Made by a program: the position numbers and the translations under genes | In this document: positions 1-48,650 of the stretch, piece after piece | Position numbering within the stretch: position 1 is the first letter of the stretch | How the letters are laid out: each line of letters begins with the position of its first letter | The notes under the pieces: model-generated | Databases searched by the model: none | What the model saw: only the letters and a program-made list of their open reading frames with translations | What the model was told of the DNA's origin: nothing | NCBI GenBank assembly: GCA_020200095.1 | Contig: JAIVJJ010000028.1 | Coordinates: 18,628-67,277, forward strand | Direction: 5' to 3' | From: Acidobacteriota bacterium | Lineage (GTDB): Bacteria; Acidobacteriota; Blastocatellia; Pyrinomonadales; Pyrinomonadaceae | Length of the DNA stretch: 48,650 nt

Positions 1-1
1 G

Positions 2-1627
2 GTGTCGCTCGAAAATAATCCGGCGCTGCTCGGCGTCGGTTATATCATCGGTCCGCGCATTGCCGGAATTATGTTCGCGGGCGGCGCACTTTCGTATTTA
101 GTTTTGATTCCGATGATTAAATACTTCGGCGCGGCTCTGCTCGAACCGCTTGCGCCTTCCACGTCGAAACTCATCGCGGATATGGCAATTGAAGGCAAAG
201 ACAGCATCCAAAGCACCTACGTTTTATACATCGGCGCGGGCGCGGTGGCAGCAGGCGGAATGATTAGTTTAGTCAGAAGCCTTCCGACAATTTGGCACGG
301 GCTTAAAGGCGGACTCGCAGATTTTCGCGGCGGAAGCGCGGTTAGAGATGAAAACGCCTTGCCGCGCACCGACCAAGACCTTTCGATGAAATGGGTCGTT
401 ATCGGAATTTTGGCGTTGATTATTGTTATCACGCTCGCGCCGTCTCTGAAGATGAATTTAATCGGCGCCATTCTGATTATCGTTTTCGGCTTTTTGTTTG
501 TTACCGTTTCATCGCGTCTAACGGGCGAAATCGGCTCGTCGTCAAATCCGATTTCGGGAATGACCGTAGCGACTTTACTTTTAACCTGTCTTGTTTTTCT
601 GCTTCTCGGCTGGACACAGCCTGACCCGTATTTCGTTACGGCACTGAGTGTCGGCGGAATTGTCTGTATCGCTGCGTCAAACGGCGGCACGACTTCGCAG
701 GATTTGAAAACCGGCTTTTGGGTCGGCGGAACGCCTTGGAAACAGCAAGTTGCAATCCTAATCGGCGCGACCGTTTCGGCTCTTTTGTTAGGTCCGATTT
801 TGATTCAGCTAAACAATTCTTCGACCGTTTATCAAAGAGTCGAGCCGACGGCTTTTAGTCAAGAATTTCGCGTTCCAGAACAACAACTTCTGCGTGAAGG
901 TGGACAATTAAAGGGCGAAAAGGTCGGCGAAACCTTTTTTAACGACCAGAACACATATCGCGTTTGGCATAACCCCGACGGAAAAGTCGGACCGGCAGGA
1001 CGTTATTTGATTGATACGCAGGGCAGACCCGCTTTTCTGGTTGATCCGGGCATTAACGGTGTGGTTAAAGAACGCGCCGACGGCACTGATGTTACAAAAT
1101 ACAACGCGCCGAAAGCGACTTTGATGAGCTACATTATCAAAGGAATTCTAAGTCAAGAATTACCCTGGGGATTGGTCTTGCTCGGCGTGATGATTGCGAT
1201 TGTCTTGGAACTTTCCGGCATTCCATCATTGGCTTTTGCCGTCGGATTATATTTGCCGATTGCCGTTTCCGCGCCGATTTTTGTCGGCGGATTCGTACGC
1301 TGGGCGGTTGATAAGGATTTGATTAAACGGCTTCGGAGACGTAATTTGACCGAAGAGGAAATCATCGCCGAAACCGATCGAAGTCCGGGCGTTCTGCTCG
1401 CTTCGGGCTACATCGCAGGCGGCGCGCTGGCGGGGATTCTGGTTGCGTTGGCGACTGAATTTTTGAGTGACACAGTGAAGAATTTTACGGATTGGTCGGA
1501 AGCTACCAATCCATTTTTCGCGGGAAACAATTCGGATTGGCTGGCAATGATTCCGTTCTGGATTCTCGCCCTTGTTCTCTATTACGTCGGGCGCGGAATG
1601 CTTTTAAGCGGAAGAAAATTAAGGTAA
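2..1627 (+). CDS. OPT family oligopeptide transporter, C-terminal part (5' end outside window)
   Basis: Multi-TM protein; GVGYIIGPRIAGIMFAGGALSYLVLIP and GVLLASGYIAGGALAGIL motifs typical of OPT transporters; ORF open at window edge. Confidence 0.85.
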   Translation: MSLENNPALLGVGYIIGPRIAGIMFAGGALSYLVLIPMIKYFGAALLEPLAPSTSKLIADMAIEGKDSIQSTYVLYIGAGAVAAGGMISLVRSLPTIWHGLKGGLADFRGGSAVRDENALPRTDQDLSMKWVVIGILALIIVITLAPSLKMNLIGAILIIVFGFLFVTVSSRLTGEIGSSSNPISGMTVATLLLTCLVFLLLGWTQPDPYFVTALSVGGIVCIAASNGGTTSQDLKTGFWVGGTPWKQQVAILIGATVSALLLGPILIQLNNSSTVYQRVEPTAFSQEFRVPEQQLLREGGQLKGEKVGETFFNDQNTYRVWHNPDGKVGPAGRYLIDTQGRPAFLVDPGINGVVKERADGTDVTKYNAPKATLMSYIIKGILSQELPWGLVLLGVMIAIVLELSGIPSLAFAVGLYLPIAVSAPIFVGGFVRWAVDKDLIKRLRRRNLTEEEIIAETDRSPGVLLASGYIAGGALAGILVALATEFLSDTVKNFTDWSEATNPFFAGNNSDWLAMIPFWILALVLYYVGRGMLLSGRKLR

Positions 1628-1650
1628 ATTTCCGAAAAAGCATAGAAACA

Positions 1651-1690
1651 AAAGCCGTTTTGCTTTATACTTCGCAGAACGGCTTTTTCA
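1651..1690 (+). terminator. Rho-independent terminator
   Basis: AAAGCCGTT...AACGGCTTT stem followed by T-run, 24 nt after the OPT stop. Confidence 0.75.
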
Positions 1691-1731
1691 TTTTAAAGCA
1701 AAGCAAAATTACGCGAATAAACGGAGATAAA

Positions 1732-3732
1732 ATGTCAAGACAAACAGAATTTAACCCGCGCTTTTATCTTTTTCTAATGAAGGCTTCCGCTTGCTTTTTC
1801 GGCTTGTTACTCGGTTTTTTCATTTTATCGCCGAAGGCTTCGATGCAGGACGACGCGCCACCGCCGATGCCAATATCGGCAAATACGCCGGTAGTGGTAG
1901 TAAACGGGCGAATAATGGGCAATTACAAACCGACGCCCGAACCGCCGAAATCAACGATTCGCGGGCGCGTCATTTACGCCGATACGGGTCGTCCTGTGCG
2001 TCGCGCGGGTTTGATGTTGATGTCGGCGAAAGGTTCAAGCGGAGGAAGAGAAAATGCGGGCTTGACGAATGAACGCGGCGAATTTGAAATAAAAAACGTA
2101 ACCGAAGGCAGATATTTTGTTTCCGTTTCCACGCCCGGCGTTTTAACTCCGTTTAGCTCGTTAAGTACTTTTGAAAGAATCGGAACAGCGCAAGGCAACT
2201 CCGAACTTGCCGATGTTGCGAAAGATTTTCAAGAAGTTGTCGTCAACGGAATAAGCGACGTTGACGTAACGATTGTCGTCAGGCGCGGAGCGGCGATTAG
2301 CGGCAGAATTATGTATGCCGACGGCGAACCGGCAATCGGCATGCGCGTCGAAATTTTGCGGAAAAAAGGCGGCGAGTACACAGCCGTTGTTTCAAACATC
2401 AGCGAGATATTCGGCGCAATCTTCGGCGGCGCGGCGGGCGGAATGAAAACCGACGACCGCGGCGTTTTTCGCGTTGCCGGACTTCCGGCGGGCGAATACA
2501 TCGTGCGCGTGGTCGAAAATGTTTCGCACAGCGAAAAAGGACAAGGGCGCGACGATGAATTTATGGCTATAAGCGGTTTTAATCCGACTTCGATGGTCGC
2601 CACTTATTATCCGAATGCGAGCGATGTGAAAAAAGCCGAAGTTCTTAAAATCGAACTCGGTCAGGAACAATCGGAAGTAAATATCACAATTCCCGAACGC
2701 TCTCTTCACAATTTAAGCGGCGTGGTCATCAACAAAGCGACACGCGAGCCTCTGAAAAACGCTAGAATAAGCATAAAAAGCGACAACGACGTAAATTCGC
2801 TGTTCAGCAATATGCCTGAATTCGGCTCAAAAAACGAAGCGGACGAGCAAGGTCGCTGGAGCTACAAAGAACTGCCGGCGGGAAAATATACTTTAATCGT
2901 TCAGCCGTCTGACAGCTATGAATCAAGCGATGAAACAAAACCGCAAAAAGCAAAAACGCCGAAACTGGCGAAAGCGCTGAAGGAAATCGTTATCGCAAAC
3001 AAGGACGTAACGGATTTGGTTGTCGAACTCGGTTACGGCGCAACCGTTTCAGGCACGATAAGTTTTGAAAATCAACAAGCGTTTTCACAATCAATTTTCA
3101 TTTCGGCAACGGATGAAAAAGAAAAATTTTCAGAATCAGCTTTCGTCTATTCTCAACACTCCGACAACGGCAAACCCGTTCCGAAAAAAATCGAAAACTT
3201 TACGATTCAAGGCATTCCGGCGGGCAAAGTTTTTTTGAGCGTTAGTAACGGCGGTGGTCGCAGCGACAGCGACGGCGAGCAGGAGTTTTACGTTAAAAGC
3301 ATTCTCTTCGGCGGCAAAGACATTGTCGGCACAACGCTTGAAACCAAAGAAGGCGAGGAACTTAAAGGCGTTCAAATCATCCTCTCAAAAGATGTCGGTA
3401 AGTTGAAGGGAAAAGTTTCAAAGGCGGATAAAAGTCCGGCAATCGGCGCGAAAATTTCCTTCATTCCAATTGATAAAGGAAAATGGGGAAATTTAAATAC
3501 AAGCCTTTTTGCCTCGACAAACAGCGACGGCGAATTTGAAATTTCTGGCGCGCCGGGCGAATATTTCGTCGTTTTTGTTAAGGATTACGATTTTGCCAAC
3601 GAGAAAAACAAAGATAAAAGTCCTCTTGAACAAAAACGCGAGTGGCTGGAAAAGGAAATTACAAAAGCGCAAAAGGTAACAATTAAAGCTAAGGAAATGG
3701 AAAAAATTACTTTAACCTTGCCCGAAAAGTAA
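1732..3732 (+). CDS. Secreted/membrane protein with repeated carboxypeptidase-regulatory-like (Ig-like) domains
   Basis: N-terminal hydrophobic segment; repeated 'GRV..ADTGRPVRRAGL...T(N/D)..G.F...(L/V).(A/E)G.Y' modules. ATG at 1732 preferred over the ORF-track start at 1492, which overlaps the OPT gene. Confidence 0.75.
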   Translation: MSRQTEFNPRFYLFLMKASACFFGLLLGFFILSPKASMQDDAPPPMPISANTPVVVVNGRIMGNYKPTPEPPKSTIRGRVIYADTGRPVRRAGLMLMSAKGSSGGRENAGLTNERGEFEIKNVTEGRYFVSVSTPGVLTPFSSLSTFERIGTAQGNSELADVAKDFQEVVVNGISDVDVTIVVRRGAAISGRIMYADGEPAIGMRVEILRKKGGEYTAVVSNISEIFGAIFGGAAGGMKTDDRGVFRVAGLPAGEYIVRVVENVSHSEKGQGRDDEFMAISGFNPTSMVATYYPNASDVKKAEVLKIELGQEQSEVNITIPERSLHNLSGVVINKATREPLKNARISIKSDNDVNSLFSNMPEFGSKNEADEQGRWSYKELPAGKYTLIVQPSDSYESSDETKPQKAKTPKLAKALKEIVIANKDVTDLVVELGYGATVSGTISFENQQAFSQSIFISATDEKEKFSESAFVYSQHSDNGKPVPKKIENFTIQGIPAGKVFLSVSNGGGRSDSDGEQEFYVKSILFGGKDIVGTTLETKEGEELKGVQIILSKDVGKLKGKVSKADKSPAIGAKISFIPIDKGKWGNLNTSLFASTNSDGEFEISGAPGEYFVVFVKDYDFANEKNKDKSPLEQKREWLEKEITKAQKVTIKAKEMEKITLTLPEK

Positions 3733-4025
3733 GGTAAAACGCCCGAAAATTTTATGGGATACAACTTTGAAGATTTGGTTTTTACCCGATAAAGTGAAAT
3801 ATCCGGCAAGGAGTGAATTTGCCTTTGGGAAAACCGATAAACTTTTAATTCTTTTCAAAACAATGCCAAAAACTCCTCGTTGAAACAATCCGCGACGATG
3901 CTAGACTTCCACTTGAAAACCTTACAAAGATGTAAAGCTTTTTGGTAAGTATTGAATTTTCTCGAAAAAAGGTTTATAACTTGTTTAACTCTCCATGGTA
4001 AAAGCTATACGAACGGAGTAAAAAA

Positions 4026-4499
4026 ATGATACGAAAATTGATTGCGCGCTTTAACAAATCAGTAACCAAGCGTGTCGTCTCAGCGCGTCTCGATTTTGAA
4101 GCGCCAATTAGCATTTCTTTTGAGCCAAGTCGTCAAACGGGAAAATTAAGTTCGCCGCTCGAAAATGTTTCTATCAAAGGCGTCAGCAAGGATTTGAGCG
4201 AATCGGGAATTGCTTTTGTCGTTCCGTTAATTCGTTTGAAAGAAAATTATCTGGTCGGCGAAAACCGCATGTTAAACGCCGAGCTTGATTTGCCAAACGG
4301 AAAGGTAAAAATGATTGTCGTCGGACAAAGATACGAACAGGTCATTGATAGGGATTCTGCGAGTGTGAAGTATCTAATCGGCGCGAAAATTGTGCAGATA
4401 ACAGAAGCTGACAAAGAAATCTACGAGTACTTTCTACGCCACAACGCGAATTTTAAGAAAAATTCGAAAGCGTTTAATTTCGGGATTGACAAAGGATGA
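4026..4499 (+). CDS. PilZ-domain protein
   Basis: SARLDFEAPISISFE..., DLSESGIAFVVP, LPNGK...VVGQRY pattern of PilZ domains. Confidence 0.65.
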   Translation: MIRKLIARFNKSVTKRVVSARLDFEAPISISFEPSRQTGKLSSPLENVSIKGVSKDLSESGIAFVVPLIRLKENYLVGENRMLNAELDLPNGKVKMIVVGQRYEQVIDRDSASVKYLIGAKIVQITEADKEIYEYFLRHNANFKKNSKAFNFGIDKG

Positions 4500-4504
4500 A
4501 TTTA

Positions 4505-4580
4505 AGTGGTGAGCGGTGAGCGGTAAGTGAAATAAAGTGTATTCGTATCGCAAACAAAAATTCGCCATTTACCACTAACT
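4505..4580. repeat. Inverted arms built of degenerate heptads (GTGAGCG/GTAAGTG)
   Basis: AGTGGTGAGCGGTGAGCGGTAAGTGAA ... TTCGCCATTTACCACTAAC; both arms decompose into GTRARYG-like heptads. Confidence 0.6.
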
Positions 4581-4627
4581 GTTCAACGCTAAATTAACTC
4601 TGCGTTTATCAGCTCTAAAAATTTTAC

Positions 4628-4672
4628 AAAAACCGCTGGGAATAAAGATTTCGGCGGTTTTTGTTTTTTGTC
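4628..4672 (+). terminator. Rho-independent terminator
   Basis: AAAAACCGC...GCGGTTTTTGTTTTTT hairpin plus T-run. Confidence 0.6.
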
Positions 4673-4697
4673 TGATTATTGTGATTTAATTTTTAGA

Positions 4698-5690
4698 ATG
4701 AAAGAAAAAATTCGGATTGGAATCATCGGGACGGGTTTTGCGCGAAAGGTTCAAATTCCCGCATTTTTGCAATGCGACGATGTGGAAATTGTTTCAATTT
4801 CCAGCGGGCGTCGTGAAAATGCTGAAAACGCGGCGCGAGAATTTAACATCGCGCATTTTACTAACGATTGGCGCGAAACCGTTGAACGAAAAGATGTTGA
4901 TTTAATTTGCATAACAACGCCGCCGAATTTACATAAAGAAATGGCGCTTTTTGCGCTCGAACGCAGGAAACACGTTTTGTGCGAAAAGCCGATGGCGATG
5001 TCAGCAACGCAAGCGTGTGAAATGACTGAAAAAGCGAAGGAAAAGCAAGTGTTGGCTTTGACTGACTTCGAACTCAGATTTTTACACGGCAGACTAAAGG
5101 CATTTGAAATGATTCGTAATGGAGAAATTGGCAAAATCCGACACGCTAAATGCAATTTTCGCGCACCGCATCGTGGCAATACCGATGCTCCTTGGGATTG
5201 GTGGTCGGACGAAAAATCCGGCGGCGGCGCGCTCGGCGCAATCGGTTCGCACCAGATTGATTCGCTTTTTTGGTTTTTAAAAACGCAAATTTCAGATGTT
5301 TTTTGCCAGTTGCAAACTCACGTCAGAGAGCGTCGTGATCAAAAAACAGGCGATATGCGCGCGGTTTCATCTGATGACGAATCGAATTTAATCGTGCGAT
5401 TTGCTGACAGCGATTTTACCGAAAACGCAACCGGAACAATTTCCGTTTCGATGACGGAATTTCCCGCGTATCAAAACCGTATGGAATTATTCGGCACGAA
5501 ATCCTCTTTGAGAATTGAACACAGAGGAGAGCTTTTTTTCGGCAGACCAGACGAAAAAGATTGGCAGCCGCTTGAGGTTGATTTGGGCAAAGCGGTTAAA
5601 GGCGTTCCCGACACCGGATTTTCTCGCGGGTTTGTGAATTTCGCACCGAAAATTGTTGAGGCGGTTCGAGAATTTGTATTTCAAAAGTGA
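4698..5690 (+). CDS. Gfo/Idh/MocA family oxidoreductase
   Basis: IRIGIIGTGFARKVQIPAF; ITTPPNLHKEMALFALERRKHVLCEKPMA motif. ATG at 4698 gives MKEKIRIG. Confidence 0.9.
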   Translation: MKEKIRIGIIGTGFARKVQIPAFLQCDDVEIVSISSGRRENAENAAREFNIAHFTNDWRETVERKDVDLICITTPPNLHKEMALFALERRKHVLCEKPMAMSATQACEMTEKAKEKQVLALTDFELRFLHGRLKAFEMIRNGEIGKIRHAKCNFRAPHRGNTDAPWDWWSDEKSGGGALGAIGSHQIDSLFWFLKTQISDVFCQLQTHVRERRDQKTGDMRAVSSDDESNLIVRFADSDFTENATGTISVSMTEFPAYQNRMELFGTKSSLRIEHRGELFFGRPDEKDWQPLEVDLGKAVKGVPDTGFSRGFVNFAPKIVEAVREFVFQK

Positions 5691-5695
5691 ACCTC

Positions 5696-7240
5696 TTAGC
5701 TTTTAACTGATTTATAGAGTTGCGCCAGCTCGCGTTTTAGTAATTTTCCGGTGGCGCCTTTCGGAATATCCGCAACAAAATGAATTGATTTCGGGCATTT
5801 GTAATCTGCCAAATGCTTCTTGCAAAAATTAATTAAATCTTCTTCGCACACCTTTTCATCTTCTTTCAAAACGACAAATGCCGTGACTTCTTCACCGTAT
5901 AATTCGTCAGGAACACCAATAACCGCCGCCGTCTCAACTGCTGGATGTGTGTAAAGCAGTTCGTCAATCTCACGCGGGTAGATGTTTTCACCGCCGCGAA
6001 TAATCATATCGGATTTGCGGTCAATAATGTAAAAAAATCCGTCCGCGTCTTTGTATCCAATATCTCCGGTGTGAAACCAACCATTGCGAAAAGCCTTTTT
6101 TGTCGCTTCTTCATTTTTGAAATAGCCTTTGAAAATGTTCTCGCCGCGCAAAACGATTTCTCCTAATTCGCCGTCGGGAACTTCACGGTCGTTTTCATTA
6201 AAAACTTTCATTTCGTTGCCCATTGCTTTTCCGCACGAACCGGGACGACGATTTTTATCCGGCGGATTAAACGTCGAGCGACAGGTTGATTCGCTCAAAC
6301 CGTAGCCTTCGATGACGAGACAATCGAAGGTTTCTTCAAACTTTTTTAAAACCTCCGCCGGAACAGGCGCCGAGCCGCACATTGCGAAGCGCAAAGTGCT
6401 GAGTGCTGAGTGCTGAGTGCTGAGTGCCGGATTCTCTGTCTGACTGTTGACTGCGAGAAGCATCGAAAGCATCGTCGCCACTGAGCCAAACGAAGTTATT
6501 TTGTAATCGGAAACAATCTTCCAAAAACGCGATGCAGAAAATTTCGGACAGACAACCGTCGAACCTCCGGCGTAAAGCGCGGTCATTGTTGTGACGGAAA
6601 CCGCGTTCATATGGAAAAGTGGCATTATCGTCAGCAATCTGTCGTTTTCGTCAAAGCCTAACCACTCGGTAATCTGCCGCGCATTGGCGATTAAATTTTC
6701 GTGCGTGAGCAAACAACCTTTTGGCTTTCCGGTTGTGCCGCTTGTATAAATGATAATCGCTTCGTCCTCTTTCTTGATTGAAATTCCATCTAATTTTTCA
6801 CTGAAATTTTTTGTAACTCCGGCTACGTTATCAAATTGAATTATATTTTGCAGATGCGGTAAATCGTGGCGAATTTTGTCAATATCAGTTTGAAACTGCG
6901 AATTAAAAAGCAGCATTTTGGCTTCCGAATCGTTTAGGGCAAAAGCAATTTCTTCCGGTTTTAAGAGCGAGTTAATCGGTCCCGCCAAAGCGCCGATTTT
7001 AAAACAAGCAAAATAAGCAATAACGTATTCGGCGCTGTTTGGCATCAAAAGACTTACAACATCGCCTTTTTTAATACCGTTTTCTGTAAACATATTTGCC
7101 GCGCGGTTAACGGCTTTATCAAATTCCGCATAAGTCCAACTTCTGCCGTCGGCTTCGGAAAATAAAAAAGTTTTATCGCTTCTTTCTTTGGCGCGGTTTT
7201 CGAGCAGTCGGCGCAAATTATTGTTGCTTTTTCCTCGCAT
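5696..7240 (-). CDS. AMP-binding long-chain-fatty-acid-CoA ligase family protein
   Basis: YTSGTTGKPKGCLLTHENL; GYGLSEST; HTGDIGYKDADGFFYIIDRKSDMIIRGGENIYP; PKGATGKLLKREL. Confidence 0.92.
   Translation of the reverse strand: MRGKSNNNLRRLLENRAKERSDKTFLFSEADGRSWTYAEFDKAVNRAANMFTENGIKKGDVVSLLMPNSAEYVIAYFACFKIGALAGPINSLLKPEEIAFALNDSEAKMLLFNSQFQTDIDKIRHDLPHLQNIIQFDNVAGVTKNFSEKLDGISIKKEDEAIIIYTSGTTGKPKGCLLTHENLIANARQITEWLGFDENDRLLTIMPLFHMNAVSVTTMTALYAGGSTVVCPKFSASRFWKIVSDYKITSFGSVATMLSMLLAVNSQTENPALSTQHSALSTLRFAMCGSAPVPAEVLKKFEETFDCLVIEGYGLSESTCRSTFNPPDKNRRPGSCGKAMGNEMKVFNENDREVPDGELGEIVLRGENIFKGYFKNEEATKKAFRNGWFHTGDIGYKDADGFFYIIDRKSDMIIRGGENIYPREIDELLYTHPAVETAAVIGVPDELYGEEVTAFVVLKEDEKVCEEDLINFCKKHLADYKCPKSIHFVADIPKGATGKLLKRELAQLYKSVKS
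6396..6428. repeat. Intragenic heptanucleotide tandem repeat (GTGCTGA x4 + GTGCCGG)
   Basis: Read directly: gtgctga gtgctga gtgctga gtgctga gtgccgg, inside the acyl-CoA ligase CDS. Confidence 0.95.
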
Positions 7241-7287
7241 ATCCCGTATATTTTAGCGCACTCCATTTTGCTTTCAATTATTTTTCA

Positions 7288-7426
7288 ACGCAAAGGCGCA
7301 AGGCTGCAAGGATTTTTGATAAGTGATTTTTTTGCAAAAAGAAATTGCGTGCCGGCGACCCAAAAAAGATTTATTGCTTTCTTTCGTATGTCTCGCCGAT
7401 AAATTCTTTCCTTAGCGTCTTTGCGT
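7288..7426. repeat. Inverted repeat with heptad-like arms (ACGCAAAGGCGCAAGG / CTTAGCGTCTTTGCGT)
   Basis: Imperfectly complementary arms flanking the leader of the aldehyde dehydrogenase. Confidence 0.6.
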
Positions 7427-7437
7427 CAAATTTTCTT

Positions 7438-8916
7438 ATGACTATTTATCAAAATTTCATTAACGGTGAATGGCTCGAATCATCTTCGGACAGAACCGCG
7501 CAAAACGTCAATCCGGCAAACACAAACGACTGTCTAGGGACAATAAAATTAGCGACCCGCGAAGAAGCGCGAAAAGCGGTCGAATCTGCGTATAACGCTT
7601 TTCGGGATTGGAAAAGCACGCCCGCGCCGACGCGCGGCAAAATCGTCGCTAAATTTGCAAGGCTTCTAGAAGATTACAAAGAAGAAGTCTCACAAATCTT
7701 AACGCGCGAAGAAGGTAAAACTCTGGCTGAATCGCGCGGCGAGCTGCAGCGTTCAATCAACGTCGCGGAATTTTGCGCGGGCGAAGCAAGACGTTTGAAC
7801 GGCGAAACAATTCAATCGGAATTGCCCGCCAATTTCGCTTACACAATCAAAGAGCCGCACGGCGTTGTGGCTTGCATCACGCCTTGGAATTTTCCCGTTG
7901 CCATTCCGGTTTGGAAAATCGCGCCCGCGCTTGTTGCCGGAAACACGGTTGTTTTCAAACCTGCCGAAGCTACGCCCGCAACCGCCGTGCGCCTTTGCGA
8001 GATTTTTGAAGAAGCCGGAATTCCGAAAGGCGTTTTGAATTTGATTCTCGGCAAAGGTTCGGAAATCGGCGACGAGATTGTAAATCATCCGGCGGTCAAA
8101 GCAATTTCCTTCACGGGTTCAACTGAAACCGGCATTAAATTATATGAACAAGGCGCACGGCGCGGCGCGAAAGTGCAATGCGAAATGGGCGGCAAAAATC
8201 CGGTTGTCGTGATGGAAGATTGCGATATGGATTTGGCGGTCGAATCAACGGCGCAAGGCGCGTTCGGCTCAACCGGTCAACGCTGCACGGCAACATCGCG
8301 CGCGGTCGTAGTTGATAAAATCGCCGACGAATTTGTTTCTAAAATTGTTGAAAGAGCAAAGCGAATGCGAATCGGCGATGGTGCGGATGCGAATACAGAA
8401 ATGGGTCCGATTGTTGACGAAAAGCAATTCAACACGGTTCTTAAATACATCGACATTGGGCGCGAAGACGGCGCGGAAATGCTTTACGGCGGCAAACGCG
8501 CGGAAGGGGACGGACTTGAAAACGGCTATTTTGTCGAGCCGACGGTTTTCGATAAAGTTACGCCCGATATGCGAATCGCGCAGGAAGAAATTTTCGGACC
8601 CGTCCTGTCGGTTTTGCGCGTCAAGGATTTTGACGATGCAATGATTGCAGCAAACGATTCGCAATATGGCTTGACCTCTTCGATTTTCACGGGCGACCCA
8701 AATTTGATTTTCCGCTTTGTTCAGGAAATCGAAACCGGAATGACGCACATTAACTCGCCGACGACCGGCGGCGAAGCGCACATTCCGTTTGGCGGCGTGA
8801 AAATGACCGGCATCGGCGCACGCGAGCAAGGCTCGACCGCGCTCGATTTTTACACGGAATTGAAAGTCGTTTATGTGGATTACACGGGGCGCAAGCGTGA
8901 AGGAAATTTATATTAA
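7438..8916 (+). CDS. NAD(P)-dependent aldehyde dehydrogenase (KGSADH-like; probable semialdehyde dehydrogenase of the pathway)
   Basis: PWNFPVAIPVWKIAPALVAGNTVVFKPAEATP, FTGSTETG, EMGGKNPVVVMED, GQRCTATSRAVV. ATG at 7438. Confidence 0.92.
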   Translation: MTIYQNFINGEWLESSSDRTAQNVNPANTNDCLGTIKLATREEARKAVESAYNAFRDWKSTPAPTRGKIVAKFARLLEDYKEEVSQILTREEGKTLAESRGELQRSINVAEFCAGEARRLNGETIQSELPANFAYTIKEPHGVVACITPWNFPVAIPVWKIAPALVAGNTVVFKPAEATPATAVRLCEIFEEAGIPKGVLNLILGKGSEIGDEIVNHPAVKAISFTGSTETGIKLYEQGARRGAKVQCEMGGKNPVVVMEDCDMDLAVESTAQGAFGSTGQRCTATSRAVVVDKIADEFVSKIVERAKRMRIGDGADANTEMGPIVDEKQFNTVLKYIDIGREDGAEMLYGGKRAEGDGLENGYFVEPTVFDKVTPDMRIAQEEIFGPVLSVLRVKDFDDAMIAANDSQYGLTSSIFTGDPNLIFRFVQEIETGMTHINSPTTGGEAHIPFGGVKMTGIGAREQGSTALDFYTELKVVYVDYTGRKREGNLY

Positions 8917-8926
8917 AGAGAAAATT

Positions 8927-9679
8927 ATGAAAGAAACAAAAATCTGTGTTCTTTTTATCTTGGCGATTGCTTTCACAGCTTGCCAACAACCGGCGAACTC
9001 ACCGCAGTCGAATCAAACGGCGAATACAAACACGAATGCGGCAAACGCGAGTAATCAATGGGACAAATACGTCGAAGGATTTTTGAACGAATATTTTACA
9101 ACGAATCCGCAATTTGCCGTTTATCAAGGAAAGCACGAGTTTGACGGGAAATTGCCCGACTGGAGCGAGGAAGGTTTGAAGAAAGAAATTGTGCGTCTGA
9201 AAGCAGAGCGTGATAAAGCTACTGCTTTCAAAAACGAGCAGTTGGACGAAAGACAGAGATTTGAAAGAGATTATTTAATCGCGCAAATTGACAAAGATTT
9301 ATTCTGGCGCGAAACCGCCGACCAGCCGCACACGAATCCGTATTTTTATTCGGATTCGCTCGACCCGGACGTTTATGTTTCACGCGAATACGCGCCGCTC
9401 GACACACGAATAAAATCTTACACGGCTTACGCCAAAAATGTTCCGAACGCGCTCGCGCAAATCAAAACAAATCTAAAGCTCCCGCTTCCGAAGACATTAG
9501 TAAAAATCGGGCGCACGACGATTGGCGGGCTGGGCGGCTTAATTTTTCCGAAAGCGAGATTGAAAACATTATCAGAGAATCGCTCAAATTCAACCAGCCG
9601 CTTCTGCTGCACTGCGTTGGCGACCGCGCTTGCCAAGCAGCTTTCGACGCGATGGAAAAAGTCGGAAACGGAAAAATAG
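8927..9679 (+). pseudogene. DUF885-like lipoprotein N-terminus joined out of frame to an amidohydrolase C-terminus
   Basis: Lipobox FTACQQ; DUF885-like region (YVEGFLNEYFTTNPQFAVYQGKHEFDGKLPDWSEEG) to ~9500; downstream DNA codes for an amidohydrolase in another frame. Confidence 0.65.
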
Positions 9680-10170
9680 ACTGGACGAAAAAACGGTTGC
9701 GCGTCGAACACGGCGAAATGGTTGTTGACGATTTGCTGGAACGCGCCAAAAAACTCGGAGTAGTTGTCGTGCAAAACCCGACGCATTTTACCGATGGCGA
9801 ACTCGAACGATCGCGCTGGGGCGGCGGCAAAAGCCGGATTCGCTCGATGATTGAAATGGGCGTTCCGTTCGCTCTCGGCTCTGACGGTCCGATAAATCCG
9901 TTTCTGAATATTATGCTCGCCGCGATTCATCCAGATAACCCTTCGCAGGCAATTTCACGCGAGCAAGCCGTCCGCGCCTACACCATCGGCTCGGCTTTTG
10001 CCGAATTTACCGAAACGCAAAAAGGAATTCTGGCAAAAGGAAAACTGGCGGATTTAGCCGTGCTGTCGCAGGATATTTTCAGCGTTTCGCCTGGTGAACT
10101 GCCGAAAACACAAAGCGTCTTAACTATCGTCGGCGGAAAAATCGTCTACGATGCAAAAGTTTTTAAGTGA
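9520..10170 (+). pseudogene. C-terminal fragment of a YtcJ-like metal-dependent amidohydrolase
   Basis: In-frame read SESEIENIIRESLKFNQPLLLHCVGDRACQAAFDAMEKVGNGKIDWTKKRLRVEHGEMV...FALGSDGPINPFLNIMLA...KGKLADLAVLSQD; no start or N-terminal barrel. Confidence 0.7.
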
Positions 10171-10175
10171 CTTAT

Positions 10176-10982
10176 ATGAAACGATTATTTTTGGTTTTAA
10201 TTGCGCTGATTATTTTTGGAAACGCTGCCTATTCGCAGGCAACACCTAACGGCGCGATTGTCGAACAAACCTCTTGCCCGCCGAAAACCGTCGGGACTTA
10301 TGAGCAATATTTCGAGACGGCTAAAAACGTTTACGCGAAGCAAATCGAAGACGCGAAAAAAGACAATATCAAATTAGAAATGCCGACGGATTTTTCAAAG
10401 CGAATTCTAAACCGCGAAGAATTTGAACGACGCAAGGCTTATACGGGAATTGATTGCCAACGCATTAAATACTGGAGCGACGGCTTGAAAGTCGTCGGCT
10501 ACATTTGGAAGCCGAAAAACAGCACTGGCAAAAAGTTCCCGCTCATCATTTTTAATCGCGGCGGAAATCGTGAACGAAGCAAACTTGAGCCATGGATGGC
10601 AGGCGGATTTTATGATTTCGTTTCAAACGGCTTTGTCGTCATCGCGTCGCAGTATCGCGGCGTTGACGGCGGCGAAGGAAAAGAGGAATACGGCGGCGCG
10701 GATGTGCGCGATGTGTTGAATCTGATTCCGCTTGCCAAATCGCTCGGCTATGCGGATATGAACAATGTTTTTATGTTCGGAAATTCGCGCGGCGGAATGA
10801 TGACGTATCTCGCGCTCAAAAACAACATTCCGGTTAATGCGGCGGCGGTGATGAGCGGCGTAACCGATTTATTCGGCAACGCAGAATCGAACTTTAGCAT
10901 TTGCCCAAAGATTACAGGAACTCGGCAAAACTTACGAGCTAATCATTTACGCGGACGGCGACCACGGGTTGTCGTTAAATAG
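10176..10982 (+). pseudogene. Alpha/beta hydrolase (prolyl oligopeptidase-like) disrupted near the C-terminus
   Basis: GNSRGGMMTYLALKNNIPVNAAAVMSGVTDLF; after ~10900 the homologous tail (QRLQELGKTYELIIYADGDHGLSLNR...VLEWFKKYMK) is in a different frame to ~11033. Confidence 0.65.
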
Positions 10983-11074
10983 AACGGACAGTGATAAAAG
11001 AGTTTTGGAATGGTTCAAAAAATATATGAAATGATTGAGTTGTTCTTCGAGGATTTCTTTAAAGGAGAAGATTT

Positions 11075-11821
11075 ATGAGGCAAATTATTACATTGGCAGC
11101 GGTTTTAATAAGTTTGGCTTTTTCGGCGTTCGGTCAGGGTGAGCGCACAAATGGCGCGGAATCCGGCAAAATTATTGAGGAAGTAAAAAAGGCAGCGAGT
11201 GAATTAAGCGAGGCGATTGCGCGGCGCGATGAAAACGCTCTCAAACTTATTCTCGCCGACGATTACACTTTCGTTCATTCGACCGGAAATGTTGACGATA
11301 AGACGTTGCGCATCGAAAAAATAAAGGCGAATAAATTGCCAACCATTGAATCATCGTCCCGCGACAATGTGCGGTATCGCGTTTATGACAAAACGGTCGT
11401 CATCAGTTCCGACACACGGCAGAAATCCGAGTTAAACGGGATAAAGCGTGAAATACATCTTCGCGGAATTATGGTCTGGGTGAAAAATCAGGGATGCTGG
11501 CAGCTCGTCGCGCAACAGTCAACGCGCATTCAGCCGGAGCGAACGGCAATCACGCTCGAACCGAAAATTCTCGACCTTTATGTCGGGCAATATGAACTCG
11601 CTCCCAACTTGTTTTTCACCGTTACGCGCGAAGGCAATTCGGTGTTCGGGCAGCAAACGAATGGAAGAAAACTGGACTTAACGGCAGAATCAGAAACAAA
11701 ATTTTTTGTCGAAGGATTAAACGCGCAGATACAATTTTACAAAAACGAAAAGGGCGCGTTTGATAGTGTCGGCATCCGCATCGGAACAGGACAGGAAATG
11801 ATTGGGAAAAAGGTTAAATAA
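11075..11821 (+). CDS. DUF4440/NTF2-like secreted protein
   Basis: Signal peptide; ELSEAIARRDENALKLILADDYTFVHSTGNVDDK pattern. Confidence 0.75.
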   Translation: MRQIITLAAVLISLAFSAFGQGERTNGAESGKIIEEVKKAASELSEAIARRDENALKLILADDYTFVHSTGNVDDKTLRIEKIKANKLPTIESSSRDNVRYRVYDKTVVISSDTRQKSELNGIKREIHLRGIMVWVKNQGCWQLVAQQSTRIQPERTAITLEPKILDLYVGQYELAPNLFFTVTREGNSVFGQQTNGRKLDLTAESETKFFVEGLNAQIQFYKNEKGAFDSVGIRIGTGQEMIGKKVK

Positions 11822-13024
11822 ATGAACGAAACGCAAACTAAAATCACTCAAATAACATTTTTAATTGCGCTTTCGCTCTTTGTTTTCACGAACGCTTTTG
11901 CTCAATCCCTTGTCTTTCGCAACGTCACGCTGATTGATATGCGAGGCGAGCAGCCGCAGCCGAATATGACGGTTATCGTTTCGGGCAATCGCGTAGCGAA
12001 AATCGGCAAAAATCTGAGAATTCCAAAAAACGCCGAAATCGTTGATGCAACCGGCAAGTTTCTGATTCCCGGACTCTGGGACAATTACACTTACACGCTT
12101 GAAGCAGTCAAAAATAACTTTCCGTTTTTTGAATTGTTGATTGCTCATGGCGTAACGGGCGTGCGCGATGTCGGAACGTCAATGAATTTGACCGAAGCGG
12201 CGAAATTGAGAGAAGAAATCAACGCCGGAAAAGCTCTCGCGCCGCGTCTGTTTTACGCCGGAAATGTTCTCATCGGCGAAATGCCTCCGCGCCGGAGCAA
12301 TCGCTGGACGGGAATTTCGACAATCGTCAAAACAACAGAAGAAGCGAAAAAAGTCGTCGAATCGCTTGCCCGCGCAGGTGTTGACCACATCAAAACGGAA
12401 AAACGCACGCCGCCCGAAATCTTAAAAGAAATCATCCGCGCGGCGCACAAATATAAATTGCCGGTCGTCGGCGTTCCGCCCTCTTTTATCATTGACGCTT
12501 CAAACGACGGTTTGGATTGCGTCGAGCATTCGGCGGAGATTTTCCGAGCGACTTCCAATAAGCGCAACGAGTATTACGCGCTTTACCGCGACCGCACGAT
12601 TGATAAGATGACGATGGACGAAAGTTATGCGTTTTTCGGCACGATGGAAACGGACGTGCCTTACTACGAAGAAACTCTCAAAACTCTGGCGCGCAATCGA
12701 ACCTGCGTCGTCACGAATGCCGCGCAGACAAATACTTTCATCGGAGATTTTGAATTAATTGACAACACGCGCCGCCGCTTCAAAACCGAAGCGCAGCTCA
12801 AGGTCGATTTGCACAAAGCCGGAGTATTGCTGCTTGCCGGAACGCAGTTGAGCTACGATACCGTCGGAACGCCCGGACTCGTTTTGCACGACGAACTTAA
12901 TTTGTTTGTCCGAGCCGGTATGTCGCCGTTCGAGGCTCTGAAAACCGCGACCGCCAATCGGCAAAATTTATGCGGCGCGAAAAAGATTTGGGAACGATTG
13001 AAAAGGGCAAACTCGCCGATTTGA
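11822..13024 (+). pseudogene. Amidohydrolase family protein with a single-base frameshift near the C-terminus
   Basis: SLVFRNVTLIDMRGEQPQPNMTVIVSGNRV, FLIPGLWD, HGVTGVRDVG; frame breaks at ~12958 (aatcgg, where aatccgg would keep frame); remainder REKDLGTIEKGKLADLILLDANPLADI is in the next frame to 13164. Confidence 0.75.
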
Positions 13025-13212
13025 TTTTGCTCGACGCAAACCCGCTCGCCGATATTTCAAACACCAGAAAAATAAACTCGGTGGTTGCCAACGGTAAATT
13101 ACTCGACCGAAAAACTCTGGACAAAATGCTTGCCGACGTTGAAGCGACGGCGAAAAAGAAATAATAATGACTGTTAAAAAATCTAACAAGCATCCGTAAC
13201 GAAAATAAAATT

Positions 13213-14262
13213 ATGAATCCAACAGAACAAAAAACAACAATTTCAGAAGCCGTGCGAAAGCACAAGGAATTTCTTTTTCCGGCGGTCGCCACTTATTACC
13301 AGGAGCCGCTCGCGCTCGTTCGGGGCGAAGGCGAATACGTCTGGGACGACGCTGGCAATCGTTACCTCGACTGCTTCGGCGGCGTGCTGACGGTCAGCGT
13401 CGGACACGCGAATCCGAAAATCAACGCGGCGATTATTGAGCAAGTCAATAAAATTTCGCATACGTCCGCGCTTTACGCGAATCCGAATCAGTCAGATTTG
13501 GCGGAGAAGCTGGCGGAAATCACGCCCGGCGATTTGAAGAAATCGTTCTTTTCGAGTTCGGGAACGGAAGCCGACGACACGGCGATTATGGCGGCGAAAC
13601 TCGCCACCGGCAGACACGAAATCGTCGTGCTTCGTCACAGCTATTCGGGCAGAAGCGCGACCGCGTTATCAAGCGTTGGACACTCGACGTGGCGACCGCT
13701 TCCCTCTCAGGTGGCGGGAATCGTCCACGCCCGCGCTCCATATTGCTATCGCTGTCCTTTTAATTTGAAACCGGAAAGCTGCGGCGCGGCGTGCGCCGAA
13801 GATGTTAGGGACGTAATCGAAACGACGACGACCGGCGAAATCGCGGCGTTTATGGCTGAACCGATTTTAGGTGTCGGCGGTTTCATCGTGCCGCCCGCCG
13901 GATATTTTGAACGGGTCGAAGAAATCACCCGAAAGCACGGCGGACTTTTTATCGCCGACGAAGTGCAGACCGGCTGGGGACGCACGGGCGACAAATGGTT
14001 TGGAATCGAGCATTGGGACGTAAAACCCGACATCATGGGTTTGATGCAGGGCATCGAACTTGTAAAAAACCGCAAAACGAAAGAGCCTGCACCCGAAGCC
14101 GTTCTAAAAGTTTTTGAAGAAACCAAACGGCAAGGCGTTCTCATCGGCAAAGGCGGGCTTTACGGCAACGTGATTCGCACGGGAATGATGCTCAATTCGA
14201 CGAAAGACAATGTTGATGAACTCGTTGCCGCGCTTGATAAGAGCTTTGCTTTATGTGAATAA
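13213..14262 (+). CDS. Class III PLP-dependent aminotransferase (AGXT2/beta-alanine aminotransferase-like) with an internal deletion
   Basis: YLDCFGGVLTVSVGHANPK, FFSSSGTEADDTA, RCPFNLKPESCG, FIADEVQTGWGRTG; PLP-lysine segment absent at ~14031-14040. Confidence 0.88.
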   Translation: MNPTEQKTTISEAVRKHKEFLFPAVATYYQEPLALVRGEGEYVWDDAGNRYLDCFGGVLTVSVGHANPKINAAIIEQVNKISHTSALYANPNQSDLAEKLAEITPGDLKKSFFSSSGTEADDTAIMAAKLATGRHEIVVLRHSYSGRSATALSSVGHSTWRPLPSQVAGIVHARAPYCYRCPFNLKPESCGAACAEDVRDVIETTTTGEIAAFMAEPILGVGGFIVPPAGYFERVEEITRKHGGLFIADEVQTGWGRTGDKWFGIEHWDVKPDIMGLMQGIELVKNRKTKEPAPEAVLKVFEETKRQGVLIGKGGLYGNVIRTGMMLNSTKDNVDELVAALDKSFALCE

Positions 14263-14309
14263 CAAGCCGCGAAATTTTATCGGTTAAAAGGGAAAACACA
14301 GATCAAATT

Positions 14310-15812
14310 ATGATGAAAAATAAAATTACCAAGTCATTCGTTTTACTGTTGCTGCTCGGCACATTCGCGTTCGGGCAGGACAAGGTTAAGATTCTTGACA
14401 AATACATCGAGGTGGCGCGCAAAAATTGGCAAGTGCCGGGAATGTCGGTGACGGTCGTCCGCGACCGACAGGTGCTTTTGTCGAAAGGCTACGGCGTGCG
14501 CGAGTCGGGCAAAGCGGCGGCGGTTGACGCTTCGACGCTGTTCGGCGCGATGTCCACGACCAAGGCGATGACAGCCGTTGCGATGGGCATTCTCGTGGAT
14601 GAAGGCAAAGTCGGCTGGGACGATAAAGTCACCAAACACCTGCCCGATTTTCGCGTCGCCGATTCGTATGTGACCGGAGAGATTCGCGTCCGCGATTTAT
14701 TCACGCACAACGCCGGTTTGCCGAATGCCGATTTTCTCTGGACGCGCGACGAATTGTCGAGCGACGGAATCGTCAGCCGGATGCAGTATGCCAAGCCGTC
14801 CTATCCGTTTCGCGCCGGGTTTGTCTATCACAACGTGATGTATCTGGTCGCCGGAAAAATCATCGAAAAAGCGAGCGGGATGACCTGGGAACGGTTTATG
14901 ACCGAGCGCGTTTTCAATCCGCTCGGTATGAAAAACACTTTCCCGACGCTTGAATCTTCGCGTGCCTATCAAAATCGGTCGGCACCTCACTTTGAAATCA
15001 AAAATCAAATCACGGTCATTCCCGAAATGGCGGTTGACACTGCTGGTCCCGCAGGTTCCGTTTGGTCAACGGCGGACGACATCGGCAAATGGATTAATTT
15101 CACGCTTTACAACACGACCGCCGACGGCAAACCGCTGCTCAGACCGGCGACTTTCAACGAGCTTTTCAAACCGCAGGTGATTCTGCCGACGATGTTTTAT
15201 CCGACCTTCCGTCTGACAAAACCGCATTGGACGACTTACGGACTCGGCTGGTTTCAGCACGACTATCGCGGCGAGATGGTCAATTTTCATACGGGCAGCC
15301 TCGCCGGGCGCACCGCCATCATCGGCTTGCTGCGCGACAAAAAACTTGGCGTTTATATCTTCGGCAATCTCGACCACGCCGAACTGCGGCACGCGCTGAT
15401 GTATAAAGTTTTCGACCTGTTTGCCTTCGACGACAACAGACGCGACTGGAGCGCCGAGATGAAAGTTTTATACGACGGCATCAAGGCGGAAGCCGCCAAA
15501 GCCAGAGAAGCAAGCCGCGCCGCCCGGCAGACTAACACCAAGCCGACGCTTCCGCTCGATGCTTATGCGGGCAAATACTTTGACCCGTATTACGGCTCAA
15601 TCGAGTTGCAAATGGTCGAAGGAAAACTCCGCGCCATCATCAACCGCGAAACTTACGCCGACCTCGAACACTGGGAGAAAGACTCGTTCCTGGCGAAATC
15701 AAACAAGGCTTGGCAGGGCGAAGGCGTTATCAGGTTCGAGGTCAAACCCGACACCAAAGAAGTCGAATTAATTTGGGGCAGCCAAAGATTCAAGCGGCAG
15801 GTGAAGCCGTGA
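14310..15812 (+). CDS. Serine hydrolase / class C beta-lactamase-like protein with DUF3471-like C-terminus
   Basis: GAMSTTKAMTAVAMGILVDEGKVGWDDKV (SxxK), YHNVMYLVAGKIIEKASGMTWE (YxN), C-terminal DAYAGKYFDPYYGSIELQ. Confidence 0.88.
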   Translation: MMKNKITKSFVLLLLLGTFAFGQDKVKILDKYIEVARKNWQVPGMSVTVVRDRQVLLSKGYGVRESGKAAAVDASTLFGAMSTTKAMTAVAMGILVDEGKVGWDDKVTKHLPDFRVADSYVTGEIRVRDLFTHNAGLPNADFLWTRDELSSDGIVSRMQYAKPSYPFRAGFVYHNVMYLVAGKIIEKASGMTWERFMTERVFNPLGMKNTFPTLESSRAYQNRSAPHFEIKNQITVIPEMAVDTAGPAGSVWSTADDIGKWINFTLYNTTADGKPLLRPATFNELFKPQVILPTMFYPTFRLTKPHWTTYGLGWFQHDYRGEMVNFHTGSLAGRTAIIGLLRDKKLGVYIFGNLDHAELRHALMYKVFDLFAFDDNRRDWSAEMKVLYDGIKAEAAKAREASRAARQTNTKPTLPLDAYAGKYFDPYYGSIELQMVEGKLRAIINRETYADLEHWEKDSFLAKSNKAWQGEGVIRFEVKPDTKEVELIWGSQRFKRQVKP

Positions 15813-15840
15813 CTTTTGATGAAAACATCGAAAATTTAAT

Positions 15841-15939
15841 ATGAAAACATTAATCAAAAACGGACGAATTGTAACGGCGGTTGACGATTACCGCGCCGAT
15901 ATTTTAATCGGAGACGAAACAACTTCACTTTGCGCCTAG
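15841..15939 (+). pseudogene. Duplicated 5' end of hydA (32-codon remnant)
   Basis: [32 protein letters not shown] versus intact hydA at 17360 [35 protein letters not shown] nearly identical for ~80 bp then diverges. Confidence 0.93.
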
Positions 15940-15961
15940 ACTTGGCTATAATGGCTAAGTC
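15924..15961 (+). promoter_or_regulatory. TA promoter with near-palindromic operator overlapping the -10
   Basis: TTCACT-17 nt-TATAAT; GACTTGGCTATAATGGCTAAGTC (15939-15961) is near-palindromic. Confidence 0.6.
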
Positions 15962-15975
15962 GGAGTTTAAAAATT

Positions 15976-16266
15976 ATGAGAACGACAAACATTGCCGAAC
16001 TGAAGAACCATTTGAGCAGTTTTTTAGCCGACGTAAAACGCGGCGAGGAAATTTTAATCAGCGATAGAAATCAACCGATTGCCAAAATTGTTCCGCTTCA
16101 CAACACTTCGGATTTTTCCGCCGAAGAATTGGCTTTGGCAGCGGCGGGGATTTTGCGTCTGCCCGAAGAAAGCGAGGCTTCCGAATCGTTTTTGAAAGAA
16201 AAACGCTCCACTTTGAAAAGCGAAACGGTAATCAAAGCCATAATTGACGAACGCGATGAAGACTGA
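15976..16266 (+). CDS. Phd/YefM/VapB-type antitoxin
   Basis: TNIAELKNHLSSFLADVKRGEEILISDRNQPIAKIVPL is the Phd/YefM signature. Confidence 0.9.
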   Translation: MRTTNIAELKNHLSSFLADVKRGEEILISDRNQPIAKIVPLHNTSDFSAEELALAAAGILRLPEESEASESFLKEKRSTLKSETVIKAIIDERDED

Positions 16267-16696
16267 AATTGCCTTTTGGGATACGAGTGCGATTTTGCCG
16301 CTTTGCTGTTCGCAAGTTTTTACAACAAAGTCAAAAAAGTGGCTGCGAAAATATCCGAAAATCGTCGTTTGGTGGGGAACTTCGGTTGAAATCAACAGCG
16401 GTTTGGCGAGGCTCAAACGGAACGGCGATTTAACGGAAAAAGAAACGGTCAAAGCCTTGCGTTTGTGGGAAAAACTCAAGAAGACTTGCCGCATCGTTTC
16501 GCCTGTCGAAAGAATTATCGAATTGGCAAATGATTTGCCCGAAAATTACAATTTGCGGGCGTTGGATTCGTTTCAACTAGCGGCGGCACTCGTCTGGTGT
16601 CAGGAAAAACCGCGCCGTCGCCCGTTTATTACGGCTGATGAGCAATTGGCAAAAGCGGCTGAGAAAGCAGGATTCAATGAAATTTTGTTGACTTGA
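16256..16696 (+). CDS. PIN-domain toxin (VapC family)
   Basis: FWDTSAILPLC start, LRALDSFQLAAALVW and FITADEQLAKAAEKAG end; overlaps the antitoxin. Confidence 0.88.
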   Translation: MKTEIAFWDTSAILPLCCSQVFTTKSKKWLRKYPKIVVWWGTSVEINSGLARLKRNGDLTEKETVKALRLWEKLKKTCRIVSPVERIIELANDLPENYNLRALDSFQLAAALVWCQEKPRRRPFITADEQLAKAAEKAGFNEILLT

Positions 16697-16780
16697 GAAG
16701 AAGTGTCTGAAATTTTGCGGGAAATCAAAACTGATTTGGCGGCTTAAATTGAAATAAAATATACAAAACACAGAGACATT

Positions 16781-17317
16781 ATGAAAAGGTTGTTATTAGT
16801 TTTTTGGATTTTAATTACTGTTTCGGCAGTTTTTGCTCAAACAGAAGAAACGAGCGATGAAACTTTACTGAAAAGAGCTGTTTCGCTGTCAGACAACAAA
16901 TTTCACGAACTAGAAATAAAAAGAGACGGCGTGTATTTGGACGGCACAAGAAAAAACAAATCAGACAATCTTTTTGTAACAGTTACGTTTTTGTCTGAGA
17001 CGGCTGAATATTGGGAATACGATAATTCCGGGTATTGGTTTTTACTTGGAACGGATATGGCAACCGGAATGTGTGGAATTCCACATTACGCAATGATTCA
17101 CGTTGATTCAAACGGAAATATACGAGTTTCAAAAGAAAGTCCATCAGCTTGTATTGGTGATTTTCCTATTTTGATTGAATTCAAATTAAGTTTTGATAAG
17201 CAGTGCAATCAACGCCCCATTTGGAAAATATCAAATTCATTAGAATTTGACGGCTGCACTTTTAATTGGAAAGATTTGCAAACTACACAAAAAACTAAAA
17301 CACGAAAAAGAAAGTAA
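16781..17317 (+). CDS. Hypothetical secreted protein
   Basis: Signal peptide (KRLLLVFWILITVSAVFAQ); no family recognised. Confidence 0.6.
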   Translation: MKRLLLVFWILITVSAVFAQTEETSDETLLKRAVSLSDNKFHELEIKRDGVYLDGTRKNKSDNLFVTVTFLSETAEYWEYDNSGYWFLLGTDMATGMCGIPHYAMIHVDSNGNIRVSKESPSACIGDFPILIEFKLSFDKQCNQRPIWKISNSLEFDGCTFNWKDLQTTQKTKTRKRK

Positions 17318-17359
17318 AAAATCATTTTCTAACTCTGTGTTCTTTATGGCTAAAAAATT

Positions 17360-18739
17360 ATGAAAACACTAATCAAAAACGGACGAATCATCACGGCGGT
17401 TGACGATTACCGCGCCGATATTTTAATCGAAGACGAAACGATTTCCATCATTGGCAAAACGCTCGAAATGGAAGCCGACGTAACGATTGATGCAGGCAGA
17501 AAACTCGTCATTCCGGGCGGCATTGACCCGCACACGCATATGGAATTGCCGTTTGGCGGGACGTATTCGTCGGACGATTTTTTTAGCGGAACGCGCGCAG
17601 CGGCGTTTGGCGGGACGACGACGATTATTGATTTCGCCGTGCAGACCAAAGGCGAAGCGATGACGGCGGGCGTTGACCGTTGGCACAAAAAGGCGGAGGG
17701 AAAATGCGCGATTGATTACGGTTTTCACCTTATCACGACCGAATTTGAAGACGGCGACGAGCGTGAGATGTATCGCCTGATGGACGAAGGCATCACGAGC
17801 TTTAAGTTGTTTATGGCTTATCCGGGCGTTTTTCTGGCGGACGACGCGACGATTTTTCGGGCGATGAGCGCGGCGGGAAATCGCGGCGGTTTGATTTGTA
17901 TGCATGCCGAAAACGGAATCGTGATAAATGAAATTATCAAACGCGCACTCGCGCAGGGGCGAACTGCGCCGAAATATCACGCTTTGACGCGCCCGACGAT
18001 TGCGGAAGCCGAAGGCGTGCATCGCGCGATTGCGATTGCGGAGATGGCTGAATCGCCCGTTTATATCGTGCATTTGTCCTGCACCGATGCGCTGAACAAA
18101 GTCCGCGAAGCCCGCGACCGAGGCATCGCCGCGTTTGCCGAAACCTGCCCGCAGTATCTTTTTCATTCAATCGAAGATTACGGCGACGATTTCGAGGGCG
18201 CGAAATACGTGATGACACCGCCGCTTCGTGAAAAGCACAATCAGGCGGAATTGTGGAAAGGTTTGAAAATGGACGACCTTCAAGTCATCTCCACCGACCA
18301 TTGCCCGTTTTGTATGAAAGAGCAAAAGGAATTGGGCAAAGATGATTTTTCAAAAATCCCGAACGGCGCGCCCGGCGTGGAAAATCGAATGTCGCTGATT
18401 TACAACGGCGGAGTCGTCGAAAATCGAATTTCCTTGAATCGGTTCGTCGAACTGACTTCGACCGCAGCCGCGAAAATGTTCGGGATGTTTCCGAAAAAAG
18501 GCACCATCGCCGTCGGTTCGGATGCTGACATCGTGATTTTTGATGCGGAGAAGGAACACACTTTTGGGGTTGCGAACGAACATATGAACGTGGATTATTC
18601 GTCTTACGAAGGTTGGAAGGTAAAAGGCAAAGTCGAAACAGTTTTATCGCGCGGTCGCGTCGTGATTGAAAACGGCGAGCACAAAGGAAAGGCTGGCGAC
18701 GGGCAATTTTTGAAGCGCGGAACTTGCGTCAATATTTAG
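17360..18739 (+). CDS. hydA: Dihydropyrimidinase (D-hydantoinase)
   Basis: [62 protein letters not shown]-term [14 protein letters not shown]. Confidence 0.96.
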
Positions 18740-18746
18740 CTTAAAA

Positions 18747-21048
18747 ATGGCTAATGATACGGCAAACAATTTAGAAGCGGGTAGATCGCTTGCTCATTAT
18801 CGAATCTTAAAAAAACTCGGGGCGGGCGGAATGGGCGAAGTTTATCTGGCGGAAGACACGCACCTTCGTCGCAAAATCGCGCTCAAAATCTTGCTGCAAA
18901 CGCTCGCCTCCGACCAAAGAAGCGCTTGACCTTGCCGAGCAAATTACCTTTGCGCTGTCGGCGGCACATGCGGCGGGCATTGTTCATCGAGACATCAAGC
19001 CGGAAAACATTATGCTGCGTGAAGACCGGCTGGTGAAAGTTTTGGATTTCGGCTTGGCGAAATTAACCGAAAAGAGAGAAGTCAGTCTCGACACTGAAGC
19101 CGAAACGCGCGCACTCGTGAAAACGAATCCGGGCGTGGTGATGGGAACTGTCAGCTATATGTCGCCCGAACAAGCCAGAGGAAAAGACACGGACGCGAGA
19201 ACCGATATTTTTAGTCTCGGCTGTGTGCTTTATGAAATGCTCACGCAAAGATTGCCGTTTTCGGGCGAGACAATCAACGACATGATTGCCGCAATTTTGA
19301 AAAGCGAGCCTTTGTCGCCGACAAATTTTAATTCAGAAATTCCTGCCGAACTCGAACGAATTGTTTTGAAGTCTTTGGCGAAAGACCGGGAAGAGCGTTA
19401 TCAAACCGCGAAAGATTTGTCGGTTGATTTACGACGATTAAAAAGACAGATGGAACTTGGCGCAGAGATTGAGCGCACAAAACCGCCGTACAAATCAGCA
19501 GAAAACGCGACGGAAAACGCCACGCGAATTCTTTCGGCACGTCCGACTTCGAGCGCGGAGTATGTAGTGAGTGAAGCCAGAAAGCATAAACTCGGTTTTG
19601 TAGTCGCAGCGGTAATTTTACTACTGGCGATTGGCGGATTAGGCGTTTGGTATTTTGGCAATCGCCCGTTAAACACAAAACAAATCGAATCAATCGCCGT
19701 GATGCCGTTTATCAACGAAAGCGGCAACGCCGATACGGAATATCTGTCGGATGGAATGACGGAAACGCTGATCGGCAGTTTGTCGCAATTGCCGAATTTG
19801 AACGTGAAGGCGCGGTCGTCTGTGTTTCGTTACAAAGGCAAAGATGCGGACGTGAAGACAATCGGCAAAGAATTAAACGTACAGGCTATCTTGAACGGGC
19901 GCGTCACACAGCGCAGCGACCAATTAACGCTGAGCCTGGAATTGGTTGACGCGCAGACGGAGAACGTCATTTGGAGCGAGCGATACAATCGCAAACAAGC
20001 CGACCTCGTTTCATTGCAAAGCGAGATTGCCCGCGACGTTTCAAGTAAATTGAAAACCAAACTGTCGGGCGCGGACGAGCAACGCTTGGCAAAGAACTAC
20101 ACGGCAAACGCCGAATCCTATCAACTTTATTTGCAAGGGCGTTTCTTTTGGAACAAGCGCACGGTCAAAGATATTCGGAAATCAATCGAATATTTCCAGC
20201 AGGCTGTCGCGCTTGATCCGAACTACACGCTGGCTTACACCGGACTTGCCGATGCTCATACTGTTCTCCCAACATATGGCGGCGCACCGTCACGTGAAGT
20301 ATTGCCGAAGGCGCGCGAAGCCGCGCTCAAAGCCTTATCGCTCGATGACCAATTAGCTGAATCTCACATCTCGCTCGGTATGATTTTGAATTATTATGAT
20401 TACGACTTTGCCGGAGCGGAGCGCGAATTTCGACGCGCTATTGAACTTAATCCAAACTCTGCGGCGGCGCATCAGTTCTACGGCAATCTCCAAATTCACC
20501 TCGGCAGATTCGAAGAAGCCTACTCCGAATTGAGTCGTGCGCTGGAGATTGAACCGCTCTCGCCGCTCATCAATCGTTTTTACGGTTTAGCCTTGCTCTA
20601 CGACAGAAGATATGATGAAAGCGCAACGCAGTTAAAAAAGACGCTTGAACTTGATGCTGGTTTTGTCCCGGCTTATGACACTCTGGCGAACGTCTATCGC
20701 GCGCAAGGCAAACACGCTGATAGCGTTGAAGCATTTGCCAAAGCAGAAGAAGCATTGGGCAATCACGAAGCGGCAGTTTTGATGCGAGAGATTTTCGCCA
20801 AAGGCGGCTGGCAGAAATTTCTAAGGGCTATGATTGATCAGCCTCAACTGAACTACAGAAAATCAAGATACATCGTGGCAACATATCACGCGGAACTTGG
20901 AGAAAAAGACAAAGCATTTGCCGAACTGAACAAGTCTTACGAAGAGCGCGAATTCTTCATGATTGTACTCAAAGTTGACCCGCGCTTTGACCATTTGCGT
21001 GACGACCCGCGCTTACAGGAATTGTTGAGAAAAGTCGGTTTTCCATAA
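18747..21048 (+). pseudogene. Ser/Thr protein kinase with TM segment and TPR region, carrying an N-lobe deletion and frameshift at ~18905-18916
   Basis: [21 protein letters not shown]...IALKIL then stop; next frame resumes [35 protein letters not shown]...DFGLAKL...; C-term SIAVMPF..., TPRs. Confidence 0.85.
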
Positions 21049-21055
21049 CTAAGGC

Positions 21056-21148
21056 GGTATTCGGCAAAGGGAAATTAATGCGGGTGAACAAAGCGATTAT
21101 GCAGGCGACGGACAATTTTTGAAGCGCGGAACTTGTGTGACTATGTAA
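21056..21148 (+). pseudogene. Duplicated 3' end of hydA, scar 1
   Basis: [29 protein letters not shown] versus hydA C-term [24 protein letters not shown]. Confidence 0.92.
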
Positions 21149-21168
21149 AGTTAGGAGGAAAGGTGAAT

Positions 21169-21666
21169 ATGAACGCAATGCTTAAGATATTTTCGCTCAT
21201 CTTGATACTTGGTGCCTGCTCTGCTGCGCTGGCTCAAGCCACTGGCGACGACGCAGAGATTCGGGCAATTGCCTCGAATTGGGAGAGAGCGTGGAACAAA
21301 CATGATATGAAGGCGCTCGCCAGGTTGTTTACCGACGATGCAGATTTCGTCAACGTCGGCGCAAAGCATTGGAAGGGGCGCAAAGAGATTGAAGCACAAC
21401 ACTCAGCTCGCTTGGGTCAATTTCTTCAAAGCACATGGGCGACCAAGACTGTCGCTGTTGAATACTTGAAGCCAGATATTGCGCTCGCACATATTGAATG
21501 GAGTCTCTCTGGTGATAAAGAGCCGGACGGCACACCTCGCAAAGCACGAGACGGTGTTTTTACATGGGTCTTAATCAAGAAGAGCGGCAAGTGGTTAATC
21601 CGCGCCGCGCAGAACACAAATGTCAGTAATTTGCCGCCGCCTGTTGCTGTTCCAAAGCTGATGTAA
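21169..21666 (+). CDS. SgcJ/EcaC-like NTF2-family secreted protein
   Basis: AGGAGGAA RBS then ATG; IRAIASNWERAWNKHDMKALARLFTDDADFVNVGAKHWKGRKEI. Confidence 0.85.
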   Translation: MNAMLKIFSLILILGACSAALAQATGDDAEIRAIASNWERAWNKHDMKALARLFTDDADFVNVGAKHWKGRKEIEAQHSARLGQFLQSTWATKTVAVEYLKPDIALAHIEWSLSGDKEPDGTPRKARDGVFTWVLIKKSGKWLIRAAQNTNVSNLPPPVAVPKLM

Positions 21667-21736
21667 TGTTCAGCGCTAATAACAAGCAAAAGAATACGAG
21701 CCGAAATCAGGTGATTATTTAAAGTTAGGAGAAAAA

Positions 21737-22681
21737 ATGAAATTTATTTTAGTTTTATTGCTCTTTCCGATTTTGTTTGGGAAAGCGTTCGGTCAAAATG
21801 CCCAGCCTGTAAAAATTACGGCAGGCGGCGTTGAATTTCATTACATTGAAAAGGGGCAAGGCGAGCCGCTTGTTCTGCTTCACGGCGGTGTCAGCGATTA
21901 TCGGTTGTGGGACGCGCAGATAGAGGAGTTTTCCCGAAACTATCGTGTTATTTCCTATAGCCGACGCTTTCATTACCCGAATAAAAATTCGTTGGACGCC
22001 GAATATCGCGGGGCGGAAACCGATGCCGAAGACCTTCTAAGCTTTTTGCGCAAACTTAAACTCAAGCGAGTTCATCTGGTCGGGCTTTCTTACGGCGCGC
22101 TTACCGCGCTGATTTTTGCCCTTAAACATCCCGGAATGGTTCGCTCAATGGTTCTCGCCGAACCGCCCGCGCATCAATTAATCAGAGATTTGCCCGGCGG
22201 CGAAACTGTCTATCAGGATTTTATAAACGCTTTAAAGCCTTCCGTAGAAGCGTTCAAAAAGGGCAAGGACAAAGAAGCGTTGAGAATTTTCTTTGCCGCT
22301 CTGGGTCGAAAACTCGACAGCCAGCCGCCCGCCGCCATCGAAGCGGTTATGCAAAACGCCCAGGCAATTAAAGCTATTAACACATCGCCGGAACCGTTTC
22401 CGAAAATTTCAAAAGAGAAACTGCGGCGATTAAAAATTCCGGTTTTAATTATCACAGGCGAAAATACGGTTAAGATTCATAAACTTGTGGACGAGGAACT
22501 CGCACGGCTGCTTCCGAACGCAAAGGAATTCGTTATTCCAAACGCAGGACACGGAACGCCGCGCGAGAATCCGCAAGTTTTTAACGAAACGGTGCTAAAG
22601 TTTTTGGCAACCGCCGCACATAAAACAAGCAAGATAAAAACGGCGAACACACAGGCAAAGCCCGCGACGGACAATTTTTGA
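21737..22681 (+). CDS. Alpha/beta hydrolase; last codons read through hydA-tail DNA in another frame
   Basis: HYIEKGQGEPLVLLHGGVSDYRLWD; HLVGLSYGALTALIFALKHPGMV; VIPNAGHGTPRENPQVFN. Confidence 0.92.
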   Translation: MKFILVLLLFPILFGKAFGQNAQPVKITAGGVEFHYIEKGQGEPLVLLHGGVSDYRLWDAQIEEFSRNYRVISYSRRFHYPNKNSLDAEYRGAETDAEDLLSFLRKLKLKRVHLVGLSYGALTALIFALKHPGMVRSMVLAEPPAHQLIRDLPGGETVYQDFINALKPSVEAFKKGKDKEALRIFFAALGRKLDSQPPAAIEAVMQNAQAIKAINTSPEPFPKISKEKLRRLKIPVLIITGENTVKIHKLVDEELARLLPNAKEFVIPNAGHGTPRENPQVFNETVLKFLATAAHKTSKIKTANTQAKPATDNF

Positions 22682-22707
22682 AACGCGGGACTTGCGTGAA
22701 TATTTAG
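22636..22707 (+). pseudogene. Duplicated 3' end of hydA, scar 2
   Basis: Frame ending at the TAG at 22705 reads [23 protein letters not shown] versus hyd[24 protein letters not shown]. Confidence 0.95.
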
Positions 22708-22732
22708 AAACTCAGGAGAATACAATCGGCGA

Positions 22733-24649
22733 ATGCCAAATGATGAAACAAAAACTCTAAAAGCTTATTCTTTGCTTGGTCATTACCGGATTGTCAAAAA
22801 ACTTGGCGCGGGCGGAATGGGCGAAGTTTATCTCGCTGAAGACACCAAACTTGACCGTCGTGCTGTGCTTAAAATCCTGCCCGAAGATTTGGCAAATGAC
22901 GCGGAAAGAATGCGCCGTTTCGTGCAGGAAGCAAAATCTGCTTCGGCTCTGAATCATCCGAACATCATCACAATTTACGAAATCGGTGAAACTGACGACA
23001 CGCATTTCATTGCAACAGAATATATCGAAGGCGAAACTTTGCACAGCCGTTTGAAAAGCGAGCCGATGAATCTTAAATCGGTGCTTGATACTGCCATTCA
23101 GATTGCGTCCGCTTTGCAAGCCGCTCACAGCGCAGGCATTGTTCACCGCGACATCAAGCCGGAAAATGTGATGATTCGTCCTGACGGGTTGGTAAAAGTT
23201 CTCGATTTCGGCATCGCCAAGCTGACCGAGAAAAAGCCGGAAGCGATTGATGCGGAAGCGGCGACGGCAATTAAGGCGGGAACAAGTCCCGGAATGATAA
23301 TCGGCACGGCGAGTTATATGTCTCCCGAACAAGCGCGGGGCAAAGAGGTTGATGCGCGAAGCGATATTTTTAGTTTCGGAGTTGTGCTGTATGAAATGAT
23401 AACGGGCAAAAGGGCGTTTGACGGCGAAACGGCGATGGATGTTATCGGCGCGATTTTGCACAAAGAACCGTCGCCGTTGAGCGAAACCGAAATACCCAAA
23501 GAACTGCGGCGAATCGTGGAAAAAAGTTTGCGAAAAGACCGCGAAGAACGCTACCAAACGACGAAAGATTTACGAATTGATTTAAAAGACATTCGGCAGG
23601 AATTAGAGTTTCAAAATAAGCTGGAACGCACGGCTGCGCCAAATCGGGAAGAAGCTAAAACGCAAATTTTAGAAATACCGACGACGGCAGACGTGACCGC
23701 GTCCGAAAGCGGAACTATGCACGCGACTTCGAGTGCGGAATACGTCGTCGGTGAAATCAAAAATCATAAACTCGGTTTCGCGGTCGGTGTTGTAGTTTTA
23801 CTGGCGACGCTCGGATTTGGCTACTGGTTTTTCACCAAACAGCGCGACAACTCGCTCGCCGCCTTAAATGTTCCTCGTGCGGTTGACGCGCCGAAACCCG
23901 CATCGAAACTTTACTGGCAAATGACGGAAGCCGAGCGGGTGGTTTTTATTCGGGAACGAGCGCGGCACATTCAAACGCTGATTGGCGACGAGCCGACGGA
24001 ATTTGACGACGAAGAATTACGCGCGATTAAAGTCGAGATTGACCGTTATGTCGAAAAGAAAGATAGTTTATCGCAGAAACCGTTTGAAGAAGGCTTGCGC
24101 GTGATTTACGGTCGCGCCAGCCAGTATGCGCCGCTTGTGATTCGAGCTTATGAAGCGCGGCAAGTTCCGTCCGCTTTAGGACTTTATCAAGCGATGATTG
24201 AGTCCGAATATAACGATTGTCCGACTCATCCTCATCCGACCGGACCCGTGGGATTATTTCGATTTTCGCGGAAAATGGCGGTGATTTACGGCTTGACACC
24301 AAAGGATTATTGCAGCGTGGAGAAACAGTCGAACGCGGCGGCACATCATATGTCGGATTTAATCAGCGACTTCGGCGAAGAAAAATCTAGTTGGACATTG
24401 GCTCTTTTCAGTTTCGATCAAGGCGGCGATAAAGTGCGCGAGTATTTGCGGCAGTTGCGCGGACGCGGCGTTGCGGAACGGAGTTTTTGGGCGATTTTCC
24501 GCCACGGGCAGAATTTGCAGCCGCCTTTGTTACCCGACGGAAAACAATATGTGCCACGCTTCTTTGCCGCAGCCATCATCGGCGAAACGCCTGAAGTTTT
24601 TGAACTTTCTACGCTGCCACTCTCAACTTTGAGCGGGAAAGGTAAATGA
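22733..24649 (+). CDS. Ser/Thr protein kinase - TM - lytic transglycosylase (SLT-like) fusion
   Basis: Intact kinase ([16 protein letters not shown]..., HRDIKPENV, DFGIAKL, APE-like SPEQARG), TM LGFAVGVVVLLATLGFGYWFF, then ALGLYQAMIESEYNDC...GPVGLFRFSRKMAVIYGL...AAHHMSDLI. Confidence 0.85.
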   Translation: MPNDETKTLKAYSLLGHYRIVKKLGAGGMGEVYLAEDTKLDRRAVLKILPEDLANDAERMRRFVQEAKSASALNHPNIITIYEIGETDDTHFIATEYIEGETLHSRLKSEPMNLKSVLDTAIQIASALQAAHSAGIVHRDIKPENVMIRPDGLVKVLDFGIAKLTEKKPEAIDAEAATAIKAGTSPGMIIGTASYMSPEQARGKEVDARSDIFSFGVVLYEMITGKRAFDGETAMDVIGAILHKEPSPLSETEIPKELRRIVEKSLRKDREERYQTTKDLRIDLKDIRQELEFQNKLERTAAPNREEAKTQILEIPTTADVTASESGTMHATSSAEYVVGEIKNHKLGFAVGVVVLLATLGFGYWFFTKQRDNSLAALNVPRAVDAPKPASKLYWQMTEAERVVFIRERARHIQTLIGDEPTEFDDEELRAIKVEIDRYVEKKDSLSQKPFEEGLRVIYGRASQYAPLVIRAYEARQVPSALGLYQAMIESEYNDCPTHPHPTGPVGLFRFSRKMAVIYGLTPKDYCSVEKQSNAAAHHMSDLISDFGEEKSSWTLALFSFDQGGDKVREYLRQLRGRGVAERSFWAIFRHGQNLQPPLLPDGKQYVPRFFAAAIIGETPEVFELSTLPLSTLSGKGK

Positions 24650-24765
24650 ACATCGGTTAGGATTCAGAAGTGAGTTTTGTTAGATTTCATTTGCGACAGA
24701 TACGCGCTTTCAGAACTTGCCGCGACGGGTGGTTTTACGCAATAGAATTATTTATGGAGAATTGA

Positions 24766-25062
24766 ATGAACAAGTTTCTTTCAACAGATTTAGAAAAAGC
24801 GTCGGCTGTTCCTTATTTTCTGTGGGACGAACCGATGACTATTGCAGAATTAAAACGGCGATTGACTTCGGCTTCGGCGGCGGAGCAAAGAAGACTGTTC
24901 GCCAAGATTTTGCGCGAGGCGCGTGATACGGACGTTTGGAAATTCACCACGCCGGAAGAAGTCTGGCGCAGATGGCGGGAACTAGAGCCGCAACTCGGAC
25001 GGCGGCGCGAGTTTTGGAAGTTTTTGTTTGAATTTTGGGAAAAGGAAGGTTTGCTTGGCTAA
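24766..25062 (+). CDS. Small protein paired with a nucleotidyltransferase-like gene (putative antitoxin)
   Basis: Position and few-nt overlap with the downstream nucleotidyltransferase-like ORF; no family signature recognised. Confidence 0.45.
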   Translation: MNKFLSTDLEKASAVPYFLWDEPMTIAELKRRLTSASAAEQRRLFAKILREARDTDVWKFTTPEEVWRRWRELEPQLGRRREFWKFLFEFWEKEGLLG

Positions 25063-25693
25063 AGACGCGCTTAGCAATTTACAAAACGAATTCCTGCGCG
25101 AGTTTTTCGGGCGCGAGAATCGTTTTTATCTGACCGGCGGCGCGGCTCTGGTCGGGTTTTATCTCGGACATCGGGAAACGAACGAGCTTGATTTGTTCAC
25201 GCTCGAAATTGAAAGCGGCTTTGCGATTGTCAAAGACGCGGCGCGGGTTTTGGGCGCGAGCGTCGAAGCGATTCAAACCGCGCCTGATTTTCGGCGGCTT
25301 CTGGTTAAGCGCGGCGATGAATCCGTCGTGGTTGATTTGGTGCGGGAATATGTTTTTCAACTCGAAACGGAAAAACGCGAGATAAATGGAATTCGCGTTG
25401 TATTCGCCCGAAGAAATTTTGGCGAACAAACTTTGCGCTCTGCTGTCGCGCTCGGAAATTCGAGATTTGGTTGTGTGCGAGGACTCGAAAAGGCAGGATT
25501 TAACCTTGAAAACGCTCTTTCCGTCGCACAGCAAAAAGATACCGGCTTGACTGCCGCGTATCTTGCCTGGGTTTTGAATCAAATTGAACTCAGCGATGAT
25601 TTATCGCCGTCGGGCGATGTATCGATTAGCGAGCTAAAAAACTATTTGGATAGTTTGATTACGAGATTAAAACGGCTGGCTTTTCCCGAATAA
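25055..25693 (+). CDS. Nucleotidyltransferase AbiEii/AbiGii toxin-like protein with two compensating frameshifts
   Basis: FYLTGGAALVGFYLGHRETNELDLFT motif; true frame PEEILANKLCALLSRSEIRDLV is displaced between ~25401 and ~25477. TTG start at 25055 assumed. Confidence 0.75.
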   Translation: MAKDALSNLQNEFLREFFGRENRFYLTGGAALVGFYLGHRETNELDLFTLEIESGFAIVKDAARVLGASVEAIQTAPDFRRLLVKRGDESVVVDLVREYVFQLETEKREINGIRVVFARRNFGEQTLRSAVALGNSRFGCVRGLEKAGFNLENALSVAQQKDTGLTAAYLAWVLNQIELSDDLSPSGDVSISELKNYLDSLITRLKRLAFPE

Positions 25694-25799
25694 TCGAAAC
25701 TCTCTGACGAAAGCGCGCCGTGCCGGAAAGCGCTGAACGTAGTGGAAAGCGGGGCGACTGAGCAGTTCCCGCAAACGCGATACTTGCGTGAACATTTAA
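25694..25799 (+). pseudogene. Duplicated 3' end of hydA, scar 3 (most degenerate)
   Basis: ETL*RKRAVPESAERSGKRGD then, after a frame change, RKRDTCVNI*; aligns to hyd[35 protein letters not shown]. Confidence 0.78.
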
Positions 25800-25842
25800 G
25801 AAAATTCAAGCGCGAAAATATACGAAAGAGAATTTTACACGA

Positions 25843-25900
25843 CGAACGCGAAAATGCCCGAAGAGAATGTAAAACTTTCCTTCAGGTATTTTCGCGTTCG
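25843..25900. terminator. Long hairpin (13-bp perfect outer stem), possible terminator
   Basis: CGAACGCGAAAAT ... ATTTTCGCGTTCG between converging genes. Confidence 0.55.
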
Positions 25901-25969
25901 GCAAACAATCAAATTTTCAAATTTCTCCCTGGAAATCTTCGCGCCGCTTGAAAACTTTGCCCAGTAGAT

Positions 25970-26392
25970 TTACGCGGCTTGCGCCTCTTGGGCGGTGTAA
26001 GCGTCGCGCGCCTTTGCAGTGTCGAGATATTCCTTGAAGGCGGTGATTTTGCCTTCATCATTGAAAGTGCAGACGTGGACAAAATCCGATTCGTATTCTT
26101 TGCCGGTCGGTTTTATGCGCCATTTGTAATCGCCGAGAACGACGACTTTATCGCCCTGCGCGACGAATTCACGCGGCTCGAAATGCAAATTTTCCGAGTA
26201 TTCGCCGACCAAAGACATAAATTCCAACATCTGCTCTTTACCCTTGCGCTTTCCGGTGTGCGGCACGTTTTCGGTTTGGGGGTTTTCCCAATCCGCGTCG
26301 TCCGTGTATAAATCCATCAACGATTCGATGTCGCCCTCTTTGAAAAGCTCATAGGCGCGTCGCGCCGTTTCGGTGTTTTCCTGTTCGTTCAT
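25970..26392 (-). CDS. SnoaL-like / NTF2-family protein
   Basis: NTETARRAYELFKEGDIESLMDLYTDDADWENPQ. Confidence 0.88.
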   Translation of the reverse strand: MNEQENTETARRAYELFKEGDIESLMDLYTDDADWENPQTENVPHTGKRKGKEQMLEFMSLVGEYSENLHFEPREFVAQGDKVVVLGDYKWRIKPTGKEYESDFVHVCTFNDEGKITAFKEYLDTAKARDAYTAQEAQAA

Positions 26393-26406
26393 TTTTTTGT
26401 TCTCCT

Positions 26407-26470
26407 TATTTTAATTTTAGATTTTAGATTGATGAATTTCTTTGAATCCAAAATTTAAAATCCAAAATCG
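26407..26470. repeat. Inverted repeat of TTTTAGAT / ATCCAAAAT-type units
   Basis: TTTTAATTTTAGATTTTAGATTG ... AATCCAAAATTTAAAATCCAAAATCG between two minus-strand genes. Confidence 0.55.
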
Positions 26471-26472
26471 AA

Positions 26473-27294
26473 TTAGTTTCCCGCGAGCGGGCTGATGTGC
26501 GTCGAAGCGATGACCCAGCGGTCAACTCCGGTGCGGTTCAGAACGCTTGTTACGCGGTAGGTTCCGCTCAACTCCTGTCCTTTGTTCGTCGCTTTAAGCG
26601 TCAGCCTGGACATCACGATTGCCACGCTGCCGAAAGCCTTAAAATTCCATTTACGGTCGGTCGTTTCGACCGTTTGATATTTCAAATCGCCCGAACGCAT
26701 CGCGGCAAGATGCTGTTCTCTATTTGCCACCGAGCCGTCCGCTCCGACGCGAATGTAATCGGCTGCGAGATACTTCGCCGTTTCGTCCGCCGAGTTTTTC
26801 ATCAAAGCCGCTGTGTAATCGTCCAAAAATTTGTTCAATTCTTTTTCGTCCGCCGCCGGTTCATCGCGGGTTGATTGCGCGGAAATGGTCGTCCATTTGC
26901 CGCCTCGTTTTGCCAGCACCGCCGTCGTGCGAAAGCCTCCGTTAAAGGTCGTGCCGGTCGTTTTGTTTTTGCCCGTAAACTTGATGTGGCTGATGACGAC
27001 CGCCGTGTCGCCCATCACACGGACGCTTTCGATGTCGCGCTTGAGCGACGCATAGCTCCAGGTGCCTTTCTTGATATTTTCGAGCTGTTCGGCTTTCGTC
27101 CATTTTCTGCCGCCCGTGCCGACAAAAATCAAATCGTCGGCGGTAAATTGTTCGAGCGCGGCAGCCTCGTCCTTGACCAGCATCGCGTCCACTTCGCTTA
27201 AATACTGCCGAATGGCTTGCTCGTCTTTCGATTGACCGAAAACAAAACCGCAAGCCGCGATGATCATCGTTAAAGTTAAAATCGTTCGTTTCAT
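26473..27294 (-). CDS. DUF4440/NTF2-like secreted protein (two tandem domains)
   Basis: Signal peptide; two DUF4440-like halves (EVDAMLVKDEAAALEQFTADDLIFVG; DDYTAALMKNSADETAKYLAADYIRVG). Confidence 0.85.
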   Translation of the reverse strand: MKRTILTLTMIIAACGFVFGQSKDEQAIRQYLSEVDAMLVKDEAAALEQFTADDLIFVGTGGRKWTKAEQLENIKKGTWSYASLKRDIESVRVMGDTAVVISHIKFTGKNKTTGTTFNGGFRTTAVLAKRGGKWTTISAQSTRDEPAADEKELNKFLDDYTAALMKNSADETAKYLAADYIRVGADGSVANREQHLAAMRSGDLKYQTVETTDRKWNFKAFGSVAIVMSRLTLKATNKGQELSGTYRVTSVLNRTGVDRWVIASTHISPLAGN

Positions 27295-27466
27295 TTTTTT
27301 GTTCTCCTTTTAATTTTTAGATTTCTTCAGTCGCCGGACTCGTAAAAACGGCTTCTACTCATTAAAACGAGAATCGAAAACGAAAAGGGACATCGGGACG
27401 AAAAAAAATTTTCTTTTGCGGATTTTTGGTTTATAATCGGCGCGTAAATTTTTATCCCGGAAACAA

Positions 27467-27781
27467 ATGACAAACGCTTCTTCGCATCAGATTTCGCTGC
27501 TGCTCGCCGATTGGAGCGGCGGCGATGAGTCAGCGCCCGAACGCTTGATGCCGCTCGTCTATGAAGAGCTGCGGCAGATGGCGCGGCGGTTTATGCGGCG
27601 GCAGCCGTCGGGACACACTTTTCAAACGACTGAACTGATTCACGAGGCTTACTTAAAAATCGAACGATGGAGGAAATCGCCGAAGTTCTGAAAACGTCTT
27701 CGAAAACCGTCAAGCGCGATTGGCGTTTCGCGCGAATGTGGCTCGCGCGCGAACTGGCGGGCGATGGCGGCGGACGCGAGT
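27467..27781 (+). pseudogene. ECF sigma factor (TIGR02999/SigJ-like), internally deleted and frameshifted
   Basis: [65 protein letters not shown] then other frame [33 protein letters not shown]. Confidence 0.85.
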
Positions 27782-27805
27782 AATTCGGAATTTTTATTTT
27801 TTAAA

Positions 27806-30508
27806 ATGAACGCTGAAAGGCTGCAAAGAATCGAGGAAATTTGCCACGCGGCTCTGGACGCGACGCCCGAAGAGCGCGCGGCTTTTCTCGAAAAACAATG
27901 CGGCGCGGACGCCGACCTCCGCCGCGAAGTCGAGTCCTTACTCGATTTCGACAAAAGCGCGGATTTGTTTTTCGATTCGTCGCCCGAATCTTTTGCCGCC
28001 GAAATGTTTTCCGAACGGGAAAACGGAGCAGTGAATCTCGTCAACCGCGAAGTCGGTCATTATCGAATCCTGAAACTTTTAGGCAGAGGCGGAATGGGCG
28101 AAGTTTATCTCGCCGAAGACAAAGAACTCGAACGCCACGTCGCCGTCAAAGTTTTGCTGCCGGAAGTCGCCGACGACCGGGCGCGCCTGGGGCGTTTCGT
28201 GCGCGAAGCACGGGCGGCTTCGGCGCTCAATCATCCGAATATTCTGACGGTTCACGAAATCGGCGGTTTTGAAAATTCGCGTTTTATCGCCACCGAATTT
28301 GTTGCGGGCGAAACTCTGCGCGACCGTTTGCGCGGCGCGGAACCGCTCGATTTGCGCGAAACGCTCGACGCGGCTTTGCAAATTGCCGCCGCGCTCGCCG
28401 CCGCGCATGAAGCCGGAATCGTCCACCGCGACATCAAACCGGAAAATATAATGCTGCGCGATGACGGTTTCGTTAAAGTTCTGGATTTCGGTCTGGCGAA
28501 ATTGACGGAAGAGAGACGCAGGGACGCGGCGACGCAGCGACGCGGAGAAAATGAATCCACTTTAATCGCCGCGTCGCAAACTGAATCGGGCGTGGTGATG
28601 GGAACCGCCGCTTATATGTCGCCCGAACAAGCGCGCGGGCTGGCGGTTGACGCGCGCACCGACATCTGGAGCTTCGGCATCGTGTTGTATGAAATGCTGG
28701 CGGGAAAAACGCCCTTTGAAGGCGAAACGACAAGCGATGTGATCGCCGCGATTCTCAAAAGCGAGCCGCCGTTTGCGCCGGATAAATTTCCCGAAGATTT
28801 GCAGCGCATTGTCGGCAAAGCTCTCGAGAAAGACCGCGCGGAGCGTTACCAAAACGTCCGAGATTTGCTGACGGATTTGCGCGACCTCAAACAGGAATTA
28901 GATTTTACCGCCAAACTCGAACAATCGAAGCAGCCGACAAAATCGAAAAAAACGCCGACCGGAGAATCAATTTATTTTACGGAAACGCAAAACGCGCGTC
29001 AGACTTCGAGCGCGGAATACGTCGTCGCGGAAATTAAAAATCACAAAGCCGGATTTCTTGCTTTGGCGGTTTTACTGCTGGCGGCGATTGGTTTGGGCTA
29101 TTGGTTTTTCCCAAGCCGTTCGAGCGGCGCCGCGCCGATTTCTTCTATCGCCGTGTTGCCGTTTGAAAACGCGAGCGGCGACGCCGGTCTCGATTATCTA
29201 TCGGACGGCGTGAGCGAGAGCGTGATTGACCGGCTTTCGCAGTTTCCGCAATTAAAAGTCATCGCCCGCAGTTCGTCGTTCAAATATCGCGGCGTTGTTA
29301 ATTTGTCGGAAGCGGCGAATGCGCTCGGCGTGCAGGCGATTGTCACCGGAAAAGTTATCAAACGCGGCGACGATTTAACCATCAGAGTCGAATTGGTGGA
29401 CGCGCGCGACAACCGCCAGTTGTGGAGCGAAAATTACAAACGGCGCGCGGCGGACGCGCTTTTCGTCCAGCAGGAAATTGCGCAAACGGTGTCGCAAAAA
29501 TTGCGTCTGCCGACGACGGACGCGCTCGAAGAGCGGCAGCTTGCAAAAGGCGAAACGACCAATCCGCTGGCTTACGAGTTGGTGCTGAAAGGGCGTTACG
29601 CGAGGAGCAAGGGAACGGCAGAGAGCCGGAAGAAAGCCATCGAGTATTACAAGCAGGCGATTACGGTTGACCCGAATTACGCGCTCGCCTTTGCCGAACT
29701 TTCCGCCGCTTACAGCGGTCTCGGCAACACGGGCGATATGAACCCGCAGGAAGCGAATTCGATAGCGAAGGCGGCGGCTGAAAAGGCTCTGGAACTGGAC
29801 GCGAATCTTCCCGAAGCGCATATCGCGCTGGCAAGCATCGCGGTTGACGAATGGAATTGGACAGCCGCCGAGCGCGAATTCCGGCGAGTTATCGAAACCA
29901 GCCCGAACGTTGCCGTCGCGCACAACAAATACGCTCTTTACCTGCTTTATACCGGACGATTTGAGGAAGCCGTCAGCGAAATAAAACGCGCCAACGAGCT
30001 TAATCCCGTCGCGCCCGGCGCCAGTCTCGGTTTGAGTTTTATTCTGCATTACGCGCGGCGGCACGACGAAGCCATTGAGGTCGCCAGGCGGCTGCTCGAA
30101 CTCGATCCGAATAACTACGCGGCGCACGTCTATATCGCCGATGCGTATTCGGCAAAAGGAATGCACCGGGAAGCCGTCGCCGAATATCAGGAAGCGATCA
30201 GGCTCGGCGGCGACAGCCTGAGCTTGCAAATCTATCTCGGTTACGCTTTGGCGATGGCAGGCGAGCGCGGCGCGGCTTTGGCGATTCTCAATCGGCTGCA
30301 AACGACGAAAGAATACGCCTCGCCCGCCGAGTTAGCCGCTCTCTACGCCGGTCTGGGCGACCGGGAATCGGCGTTTCGCACGCTCGAACGAGCCTTTGCG
30401 GAGCGCGATCTGCAATTGCAGTTTCTGAAAATTGACCCGCATTACGACAGCCTGCGCGGCGACGCGCGCTTTCAGGATTTACTGCGGCGCGTGGGTTTGC
30501 CGCAATGA
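27806..30508 (+). CDS. Ser/Thr protein kinase with TM, TolB-N/FlgO-like domain and TPR repeats
   Basis: RLQRIEEICHAALDATPEERAAFLEKQCGADADLRREVESLL header, complete kinase domain, SIAVLPFENASGDAGLDYLSDGVSES, TPRs. ATG at 27806. Confidence 0.92.
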   Translation: MNAERLQRIEEICHAALDATPEERAAFLEKQCGADADLRREVESLLDFDKSADLFFDSSPESFAAEMFSERENGAVNLVNREVGHYRILKLLGRGGMGEVYLAEDKELERHVAVKVLLPEVADDRARLGRFVREARAASALNHPNILTVHEIGGFENSRFIATEFVAGETLRDRLRGAEPLDLRETLDAALQIAAALAAAHEAGIVHRDIKPENIMLRDDGFVKVLDFGLAKLTEERRRDAATQRRGENESTLIAASQTESGVVMGTAAYMSPEQARGLAVDARTDIWSFGIVLYEMLAGKTPFEGETTSDVIAAILKSEPPFAPDKFPEDLQRIVGKALEKDRAERYQNVRDLLTDLRDLKQELDFTAKLEQSKQPTKSKKTPTGESIYFTETQNARQTSSAEYVVAEIKNHKAGFLALAVLLLAAIGLGYWFFPSRSSGAAPISSIAVLPFENASGDAGLDYLSDGVSESVIDRLSQFPQLKVIARSSSFKYRGVVNLSEAANALGVQAIVTGKVIKRGDDLTIRVELVDARDNRQLWSENYKRRAADALFVQQEIAQTVSQKLRLPTTDALEERQLAKGETTNPLAYELVLKGRYARSKGTAESRKKAIEYYKQAITVDPNYALAFAELSAAYSGLGNTGDMNPQEANSIAKAAAEKALELDANLPEAHIALASIAVDEWNWTAAEREFRRVIETSPNVAVAHNKYALYLLYTGRFEEAVSEIKRANELNPVAPGASLGLSFILHYARRHDEAIEVARRLLELDPNNYAAHVYIADAYSAKGMHREAVAEYQEAIRLGGDSLSLQIYLGYALAMAGERGAALAILNRLQTTKEYASPAELAALYAGLGDRESAFRTLERAFAERDLQLQFLKIDPHYDSLRGDARFQDLLRRVGLPQ
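28512..28543. repeat. Intragenic octamer tandem repeat in the kinase activation segment
   Basis: AGAGACGC AGGGACGC GGCGACGC AGCGACGC. Confidence 0.85.
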
Positions 30509-30547
30509 CAGCAGACGTGAAAATGCTGAAAATCTTGAAATAAAGTT

Positions 30548-32038
30548 ATGACAAACAGTGAAACAATCCAACACGCGGACGGCAGAGTTGAATTGCGCGA
30601 AGCGGCGTTAGCGGAAATTGAAACCTCCCCGCTTTACAACGAAGACCTCGCGCCGGTTCCCGTCGAGCGGCGCAACTGGACGACGTATAACTACGCCGCG
30701 CTTTGGATTTCGATGGCGCATTGCATCCCGACTTATATGATGGCTTCGGGCTTGATTTCGGCGGGAATGAATTGGTGGCAGGCACTTGTTACGATTTTGC
30801 TCGGCAACGTGATTGTTCTCGCGCCGATTTTGCTCAACTCGCATCCGGGAACGAAATACGGCATTCCGTTTCCCGTGTTTGCGCGGGCGAGTTACGGCAC
30901 AATCGGCTCAAATCTTCCTGCGCTGATGCGGGCAATTGTCGCTTGCGGCTGGTTCGGGATTCAGGCGTGGATTGGCGGGCAGGCGATTCACATATTTTTC
31001 GCTTCTATAATTCCGAATTGGCAGACGATTCTCGGCGGCGCAATTGGCGGACACACGCCAACCGAATGGCTTTCGTTTTTGATTTTTTGGGCGATGAATA
31101 TCTTTATTATTTATCGCGGAATGGATCTTCTCAGACACGTCGAAAATTGGGCTGCGCCGTTTGTTTTAATTATGACGGCGGTTTTGCTCGCGTGGATTTT
31201 GTATCAAGCGGGCGGCGTTGGATTTTTATTAAACGAACCGGGAAAATTTCAAACCGCCGGAGAATTTTGGAAAATCTTCATTCCGTCTTTAACGGCGATG
31301 ATTGGATTTTGGGCGACGCTTTCACTAAATATGCCGGACTTTACGCGTTTTGGAAAAAGCCAGCGCGAGCAAGTCGTCGGGCAAACCGTCGCGTTGCCGA
31401 CGACAATGGTTATTTTCGCCGCGATGGGAATTTTAATAACTTCGGCGGCGGTTGTTGTGTTTCCGCATATGAAACCCGAAGAACTTTGGGACCCGGTGAA
31501 ATTGGTCGGGCAATTCAGCCAGCCACTTGTTGTAGCAATTTCGATGTTCACGATTGTCATCGCAACTTTATCGGTCAACATTGCGGCAAATGTCGTTTCA
31601 CCGGCTAACGATTTTGCCAACGCTTTTCCAAAATGGATTTCTTTTCGCACGGGCGGATTGATTACGGGAATCGTCGGAATTTTGATGCAACCCTGGAAAC
31701 TGCTCGCCGACCCAAGCGGTTATATTTTTTCGTGGCTGCTCGGTTATTCGGGCGGTTTAGGTTCGATTGCCGGAGTTTTGATTGCGGATTACTGGCTAGT
31801 TCGCCGTAAAAATTTGAATCTCGGCGATTTGTATCGCACAAAAGGTGTTTATCGTTACACAAGCGGCTGGAATTGGCGGGCGGCAGCGGCAACAATTTTG
31901 GGTTGCTTTTTCGCATGGATTGGTTTGATAATTGAATCCCTTAGATTTTTGTATGATTATGCGTGGTTTGTCGGCTTCGGCGTTTCGTTTTTCGTGCATT
32001 TTGCGCTAATGAAGGCATTTCCGCCGAAAGAAAATTAG
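30548..32038 (+). CDS. NCS1 family nucleobase:cation symporter
   Basis: SPLYNEDLAPVPVERRNWTTYNYAALWISMAHCIPTYMMASGLISAGMNWWQALVTILLGN; NMPDFTRFGKS. Confidence 0.95.
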   Translation: MTNSETIQHADGRVELREAALAEIETSPLYNEDLAPVPVERRNWTTYNYAALWISMAHCIPTYMMASGLISAGMNWWQALVTILLGNVIVLAPILLNSHPGTKYGIPFPVFARASYGTIGSNLPALMRAIVACGWFGIQAWIGGQAIHIFFASIIPNWQTILGGAIGGHTPTEWLSFLIFWAMNIFIIYRGMDLLRHVENWAAPFVLIMTAVLLAWILYQAGGVGFLLNEPGKFQTAGEFWKIFIPSLTAMIGFWATLSLNMPDFTRFGKSQREQVVGQTVALPTTMVIFAAMGILITSAAVVVFPHMKPEELWDPVKLVGQFSQPLVVAISMFTIVIATLSVNIAANVVSPANDFANAFPKWISFRTGGLITGIVGILMQPWKLLADPSGYIFSWLLGYSGGLGSIAGVLIADYWLVRRKNLNLGDLYRTKGVYRYTSGWNWRAAAATILGCFFAWIGLIIESLRFLYDYAWFVGFGVSFFVHFALMKAFPPKEN

Positions 32039-32115
32039 CTGTGAATTAACACAGACTTTCTTTTTTGATTTATCCGCGCAAACCTGTGTTGAAACTGATT
32101 GGAAAATTTTCAAAA

Positions 32116-32613
32116 ATGACCCGAAAGATTGCACAGATTCTACTTTGGATTGCGGTTGTGGCTTGGAGTCTGTGGTTTGGCGGGCTAATGTATGAAATGG
32201 TTGTCATTTTGCCGCTTTGGAGTTCTTCTTTGCCGGAATCGGTTATGGAATGGAACGCCAGACCGCAATTTGTCGTTAATCCGACACGCTTTTTCGCGCC
32301 GGTTGCCGTTACAACCGTTCTGTCTTCTCTACTCGGTTTAATTTTAGGTTGGAAATCCGGCAATCGCCGAATTTGGCTTTTCTTATCCGCCATTTGCGCG
32401 ATTGTAACTTTGGCTTTCACGCTTATTTATTTTTTCCCGAAAAACGAAGTTTTGTTCAGAAATCAATTTGCCGGACTAAGCGGAGAGGAAGTTTCGATTA
32501 TTGCTCGTAGTTGGATTACCGCGAATTGGGTTAGAGTCTGCATTATGGCAGTAGGTTTTTTCGCGGCATTGCGGGCGTATAACATTGATTCTGAAATGTC
32601 GGAAAAAAATTGA
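32116..32613 (+). CDS. DUF1772-like small membrane protein
   Basis: Four predicted TM segments; WFGGLMYEMVVILPLW... NWVRVCIMAVGFFAALRAY. Confidence 0.55.
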   Translation: MTRKIAQILLWIAVVAWSLWFGGLMYEMVVILPLWSSSLPESVMEWNARPQFVVNPTRFFAPVAVTTVLSSLLGLILGWKSGNRRIWLFLSAICAIVTLAFTLIYFFPKNEVLFRNQFAGLSGEEVSIIARSWITANWVRVCIMAVGFFAALRAYNIDSEMSEKN

Positions 32614-32689
32614 TAGTTTGCGGTTTGCGATTGATTTTTTTCGCAAAGATTAATTCGCAATTATATTTGAATTTTAAGAGGAATAAATT

Positions 32690-32788
32690 ATGTCAAGAAT
32701 AATAAAATGCGGTTTGATTCAGGCAGCAAACGACGCGCCGACCGACGCGCCGATTGATGGTATAAAATTTAGTGTTTCGATAAAATGA
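32690..32788 (+). pseudogene. Duplicated 5' end of the N-carbamoyl-beta-alanine amidohydrolase gene (32-codon remnant)
   Basis: MSRIIKCGLIQAANDAPTDAPIDGIKFSVSIK* versus intact gene at 33514 MSRTIKCGLIQAHNIAPTDAPIAEIKKAN; stop overlaps the next ATG. Confidence 0.94.
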
Positions 32789-33492
32789 AGAGAAAAATTA
32801 TTATTCTAGGATGTCTTTTGCTCCTATTATTCGGAGTTTGCATATTGCTTTTTCAAATCAGCAAGTCGCGGACGTTCCAATTTTTCGGAGAAATATATCC
32901 TCGCGTTGAAACACAACAAAAGGTCGTCGCGCTTACGTTCGACGATGGTCCCACACGCAAACATACTGATGAAATTCTCGGCATTCTGCGGGAAGAAAAT
33001 GTTAAAGCGACTTTTTACCTGGTGGGAAGCGCGATTGAAGAAAATCAAGGCGAAACCGAGAAAATAATCCAGGAAGGTCACGAAATAGGAAATCATACTT
33101 ACCATCACAAACGGATGATTTTGGTTAGTCCCGATGTCGTCAAAAACGAAATCGAAACAACGGATGAATTAATCAAAAAGGCGGGTTATAAAGGAGACAT
33201 TACGTTTCGTCCGCCTTTCGGGAAAAAATTATTTGCGCTGCCTTTTTATTTGTCCGAACATAACCGCAACACGATAACCTGGGACGTAGACCCTGAAACT
33301 TTTGTTGAAAAGTCGGAAGACATTATCAAATATACGCTCAAAAATACAAAAAACGGTTCAATAATTTTGCTTCACGTCGCGTATGATAGTCGTGCGGAAT
33401 CAATGAAATCCGTCCGCCCGATAATCAAAAATCTGCGGGAAAAAGGTTTTGAATTTAAAACGGTTTCGGAACTATTGTCAATAAAAAATTAG
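32785..33492 (+). CDS. Polysaccharide deacetylase (NodB-like) family protein
   Basis: VVALTFDDGPTRKHTDEILGIL; GHEIGNHTYHHKRM; TFRPPFGKK. Confidence 0.93.
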   Translation: MKRKIIILGCLLLLLFGVCILLFQISKSRTFQFFGEIYPRVETQQKVVALTFDDGPTRKHTDEILGILREENVKATFYLVGSAIEENQGETEKIIQEGHEIGNHTYHHKRMILVSPDVVKNEIETTDELIKKAGYKGDITFRPPFGKKLFALPFYLSEHNRNTITWDVDPETFVEKSEDIIKYTLKNTKNGSIILLHVAYDSRAESMKSVRPIIKNLREKGFEFKTVSELLSIKN

Positions 33493-33513
33493 ATTGAATT
33501 TGGAGAATAAAAA

Positions 33514-34383
33514 ATGTCGAGAACAATAAAATGCGGTTTGATTCAAGCACACAACATCGCGCCGACCGACGCGCCGATTGCGGAAATTAAAAAAGCGAAT
33601 CTTGAACATCAAATGAAAATGGTCGAAGACGCCGCCAAACAAGGCGTGCAGATGCTCTGTTTTCAGGAGATTTTCACCACGCCGTATTTCTGCGCCGAAC
33701 AGCAGACGCGCTGGTATGAAGCGGTCGAAAAAATTCCCGACGGACCGACCGTAAAAATGATGCAGGATGTCGCCAAGCAATACGGAATGGTTTTAATCGT
33801 GCCGATTTATGAAGAGGAAATGTCGGGCGTTTATTACAACTCGGCGGCGGTCATTGATGCCGACGGCAAGTATCTGGGCAAGTATCGCAAGACGCATATT
33901 CCGCACGTCAATCCTGGCTTTTGGGAGAAATTTTATTTTCGTCCCGGCAATCTCGGCTATCCGACGTTTGAAACGGCATTTGCTAAAATCGGCGTTTATA
34001 TCTGCTACGACCGCCATTTTCCCGAAGGCGCAAGGTGTTTGGGTTTAAACGGCGCGGAAATTATTTTCAATCCGTCAGCAACCGTCGCCGGATTGAGCGA
34101 ATATCTCTGGAAATTAGAGCAACCCGCGCACGCCGTCGCCAACGGTTATTTCGTCGGCGCAATCAACCGCGTCGGTTACGAAGCCCCTTGGAACATCGGC
34201 GAATTTTACGGTCAAAGCTATTTCTGCGACCCGCGCGGGCAAATCGTCGCCGAAGCCGCGCGTGATAAAGACGAACTCGTCGTCGCGGATTTGGATTTCG
34301 ATATGATTCGAGAAGTGCGAAACACCTGGCAGTTTTTCCGCGATAGAAGACCGGATAGCTATGATTCTTTGGTAGCCGATTAA
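33514..34383 (+). CDS. Nitrilase-superfamily N-carbamoyl-beta-alanine amidohydrolase (beta-ureidopropionase)
   Basis: QMLCFQEIFTTPYFCAEQ, KYRKTHIPH, IGVYICYDRHFPEGARCLGLNGAEIIFNPSA: Glu-Lys-Cys nitrilase motifs; neighbours preT and preA. Confidence 0.93.
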   Translation: MSRTIKCGLIQAHNIAPTDAPIAEIKKANLEHQMKMVEDAAKQGVQMLCFQEIFTTPYFCAEQQTRWYEAVEKIPDGPTVKMMQDVAKQYGMVLIVPIYEEEMSGVYYNSAAVIDADGKYLGKYRKTHIPHVNPGFWEKFYFRPGNLGYPTFETAFAKIGVYICYDRHFPEGARCLGLNGAEIIFNPSATVAGLSEYLWKLEQPAHAVANGYFVGAINRVGYEAPWNIGEFYGQSYFCDPRGQIVAEAARDKDELVVADLDFDMIREVRNTWQFFRDRRPDSYDSLVAD

Positions 34384-34387
34384 AAAT

Positions 34388-35815
34388 ATGTCATTAACAC
34401 ACGATTCACCCCTAAACATCGAACAAATCGAACGTAATTTCCGCGACATCGCGCCCGCGCTTTCGGAAGCCGAAGCGGTTCTTGAATCTAATCGCTGCGT
34501 TTACTGCTACGATGCGCCCTGCACGCGGGCTTGTCCGACCCATATTGACGTGCCTTCGTTTATCAAAAAAATCGCGTCGGGAAATCTTTTAGGTTCGGCG
34601 CGGGTGATTTTCGATGCGAATCCGATTGGCGCGACTTGCGCCCGCGTTTGTCCGGTCGAAGTTTTATGCGAAGGTGCGTGCGTCGAGAAAACTTTGATGG
34701 ACAAGCCGATTGAGATTGGGCGACTTCAGCGTTACGCAACAGATTTTGTAATGCGAAACGAGCGCGATGTTTTAAAGGCTGGCGCGCCGAACGGAAAATC
34801 AGTCGGCATTATCGGTTCAGGTCCCGCCGGTCTTTCGTGCGCGACATATTTAGCGAGGCTCGGCTACGCGGTAACGATTTACGATAAAAAACCTCTGCCC
34901 GGCGGACTCGACACATACGGAATGGCGGAGTATAAAATGTCGCAAATCGTTTCGGTTGATGAAGCGCGGCAGGTCGAACGTCTCGGCGTGAAATTTCGTC
35001 TTAATACGGAAATCATTTCAAACACAAAGACCCAAGACCAAAAACCAAAGACCGAAAATCAAGTTTCGTTTGAAGATTTACATTCGAATCACGACGCGAT
35101 TTTTCTCGGTATCGGTTTGGGCGCGACTAATAAATTAAACATCGAAGGCGAAAATTTAAGCGGCGTGATTGACGCTTTGGATTTTATCGAAAGAATAAAA
35201 ACACGCGATTGGAAAAGCGTTCCGCTCGGCAAGACGATTGCGGTTATTGGCGCGGGCAACACGGCTATTGACGCCGTGACTCAAGCGAAACGATTAGGCG
35301 CGGAAAAGGTTTTGATGGTTTATCGCAAAACCGCGAAAGAAATGCCCGCCTACGCTTACGAATACGAACTGGCGAAAAAAGACGGCGTTGAATTCGTCTG
35401 GCAAGCCGCGCCGGTTGAAATTCTTGCAGGCAAAAATGGTTTGTCTTTGCGGTACGAGAAAACGGACGGCTCAAATCAAATTTTTGAAATTGCGTGCGAT
35501 ATGATTATCAAAGCTATCGGACAGCAAAAAAGCGTCGGTTTTTTATCGCAAATTTCCGATGTCGAACTTGACGAAAAAGGTCGCATTGTCGTCAATACCG
35601 AAACGATGCAAACGACAAATCCGAAAATTTTCGCGGGCGGCGATTGCGTCAACGGCGGGCGCGATTTTAATTTAACTGGCGAACAAGTCGAATTTGCAGG
35701 CGCGAAAATTCCATTCATCGAAAAAATTCACGGCGAAATGCCTATCGTTACGCCCGCTGCGTTTGATGAACCGGCAATTCCGGCGGAAGATTTAGGAGTG
35801 AAATCGTATGGCTGA
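34388..35815 (+). CDS. preT: NAD-dependent dihydropyrimidine dehydrogenase subunit PreT
   Basis: CVYCYDAPCTRACPTHIDVPSFIKKIASGN; GSGPAGLSCATYLARLGYAVTIYDKKPLPGGL; adjacent to preA. Confidence 0.94.
   Translation: MSLTHDSPLNIEQIERNFRDIAPALSEAEAVLESNRCVYCYDAPCTRACPTHIDVPSFIKKIASGNLLGSARVIFDANPIGATCARVCPVEVLCEGACVEKTLMDKPIEIGRLQRYATDFVMRNERDVLKAGAPNGKSVGIIGSGPAGLSCATYLARLGYAVTIYDKKPLPGGLDTYGMAEYKMSQIVSVDEARQVERLGVKFRLNTEIISNTKTQDQKPKTENQVSFEDLHSNHDAIFLGIGLGATNKLNIEGENLSGVIDALDFIERIKTRDWKSVPLGKTIAVIGAGNTAIDAVTQAKRLGAEKVLMVYRKTAKEMPAYAYEYELAKKDGVEFVWQAAPVEILAGKNGLSLRYEKTDGSNQIFEIACDMIIKAIGQQKSVGFLSQISDVELDEKGRIVVNTETMQTTNPKIFAGGDCVNGGRDFNLTGEQVEFAGAKIPFIEKIHGEMPIVTPAAFDEPAIPAEDLGVKSYG
35026..35060. 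repeat. Intragenic heptad repeat in preT (five heptads)
   Basis: AAAGACC CAAGACC AAAAACC AAAGACC GAAAATC encoding KTQDQKPKTENQ. Confidence 0.85.
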
Positions 35816-35846
35816 TTCAAGCATTGTTTTTACGAGAACGACATAA
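35808..35846 (+). pseudogene. Duplicated 5' end of preA (12-codon remnant overlapping the preT stop)
   Basis: ATGGCTGATTCAAGCATTGTTTTTACG (MADSSIVFT) versus preA at 37254 ATGGCAGATTTAAGCGTAAATTTTGCG (MADLSVNFA); 20 of 27 nt match. Confidence 0.75.
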
Positions 35847-35852
35847 TTTTCT

Positions 35853-35880
35853 TGATATGTATAGATATGTCGGTATAATC
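35853..35880 (+). promoter_or_regulatory. Promoter/operator of brnTA
   Basis: TTGATA-16 nt-TATAAT; contains GATATGT direct repeat and lies within a CGACATA...TATGTCG inverted repeat. Confidence 0.55.
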
Positions 35881-35884
35881 GTTT

Positions 35885-36184
35885 ATGGAATTTGAATGGG
35901 ATGAAAACAAGAACATCGAAAACATCAAACGTCGCGGCATCAGCTTTGAAAAAGCTGTCAAAGCCTTTGATGACGACTTGGCAATCCCGCTTGAAGATGT
36001 AGAACATAGCCACGAAAACGAAACTCGCTACGCCTTGATTGGAATGTGCCAAGCAGCAGGTTTAATTTTTATTTCCTTCACCTTTCGGGGCGAAAATTGC
36101 CGAATTATTTCCGCTCGAAAAGCCAGCAAGAAAATGGAGAGAATGTATGCCGATAACGATAGAAAAAGAGGAAAACTTATCTGA
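35885..36184 (+). CDS. brnT: BrnT family toxin
   Basis: MEFEWDENKNIENIKRRGISFEKAVKAFDD...ISFTFRGENCRIISARKASKKMERMY. Confidence 0.95.
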   Translation: MEFEWDENKNIENIKRRGISFEKAVKAFDDDLAIPLEDVEHSHENETRYALIGMCQAAGLIFISFTFRGENCRIISARKASKKMERMYADNDRKRGKLI

Positions 36185-36491
36185 AAGCGAGTTGGACTCG
36201 CAACTCGATAAAATGAAACGCTTGCCGCGCGGGAGTTTCAAAGCCAAACCAAACGCCACCAAACTTGAAAACTGTAAAGTGAAAATTTCTCTCTACATTG
36301 ACGGCGACGTTTTGGAGTATTTCCGTTGTCGCGCCGAACCGCCGCACGCCGCGCCATATCAAACGCAAATCAATAACGAACTACGGCGCATTATGGAAAA
36401 CGATTCGACGGACGCGGCTAGTCTGGAAAAAGATATTTTGAACAACGAAGAATTTTTGCGGGCTTTGAAGGAAAAACTTGCGACAGTTTAA
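36147..36491 (+). CDS. brnA: BrnA family antitoxin
   Basis: KVKISLYIDGDVLEYFRCRAE...YQTQINNELRRIM; overlaps brnT. Confidence 0.93.
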   Translation: MPITIEKEENLSESELDSQLDKMKRLPRGSFKAKPNATKLENCKVKISLYIDGDVLEYFRCRAEPPHAAPYQTQINNELRRIMENDSTDAASLEKDILNNEEFLRALKEKLATV

Positions 36492-36582
36492 TTTTATTTG
36501 CAAGCAAAAAGGTTAGCTTGACCGGAACTATTTAGACTTTTGTGCGTCTAATACCTTAAAGACAAATTTCTTATTTTGGAAG

Positions 36583-37248
36583 GTGCTTATGAAAACTTTA
36601 TTTACTGCTTGCTTTATCATTTTGTCGTTTTCCTTCAATTGCTTTGCGACATGGGCATTGATTTCAACGGATGAACTCGTGAAGGAAAGTGATTTAATAG
36701 TTATAGGAACATTACATTCTGTTTCAAGATATACAAAGGATAATGTTGATTATTCGGAAGGAGAAATCGTTGTCGAAAAAGTTATTTCAGGTAATATCAA
36801 AACAACTGAAGGTTTTCCTCTCAAATTGGGCGACGAAATTAAATTTAAATGGCAGGCTTCTACTTTAATCGTCTGCCCACGTCTAGACCATAGCGGTAAT
36901 GAAAATGTAAAGGGAGTTTGGCTTCTGGAAGTTGAAAGTGACGGAACAGTGAGCGCGAATTATCCTCGACGTTTTAATTCCTTAGATGAAATGAGTGAGA
37001 TAAAAAAGATTTTGCGAAAAACGAAGGTAAGAGAAACATCGCAAAGAATAAAATTATTAAACGAAAACCCTTTAACTATCACGAATCAACAAATACAAAA
37101 TTCAGACACACTTGAAAACCAAACAATAGCGCCGATAAAAACACCTGCAATTGTTGGTAACTATTCAACTTCCAATGCTTTGCTTGTTGCTTTATTTTCA
37201 TTGGGACTTTATTGGATTTTGTATCGAAGCAGATTCAAAATCAGGTAA
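36583..37248 (+). CDS. Hypothetical secreted protein with C-terminal TM anchor
   Basis: Signal peptide MKTLFTACFIILSFSFNCFA; C-term ALLVALFSLGLYWILYRSRFKIR. Confidence 0.6.
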   Translation: MLMKTLFTACFIILSFSFNCFATWALISTDELVKESDLIVIGTLHSVSRYTKDNVDYSEGEIVVEKVISGNIKTTEGFPLKLGDEIKFKWQASTLIVCPRLDHSGNENVKGVWLLEVESDGTVSANYPRRFNSLDEMSEIKKILRKTKVRETSQRIKLLNENPLTITNQQIQNSDTLENQTIAPIKTPAIVGNYSTSNALLVALFSLGLYWILYRSRFKIR

Positions 37249-37253
37249 AAATT

Positions 37254-38522
37254 ATGGCAGATTTAAGCGTAAATTTTGCGGGTATCAAATCGCCAAATCC
37301 TTTTTGGCTGGCGAGCGCACCGCAGACGAATATGGGTTCGATGGTCGAACGCGCGTTTGACGCGGGTTGGGGCGGCGCGGTTTGGAAGACTTTGGGCGAG
37401 CCGATTGTCAACGTTTGTTCCCGCTTAGCTTCGCTTGATAATGGCGCTAACAGAATGATTGGTTTGAACAATATCGAATTGATTACCGACCGACCGCTTG
37501 ACGTAAATTTGAAGGAGATTTTCGAGTGCAAAAAGAAGTATCCGAATAACGCCGTTATCGTTTCTTTGATGGTTGAATCAAAACGCGAGGCTTGGCACGA
37601 GATTGTCAAACGTGCTCAAGACACGGGCGCGGACGGTTTTGAATTAAACTTCGGCTGCCCGCACGGAATGAGCGAGCGCGGAATGGGCGCGGCGATGGGG
37701 CAAGTTCCCGAATATACTTGTATGGTGACGGAATGGGTGAAGGAAGTTTCCGCATTGCCGGTGATTGTGAAATTAACGCCGAATGTTACAAATATCATTC
37801 CGCCGGGACGTGCTGCGGCGAAAGGCGGAGCGGATGCAGTTTCTTTAATAAACACAATTAACTCGGTGATGGGCGTTGATATTGACACGATGATTCCTTA
37901 TCCAAACGTCAACGGAATGGCGGCGCACGGCGGGTATTGTGGAACTGCTGTCAAACCGATTGCGCTGAATATGGTTTCCGAACTTGCGCGTGATGCAGAA
38001 GTCAACATCCCGATTTCCGGCATCGGAGGCATTAACACCTGGCGCGACGCGGTTGAGTTTCTTCTGCTCGGCGCGTCGAATGTTCAAGTCTGCACCGCCG
38101 TGATGCACTACGGTTATCGAATTGTCGAAGATATGATTGACGGTTTGAATAATTATCTAGACGAGAAGGGTTTTCAGAGTGTTAATGACATCATCGGAAA
38201 ATCAGTCAATCGCGTTACCGATTGGGGCGCGCTCGATTTAAATTACAAAACCGTCGCCCGCGTTAATTTCGATAATTGTATTCGATGCAATCTGTGTCAT
38301 ATCGCCTGCGAGGACGGAGCGCATCAATGCATTGATTTTACCGAAGTGAACGGCTTGCGTTATCCGATTGTGGACGAACACGAGTGCGTCGGCTGCAATC
38401 TTTGTTATCTGGTTTGTCCCGCGCCGGGCGCGATTTCGATGGTCAGATTGGACGACGGAAGAAATCCGATAACCTGGCGCGAACTGACGAGCAAACCGCC
38501 CGAAACGATGACCGGCGATTAA
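37254..38522 (+). CDS. preA: NAD-dependent dihydropyrimidine dehydrogenase subunit PreA
   Basis: MADLSVNFAGIKSPNPFWLASAPQTNMGSMVERAFDAGWGGAVWKT; two 4Fe-4S motifs CIRCNLCHIAC and CVGCNLCYLVC. ATG at 37254. Confidence 0.96.
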   Translation: MADLSVNFAGIKSPNPFWLASAPQTNMGSMVERAFDAGWGGAVWKTLGEPIVNVCSRLASLDNGANRMIGLNNIELITDRPLDVNLKEIFECKKKYPNNAVIVSLMVESKREAWHEIVKRAQDTGADGFELNFGCPHGMSERGMGAAMGQVPEYTCMVTEWVKEVSALPVIVKLTPNVTNIIPPGRAAAKGGADAVSLINTINSVMGVDIDTMIPYPNVNGMAAHGGYCGTAVKPIALNMVSELARDAEVNIPISGIGGINTWRDAVEFLLLGASNVQVCTAVMHYGYRIVEDMIDGLNNYLDEKGFQSVNDIIGKSVNRVTDWGALDLNYKTVARVNFDNCIRCNLCHIACEDGAHQCIDFTEVNGLRYPIVDEHECVGCNLCYLVCPAPGAISMVRLDDGRNPITWRELTSKPPETMTGD

Positions 38523-38548
38523 TAATTTATGCAATGCAGAAAACAAAA

Positions 38549-38592
38549 GGCTGATTACCGCGTATCAATACAAACGGTAATCGGCTGTTTTT
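38549..38592 (+). terminator. Rho-independent terminator after preA
   Basis: GGCTGATTACCG...CGGTAATCGGCT followed by T-run. Confidence 0.8.
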
Positions 38593-38624
38593 AATTTTGC
38601 CCGCGAAAATCTAAAATAAAATGA

Positions 38625-39779
38625 ATGAGAAAATTTCTAATCGCAATCGCCGTAGTTTTTGCATTTGTTTTGCTCACCGTTTTGATTGCGATTGTTGTTA
38701 GCGAAAATGATAAAGCGGTGATTGAAAAGCGCGTTAGAAACGAAAATTTACTGACGATTAAAAGCGATTGGAAAGGCACGCCGGTTGATGCGAAGGGAAG
38801 ATTTATAAATCACGAATTTCCGTTCTTGCCGAAGGTAAAAGATTTGCTCGCGTGGCAATTGAGCGGCAATCCGCAAAAAGAGGAAAAGCAAACGGACGCG
38901 GAAAGGCTTAAAATTCTAGACCCAACAGAATTTTTACAAAGCGAAACGGACGGGATTTTATGGCTCGGACACGCCGGTTTTTTCATTCGCTTAAACGGCA
39001 AAAACATTTTGCTCGACCCGGTTTTCGGCAAGCCGCCGCTTGTCCGAACTTTTGTGGATGTGCCTTCGCCGCTTGAGAAAATAAAAAGGGTTGATTACGT
39101 TTTGCTCTCGCATGACCACCGTGACCACTGCGACGAAGAAACGGTTAAGCAAATTGCCAACAAATTTCCCCAAGCGAAATTTTACGCCGGTTTGCGTATG
39201 GACGAACTTTTGAAAGATTGGATACCGAACGAAACGCAAACTGCGGGATGGTTTCAGCAATTCAAACTGCCTGATGAAAACGTAAAAATCTATTTTCTGC
39301 CCGTTCGCCATTGGTGCAGGCGCGGGCTTTTCGACACAAACGAAAGACTCTGGGGCGGATACATTATTCAAGGCGCGGGCGAGACAATTTATTTTAGCGG
39401 CGATTCGGGTTACGGCTCACATTACAAAGAAACCGCCGCGCTTTTTCCTGAAATAGATTATTTTCTCATCGGCATCGGCGCATACAAACCGCGCTGGTTT
39501 ATGGAGCCGAATCACAATTCGCCAGAAGATGCCGTGCAAGCGTTTGTTGACGCGCGGGCAAAATTTCTTGTCCCGATGCACTTCGGACGTTTCGATTTGT
39601 CGGACGAGCCGCCGAGCGAACCGTTAAAAACACTGAATGAAAGAGCGTGGGAAATGAATTTAAGCGACAAAATAAAAGCGCTTAACATCAATGAAAGTTT
39701 AGTTTTTGAAATCACAGATGAACACAGACAAACACAGATGGAAAGAAAGATGATAAGAAAATTTTATCCTAAAGATTGA
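38625..39779 (+). CDS. MBL-fold metallo-hydrolase (NAPE-PLD/UlaG-like)
   Basis: ILWLGHAGFFIRLNGKNILLDPVF; LLSHDHRDHCDEETV; YFSGDSGYG; NHNSPEDAV. Confidence 0.9.
   Translation: MRKFLIAIAVVFAFVLLTVLIAIVVSENDKAVIEKRVRNENLLTIKSDWKGTPVDAKGRFINHEFPFLPKVKDLLAWQLSGNPQKEEKQTDAERLKILDPTEFLQSETDGILWLGHAGFFIRLNGKNILLDPVFGKPPLVRTFVDVPSPLEKIKRVDYVLLSHDHRDHCDEETVKQIANKFPQAKFYAGLRMDELLKDWIPNETQTAGWFQQFKLPDENVKIYFLPVRHWCRRGLFDTNERLWGGYIIQGAGETIYFSGDSGYGSHYKETAALFPEIDYFLIGIGAYKPRWFMEPNHNSPEDAVQAFVDARAKFLVPMHFGRFDLSDEPPSEPLKTLNERAWEMNLSDKIKALNINESLVFEITDEHRQTQMERKMIRKFYPKD
39711..39740. repeat. CACAGATG-type decamer repeat at the 3' end of the MBL CDS
   Basis: atCACAGATG aaCACAGACA aaCACAGATG; partial complement TTTTATCTGAGTTAATCTGCG downstream. 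Confidence 0.6.
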
Positions 39780-39833
39780 AGCCCATACTTGTTTTGATTT
39801 TATCTGAGTTAATCTGCGATTAAATTTTGCTTT

Positions 39834-41642
39834 ATGAATTTTTCAAACCTGAAATTAATAATTGTTTTATTCTGTGCAATTCTTCTTTTTTCTATGATAA
39901 CTAAAGCGCAAAGCGAATCCAAAAACATTCCTGCCGATTGGCTGACATTTGCCGAGCAAACCGATTATCGAAAAACTCCGCGCTACCCGGAAACAATTGC
40001 TTACAGCCAGAAATTGGACAAAGCGTCTGACAAAATCGTTTATAAATCGTTCGGCACAAGCGGCGAAGGCAGAGATTTACCTTTACTGATTGCTGCCGAG
40101 GGCAAAACTTTTACGCCCGAAACAGCGCGTAAAAAAGGTAAGGCGATTGTGTTGATTCAAGCCTGCATTCACGCGGGCGAATCGGACGGCAAAGACGCAG
40201 GTTTAGCTTTGTTGCGCGATATTGCGATAACAAAAACGCGCCAAGATTTATTAAAAGATGTCGTGATTTTATTCGTGCCGATTTACAACGTAGACGGACA
40301 CGAACTTTTCAGCGCGTACAATCGAATAAATCAAAATGGTCCCGACGAAATGGGTTTTCGCGCAACTTCGGCAAACCTTAATCTCAACCGTGATTATATG
40401 AAAGCCGACGCGCCCGAAACACGCGCTTTTCTAAAACTCTGGAACGAATGGAAGCCGGATTTTTTTATTGATTGCCACGTTACGGACGGCGCGGATTTTC
40501 GCTACAACGTAACTTACGAATACGCGCATTTTCAGGAAGTCTCGCCGTTTATCAAAAATTGGATGGACGAACATTTTGATGGAAAAGTCGTGCCGAAAGT
40601 CGAAAGCGAAGGCAATCTTTTGACGCATTATTTACAGTTTGACGGGCGCGATGTTTCCAAGGGAATTGAAACATTTATTGCTACGCCGCGTTTTGCCACA
40701 GGTTATGTTCCGTTAAGAAATCGCGCTGGATTGTTGATTGAAACGCATATGCTCAAGCCTTATAAGTCCCGTGTGCGCGGAACGTATGACATTTTGCGCT
40801 ACACGGTTGAAGAGATTAGTCAAAGTAAAAATTCGCTGTTTGAAGCGAACAAAAAAGCTGATGAAGAAACAATTGAACGCGGAAAAACTTACGACGCGAA
40901 CCAGCAGTTTGCGCTTCGCATTCAAACAACCGACAAATCAGTTCCGTTCGCTTTCAAAGGCGTTGAATATAAAATTGAAGACAGCGAAATTTCCGGCGCG
41001 AAGCGAATCATTTACGGCACGAAACCGCTTAACATCACGATTCCGAAATTTGACGAAGGGAAAATTTCCGTCGCTGTTGCGCCGCCGCTTTATTACATCA
41101 TTCCGCCGCAATGGAAAAATGTTATCGAAGTTTTGCAAATGCACGGCATCCGGTTTCAAAGACTTTCAAAACCGCAAAAAATCGAAATCGAAAGCTATCG
41201 TTTTACGGAAGTGAAATTTGCGCCCGCTTCGTTTGAAAGCCGCGTGACTGTAAATTTCAAAGCAAATCCAATGCGAGAAATACGCGAATTTCCCGCCAGT
41301 TCTGTTCTCGTTTCGACAGCGCAGGAAGCGGCAAACGTCGCCATTCATTTGCTTGAGCCGAACTCGCCCGATTCGTTTGTTTACTGGGGATTTTTTAACG
41401 CCGGTTTCGAGCAGAAAGAATACGGCGAAGGTTACGTTTTGGAAAAATTGGCGCGTGAGATGCTTGCGGAAAATCCTGAACTTAAAAAGGAATTTGAAGA
41501 AAAATTAAAGGACGAAAAATTTGCGAAAAACTCTCGGGAACGCCTTAATTTCTTTTACGAACGCTCGCCTTATTTTTTGAATCAGCGCGTCGGAATTTAT
41601 CCGGTTGGGCGAATTACGGAAAAGTTTGAAATAGAAAAATAA
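39834..41642 (+). CDS. M14 family zinc metallopeptidase
   Basis: ACIHAGESDGKDAGLALLRDI...ILFVPIYNVDGHE; NLNRDYMKADAPETRA. Confidence 0.88.
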   Translation: MNFSNLKLIIVLFCAILLFSMITKAQSESKNIPADWLTFAEQTDYRKTPRYPETIAYSQKLDKASDKIVYKSFGTSGEGRDLPLLIAAEGKTFTPETARKKGKAIVLIQACIHAGESDGKDAGLALLRDIAITKTRQDLLKDVVILFVPIYNVDGHELFSAYNRINQNGPDEMGFRATSANLNLNRDYMKADAPETRAFLKLWNEWKPDFFIDCHVTDGADFRYNVTYEYAHFQEVSPFIKNWMDEHFDGKVVPKVESEGNLLTHYLQFDGRDVSKGIETFIATPRFATGYVPLRNRAGLLIETHMLKPYKSRVRGTYDILRYTVEEISQSKNSLFEANKKADEETIERGKTYDANQQFALRIQTTDKSVPFAFKGVEYKIEDSEISGAKRIIYGTKPLNITIPKFDEGKISVAVAPPLYYIIPPQWKNVIEVLQMHGIRFQRLSKPQKIEIESYRFTEVKFAPASFESRVTVNFKANPMREIREFPASSVLVSTAQEAANVAIHLLEPNSPDSFVYWGFFNAGFEQKEYGEGYVLEKLAREMLAENPELKKEFEEKLKDEKFAKNSRERLNFFYERSPYFLNQRVGIYPVGRITEKFEIEK

Positions 41643-41797
41643 AAATGTAGAAAGGGCAACTGACAAAGCAAAAATCAACTTTCAAATACTTGAAATTTTG
41701 GCGCGAACAAATTGCTTGTTTTCTACTGTCATTACTAGATTTAAATACTATACTTTAGTTCTTATCTAGTCTTGATCCAAAGTTTATTCGTTAAACG

Positions 41798-43711
41798 CTA
41801 TTTCAAGTATTTACCTAAAAAATCGGCGACGAGCGGATAAAGTACGAGCCGATTTTTTAGTTTTGAAACGCCGTGTCCTTCGTCGTCGAAAAGTTTGTAT
41901 TCGACTTTTCCGCCACGTTTACGCAGCGATTCGACAATCTGCTCGGCTTCCGTGTAAGGAACGCGCGGATCGTTTTTGCCGTGAATAACAAAAAGCGGCG
42001 TTTTGATTAGGTCAACTTTCGCTAAGGGCGAAATGCTTCTCAGAAAATCCAAATCTTTGTCGAGCATTCCGTATTCCACTTCGCGCTGGCGGCGGCGATA
42101 ACCGCTCGTGTTTTTCAAAAATGTTTCCCAATTGGTGATTCCGACCGTATTAACCGCCGCCGCGAACAAATCTGGGTAAAGTGTAATCGCCGCAAGCGTC
42201 ATATAACCGCCGTAGCTTCCGCCCATCACGGCAATTCGTTTCGCATCCGCGCCGCCCTGCGTTTTCAACCATTCAACCGCGTAAGCCAAATCTTTGACCG
42301 AATCTTCGCGCTTTCGCACGTCGTCGAGATGCGTAAAAGTTTTGCCGTAGCCGGTCGAGCCGCGCACATTCGTTGCTAAAATTGCGTAACCGCGCGAAAG
42401 ATAATATTGATAAAGCGGATTAAATCCGGGACGCTCTTGCCCTTCGGGTCCGCCGTGAACGCTGATGATAACAGGTAAATTTTTTGTTTGTGGAAATTTC
42501 CCTTTAGCTTGACCGGAATTGAAAGAGATTGAAGCATTTGGACGGTAAAACCAAGCCGGAATTTCGCGCCCGTCGAAGGTTTTATATTTAATCAATTGCG
42601 GTGCGACAAACGATTCCTGCGGAATGCCCGCGCGGTCGCTTTTCGTCGCCTGCGTCAAACTTTTCGAGTTCAAATCATAAATCCAAATGTCGGAATTATA
42701 CTTTGCCGAATTAAATGTAAAAGCTAATTTGCTGCCGTCCTGCGAAAAATTCAAACCGCCGACAACGCCTTGCGCCGGAAGTTTGACTTGGGAAGGCGCG
42801 GGTAACTCTCCGGATCTTCTATCTTTGGTAAAAGGCATTTTCTTTATATACAATTCGCTGAAGCCTTCTTTGTTAATTGTCCAGGCGTTCGTATCGCCGC
42901 TCTTAGATATTTCAATCGCGTCCAAATCCCAATTTTCATTGCCACAGATGGATACTTTCTTTGTTCGTAAATCCATTTGGCACGGCGTAATAAATTCGCG
43001 CTTGTCGTTGGTGCCGAAAACAATTTCGTCGTTCGATATGAAATGAACGTCTTCAAACTGCGCCGCGCCTTCGTGCGGTGTGAGCAAAGTTGCTTGTTTC
43101 GTTTTCGTATCAATCAAATAAAGATTGTTATCAAGACCGAGTTCCGTCCCCGAACGCGAAATGACGATTCGGCTGCCGTCTTTTGACGCGGCGGCGAAAT
43201 CGTTGTTGCCGTCTTGTTGGTATAAAAGTTCTTCTTTGCCGCTCGCAACATCCATCGAATAAACGTCGAAAAAATTGCGGTCGCGTTTGTTCGATGCGTA
43301 ATAAATCTTTGCGCCGTCGTCAGAAAAATCGCCGAAATTGTGACGCACTTTCGGGTTGTTCGTCAGTTCCTTGGTCTGCAAATTGTTCGCCGCTATCCAG
43401 AAGAATTGCGCGTTTTCGTCGCCGCCTCGCGCTTTGCCGAAAACCAAACCTTTCCCGTCCGGCGACCAGCGCACGAAACTTACGTTGTCGTCGTAATTCG
43501 TCATTTGCTTTGGTGCGCTGCCCGGCAAATCAATCACCCAAATCTGCGACGTTCCGGTTACATTCGTCAGATACGCGAGACGTTTTCCGTCGGGCGATAA
43601 TGCGGGCGACGAAGCGGAACGAATGTTCAAATACTGTTGAATCGTGTAATTTTGCGCCAGCGTGGGAAGACAAAAAACAAATAGAGCGAACAAAAAGAAA
43701 AACTTTTTCAT
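41798..43711 (-). CDS. S9 family prolyl oligopeptidase (acylaminoacyl-peptidase-like)
   Basis: ISVHGGPEGQ; NVRGSTGYGKTF; MGGSYGGYMTLAA; IHGKNDPRVPYTEAEQIV. Confidence 0.95.
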   Translation of the reverse strand: MKKFFFLFALFVFCLPTLAQNYTIQQYLNIRSASSPALSPDGKRLAYLTNVTGTSQIWVIDLPGSAPKQMTNYDDNVSFVRWSPDGKGLVFGKARGGDENAQFFWIAANNLQTKELTNNPKVRHNFGDFSDDGAKIYYASNKRDRNFFDVYSMDVASGKEELLYQQDGNNDFAAASKDGSRIVISRSGTELGLDNNLYLIDTKTKQATLLTPHEGAAQFEDVHFISNDEIVFGTNDKREFITPCQMDLRTKKVSICGNENWDLDAIEISKSGDTNAWTINKEGFSELYIKKMPFTKDRRSGELPAPSQVKLPAQGVVGGLNFSQDGSKLAFTFNSAKYNSDIWIYDLNSKSLTQATKSDRAGIPQESFVAPQLIKYKTFDGREIPAWFYRPNASISFNSGQAKGKFPQTKNLPVIISVHGGPEGQERPGFNPLYQYYLSRGYAILATNVRGSTGYGKTFTHLDDVRKREDSVKDLAYAVEWLKTQGGADAKRIAVMGGSYGGYMTLAAITLYPDLFAAAVNTVGITNWETFLKNTSGYRRRQREVEYGMLDKDLDFLRSISPLAKVDLIKTPLFVIHGKNDPRVPYTEAEQIVESLRKRGGKVEYKLFDDEGHGVSKLKNRLVLYPLVADFLGKYLK

Positions 43712-43788
43712 ATTTTCTCCGAAACGAAAATGGATAATAAAACTTTCGTTTCATTATCCACAAATCTTCCACCTTTTGCTACAAAAAA

Positions 43789-44289
43789 TTACAAATTAAT
43801 TTTCTCGTTCTCACCGCCGTCGGCGCGTTTGCCCGTAATAATCGCTTTGACGAAACCGACAATCTGCACGAGCGTCGAAGAAGGCGAATCCCAATACTCG
43901 GCTTGCTCAACATCAACTTTCAGCAGACAAATGTTCGGGTCGTCCAAGCCTTTGGGAAACCACGCTTTGAGAATCGGATTCCAAAACTCCTCCATTTTCG
44001 CGCGGTCTTTGCTGATTGAAGCCGCGCCCGAAACCGAAACGTAAACATTATCTTCCGGTTTAGCGTAAGAGGCATTGACGCGGTTGTCGCGCTCGATTTC
44101 TTCGACTTTGTGCGTTTTATCGCTCGTGAAAAACCACAGTTCGCCGTCAAACTCCGCCTTTTGCGTCTGCATCGGACGCGATCGCAAAACGCCATCCGTG
44201 TCAACGGTCGTCAGCATCGCAAAGTCAATGTCATTGATTAAATCATTCAATTTTCCAATCGCTTCGGCGCGTGTTTTATCGTCTTCCAT
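43789..44289 (-). CDS. Pyridoxamine 5'-phosphate oxidase-like / general stress protein 26 family
   Basis: IDFAMLTTVDTDGVLRSRPMQTQKAEFDGELWFFTSDKTHKVEEI. Confidence 0.9.
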   Translation of the reverse strand: MEDDKTRAEAIGKLNDLINDIDFAMLTTVDTDGVLRSRPMQTQKAEFDGELWFFTSDKTHKVEEIERDNRVNASYAKPEDNVYVSVSGAASISKDRAKMEEFWNPILKAWFPKGLDDPNICLLKVDVEQAEYWDSPSSTLVQIVGFVKAIITGKRADGGENEKINL

Positions 44290-44381
44290 TTTTTATTCCC
44301 TCGCTCGTCAAAATTTTTACAGCCTCAAAATGCGAAACCGGCAATAATCAAATTTTACAGTCCAAAAACTAAAATCCAAAA

Positions 44382-44819
44382 TCAAGATGTGTGGTCGTGA
44401 ACAATGCGCCAGCCGTCTTTAAATTTGCGGAAAATTAATGTGAATTTGCCTTTTGGATTATCCTTTTCACGCTGTAAAGCCCAGCTTCCTAAAACGACCG
44501 CCGAATTTTTCGACAAAACTTCGATTTCCAAATCGTAAAACGTCAAAACGCCCATTTTCGCTCGTGAATCGTAATTCTTTTTATAACGCTCAATCGTCGG
44601 CTGCCAGCCTTTCGTCACGTTCGCGCCGGAGACGAAAACCAAATCGGGCGAGTTCCAGTAGCCGCGCATAAAATCGTCAATCGAGCCGGCATTCCACGCC
44701 GCCGTCTGCTCGGTCAAAACCGCCACGACTTCATTTTTAATTTTCGCGTCTCTCGATTGCGCGGCGACGCTGGCTGAAAACAATCCGGCGAACAAAAATA
44801 CGAAAAGAAAAATTTTCAT
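44382..44819 (-). CDS. DUF4440/SnoaL-like secreted protein
   Basis: Signal peptide; LTEQTAAWNAGSIDDFMRGYWNSPDLVFVSG...GWRIVHDHTS. Confidence 0.88.
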   Translation of the reverse strand: MKIFLFVFLFAGLFSASVAAQSRDAKIKNEVVAVLTEQTAAWNAGSIDDFMRGYWNSPDLVFVSGANVTKGWQPTIERYKKNYDSRAKMGVLTFYDLEIEVLSKNSAVVLGSWALQREKDNPKGKFTLIFRKFKDGWRIVHDHTS

Positions 44820-44943
44820 GATTGGTGTAATTTATCACAGATTGATTGAAGCCGAAATATTTTTTTGAACCGGTGAAACAAACAAACGAAATTCGGTGTT
44901 TTATAATTAAATTAATTCCAAAAAAACGACTGCCAAAAACTTA

Positions 44944-44972
44944 TTGACTAACAGGTTAATTAAGGGTATAAA
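44944..44972 (+). promoter_or_regulatory. Putative sigma70-type promoter
   Basis: TTGACT-17 nt-TATAAA upstream of the 45012 ORF. Confidence 0.55.
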
Positions 44973-45011
44973 CTGCTTAACTTGATTAACGGTATATAAG
45001 GAGATTTATCA

Positions 45012-45254
45012 ATGAAAAAGCAAAATTGGAAATGCTCCGGTCAAAGGCTCGCCCGTTTGCTCTGTTTAACTTTACTTTTTACAGCATTTGTAACTGTCAC
45101 ATATCCTCAGCGATTGACTAAATCTACTGACCATACACAATCACCGCCCAGTCAACAATCGAGCGAAGATGAAGAAGAAATCGGGAAGCGCCGCGCGTCG
45201 GTGTTTTTCGCCGGAATAACAGTCGGTGTTGCCGATTTTTTCAAAAAACATTAG
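45012..45254 (+). CDS. Small secreted hypothetical protein
   Basis: Signal peptide-like N-terminus; promoter and AAGGAG RBS upstream. Confidence 0.55.
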   Translation: MKKQNWKCSGQRLARLLCLTLLFTAFVTVTYPQRLTKSTDHTQSPPSQQSSEDEEEIGKRRASVFFAGITVGVADFFKKH

Positions 45255-45292
45255 AGATTTTTGGTAAGCGTTTAATTGTTTAGAAGAAATTT

Positions 45293-45820
45293 ATGCGCCA
45301 ATTTTTCAAAAATAACGGGCTTTCGATTGTGTTGTTCACTTTGTTCTTTTTTTCTCTAGTCGGTCAATATTTCACAGGCTATAAGGAATACAACGAAGAA
45401 AATCAACAGCATAGAAAGCCGACCGTTAGCCATATGGAATACTTTGGCGAAGGGCATTTTATCGAGGCGGTTTTTGAAAATTGGGAAAGCGAATTTCTGC
45501 AAATGGGGATGTATGTTAAGCTTTATCAAAATTCGTTGAGCATCGCTTTATTCACGCTTTTTGCTTTGTCTTTTATAATGCACGCCGTTGGCGGCGCGAA
45601 GGTTTATAATCAAGACCAAGCCGAGCACGGTGAAACCGAAAAGGTAACGACGGTTCAATACATCGGCACATCGCGCTTTTGGTTCGAGTCGTTTCAAAAC
45701 TGGCAGAGCGAATTTTTATCAATCGGTATGATGGTTGTGCTGAGTATATTTTTGCGTCAAAAAGGCTCGCCTGAATCAAAACCCGTTGACGCTTCTTACG
45801 ATGATACAGGCAACAGTTAA
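45293..45820 (+). CDS. DUF6766-like membrane protein, two similar halves
   Basis: NNGLSIVLFTLFFFSLVGQ...NWESEFLQMG and QNSLSIALFTLFALSFIMH...NWQSEFLSIG. Confidence 0.75.
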   Translation: MRQFFKNNGLSIVLFTLFFFSLVGQYFTGYKEYNEENQQHRKPTVSHMEYFGEGHFIEAVFENWESEFLQMGMYVKLYQNSLSIALFTLFALSFIMHAVGGAKVYNQDQAEHGETEKVTTVQYIGTSRFWFESFQNWQSEFLSIGMMVVLSIFLRQKGSPESKPVDASYDDTGNS

Positions 45821-45888
45821 GTTTTGCGTCTTGAAATAATTTAATAGGAGAGCGATGATAGATGAAAAGTTAAAGGAGAAAGGACAAA

Positions 45889-46497
45889 ATGATTAGCAAT
45901 GTCGTAACGGCGGACACTTTGATCGGAATGACCATTTTATCGCGGACGACCGGAAACAAACTCGGCGTGGTTCAGGATCTGTATATTGACCCGGTTGAAG
46001 GTTTGTTGAAAGGCGTAACAATGCAGACGCCGGACGGCAACCTTGCCGGAATTGACTATAAAAACATTTATAGTTTCGGGCACGACGCGGTTATGGCAAA
46101 TGACGATGAATCAATCGTCGCCATAAAAGAAGATTGGCTGGAAAATCACTCACACGCGAAAAAGCATCTTTTCGGAGTGAGAATCGTTACCGAAAGCGGC
46201 AATCTTCTCGGTCAGGTCGCCAACATTTATGTCCGCCTGACGCAGCCGCCATTTGCCGTTTATGAAGTGCGCGACTCAATTTTGGATAAACTGCTCGGAC
46301 GCAACTTTTTTATGTTTGCATCCGCCGGTCGCGCTTTCTCTGACGACGCCGAACGAATCGTCGTTCCCGACGACATTACGGAAAATGCCGCTTCGAACTT
46401 AAGAGAGCTAATGAACCGCGCGGAAACACCGATTCATCGAAAAGCTATTATTGTTCGCACGCCGGATGACGGAGAAGATACAATTGTTCGGCATTAA
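45889..46497 (+). CDS. PRC-barrel domain protein (two domains)
   Basis: LIGMTILSRTTGNKLGVVQDLYIDPVEGLLKGV and LFGVRIVTESGNLLGQVANIYV. Confidence 0.88.
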   Translation: MISNVVTADTLIGMTILSRTTGNKLGVVQDLYIDPVEGLLKGVTMQTPDGNLAGIDYKNIYSFGHDAVMANDDESIVAIKEDWLENHSHAKKHLFGVRIVTESGNLLGQVANIYVRLTQPPFAVYEVRDSILDKLLGRNFFMFASAGRAFSDDAERIVVPDDITENAASNLRELMNRAETPIHRKAIIVRTPDDGEDTIVRH

Positions 46498-46583
46498 ATT
46501 TTCAAATAAATCCACATTTTGTAATTTTAAGGAAATATAAATAAGTATTTTCTTTTTCGACAAATAATGATTAGTTTTATTTT

Positions 46584-47074
46584 ATGAGCATTGCAACGAA
46601 GGCTGGCGACAACGGCAGAACCGCACTTGTCGGCGGCGACCGAGTTTCAAAAGCGGATTTGCGAGTTGAAGCCTACGGCACAATTGACGAACTCGGCGCT
46701 GCGCTCGGGTTCGCGCGTTCGATTTGCGAAGACGAACAAACAAACGAACTGACAAAATCCAGATTGAACAATTAACGGCAGAAGTGGACCGCATTGAAAA
46801 AACTGAAGGCATTTTGTCAGATTGGAGTCTGCCGGGCGATGTCGCTTCGGCAGCAGCTTTCGACGTGGCGCGAACCATGTGCCGACGTGCCGAAAGATGC
46901 GTTGTGCGTATTGCAGAAATGGGCGAGACGGTTGACCGGCAAGTCATAACATATTTAAATCGTTTGTCGGATTTGCTCTGGCTCATCGGCAGGCTTTTGG
47001 AGATGAAAGCAGGAGTTGATTCTCGTCTGCGGGACGACGAACACGCGGGAAATAAATGGTCGCGGGCTTGGTGA
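46584..47074 (+). pseudogene. Cob(I)alamin adenosyltransferase (PduO/MMAB type), internally deleted and frameshifted
   Basis: N-part TKAGDNGRTALVGGDRVSKADLRVEAYGTIDELGAALGFAR; C-part IEQLTAEVDRIEKTEGILSDWSLPGDVASAAAFDVARTMCRRAERCVV in another frame. Confidence 0.85.
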
Positions 47075-47154
47075 AGTGTAAAGGCGAAACGAGAAGGGAT
47101 AAAGTAAGAAAAAATTCCTTAGCTTTTCTCCTTTATCCTTTCGCCTTTACACTT
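47074..47154. repeat. Long imperfect inverted repeat of AAAGG(A/C)GAAA-type units
   Basis: AAGTGTAAAGGCGAAA(cgagaag)GGATAAAG ... CTTTATCCTTTCGCCTTTACACTT. Confidence 0.85.
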
Positions 47155-47161
47155 TAAATTT

Positions 47162-47722
47162 ATGCGCAAAGTAATACTCGGTCTCGGTATCAGTCTCGAC
47201 GGCTACATCGCCCGCAAAAACAACGCTGTTGATTGGCTCTCGATGGATTGGGAATACGATTGGACAGCGTTTTTTAAGACGATTGATGTGGTTTTAATGG
47301 GGCGAAAATCTTGGGAAGTAGCTCTCGGAATGAATCCGAAAAAGAAGTCAAAATTAAAACCGTCAAATCCTTACGCCGGAATGGAGACTTACGTTTTTTC
47401 CAAAACTTTAAAGGAAAGCGGAGTTGAAGGAGTTGAAATCGTTTCGAGCAATTTAAAAGAATTCGTCGAGAATCTCAAAGCAAAAGACGGCAAACACATC
47501 TGGCTTTCGGGCGGCGGTGAACTGGCTAAAAGTTTTCTGGATGAAAATCTGGTTGACGAAATTTATTTGGGGATAACGCCGCTTTTGCTCGGCTCCGGGC
47601 TTCCGCTTTTTCCTGAACTGATTCGTGAAGTTCCGCTCCGGTTCGTTTCCTCCAAAACATACGAACATAAAAAAGAAGACAACCGGATGGTTGAACTTCT
47701 CTATGAAGTGAAAAAAGATTGA
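47162..47722 (+). CDS. Dihydrofolate reductase family protein (RibD C-terminal-like)
   Basis: MRKVILGLGISLDGYIARKNNAVDWL; DVVLMGRKSWEVAL; IWLSGGGELAKSFLDENLVDEIYLGITPLLLGSGLPLF. Confidence 0.93.
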   Translation: MRKVILGLGISLDGYIARKNNAVDWLSMDWEYDWTAFFKTIDVVLMGRKSWEVALGMNPKKKSKLKPSNPYAGMETYVFSKTLKESGVEGVEIVSSNLKEFVENLKAKDGKHIWLSGGGELAKSFLDENLVDEIYLGITPLLLGSGLPLFPELIREVPLRFVSSKTYEHKKEDNRMVELLYEVKKD

Positions 47723-47836
47723 TCGGTTTGATTTTTTCTGCTTGCAAAAGTAAGTTTGGTTTATGTGATTAAATCAGTAAAATTGCACCGCAATCTTTAT
47801 TCACGAGTTGAAAAAACAGGGAGGAAAAATTAAAAA

Positions 47837-48178
47837 ATGGGTGATACGACAATTATAAAAATAGATTCAAGCAAATCGCCAACTGGCGAAATGGGACAAA
47901 AATATCTGGCTTCGGGCAAAAATGTTGCAATGCGGCTCTGGGAAAATCAAGAACCGGATGAAGGTAAAGATCCAGCGAGGAGAGATTACGAAACTGTCGG
48001 CTACGTGATAAAAGGAAAAGCCGAGTTGCATTCAGAAGGTCAAGTTGTTTTGCTTGAAAAAGGTGATTCGTGGATAGTGCCGAAAGACGCTTCGCATACA
48101 TACAAAATTCTTGAAACATTTACGGCGGTCGAAGCAACTTATCCGCCCGCGCACGTTCACGGACGAGACGAAGAATAA
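47837..48178 (+). CDS. Cupin-domain protein
   Basis: YETVGYVIKGKAELHSEGQVVLLEKGDSWIVPKDASHTYKIL. Confidence 0.88.
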   Translation: MGDTTIIKIDSSKSPTGEMGQKYLASGKNVAMRLWENQEPDEGKDPARRDYETVGYVIKGKAELHSEGQVVLLEKGDSWIVPKDASHTYKILETFTAVEATYPPAHVHGRDEE

Positions 48179-48238
48179 AGGAGAAACGAGACGGAAGAAA
48201 AGCTAAAGAATTGTTTTTATTTTATTCTTTCTCCTTTA
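48176..48238. repeat. Inverted repeat of the same family as 47074-47154
   Basis: TAAAGGAGAAA ... TTTCTCCTTTA, also shares AAAAGCTAAAGAA / TTCCTTAGCTTTT. Confidence 0.7.
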
Positions 48239-48250
48239 CCATTTAAAACT

Positions 48251-48508
48251 ATGCCCGAATGCAAATATTACGGTGGAATTAAGAGGGAAGAACTCGTTAA
48301 ACTGAGAAAAGATTTGGCGGAAGAAGGCATCAGCGTTCCGGCGGGCGACGATGTTAGCGTCGCCGGACCATACGGAATCGAACTTCGCGCGACTTACAGT
48401 GAAGCGAAGGAGACTTTAAGGATTTGTATCATCAAAAAGCCTTTTTACATTCCCGAATCTGAAATCTGGAAAATTGTTGATACCGGCACAAGTCCATATG
48501 TAGATTAA
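48251..48508 (+). CDS. Small hypothetical protein
   Basis: ORF with clear start just after the repeat; no family recognised. Confidence 0.5.
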   Translation: MPECKYYGGIKREELVKLRKDLAEEGISVPAGDDVSVAGPYGIELRATYSEAKETLRICIIKKPFYIPESEIWKIVDTGTSPYVD

Positions 48509-48531
48509 TTCAAAACTGATTTAATAATTGG

Positions 48532-48580
48532 GTCATGACTAGCGAAAAAGTAAAATATAATAATTAAAGCTAGTTATGAC
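48532..48580. repeat. Inverted repeat flanking an AT-rich loop
   Basis: GTCATGACTAGC ... GCTAGTTATGAC (11 of 12 complementary). Confidence 0.7.
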
Positions 48581-48650
48581 AGATAGTTGCAAACTTTATA
48601 TACGCGCTCAAATTTCACGCGCTAAATTTCGTCAAATCTTACGACTTTTT

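Follow-up and report, generated by a model that had tools for sequence, protein, structure and literature searches.

The question raised by this locus is how preT and preA, the genes for the two subunits of dihydropyrimidine dehydrogenase, came to lie 1438 nt apart (preT stop to preA ATG) with a toxin-antitoxin cassette and a secreted protein between them. The window, that is the whole stretch of DNA analysed, covers 48.65 kb of contig C162 in the 4.3-Mb draft genome (G000) of a soil bacterium whose relatives, found via preA, belong to the Pyrinomonadaceae/Blastocatellia of the Acidobacteriota. Its gene content is that of reductive pyrimidine degradation, with a hydantoinase, an NCS1 permease, a beta-ureidopropionase-type hydrolase, preT and preA. 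The junction between the last two is composed as follows.

34388-35815, + strand: preT, NAD(P)H-dependent (PreT/GltD-like) subunit of dihydropyrimidine dehydrogenase; Pfam Fer4_20 (PF14691) and Pyr_redox_2 (PF07992).
35808-35846, + strand: decayed preA 5' stub, ATG to TAA, 12 codons, across the preT stop; clear homology over about 15-29 nt.
35852-35879, + strand: brnTA promoter-like element, TTGATA-16-TATAAT, 5 nt ahead of the brnT ATG; a consensus resemblance only, read from the sequence.
35885-36184, + strand: brnT, the RNase toxin in a type II toxin-antitoxin pair (PF04365, E 8.7e-24).
36147-36491, + strand: brnA, antitoxin (PF14384, E 5.3e-7).
36589-37248, + strand: signal/transmembrane-looking ORF (secreted/membrane-anchored), family-less.
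37254-38522, + strand: preA, dihydropyrimidine dehydrogenase catalytic subunit (NCBIfam PreA), intact, with its own start context.

The catalytic subunit is recognized by NF006183 (673 bits against a cut-off of 335) together with DHO_dh (PF01180) and 4Fe-4S (PF14697) domains. PreT carries both of its domains, and its adjacency to preA, broken in the window, is direct in G002 and G035. BrnT and BrnA domains above cut-off follow each other in tandem, toxin first, and the two genes are predicted to form a BrnTA type II toxin-antitoxin pair whose brnT transcript would probably be leaderless; similar promoter-like elements precede brnT in G003, G004, G008, G014 and G031. The ORF at 36589-37248 has no Pfam or NCBIfam match. 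Its homologues stand ahead of preA in L111 and ahead of a preA stub in G055, and a profile (HMM) search with it hits L051 and L111.

The end of preT is informative in this respect. It reads TCG TAT GGC TGA, with the stop at 35813-35815 and a C-terminal tail ...PAEDLGVKSYG, and both tail and stop are the same in G002 and in part also in G003, G026 and G035. An ATG at 35808, overlapping this stop, opens an ORF of 12 codons (MADSSIVFTRTT, then stop), described in the sequence-only reading as a preA-like remnant. The remnant is confirmed, as is the match quoted for it: 20 of 27 nt are identical to the start of the window's own preA, and 22 of 29 to the preA start of G002. In order to assess significance, only the 21 nt past the preT stop were counted as independent, because the first 8 nt of the stub, ATGGCTGA, contain that stop and double as preT coding sequence. 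Fourteen of these 21 nt match the G002 preA, a score reached by 0.023% of all window positions (about 2e-4 per position) and by 2 of the 1521 window positions that follow a TGA.

The comparison of relatives shows what such a stub would be a copy of (G002, G003, G004 and G008 belong to the same genus as the window, G035 and G055 to other genera). In G002, whose preT and preA are 88% and 95% identical to those of the window, there is no insertion and the two genes overlap (GGAGTGAAATCGT / ATGGCTGATTTAAGC); preT ends in the same residues as in the window and preA begins at the very same ATG (GGAGTGAAATCGT-ATGGCTGATTTAAGCGTAAATTTTGCGGG). The genes overlap directly in G035 as well; in G026 they are 19 nt apart, and a decayed ATAGCTGATTT occupies the former start position. 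The second congener, G003, possesses a homologous decayed stub beginning ATGATTGATTTGAGCGCTGC, followed by a TTGATA-TATAAT promoter and brnT as in the window. On these alignments the ORF at 35808 is a decayed copy of the preA start, the former start of preA lying within the end of preT. That it is a chance resemblance behind preT is extremely improbable: the stretch is short and a third of its independent positions differ, but it occurs at the predicted place, has its homologue in G003 and its intact counterpart in the overlaps of G002 and G035, and is accompanied by clear stubs at two neighbouring genes, described below.

The proposal that preT and preA formerly overlapped directly is thus supported by the closest relatives, where the preA start sits exactly at the place of the stub behind an identical preT tail. 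Long spacers lacking a MAD-like start after preT had been named as evidence that would tell against it, and such spacers are indeed seen in G004, G008, G014 and G031. They do not contradict the overlap of the closest relatives, because preT is there either a divergent copy or devoid of the C-terminal tail. The preT of G004 is 73% identical to that of the window and lies outside the G000/G002/G003 group in the preT tree; the beta-ureidopropionase of the same genome is 94% identical.

Within the family Pyrinomonadaceae, preT and preA may overlap or stand up to 5.5 kb apart, and the cargo includes BrnTA, GmrSD-type, PIN-type, Uma2-like and unassigned genes (PIN-type and Uma2 being assigned by eye). 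The junction is a hypervariable accessory-gene site. BrnTA lies directly behind preT, with a similar promoter layout, in G000, G003, G004, G008, G014, G015 and G031. In the brnT tree the junction copies form two main groups that cut across genera (G003 with G014, G000 with G004), and the G020 copy, located upstream of preT, is divergent. The grouping against genera points to exchange, and a single ancestral, vertically inherited brnTA insertion was rejected on account of these groups and of the divergent G020 copy.

The preA stub is not isolated in its own cluster. When genes were screened for short repeats of their own start lying ahead of them, two further cases were identified upstream of preT; false hits produced in the first automatic scan by genes less than 20 nt off a locus end were removed by eye.

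15841-15939, + strand: 5' stub of the dihydropyrimidinase/hydantoinase; 87 nt, 79 of 87 identical, in-frame stop at 15937-15939.
15976-17317, + strand: hydantoinase cargo; Phd/YefM antitoxin (PF02604, E 4e-10), PIN toxin (PF01850, E 6e-8) and a 178-aa family-less secreted ORF.
17360-18739, + strand: intact dihydropyrimidinase/hydantoinase, the name being inferred from sequence and context.
21101-21147, + strand: possible hydantoinase 3' stub, repeating the terminal 47 nt of the gene (41 of 47), past an inserted kinase.
30548-32038: NCS1 permease of the pyrimidine-degradation cluster.
32690-32788, + strand: 5' stub of the beta-ureidopropionase; 69 nt homologous, 59 of 69 identical, the in-frame stop overlapping the deacetylase ATG.
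32785-33492, + strand: polysaccharide deacetylase, the insert that separates the stub from the intact gene (PF01522, E 7e-32).
33514-34383, + strand: intact beta-ureidopropionase-type carbon-nitrogen hydrolase (PF00795, E 8.5e-65).

The hydantoinase, the beta-ureidopropionase and preA therefore share one layout in the window, a 5' stub followed by cargo and by the intact gene, and at all three a displaced gene end of the presumed recipient stands beside an intact copy, the scar expected of homology-facilitated illegitimate recombination. Paralogous kinase region aside, no direct repeats in the contig as read are stronger than those formed by the hydantoinase and beta-ureidopropionase stubs. 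The copy of the hydantoinase 3' end at 21101-21147, which has a weaker counterpart at 22642-22706, may alternatively originate from a tandem duplication of the kinase unit. The earlier interpretation of the preA remnant was thus right in its inference and too narrow in its scope, the preA stub being one of several gene-end stubs in the cluster and in the family.

Of 59 genomes, 33 have an orthologue of the hydantoinase, which in many cases clusters with preTA, and stubs recur among the relatives. Ahead of the hydantoinase, G002 has a 5' stub of 118 nt (85%) and G004 two successive ones of 94 and 72 nt (93-94%), separated from the gene by PIN-type toxin-antitoxin genes, a NurA-like protein, an HNH protein and DruA. 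Stubs of preA measure 59 nt in G008 (95%) and 39 nt in G055 (90%); in the latter the homologue of the secreted ORF is directly followed by the stub, and preA begins 115 nt further on. Mirror-image 3' stubs were found behind the hydantoinase in two genomes, G002 and G014; G004 has them behind the genes of a 1199-aa MetH-like, a 932-aa SecA-like and a 450-aa protein. In G002 an order of events can be read: the 34 C-terminal residues of a PIN toxin, 91% identical to that of the window, are followed by the hydantoinase stub, a MOSC gene and the hydantoinase. The toxin end lies directly before the stub, and therefore the toxin preceded the hydantoinase first and the stub marks the start of the gene before the MOSC insertion. 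Using a common detector, 13 right-side stubs (5' upstream or 3' downstream) were counted in 1331 kb of Pyrinomonadaceae, a sample enriched for the pyrimidine cluster and hence not a genome average, versus none in 654 kb of control sequence, taken from three other genomes of the Blastocatellia and from loci outside the family; stubs on the wrong side numbered 5 and 2, respectively. The genome-wide rate is based on about 198 kb from elsewhere in G000, where no stubs were found, and on 354 kb of G004, where there were four.

A stub and an intact gene must represent one sequence present twice, and since preT and preA overlapped, only events that duplicate the overlap could part them without breaking one of the two. 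The stub observed here, the relatives whose preT and preA still overlap, the further stubs at other genes and the changing cargo probably reflect recombination with a donor block of cargo plus core gene, which would have left the old preA end behind as a stub and would have recurred at other genes of the cluster. DNA of a relative, bearing accessory genes and a preA with its own start, would recombine with the resident chromosome. One end would be joined via homology inside preA; the joint at the other end would lack long homology and lie just a few codons past the start of the resident preA. The product would be the old 5' stub, the cargo (BrnTA and the secreted protein, perhaps acquired in two or more steps) and a complete preA. 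The same process would have operated repeatedly at the hydantoinase and beta-ureidopropionase of the cluster and also in related species, mirror-image events giving rise to 3' stubs. Both the direction of transfer and the process, homology-facilitated illegitimate recombination, are what we infer. The locus L111, where preT, the secreted ORF and preA follow each other without BrnTA, possibly represents the donor-like arrangement.

The position of the repeats bears on this choice. All clear 5' repeats begin 0-13 nt ahead of the ATG and not randomly around it, which favors the arrival of the gene together with a new upstream neighbour. Moreover, 5 of 8 stubs are nearer to the intact gene of another species than to their own, by differences of a few nt per stub, and would weakly favor a donor block of cargo and gene start. 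The same two observations are at odds with a long target-site duplication, in which an element entering a gene start would have copied 40-120 nt, the stub being the original and the intact 5' end the copy. Direct repeats on both sides of the cargo and insertions at gene ends that leave one intact gene are as such a duplication would produce them; repeat lengths vary, however, and the scanned cargo lacks a transposase or integrase domain, so that this origin is judged decidedly unlikely.

The cargo was scanned with Pfam, and the domains found were toxin-antitoxin, nuclease, DruA, MOSC, kinase and others, some cargo being hitless; in none of the scanned cargo was the transposase or integrase of a transposon or integrative element present. 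This also weighs against degenerate site-specific integrative elements that would dock at gene starts or ends and supply a new gene end, in the manner of SXT at prfC. The geometry of displaced gene end, element and restored gene would be the same, and the two successive stubs ahead of one gene in G004 would fit; the targets are nevertheless many and unrelated (hydantoinase, preA, beta-ureidopropionase, the MetH-like and SecA-like genes) and stub lengths differ at the same gene, which makes such elements very improbable. It is quite unlikely, too, that a gene-start stub with its cargo constitutes a mobile cassette without integrase, the stub serving as a homology arm for excision and re-entry into the same gene elsewhere. 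If true, such cassettes would build arrays ahead of conserved genes, comparable to the two stubs before the G004 hydantoinase.

The length of the repeats is less favorable to donor-block recombination. The clear 5' stubs are all short (39-118 nt), which counts against it, as free illegitimate joining would leave long ones as well; the longer repeats may since have excised. The shortness and decay of the preA stub count against it likewise. In another scheme, integration of donor DNA would have duplicated the whole gene, with two full copies around the cargo, most of one being deleted later. The end product is the same, and the scheme readily accommodates stubs of any length, wrong-side stubs (L260 8322, L263 2193) and the tandem partial duplication of the beta-ureidopropionase start in L111. 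Against it, an intermediate with two full copies was not seen among the sampled loci and none of the clear 5' stubs reaches 120 nt; it is considered unlikely. Differences between stub and gene fall on the third codon position in 64 of 125 cases, an excess that is equally expected from an aged simple duplication and does not separate it from donor alleles. The argument that intact 5' ends are far more alike between species than gene bodies was dropped, being weak for the hydantoinase (for G020, G030 and G034, synonymous identity of 18-20 of 21-22 at the 5' end vs 0.52-0.64) and absent for the beta-ureidopropionase.

As for the joining itself in donor-block recombination, Ku is absent from the genus and NHEJ was rejected as a route on this ground. 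As for DNA uptake, DprA is found in 6 and ComEC in 8 of 9 genus genomes, their presence being no proof of competence; ComEC was not found in G000, which is 87% complete. It counts against donor-block recombination that no junction was traced to an identified donor.

Gene-end stubs of this kind are scars of former gene starts, from which the growth of an operon by insertion can be read directly, and they show how overlapping genes can part without loss. Toxin-antitoxin and defence-like genes may in this manner owe their movement to homology in core metabolic genes and not to integrases. The presence of three stubs in one catabolic cluster, together with uninterrupted relatives, makes the order of events testable. 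A limited literature search, which is weak evidence of absence, found no account of gene-start stubs next to insertions in operons of core catabolism.

Among known systems, the PreT-PreA dihydropyrimidine dehydrogenase operon is represented here by both subunits, intact and with their usual domains, its cistrons being parted in the window by 1.4 kb of inserted genes. In the minimal mobile elements of Neisseria, different accessory genes are exchanged between the same conserved neighbours without an integrase of their own, and the variable accessory genes described here resemble them in this; displaced gene-end stubs are not known to be part of their description. Many small variable segments of bacterial genomes have been ascribed to illegitimate recombination, some with flanking direct repeats (PMC2884548), but those repeats are mostly shorter than 30 bp and not tied to gene starts. 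Homology-facilitated illegitimate recombination has been obtained in the laboratory (PMC3240628, on E. coli conjugation, and works cited in PMC5361080); it is known from Acinetobacter, Streptococcus pneumoniae and Pseudomonas stutzeri. The likeness consists in homology at one end, illegitimate joining at the other and the addition of non-homologous genes beside a conserved gene; those cases are laboratory transformation or conjugation, whereas here the process would be read from natural scars in which the old gene end is kept as a stub. PMC5361080 proposes it also as the origin of T6SS effector-immunity arrays and of Rhs orphan ends. In the arrays of Vibrio cholerae and the orphan 3' ends of Rhs/CDI, as proposed here, a module enters via a homology anchor, the old gene end is pushed downstream and arrays are built by successive events. 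The modules there serve competition, whereas in the present cluster the intact genes are those of core pyrimidine catabolism, toxin-antitoxin, defence-like and other cargo lies between them, and stubs occur at gene starts as well.

The TTGATA-16-TATAAT element ends merely 5 nt 5' of the ATG of brnT, the RNase toxin gene located between preT and preA, and recurs in relatives. The brnT transcript is therefore probably leaderless, as judged from sequence. The element and the other features are located as follows, a stub being a short leftover copy of one end of a gene, beside the intact gene.

Window 15841-18739: hydantoinase gene with upstream 87-nt 5' stub and cargo
Window 18669-22880: hydantoinase 3' end, repeats and kinase genes
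Window 32690-34383: beta-ureidopropionase gene with 5' stub and inserted polysaccharide deacetylase
Window 35852-35887: TTGATA-16-TATAAT upstream of brnT
L072 2880-2910 (G026, another genome compared): preT-preA junction, 19-nt gap
L211 1811-6023 (G004, a same-genus relative), minus strand: two hydantoinase 5' stubs ahead of the single hydantoinase gene
L265 6368-9617 (G004): MetH-like gene (1199 aa) and two 3'-end copies

In G026, ATAGCTGATTTTCTTGGAG surrounds the preT stop and, together with the short gap, is possibly the scar left by a lost insertion.

Gene ends are also repeated on the 3' side. Copies of the hydantoinase 3' end are found at 21101-21147 and 22642-22706 of the window, adjoined by paralogous Ser/Thr kinase genes. 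The kinase domain encoded by the ORF at 19012 is without its N-terminal half, and this ORF is probably frameshifted. Behind the MetH-like gene of G004, its last 63-85 nt occur twice more: one copy stands 173 nt past the gene and the other beyond an inserted gene block.

The cargo at the G004 hydantoinase consists of NurA-like, HNH and DruA (Druantia) proteins, and this stub/cargo set is a defence-like array within a catabolic cluster. In the window, the hydantoinase cargo, a Phd/PIN toxin-antitoxin pair and a secreted ORF, lies between the 5' stub and the gene, which is the layout seen at preA.
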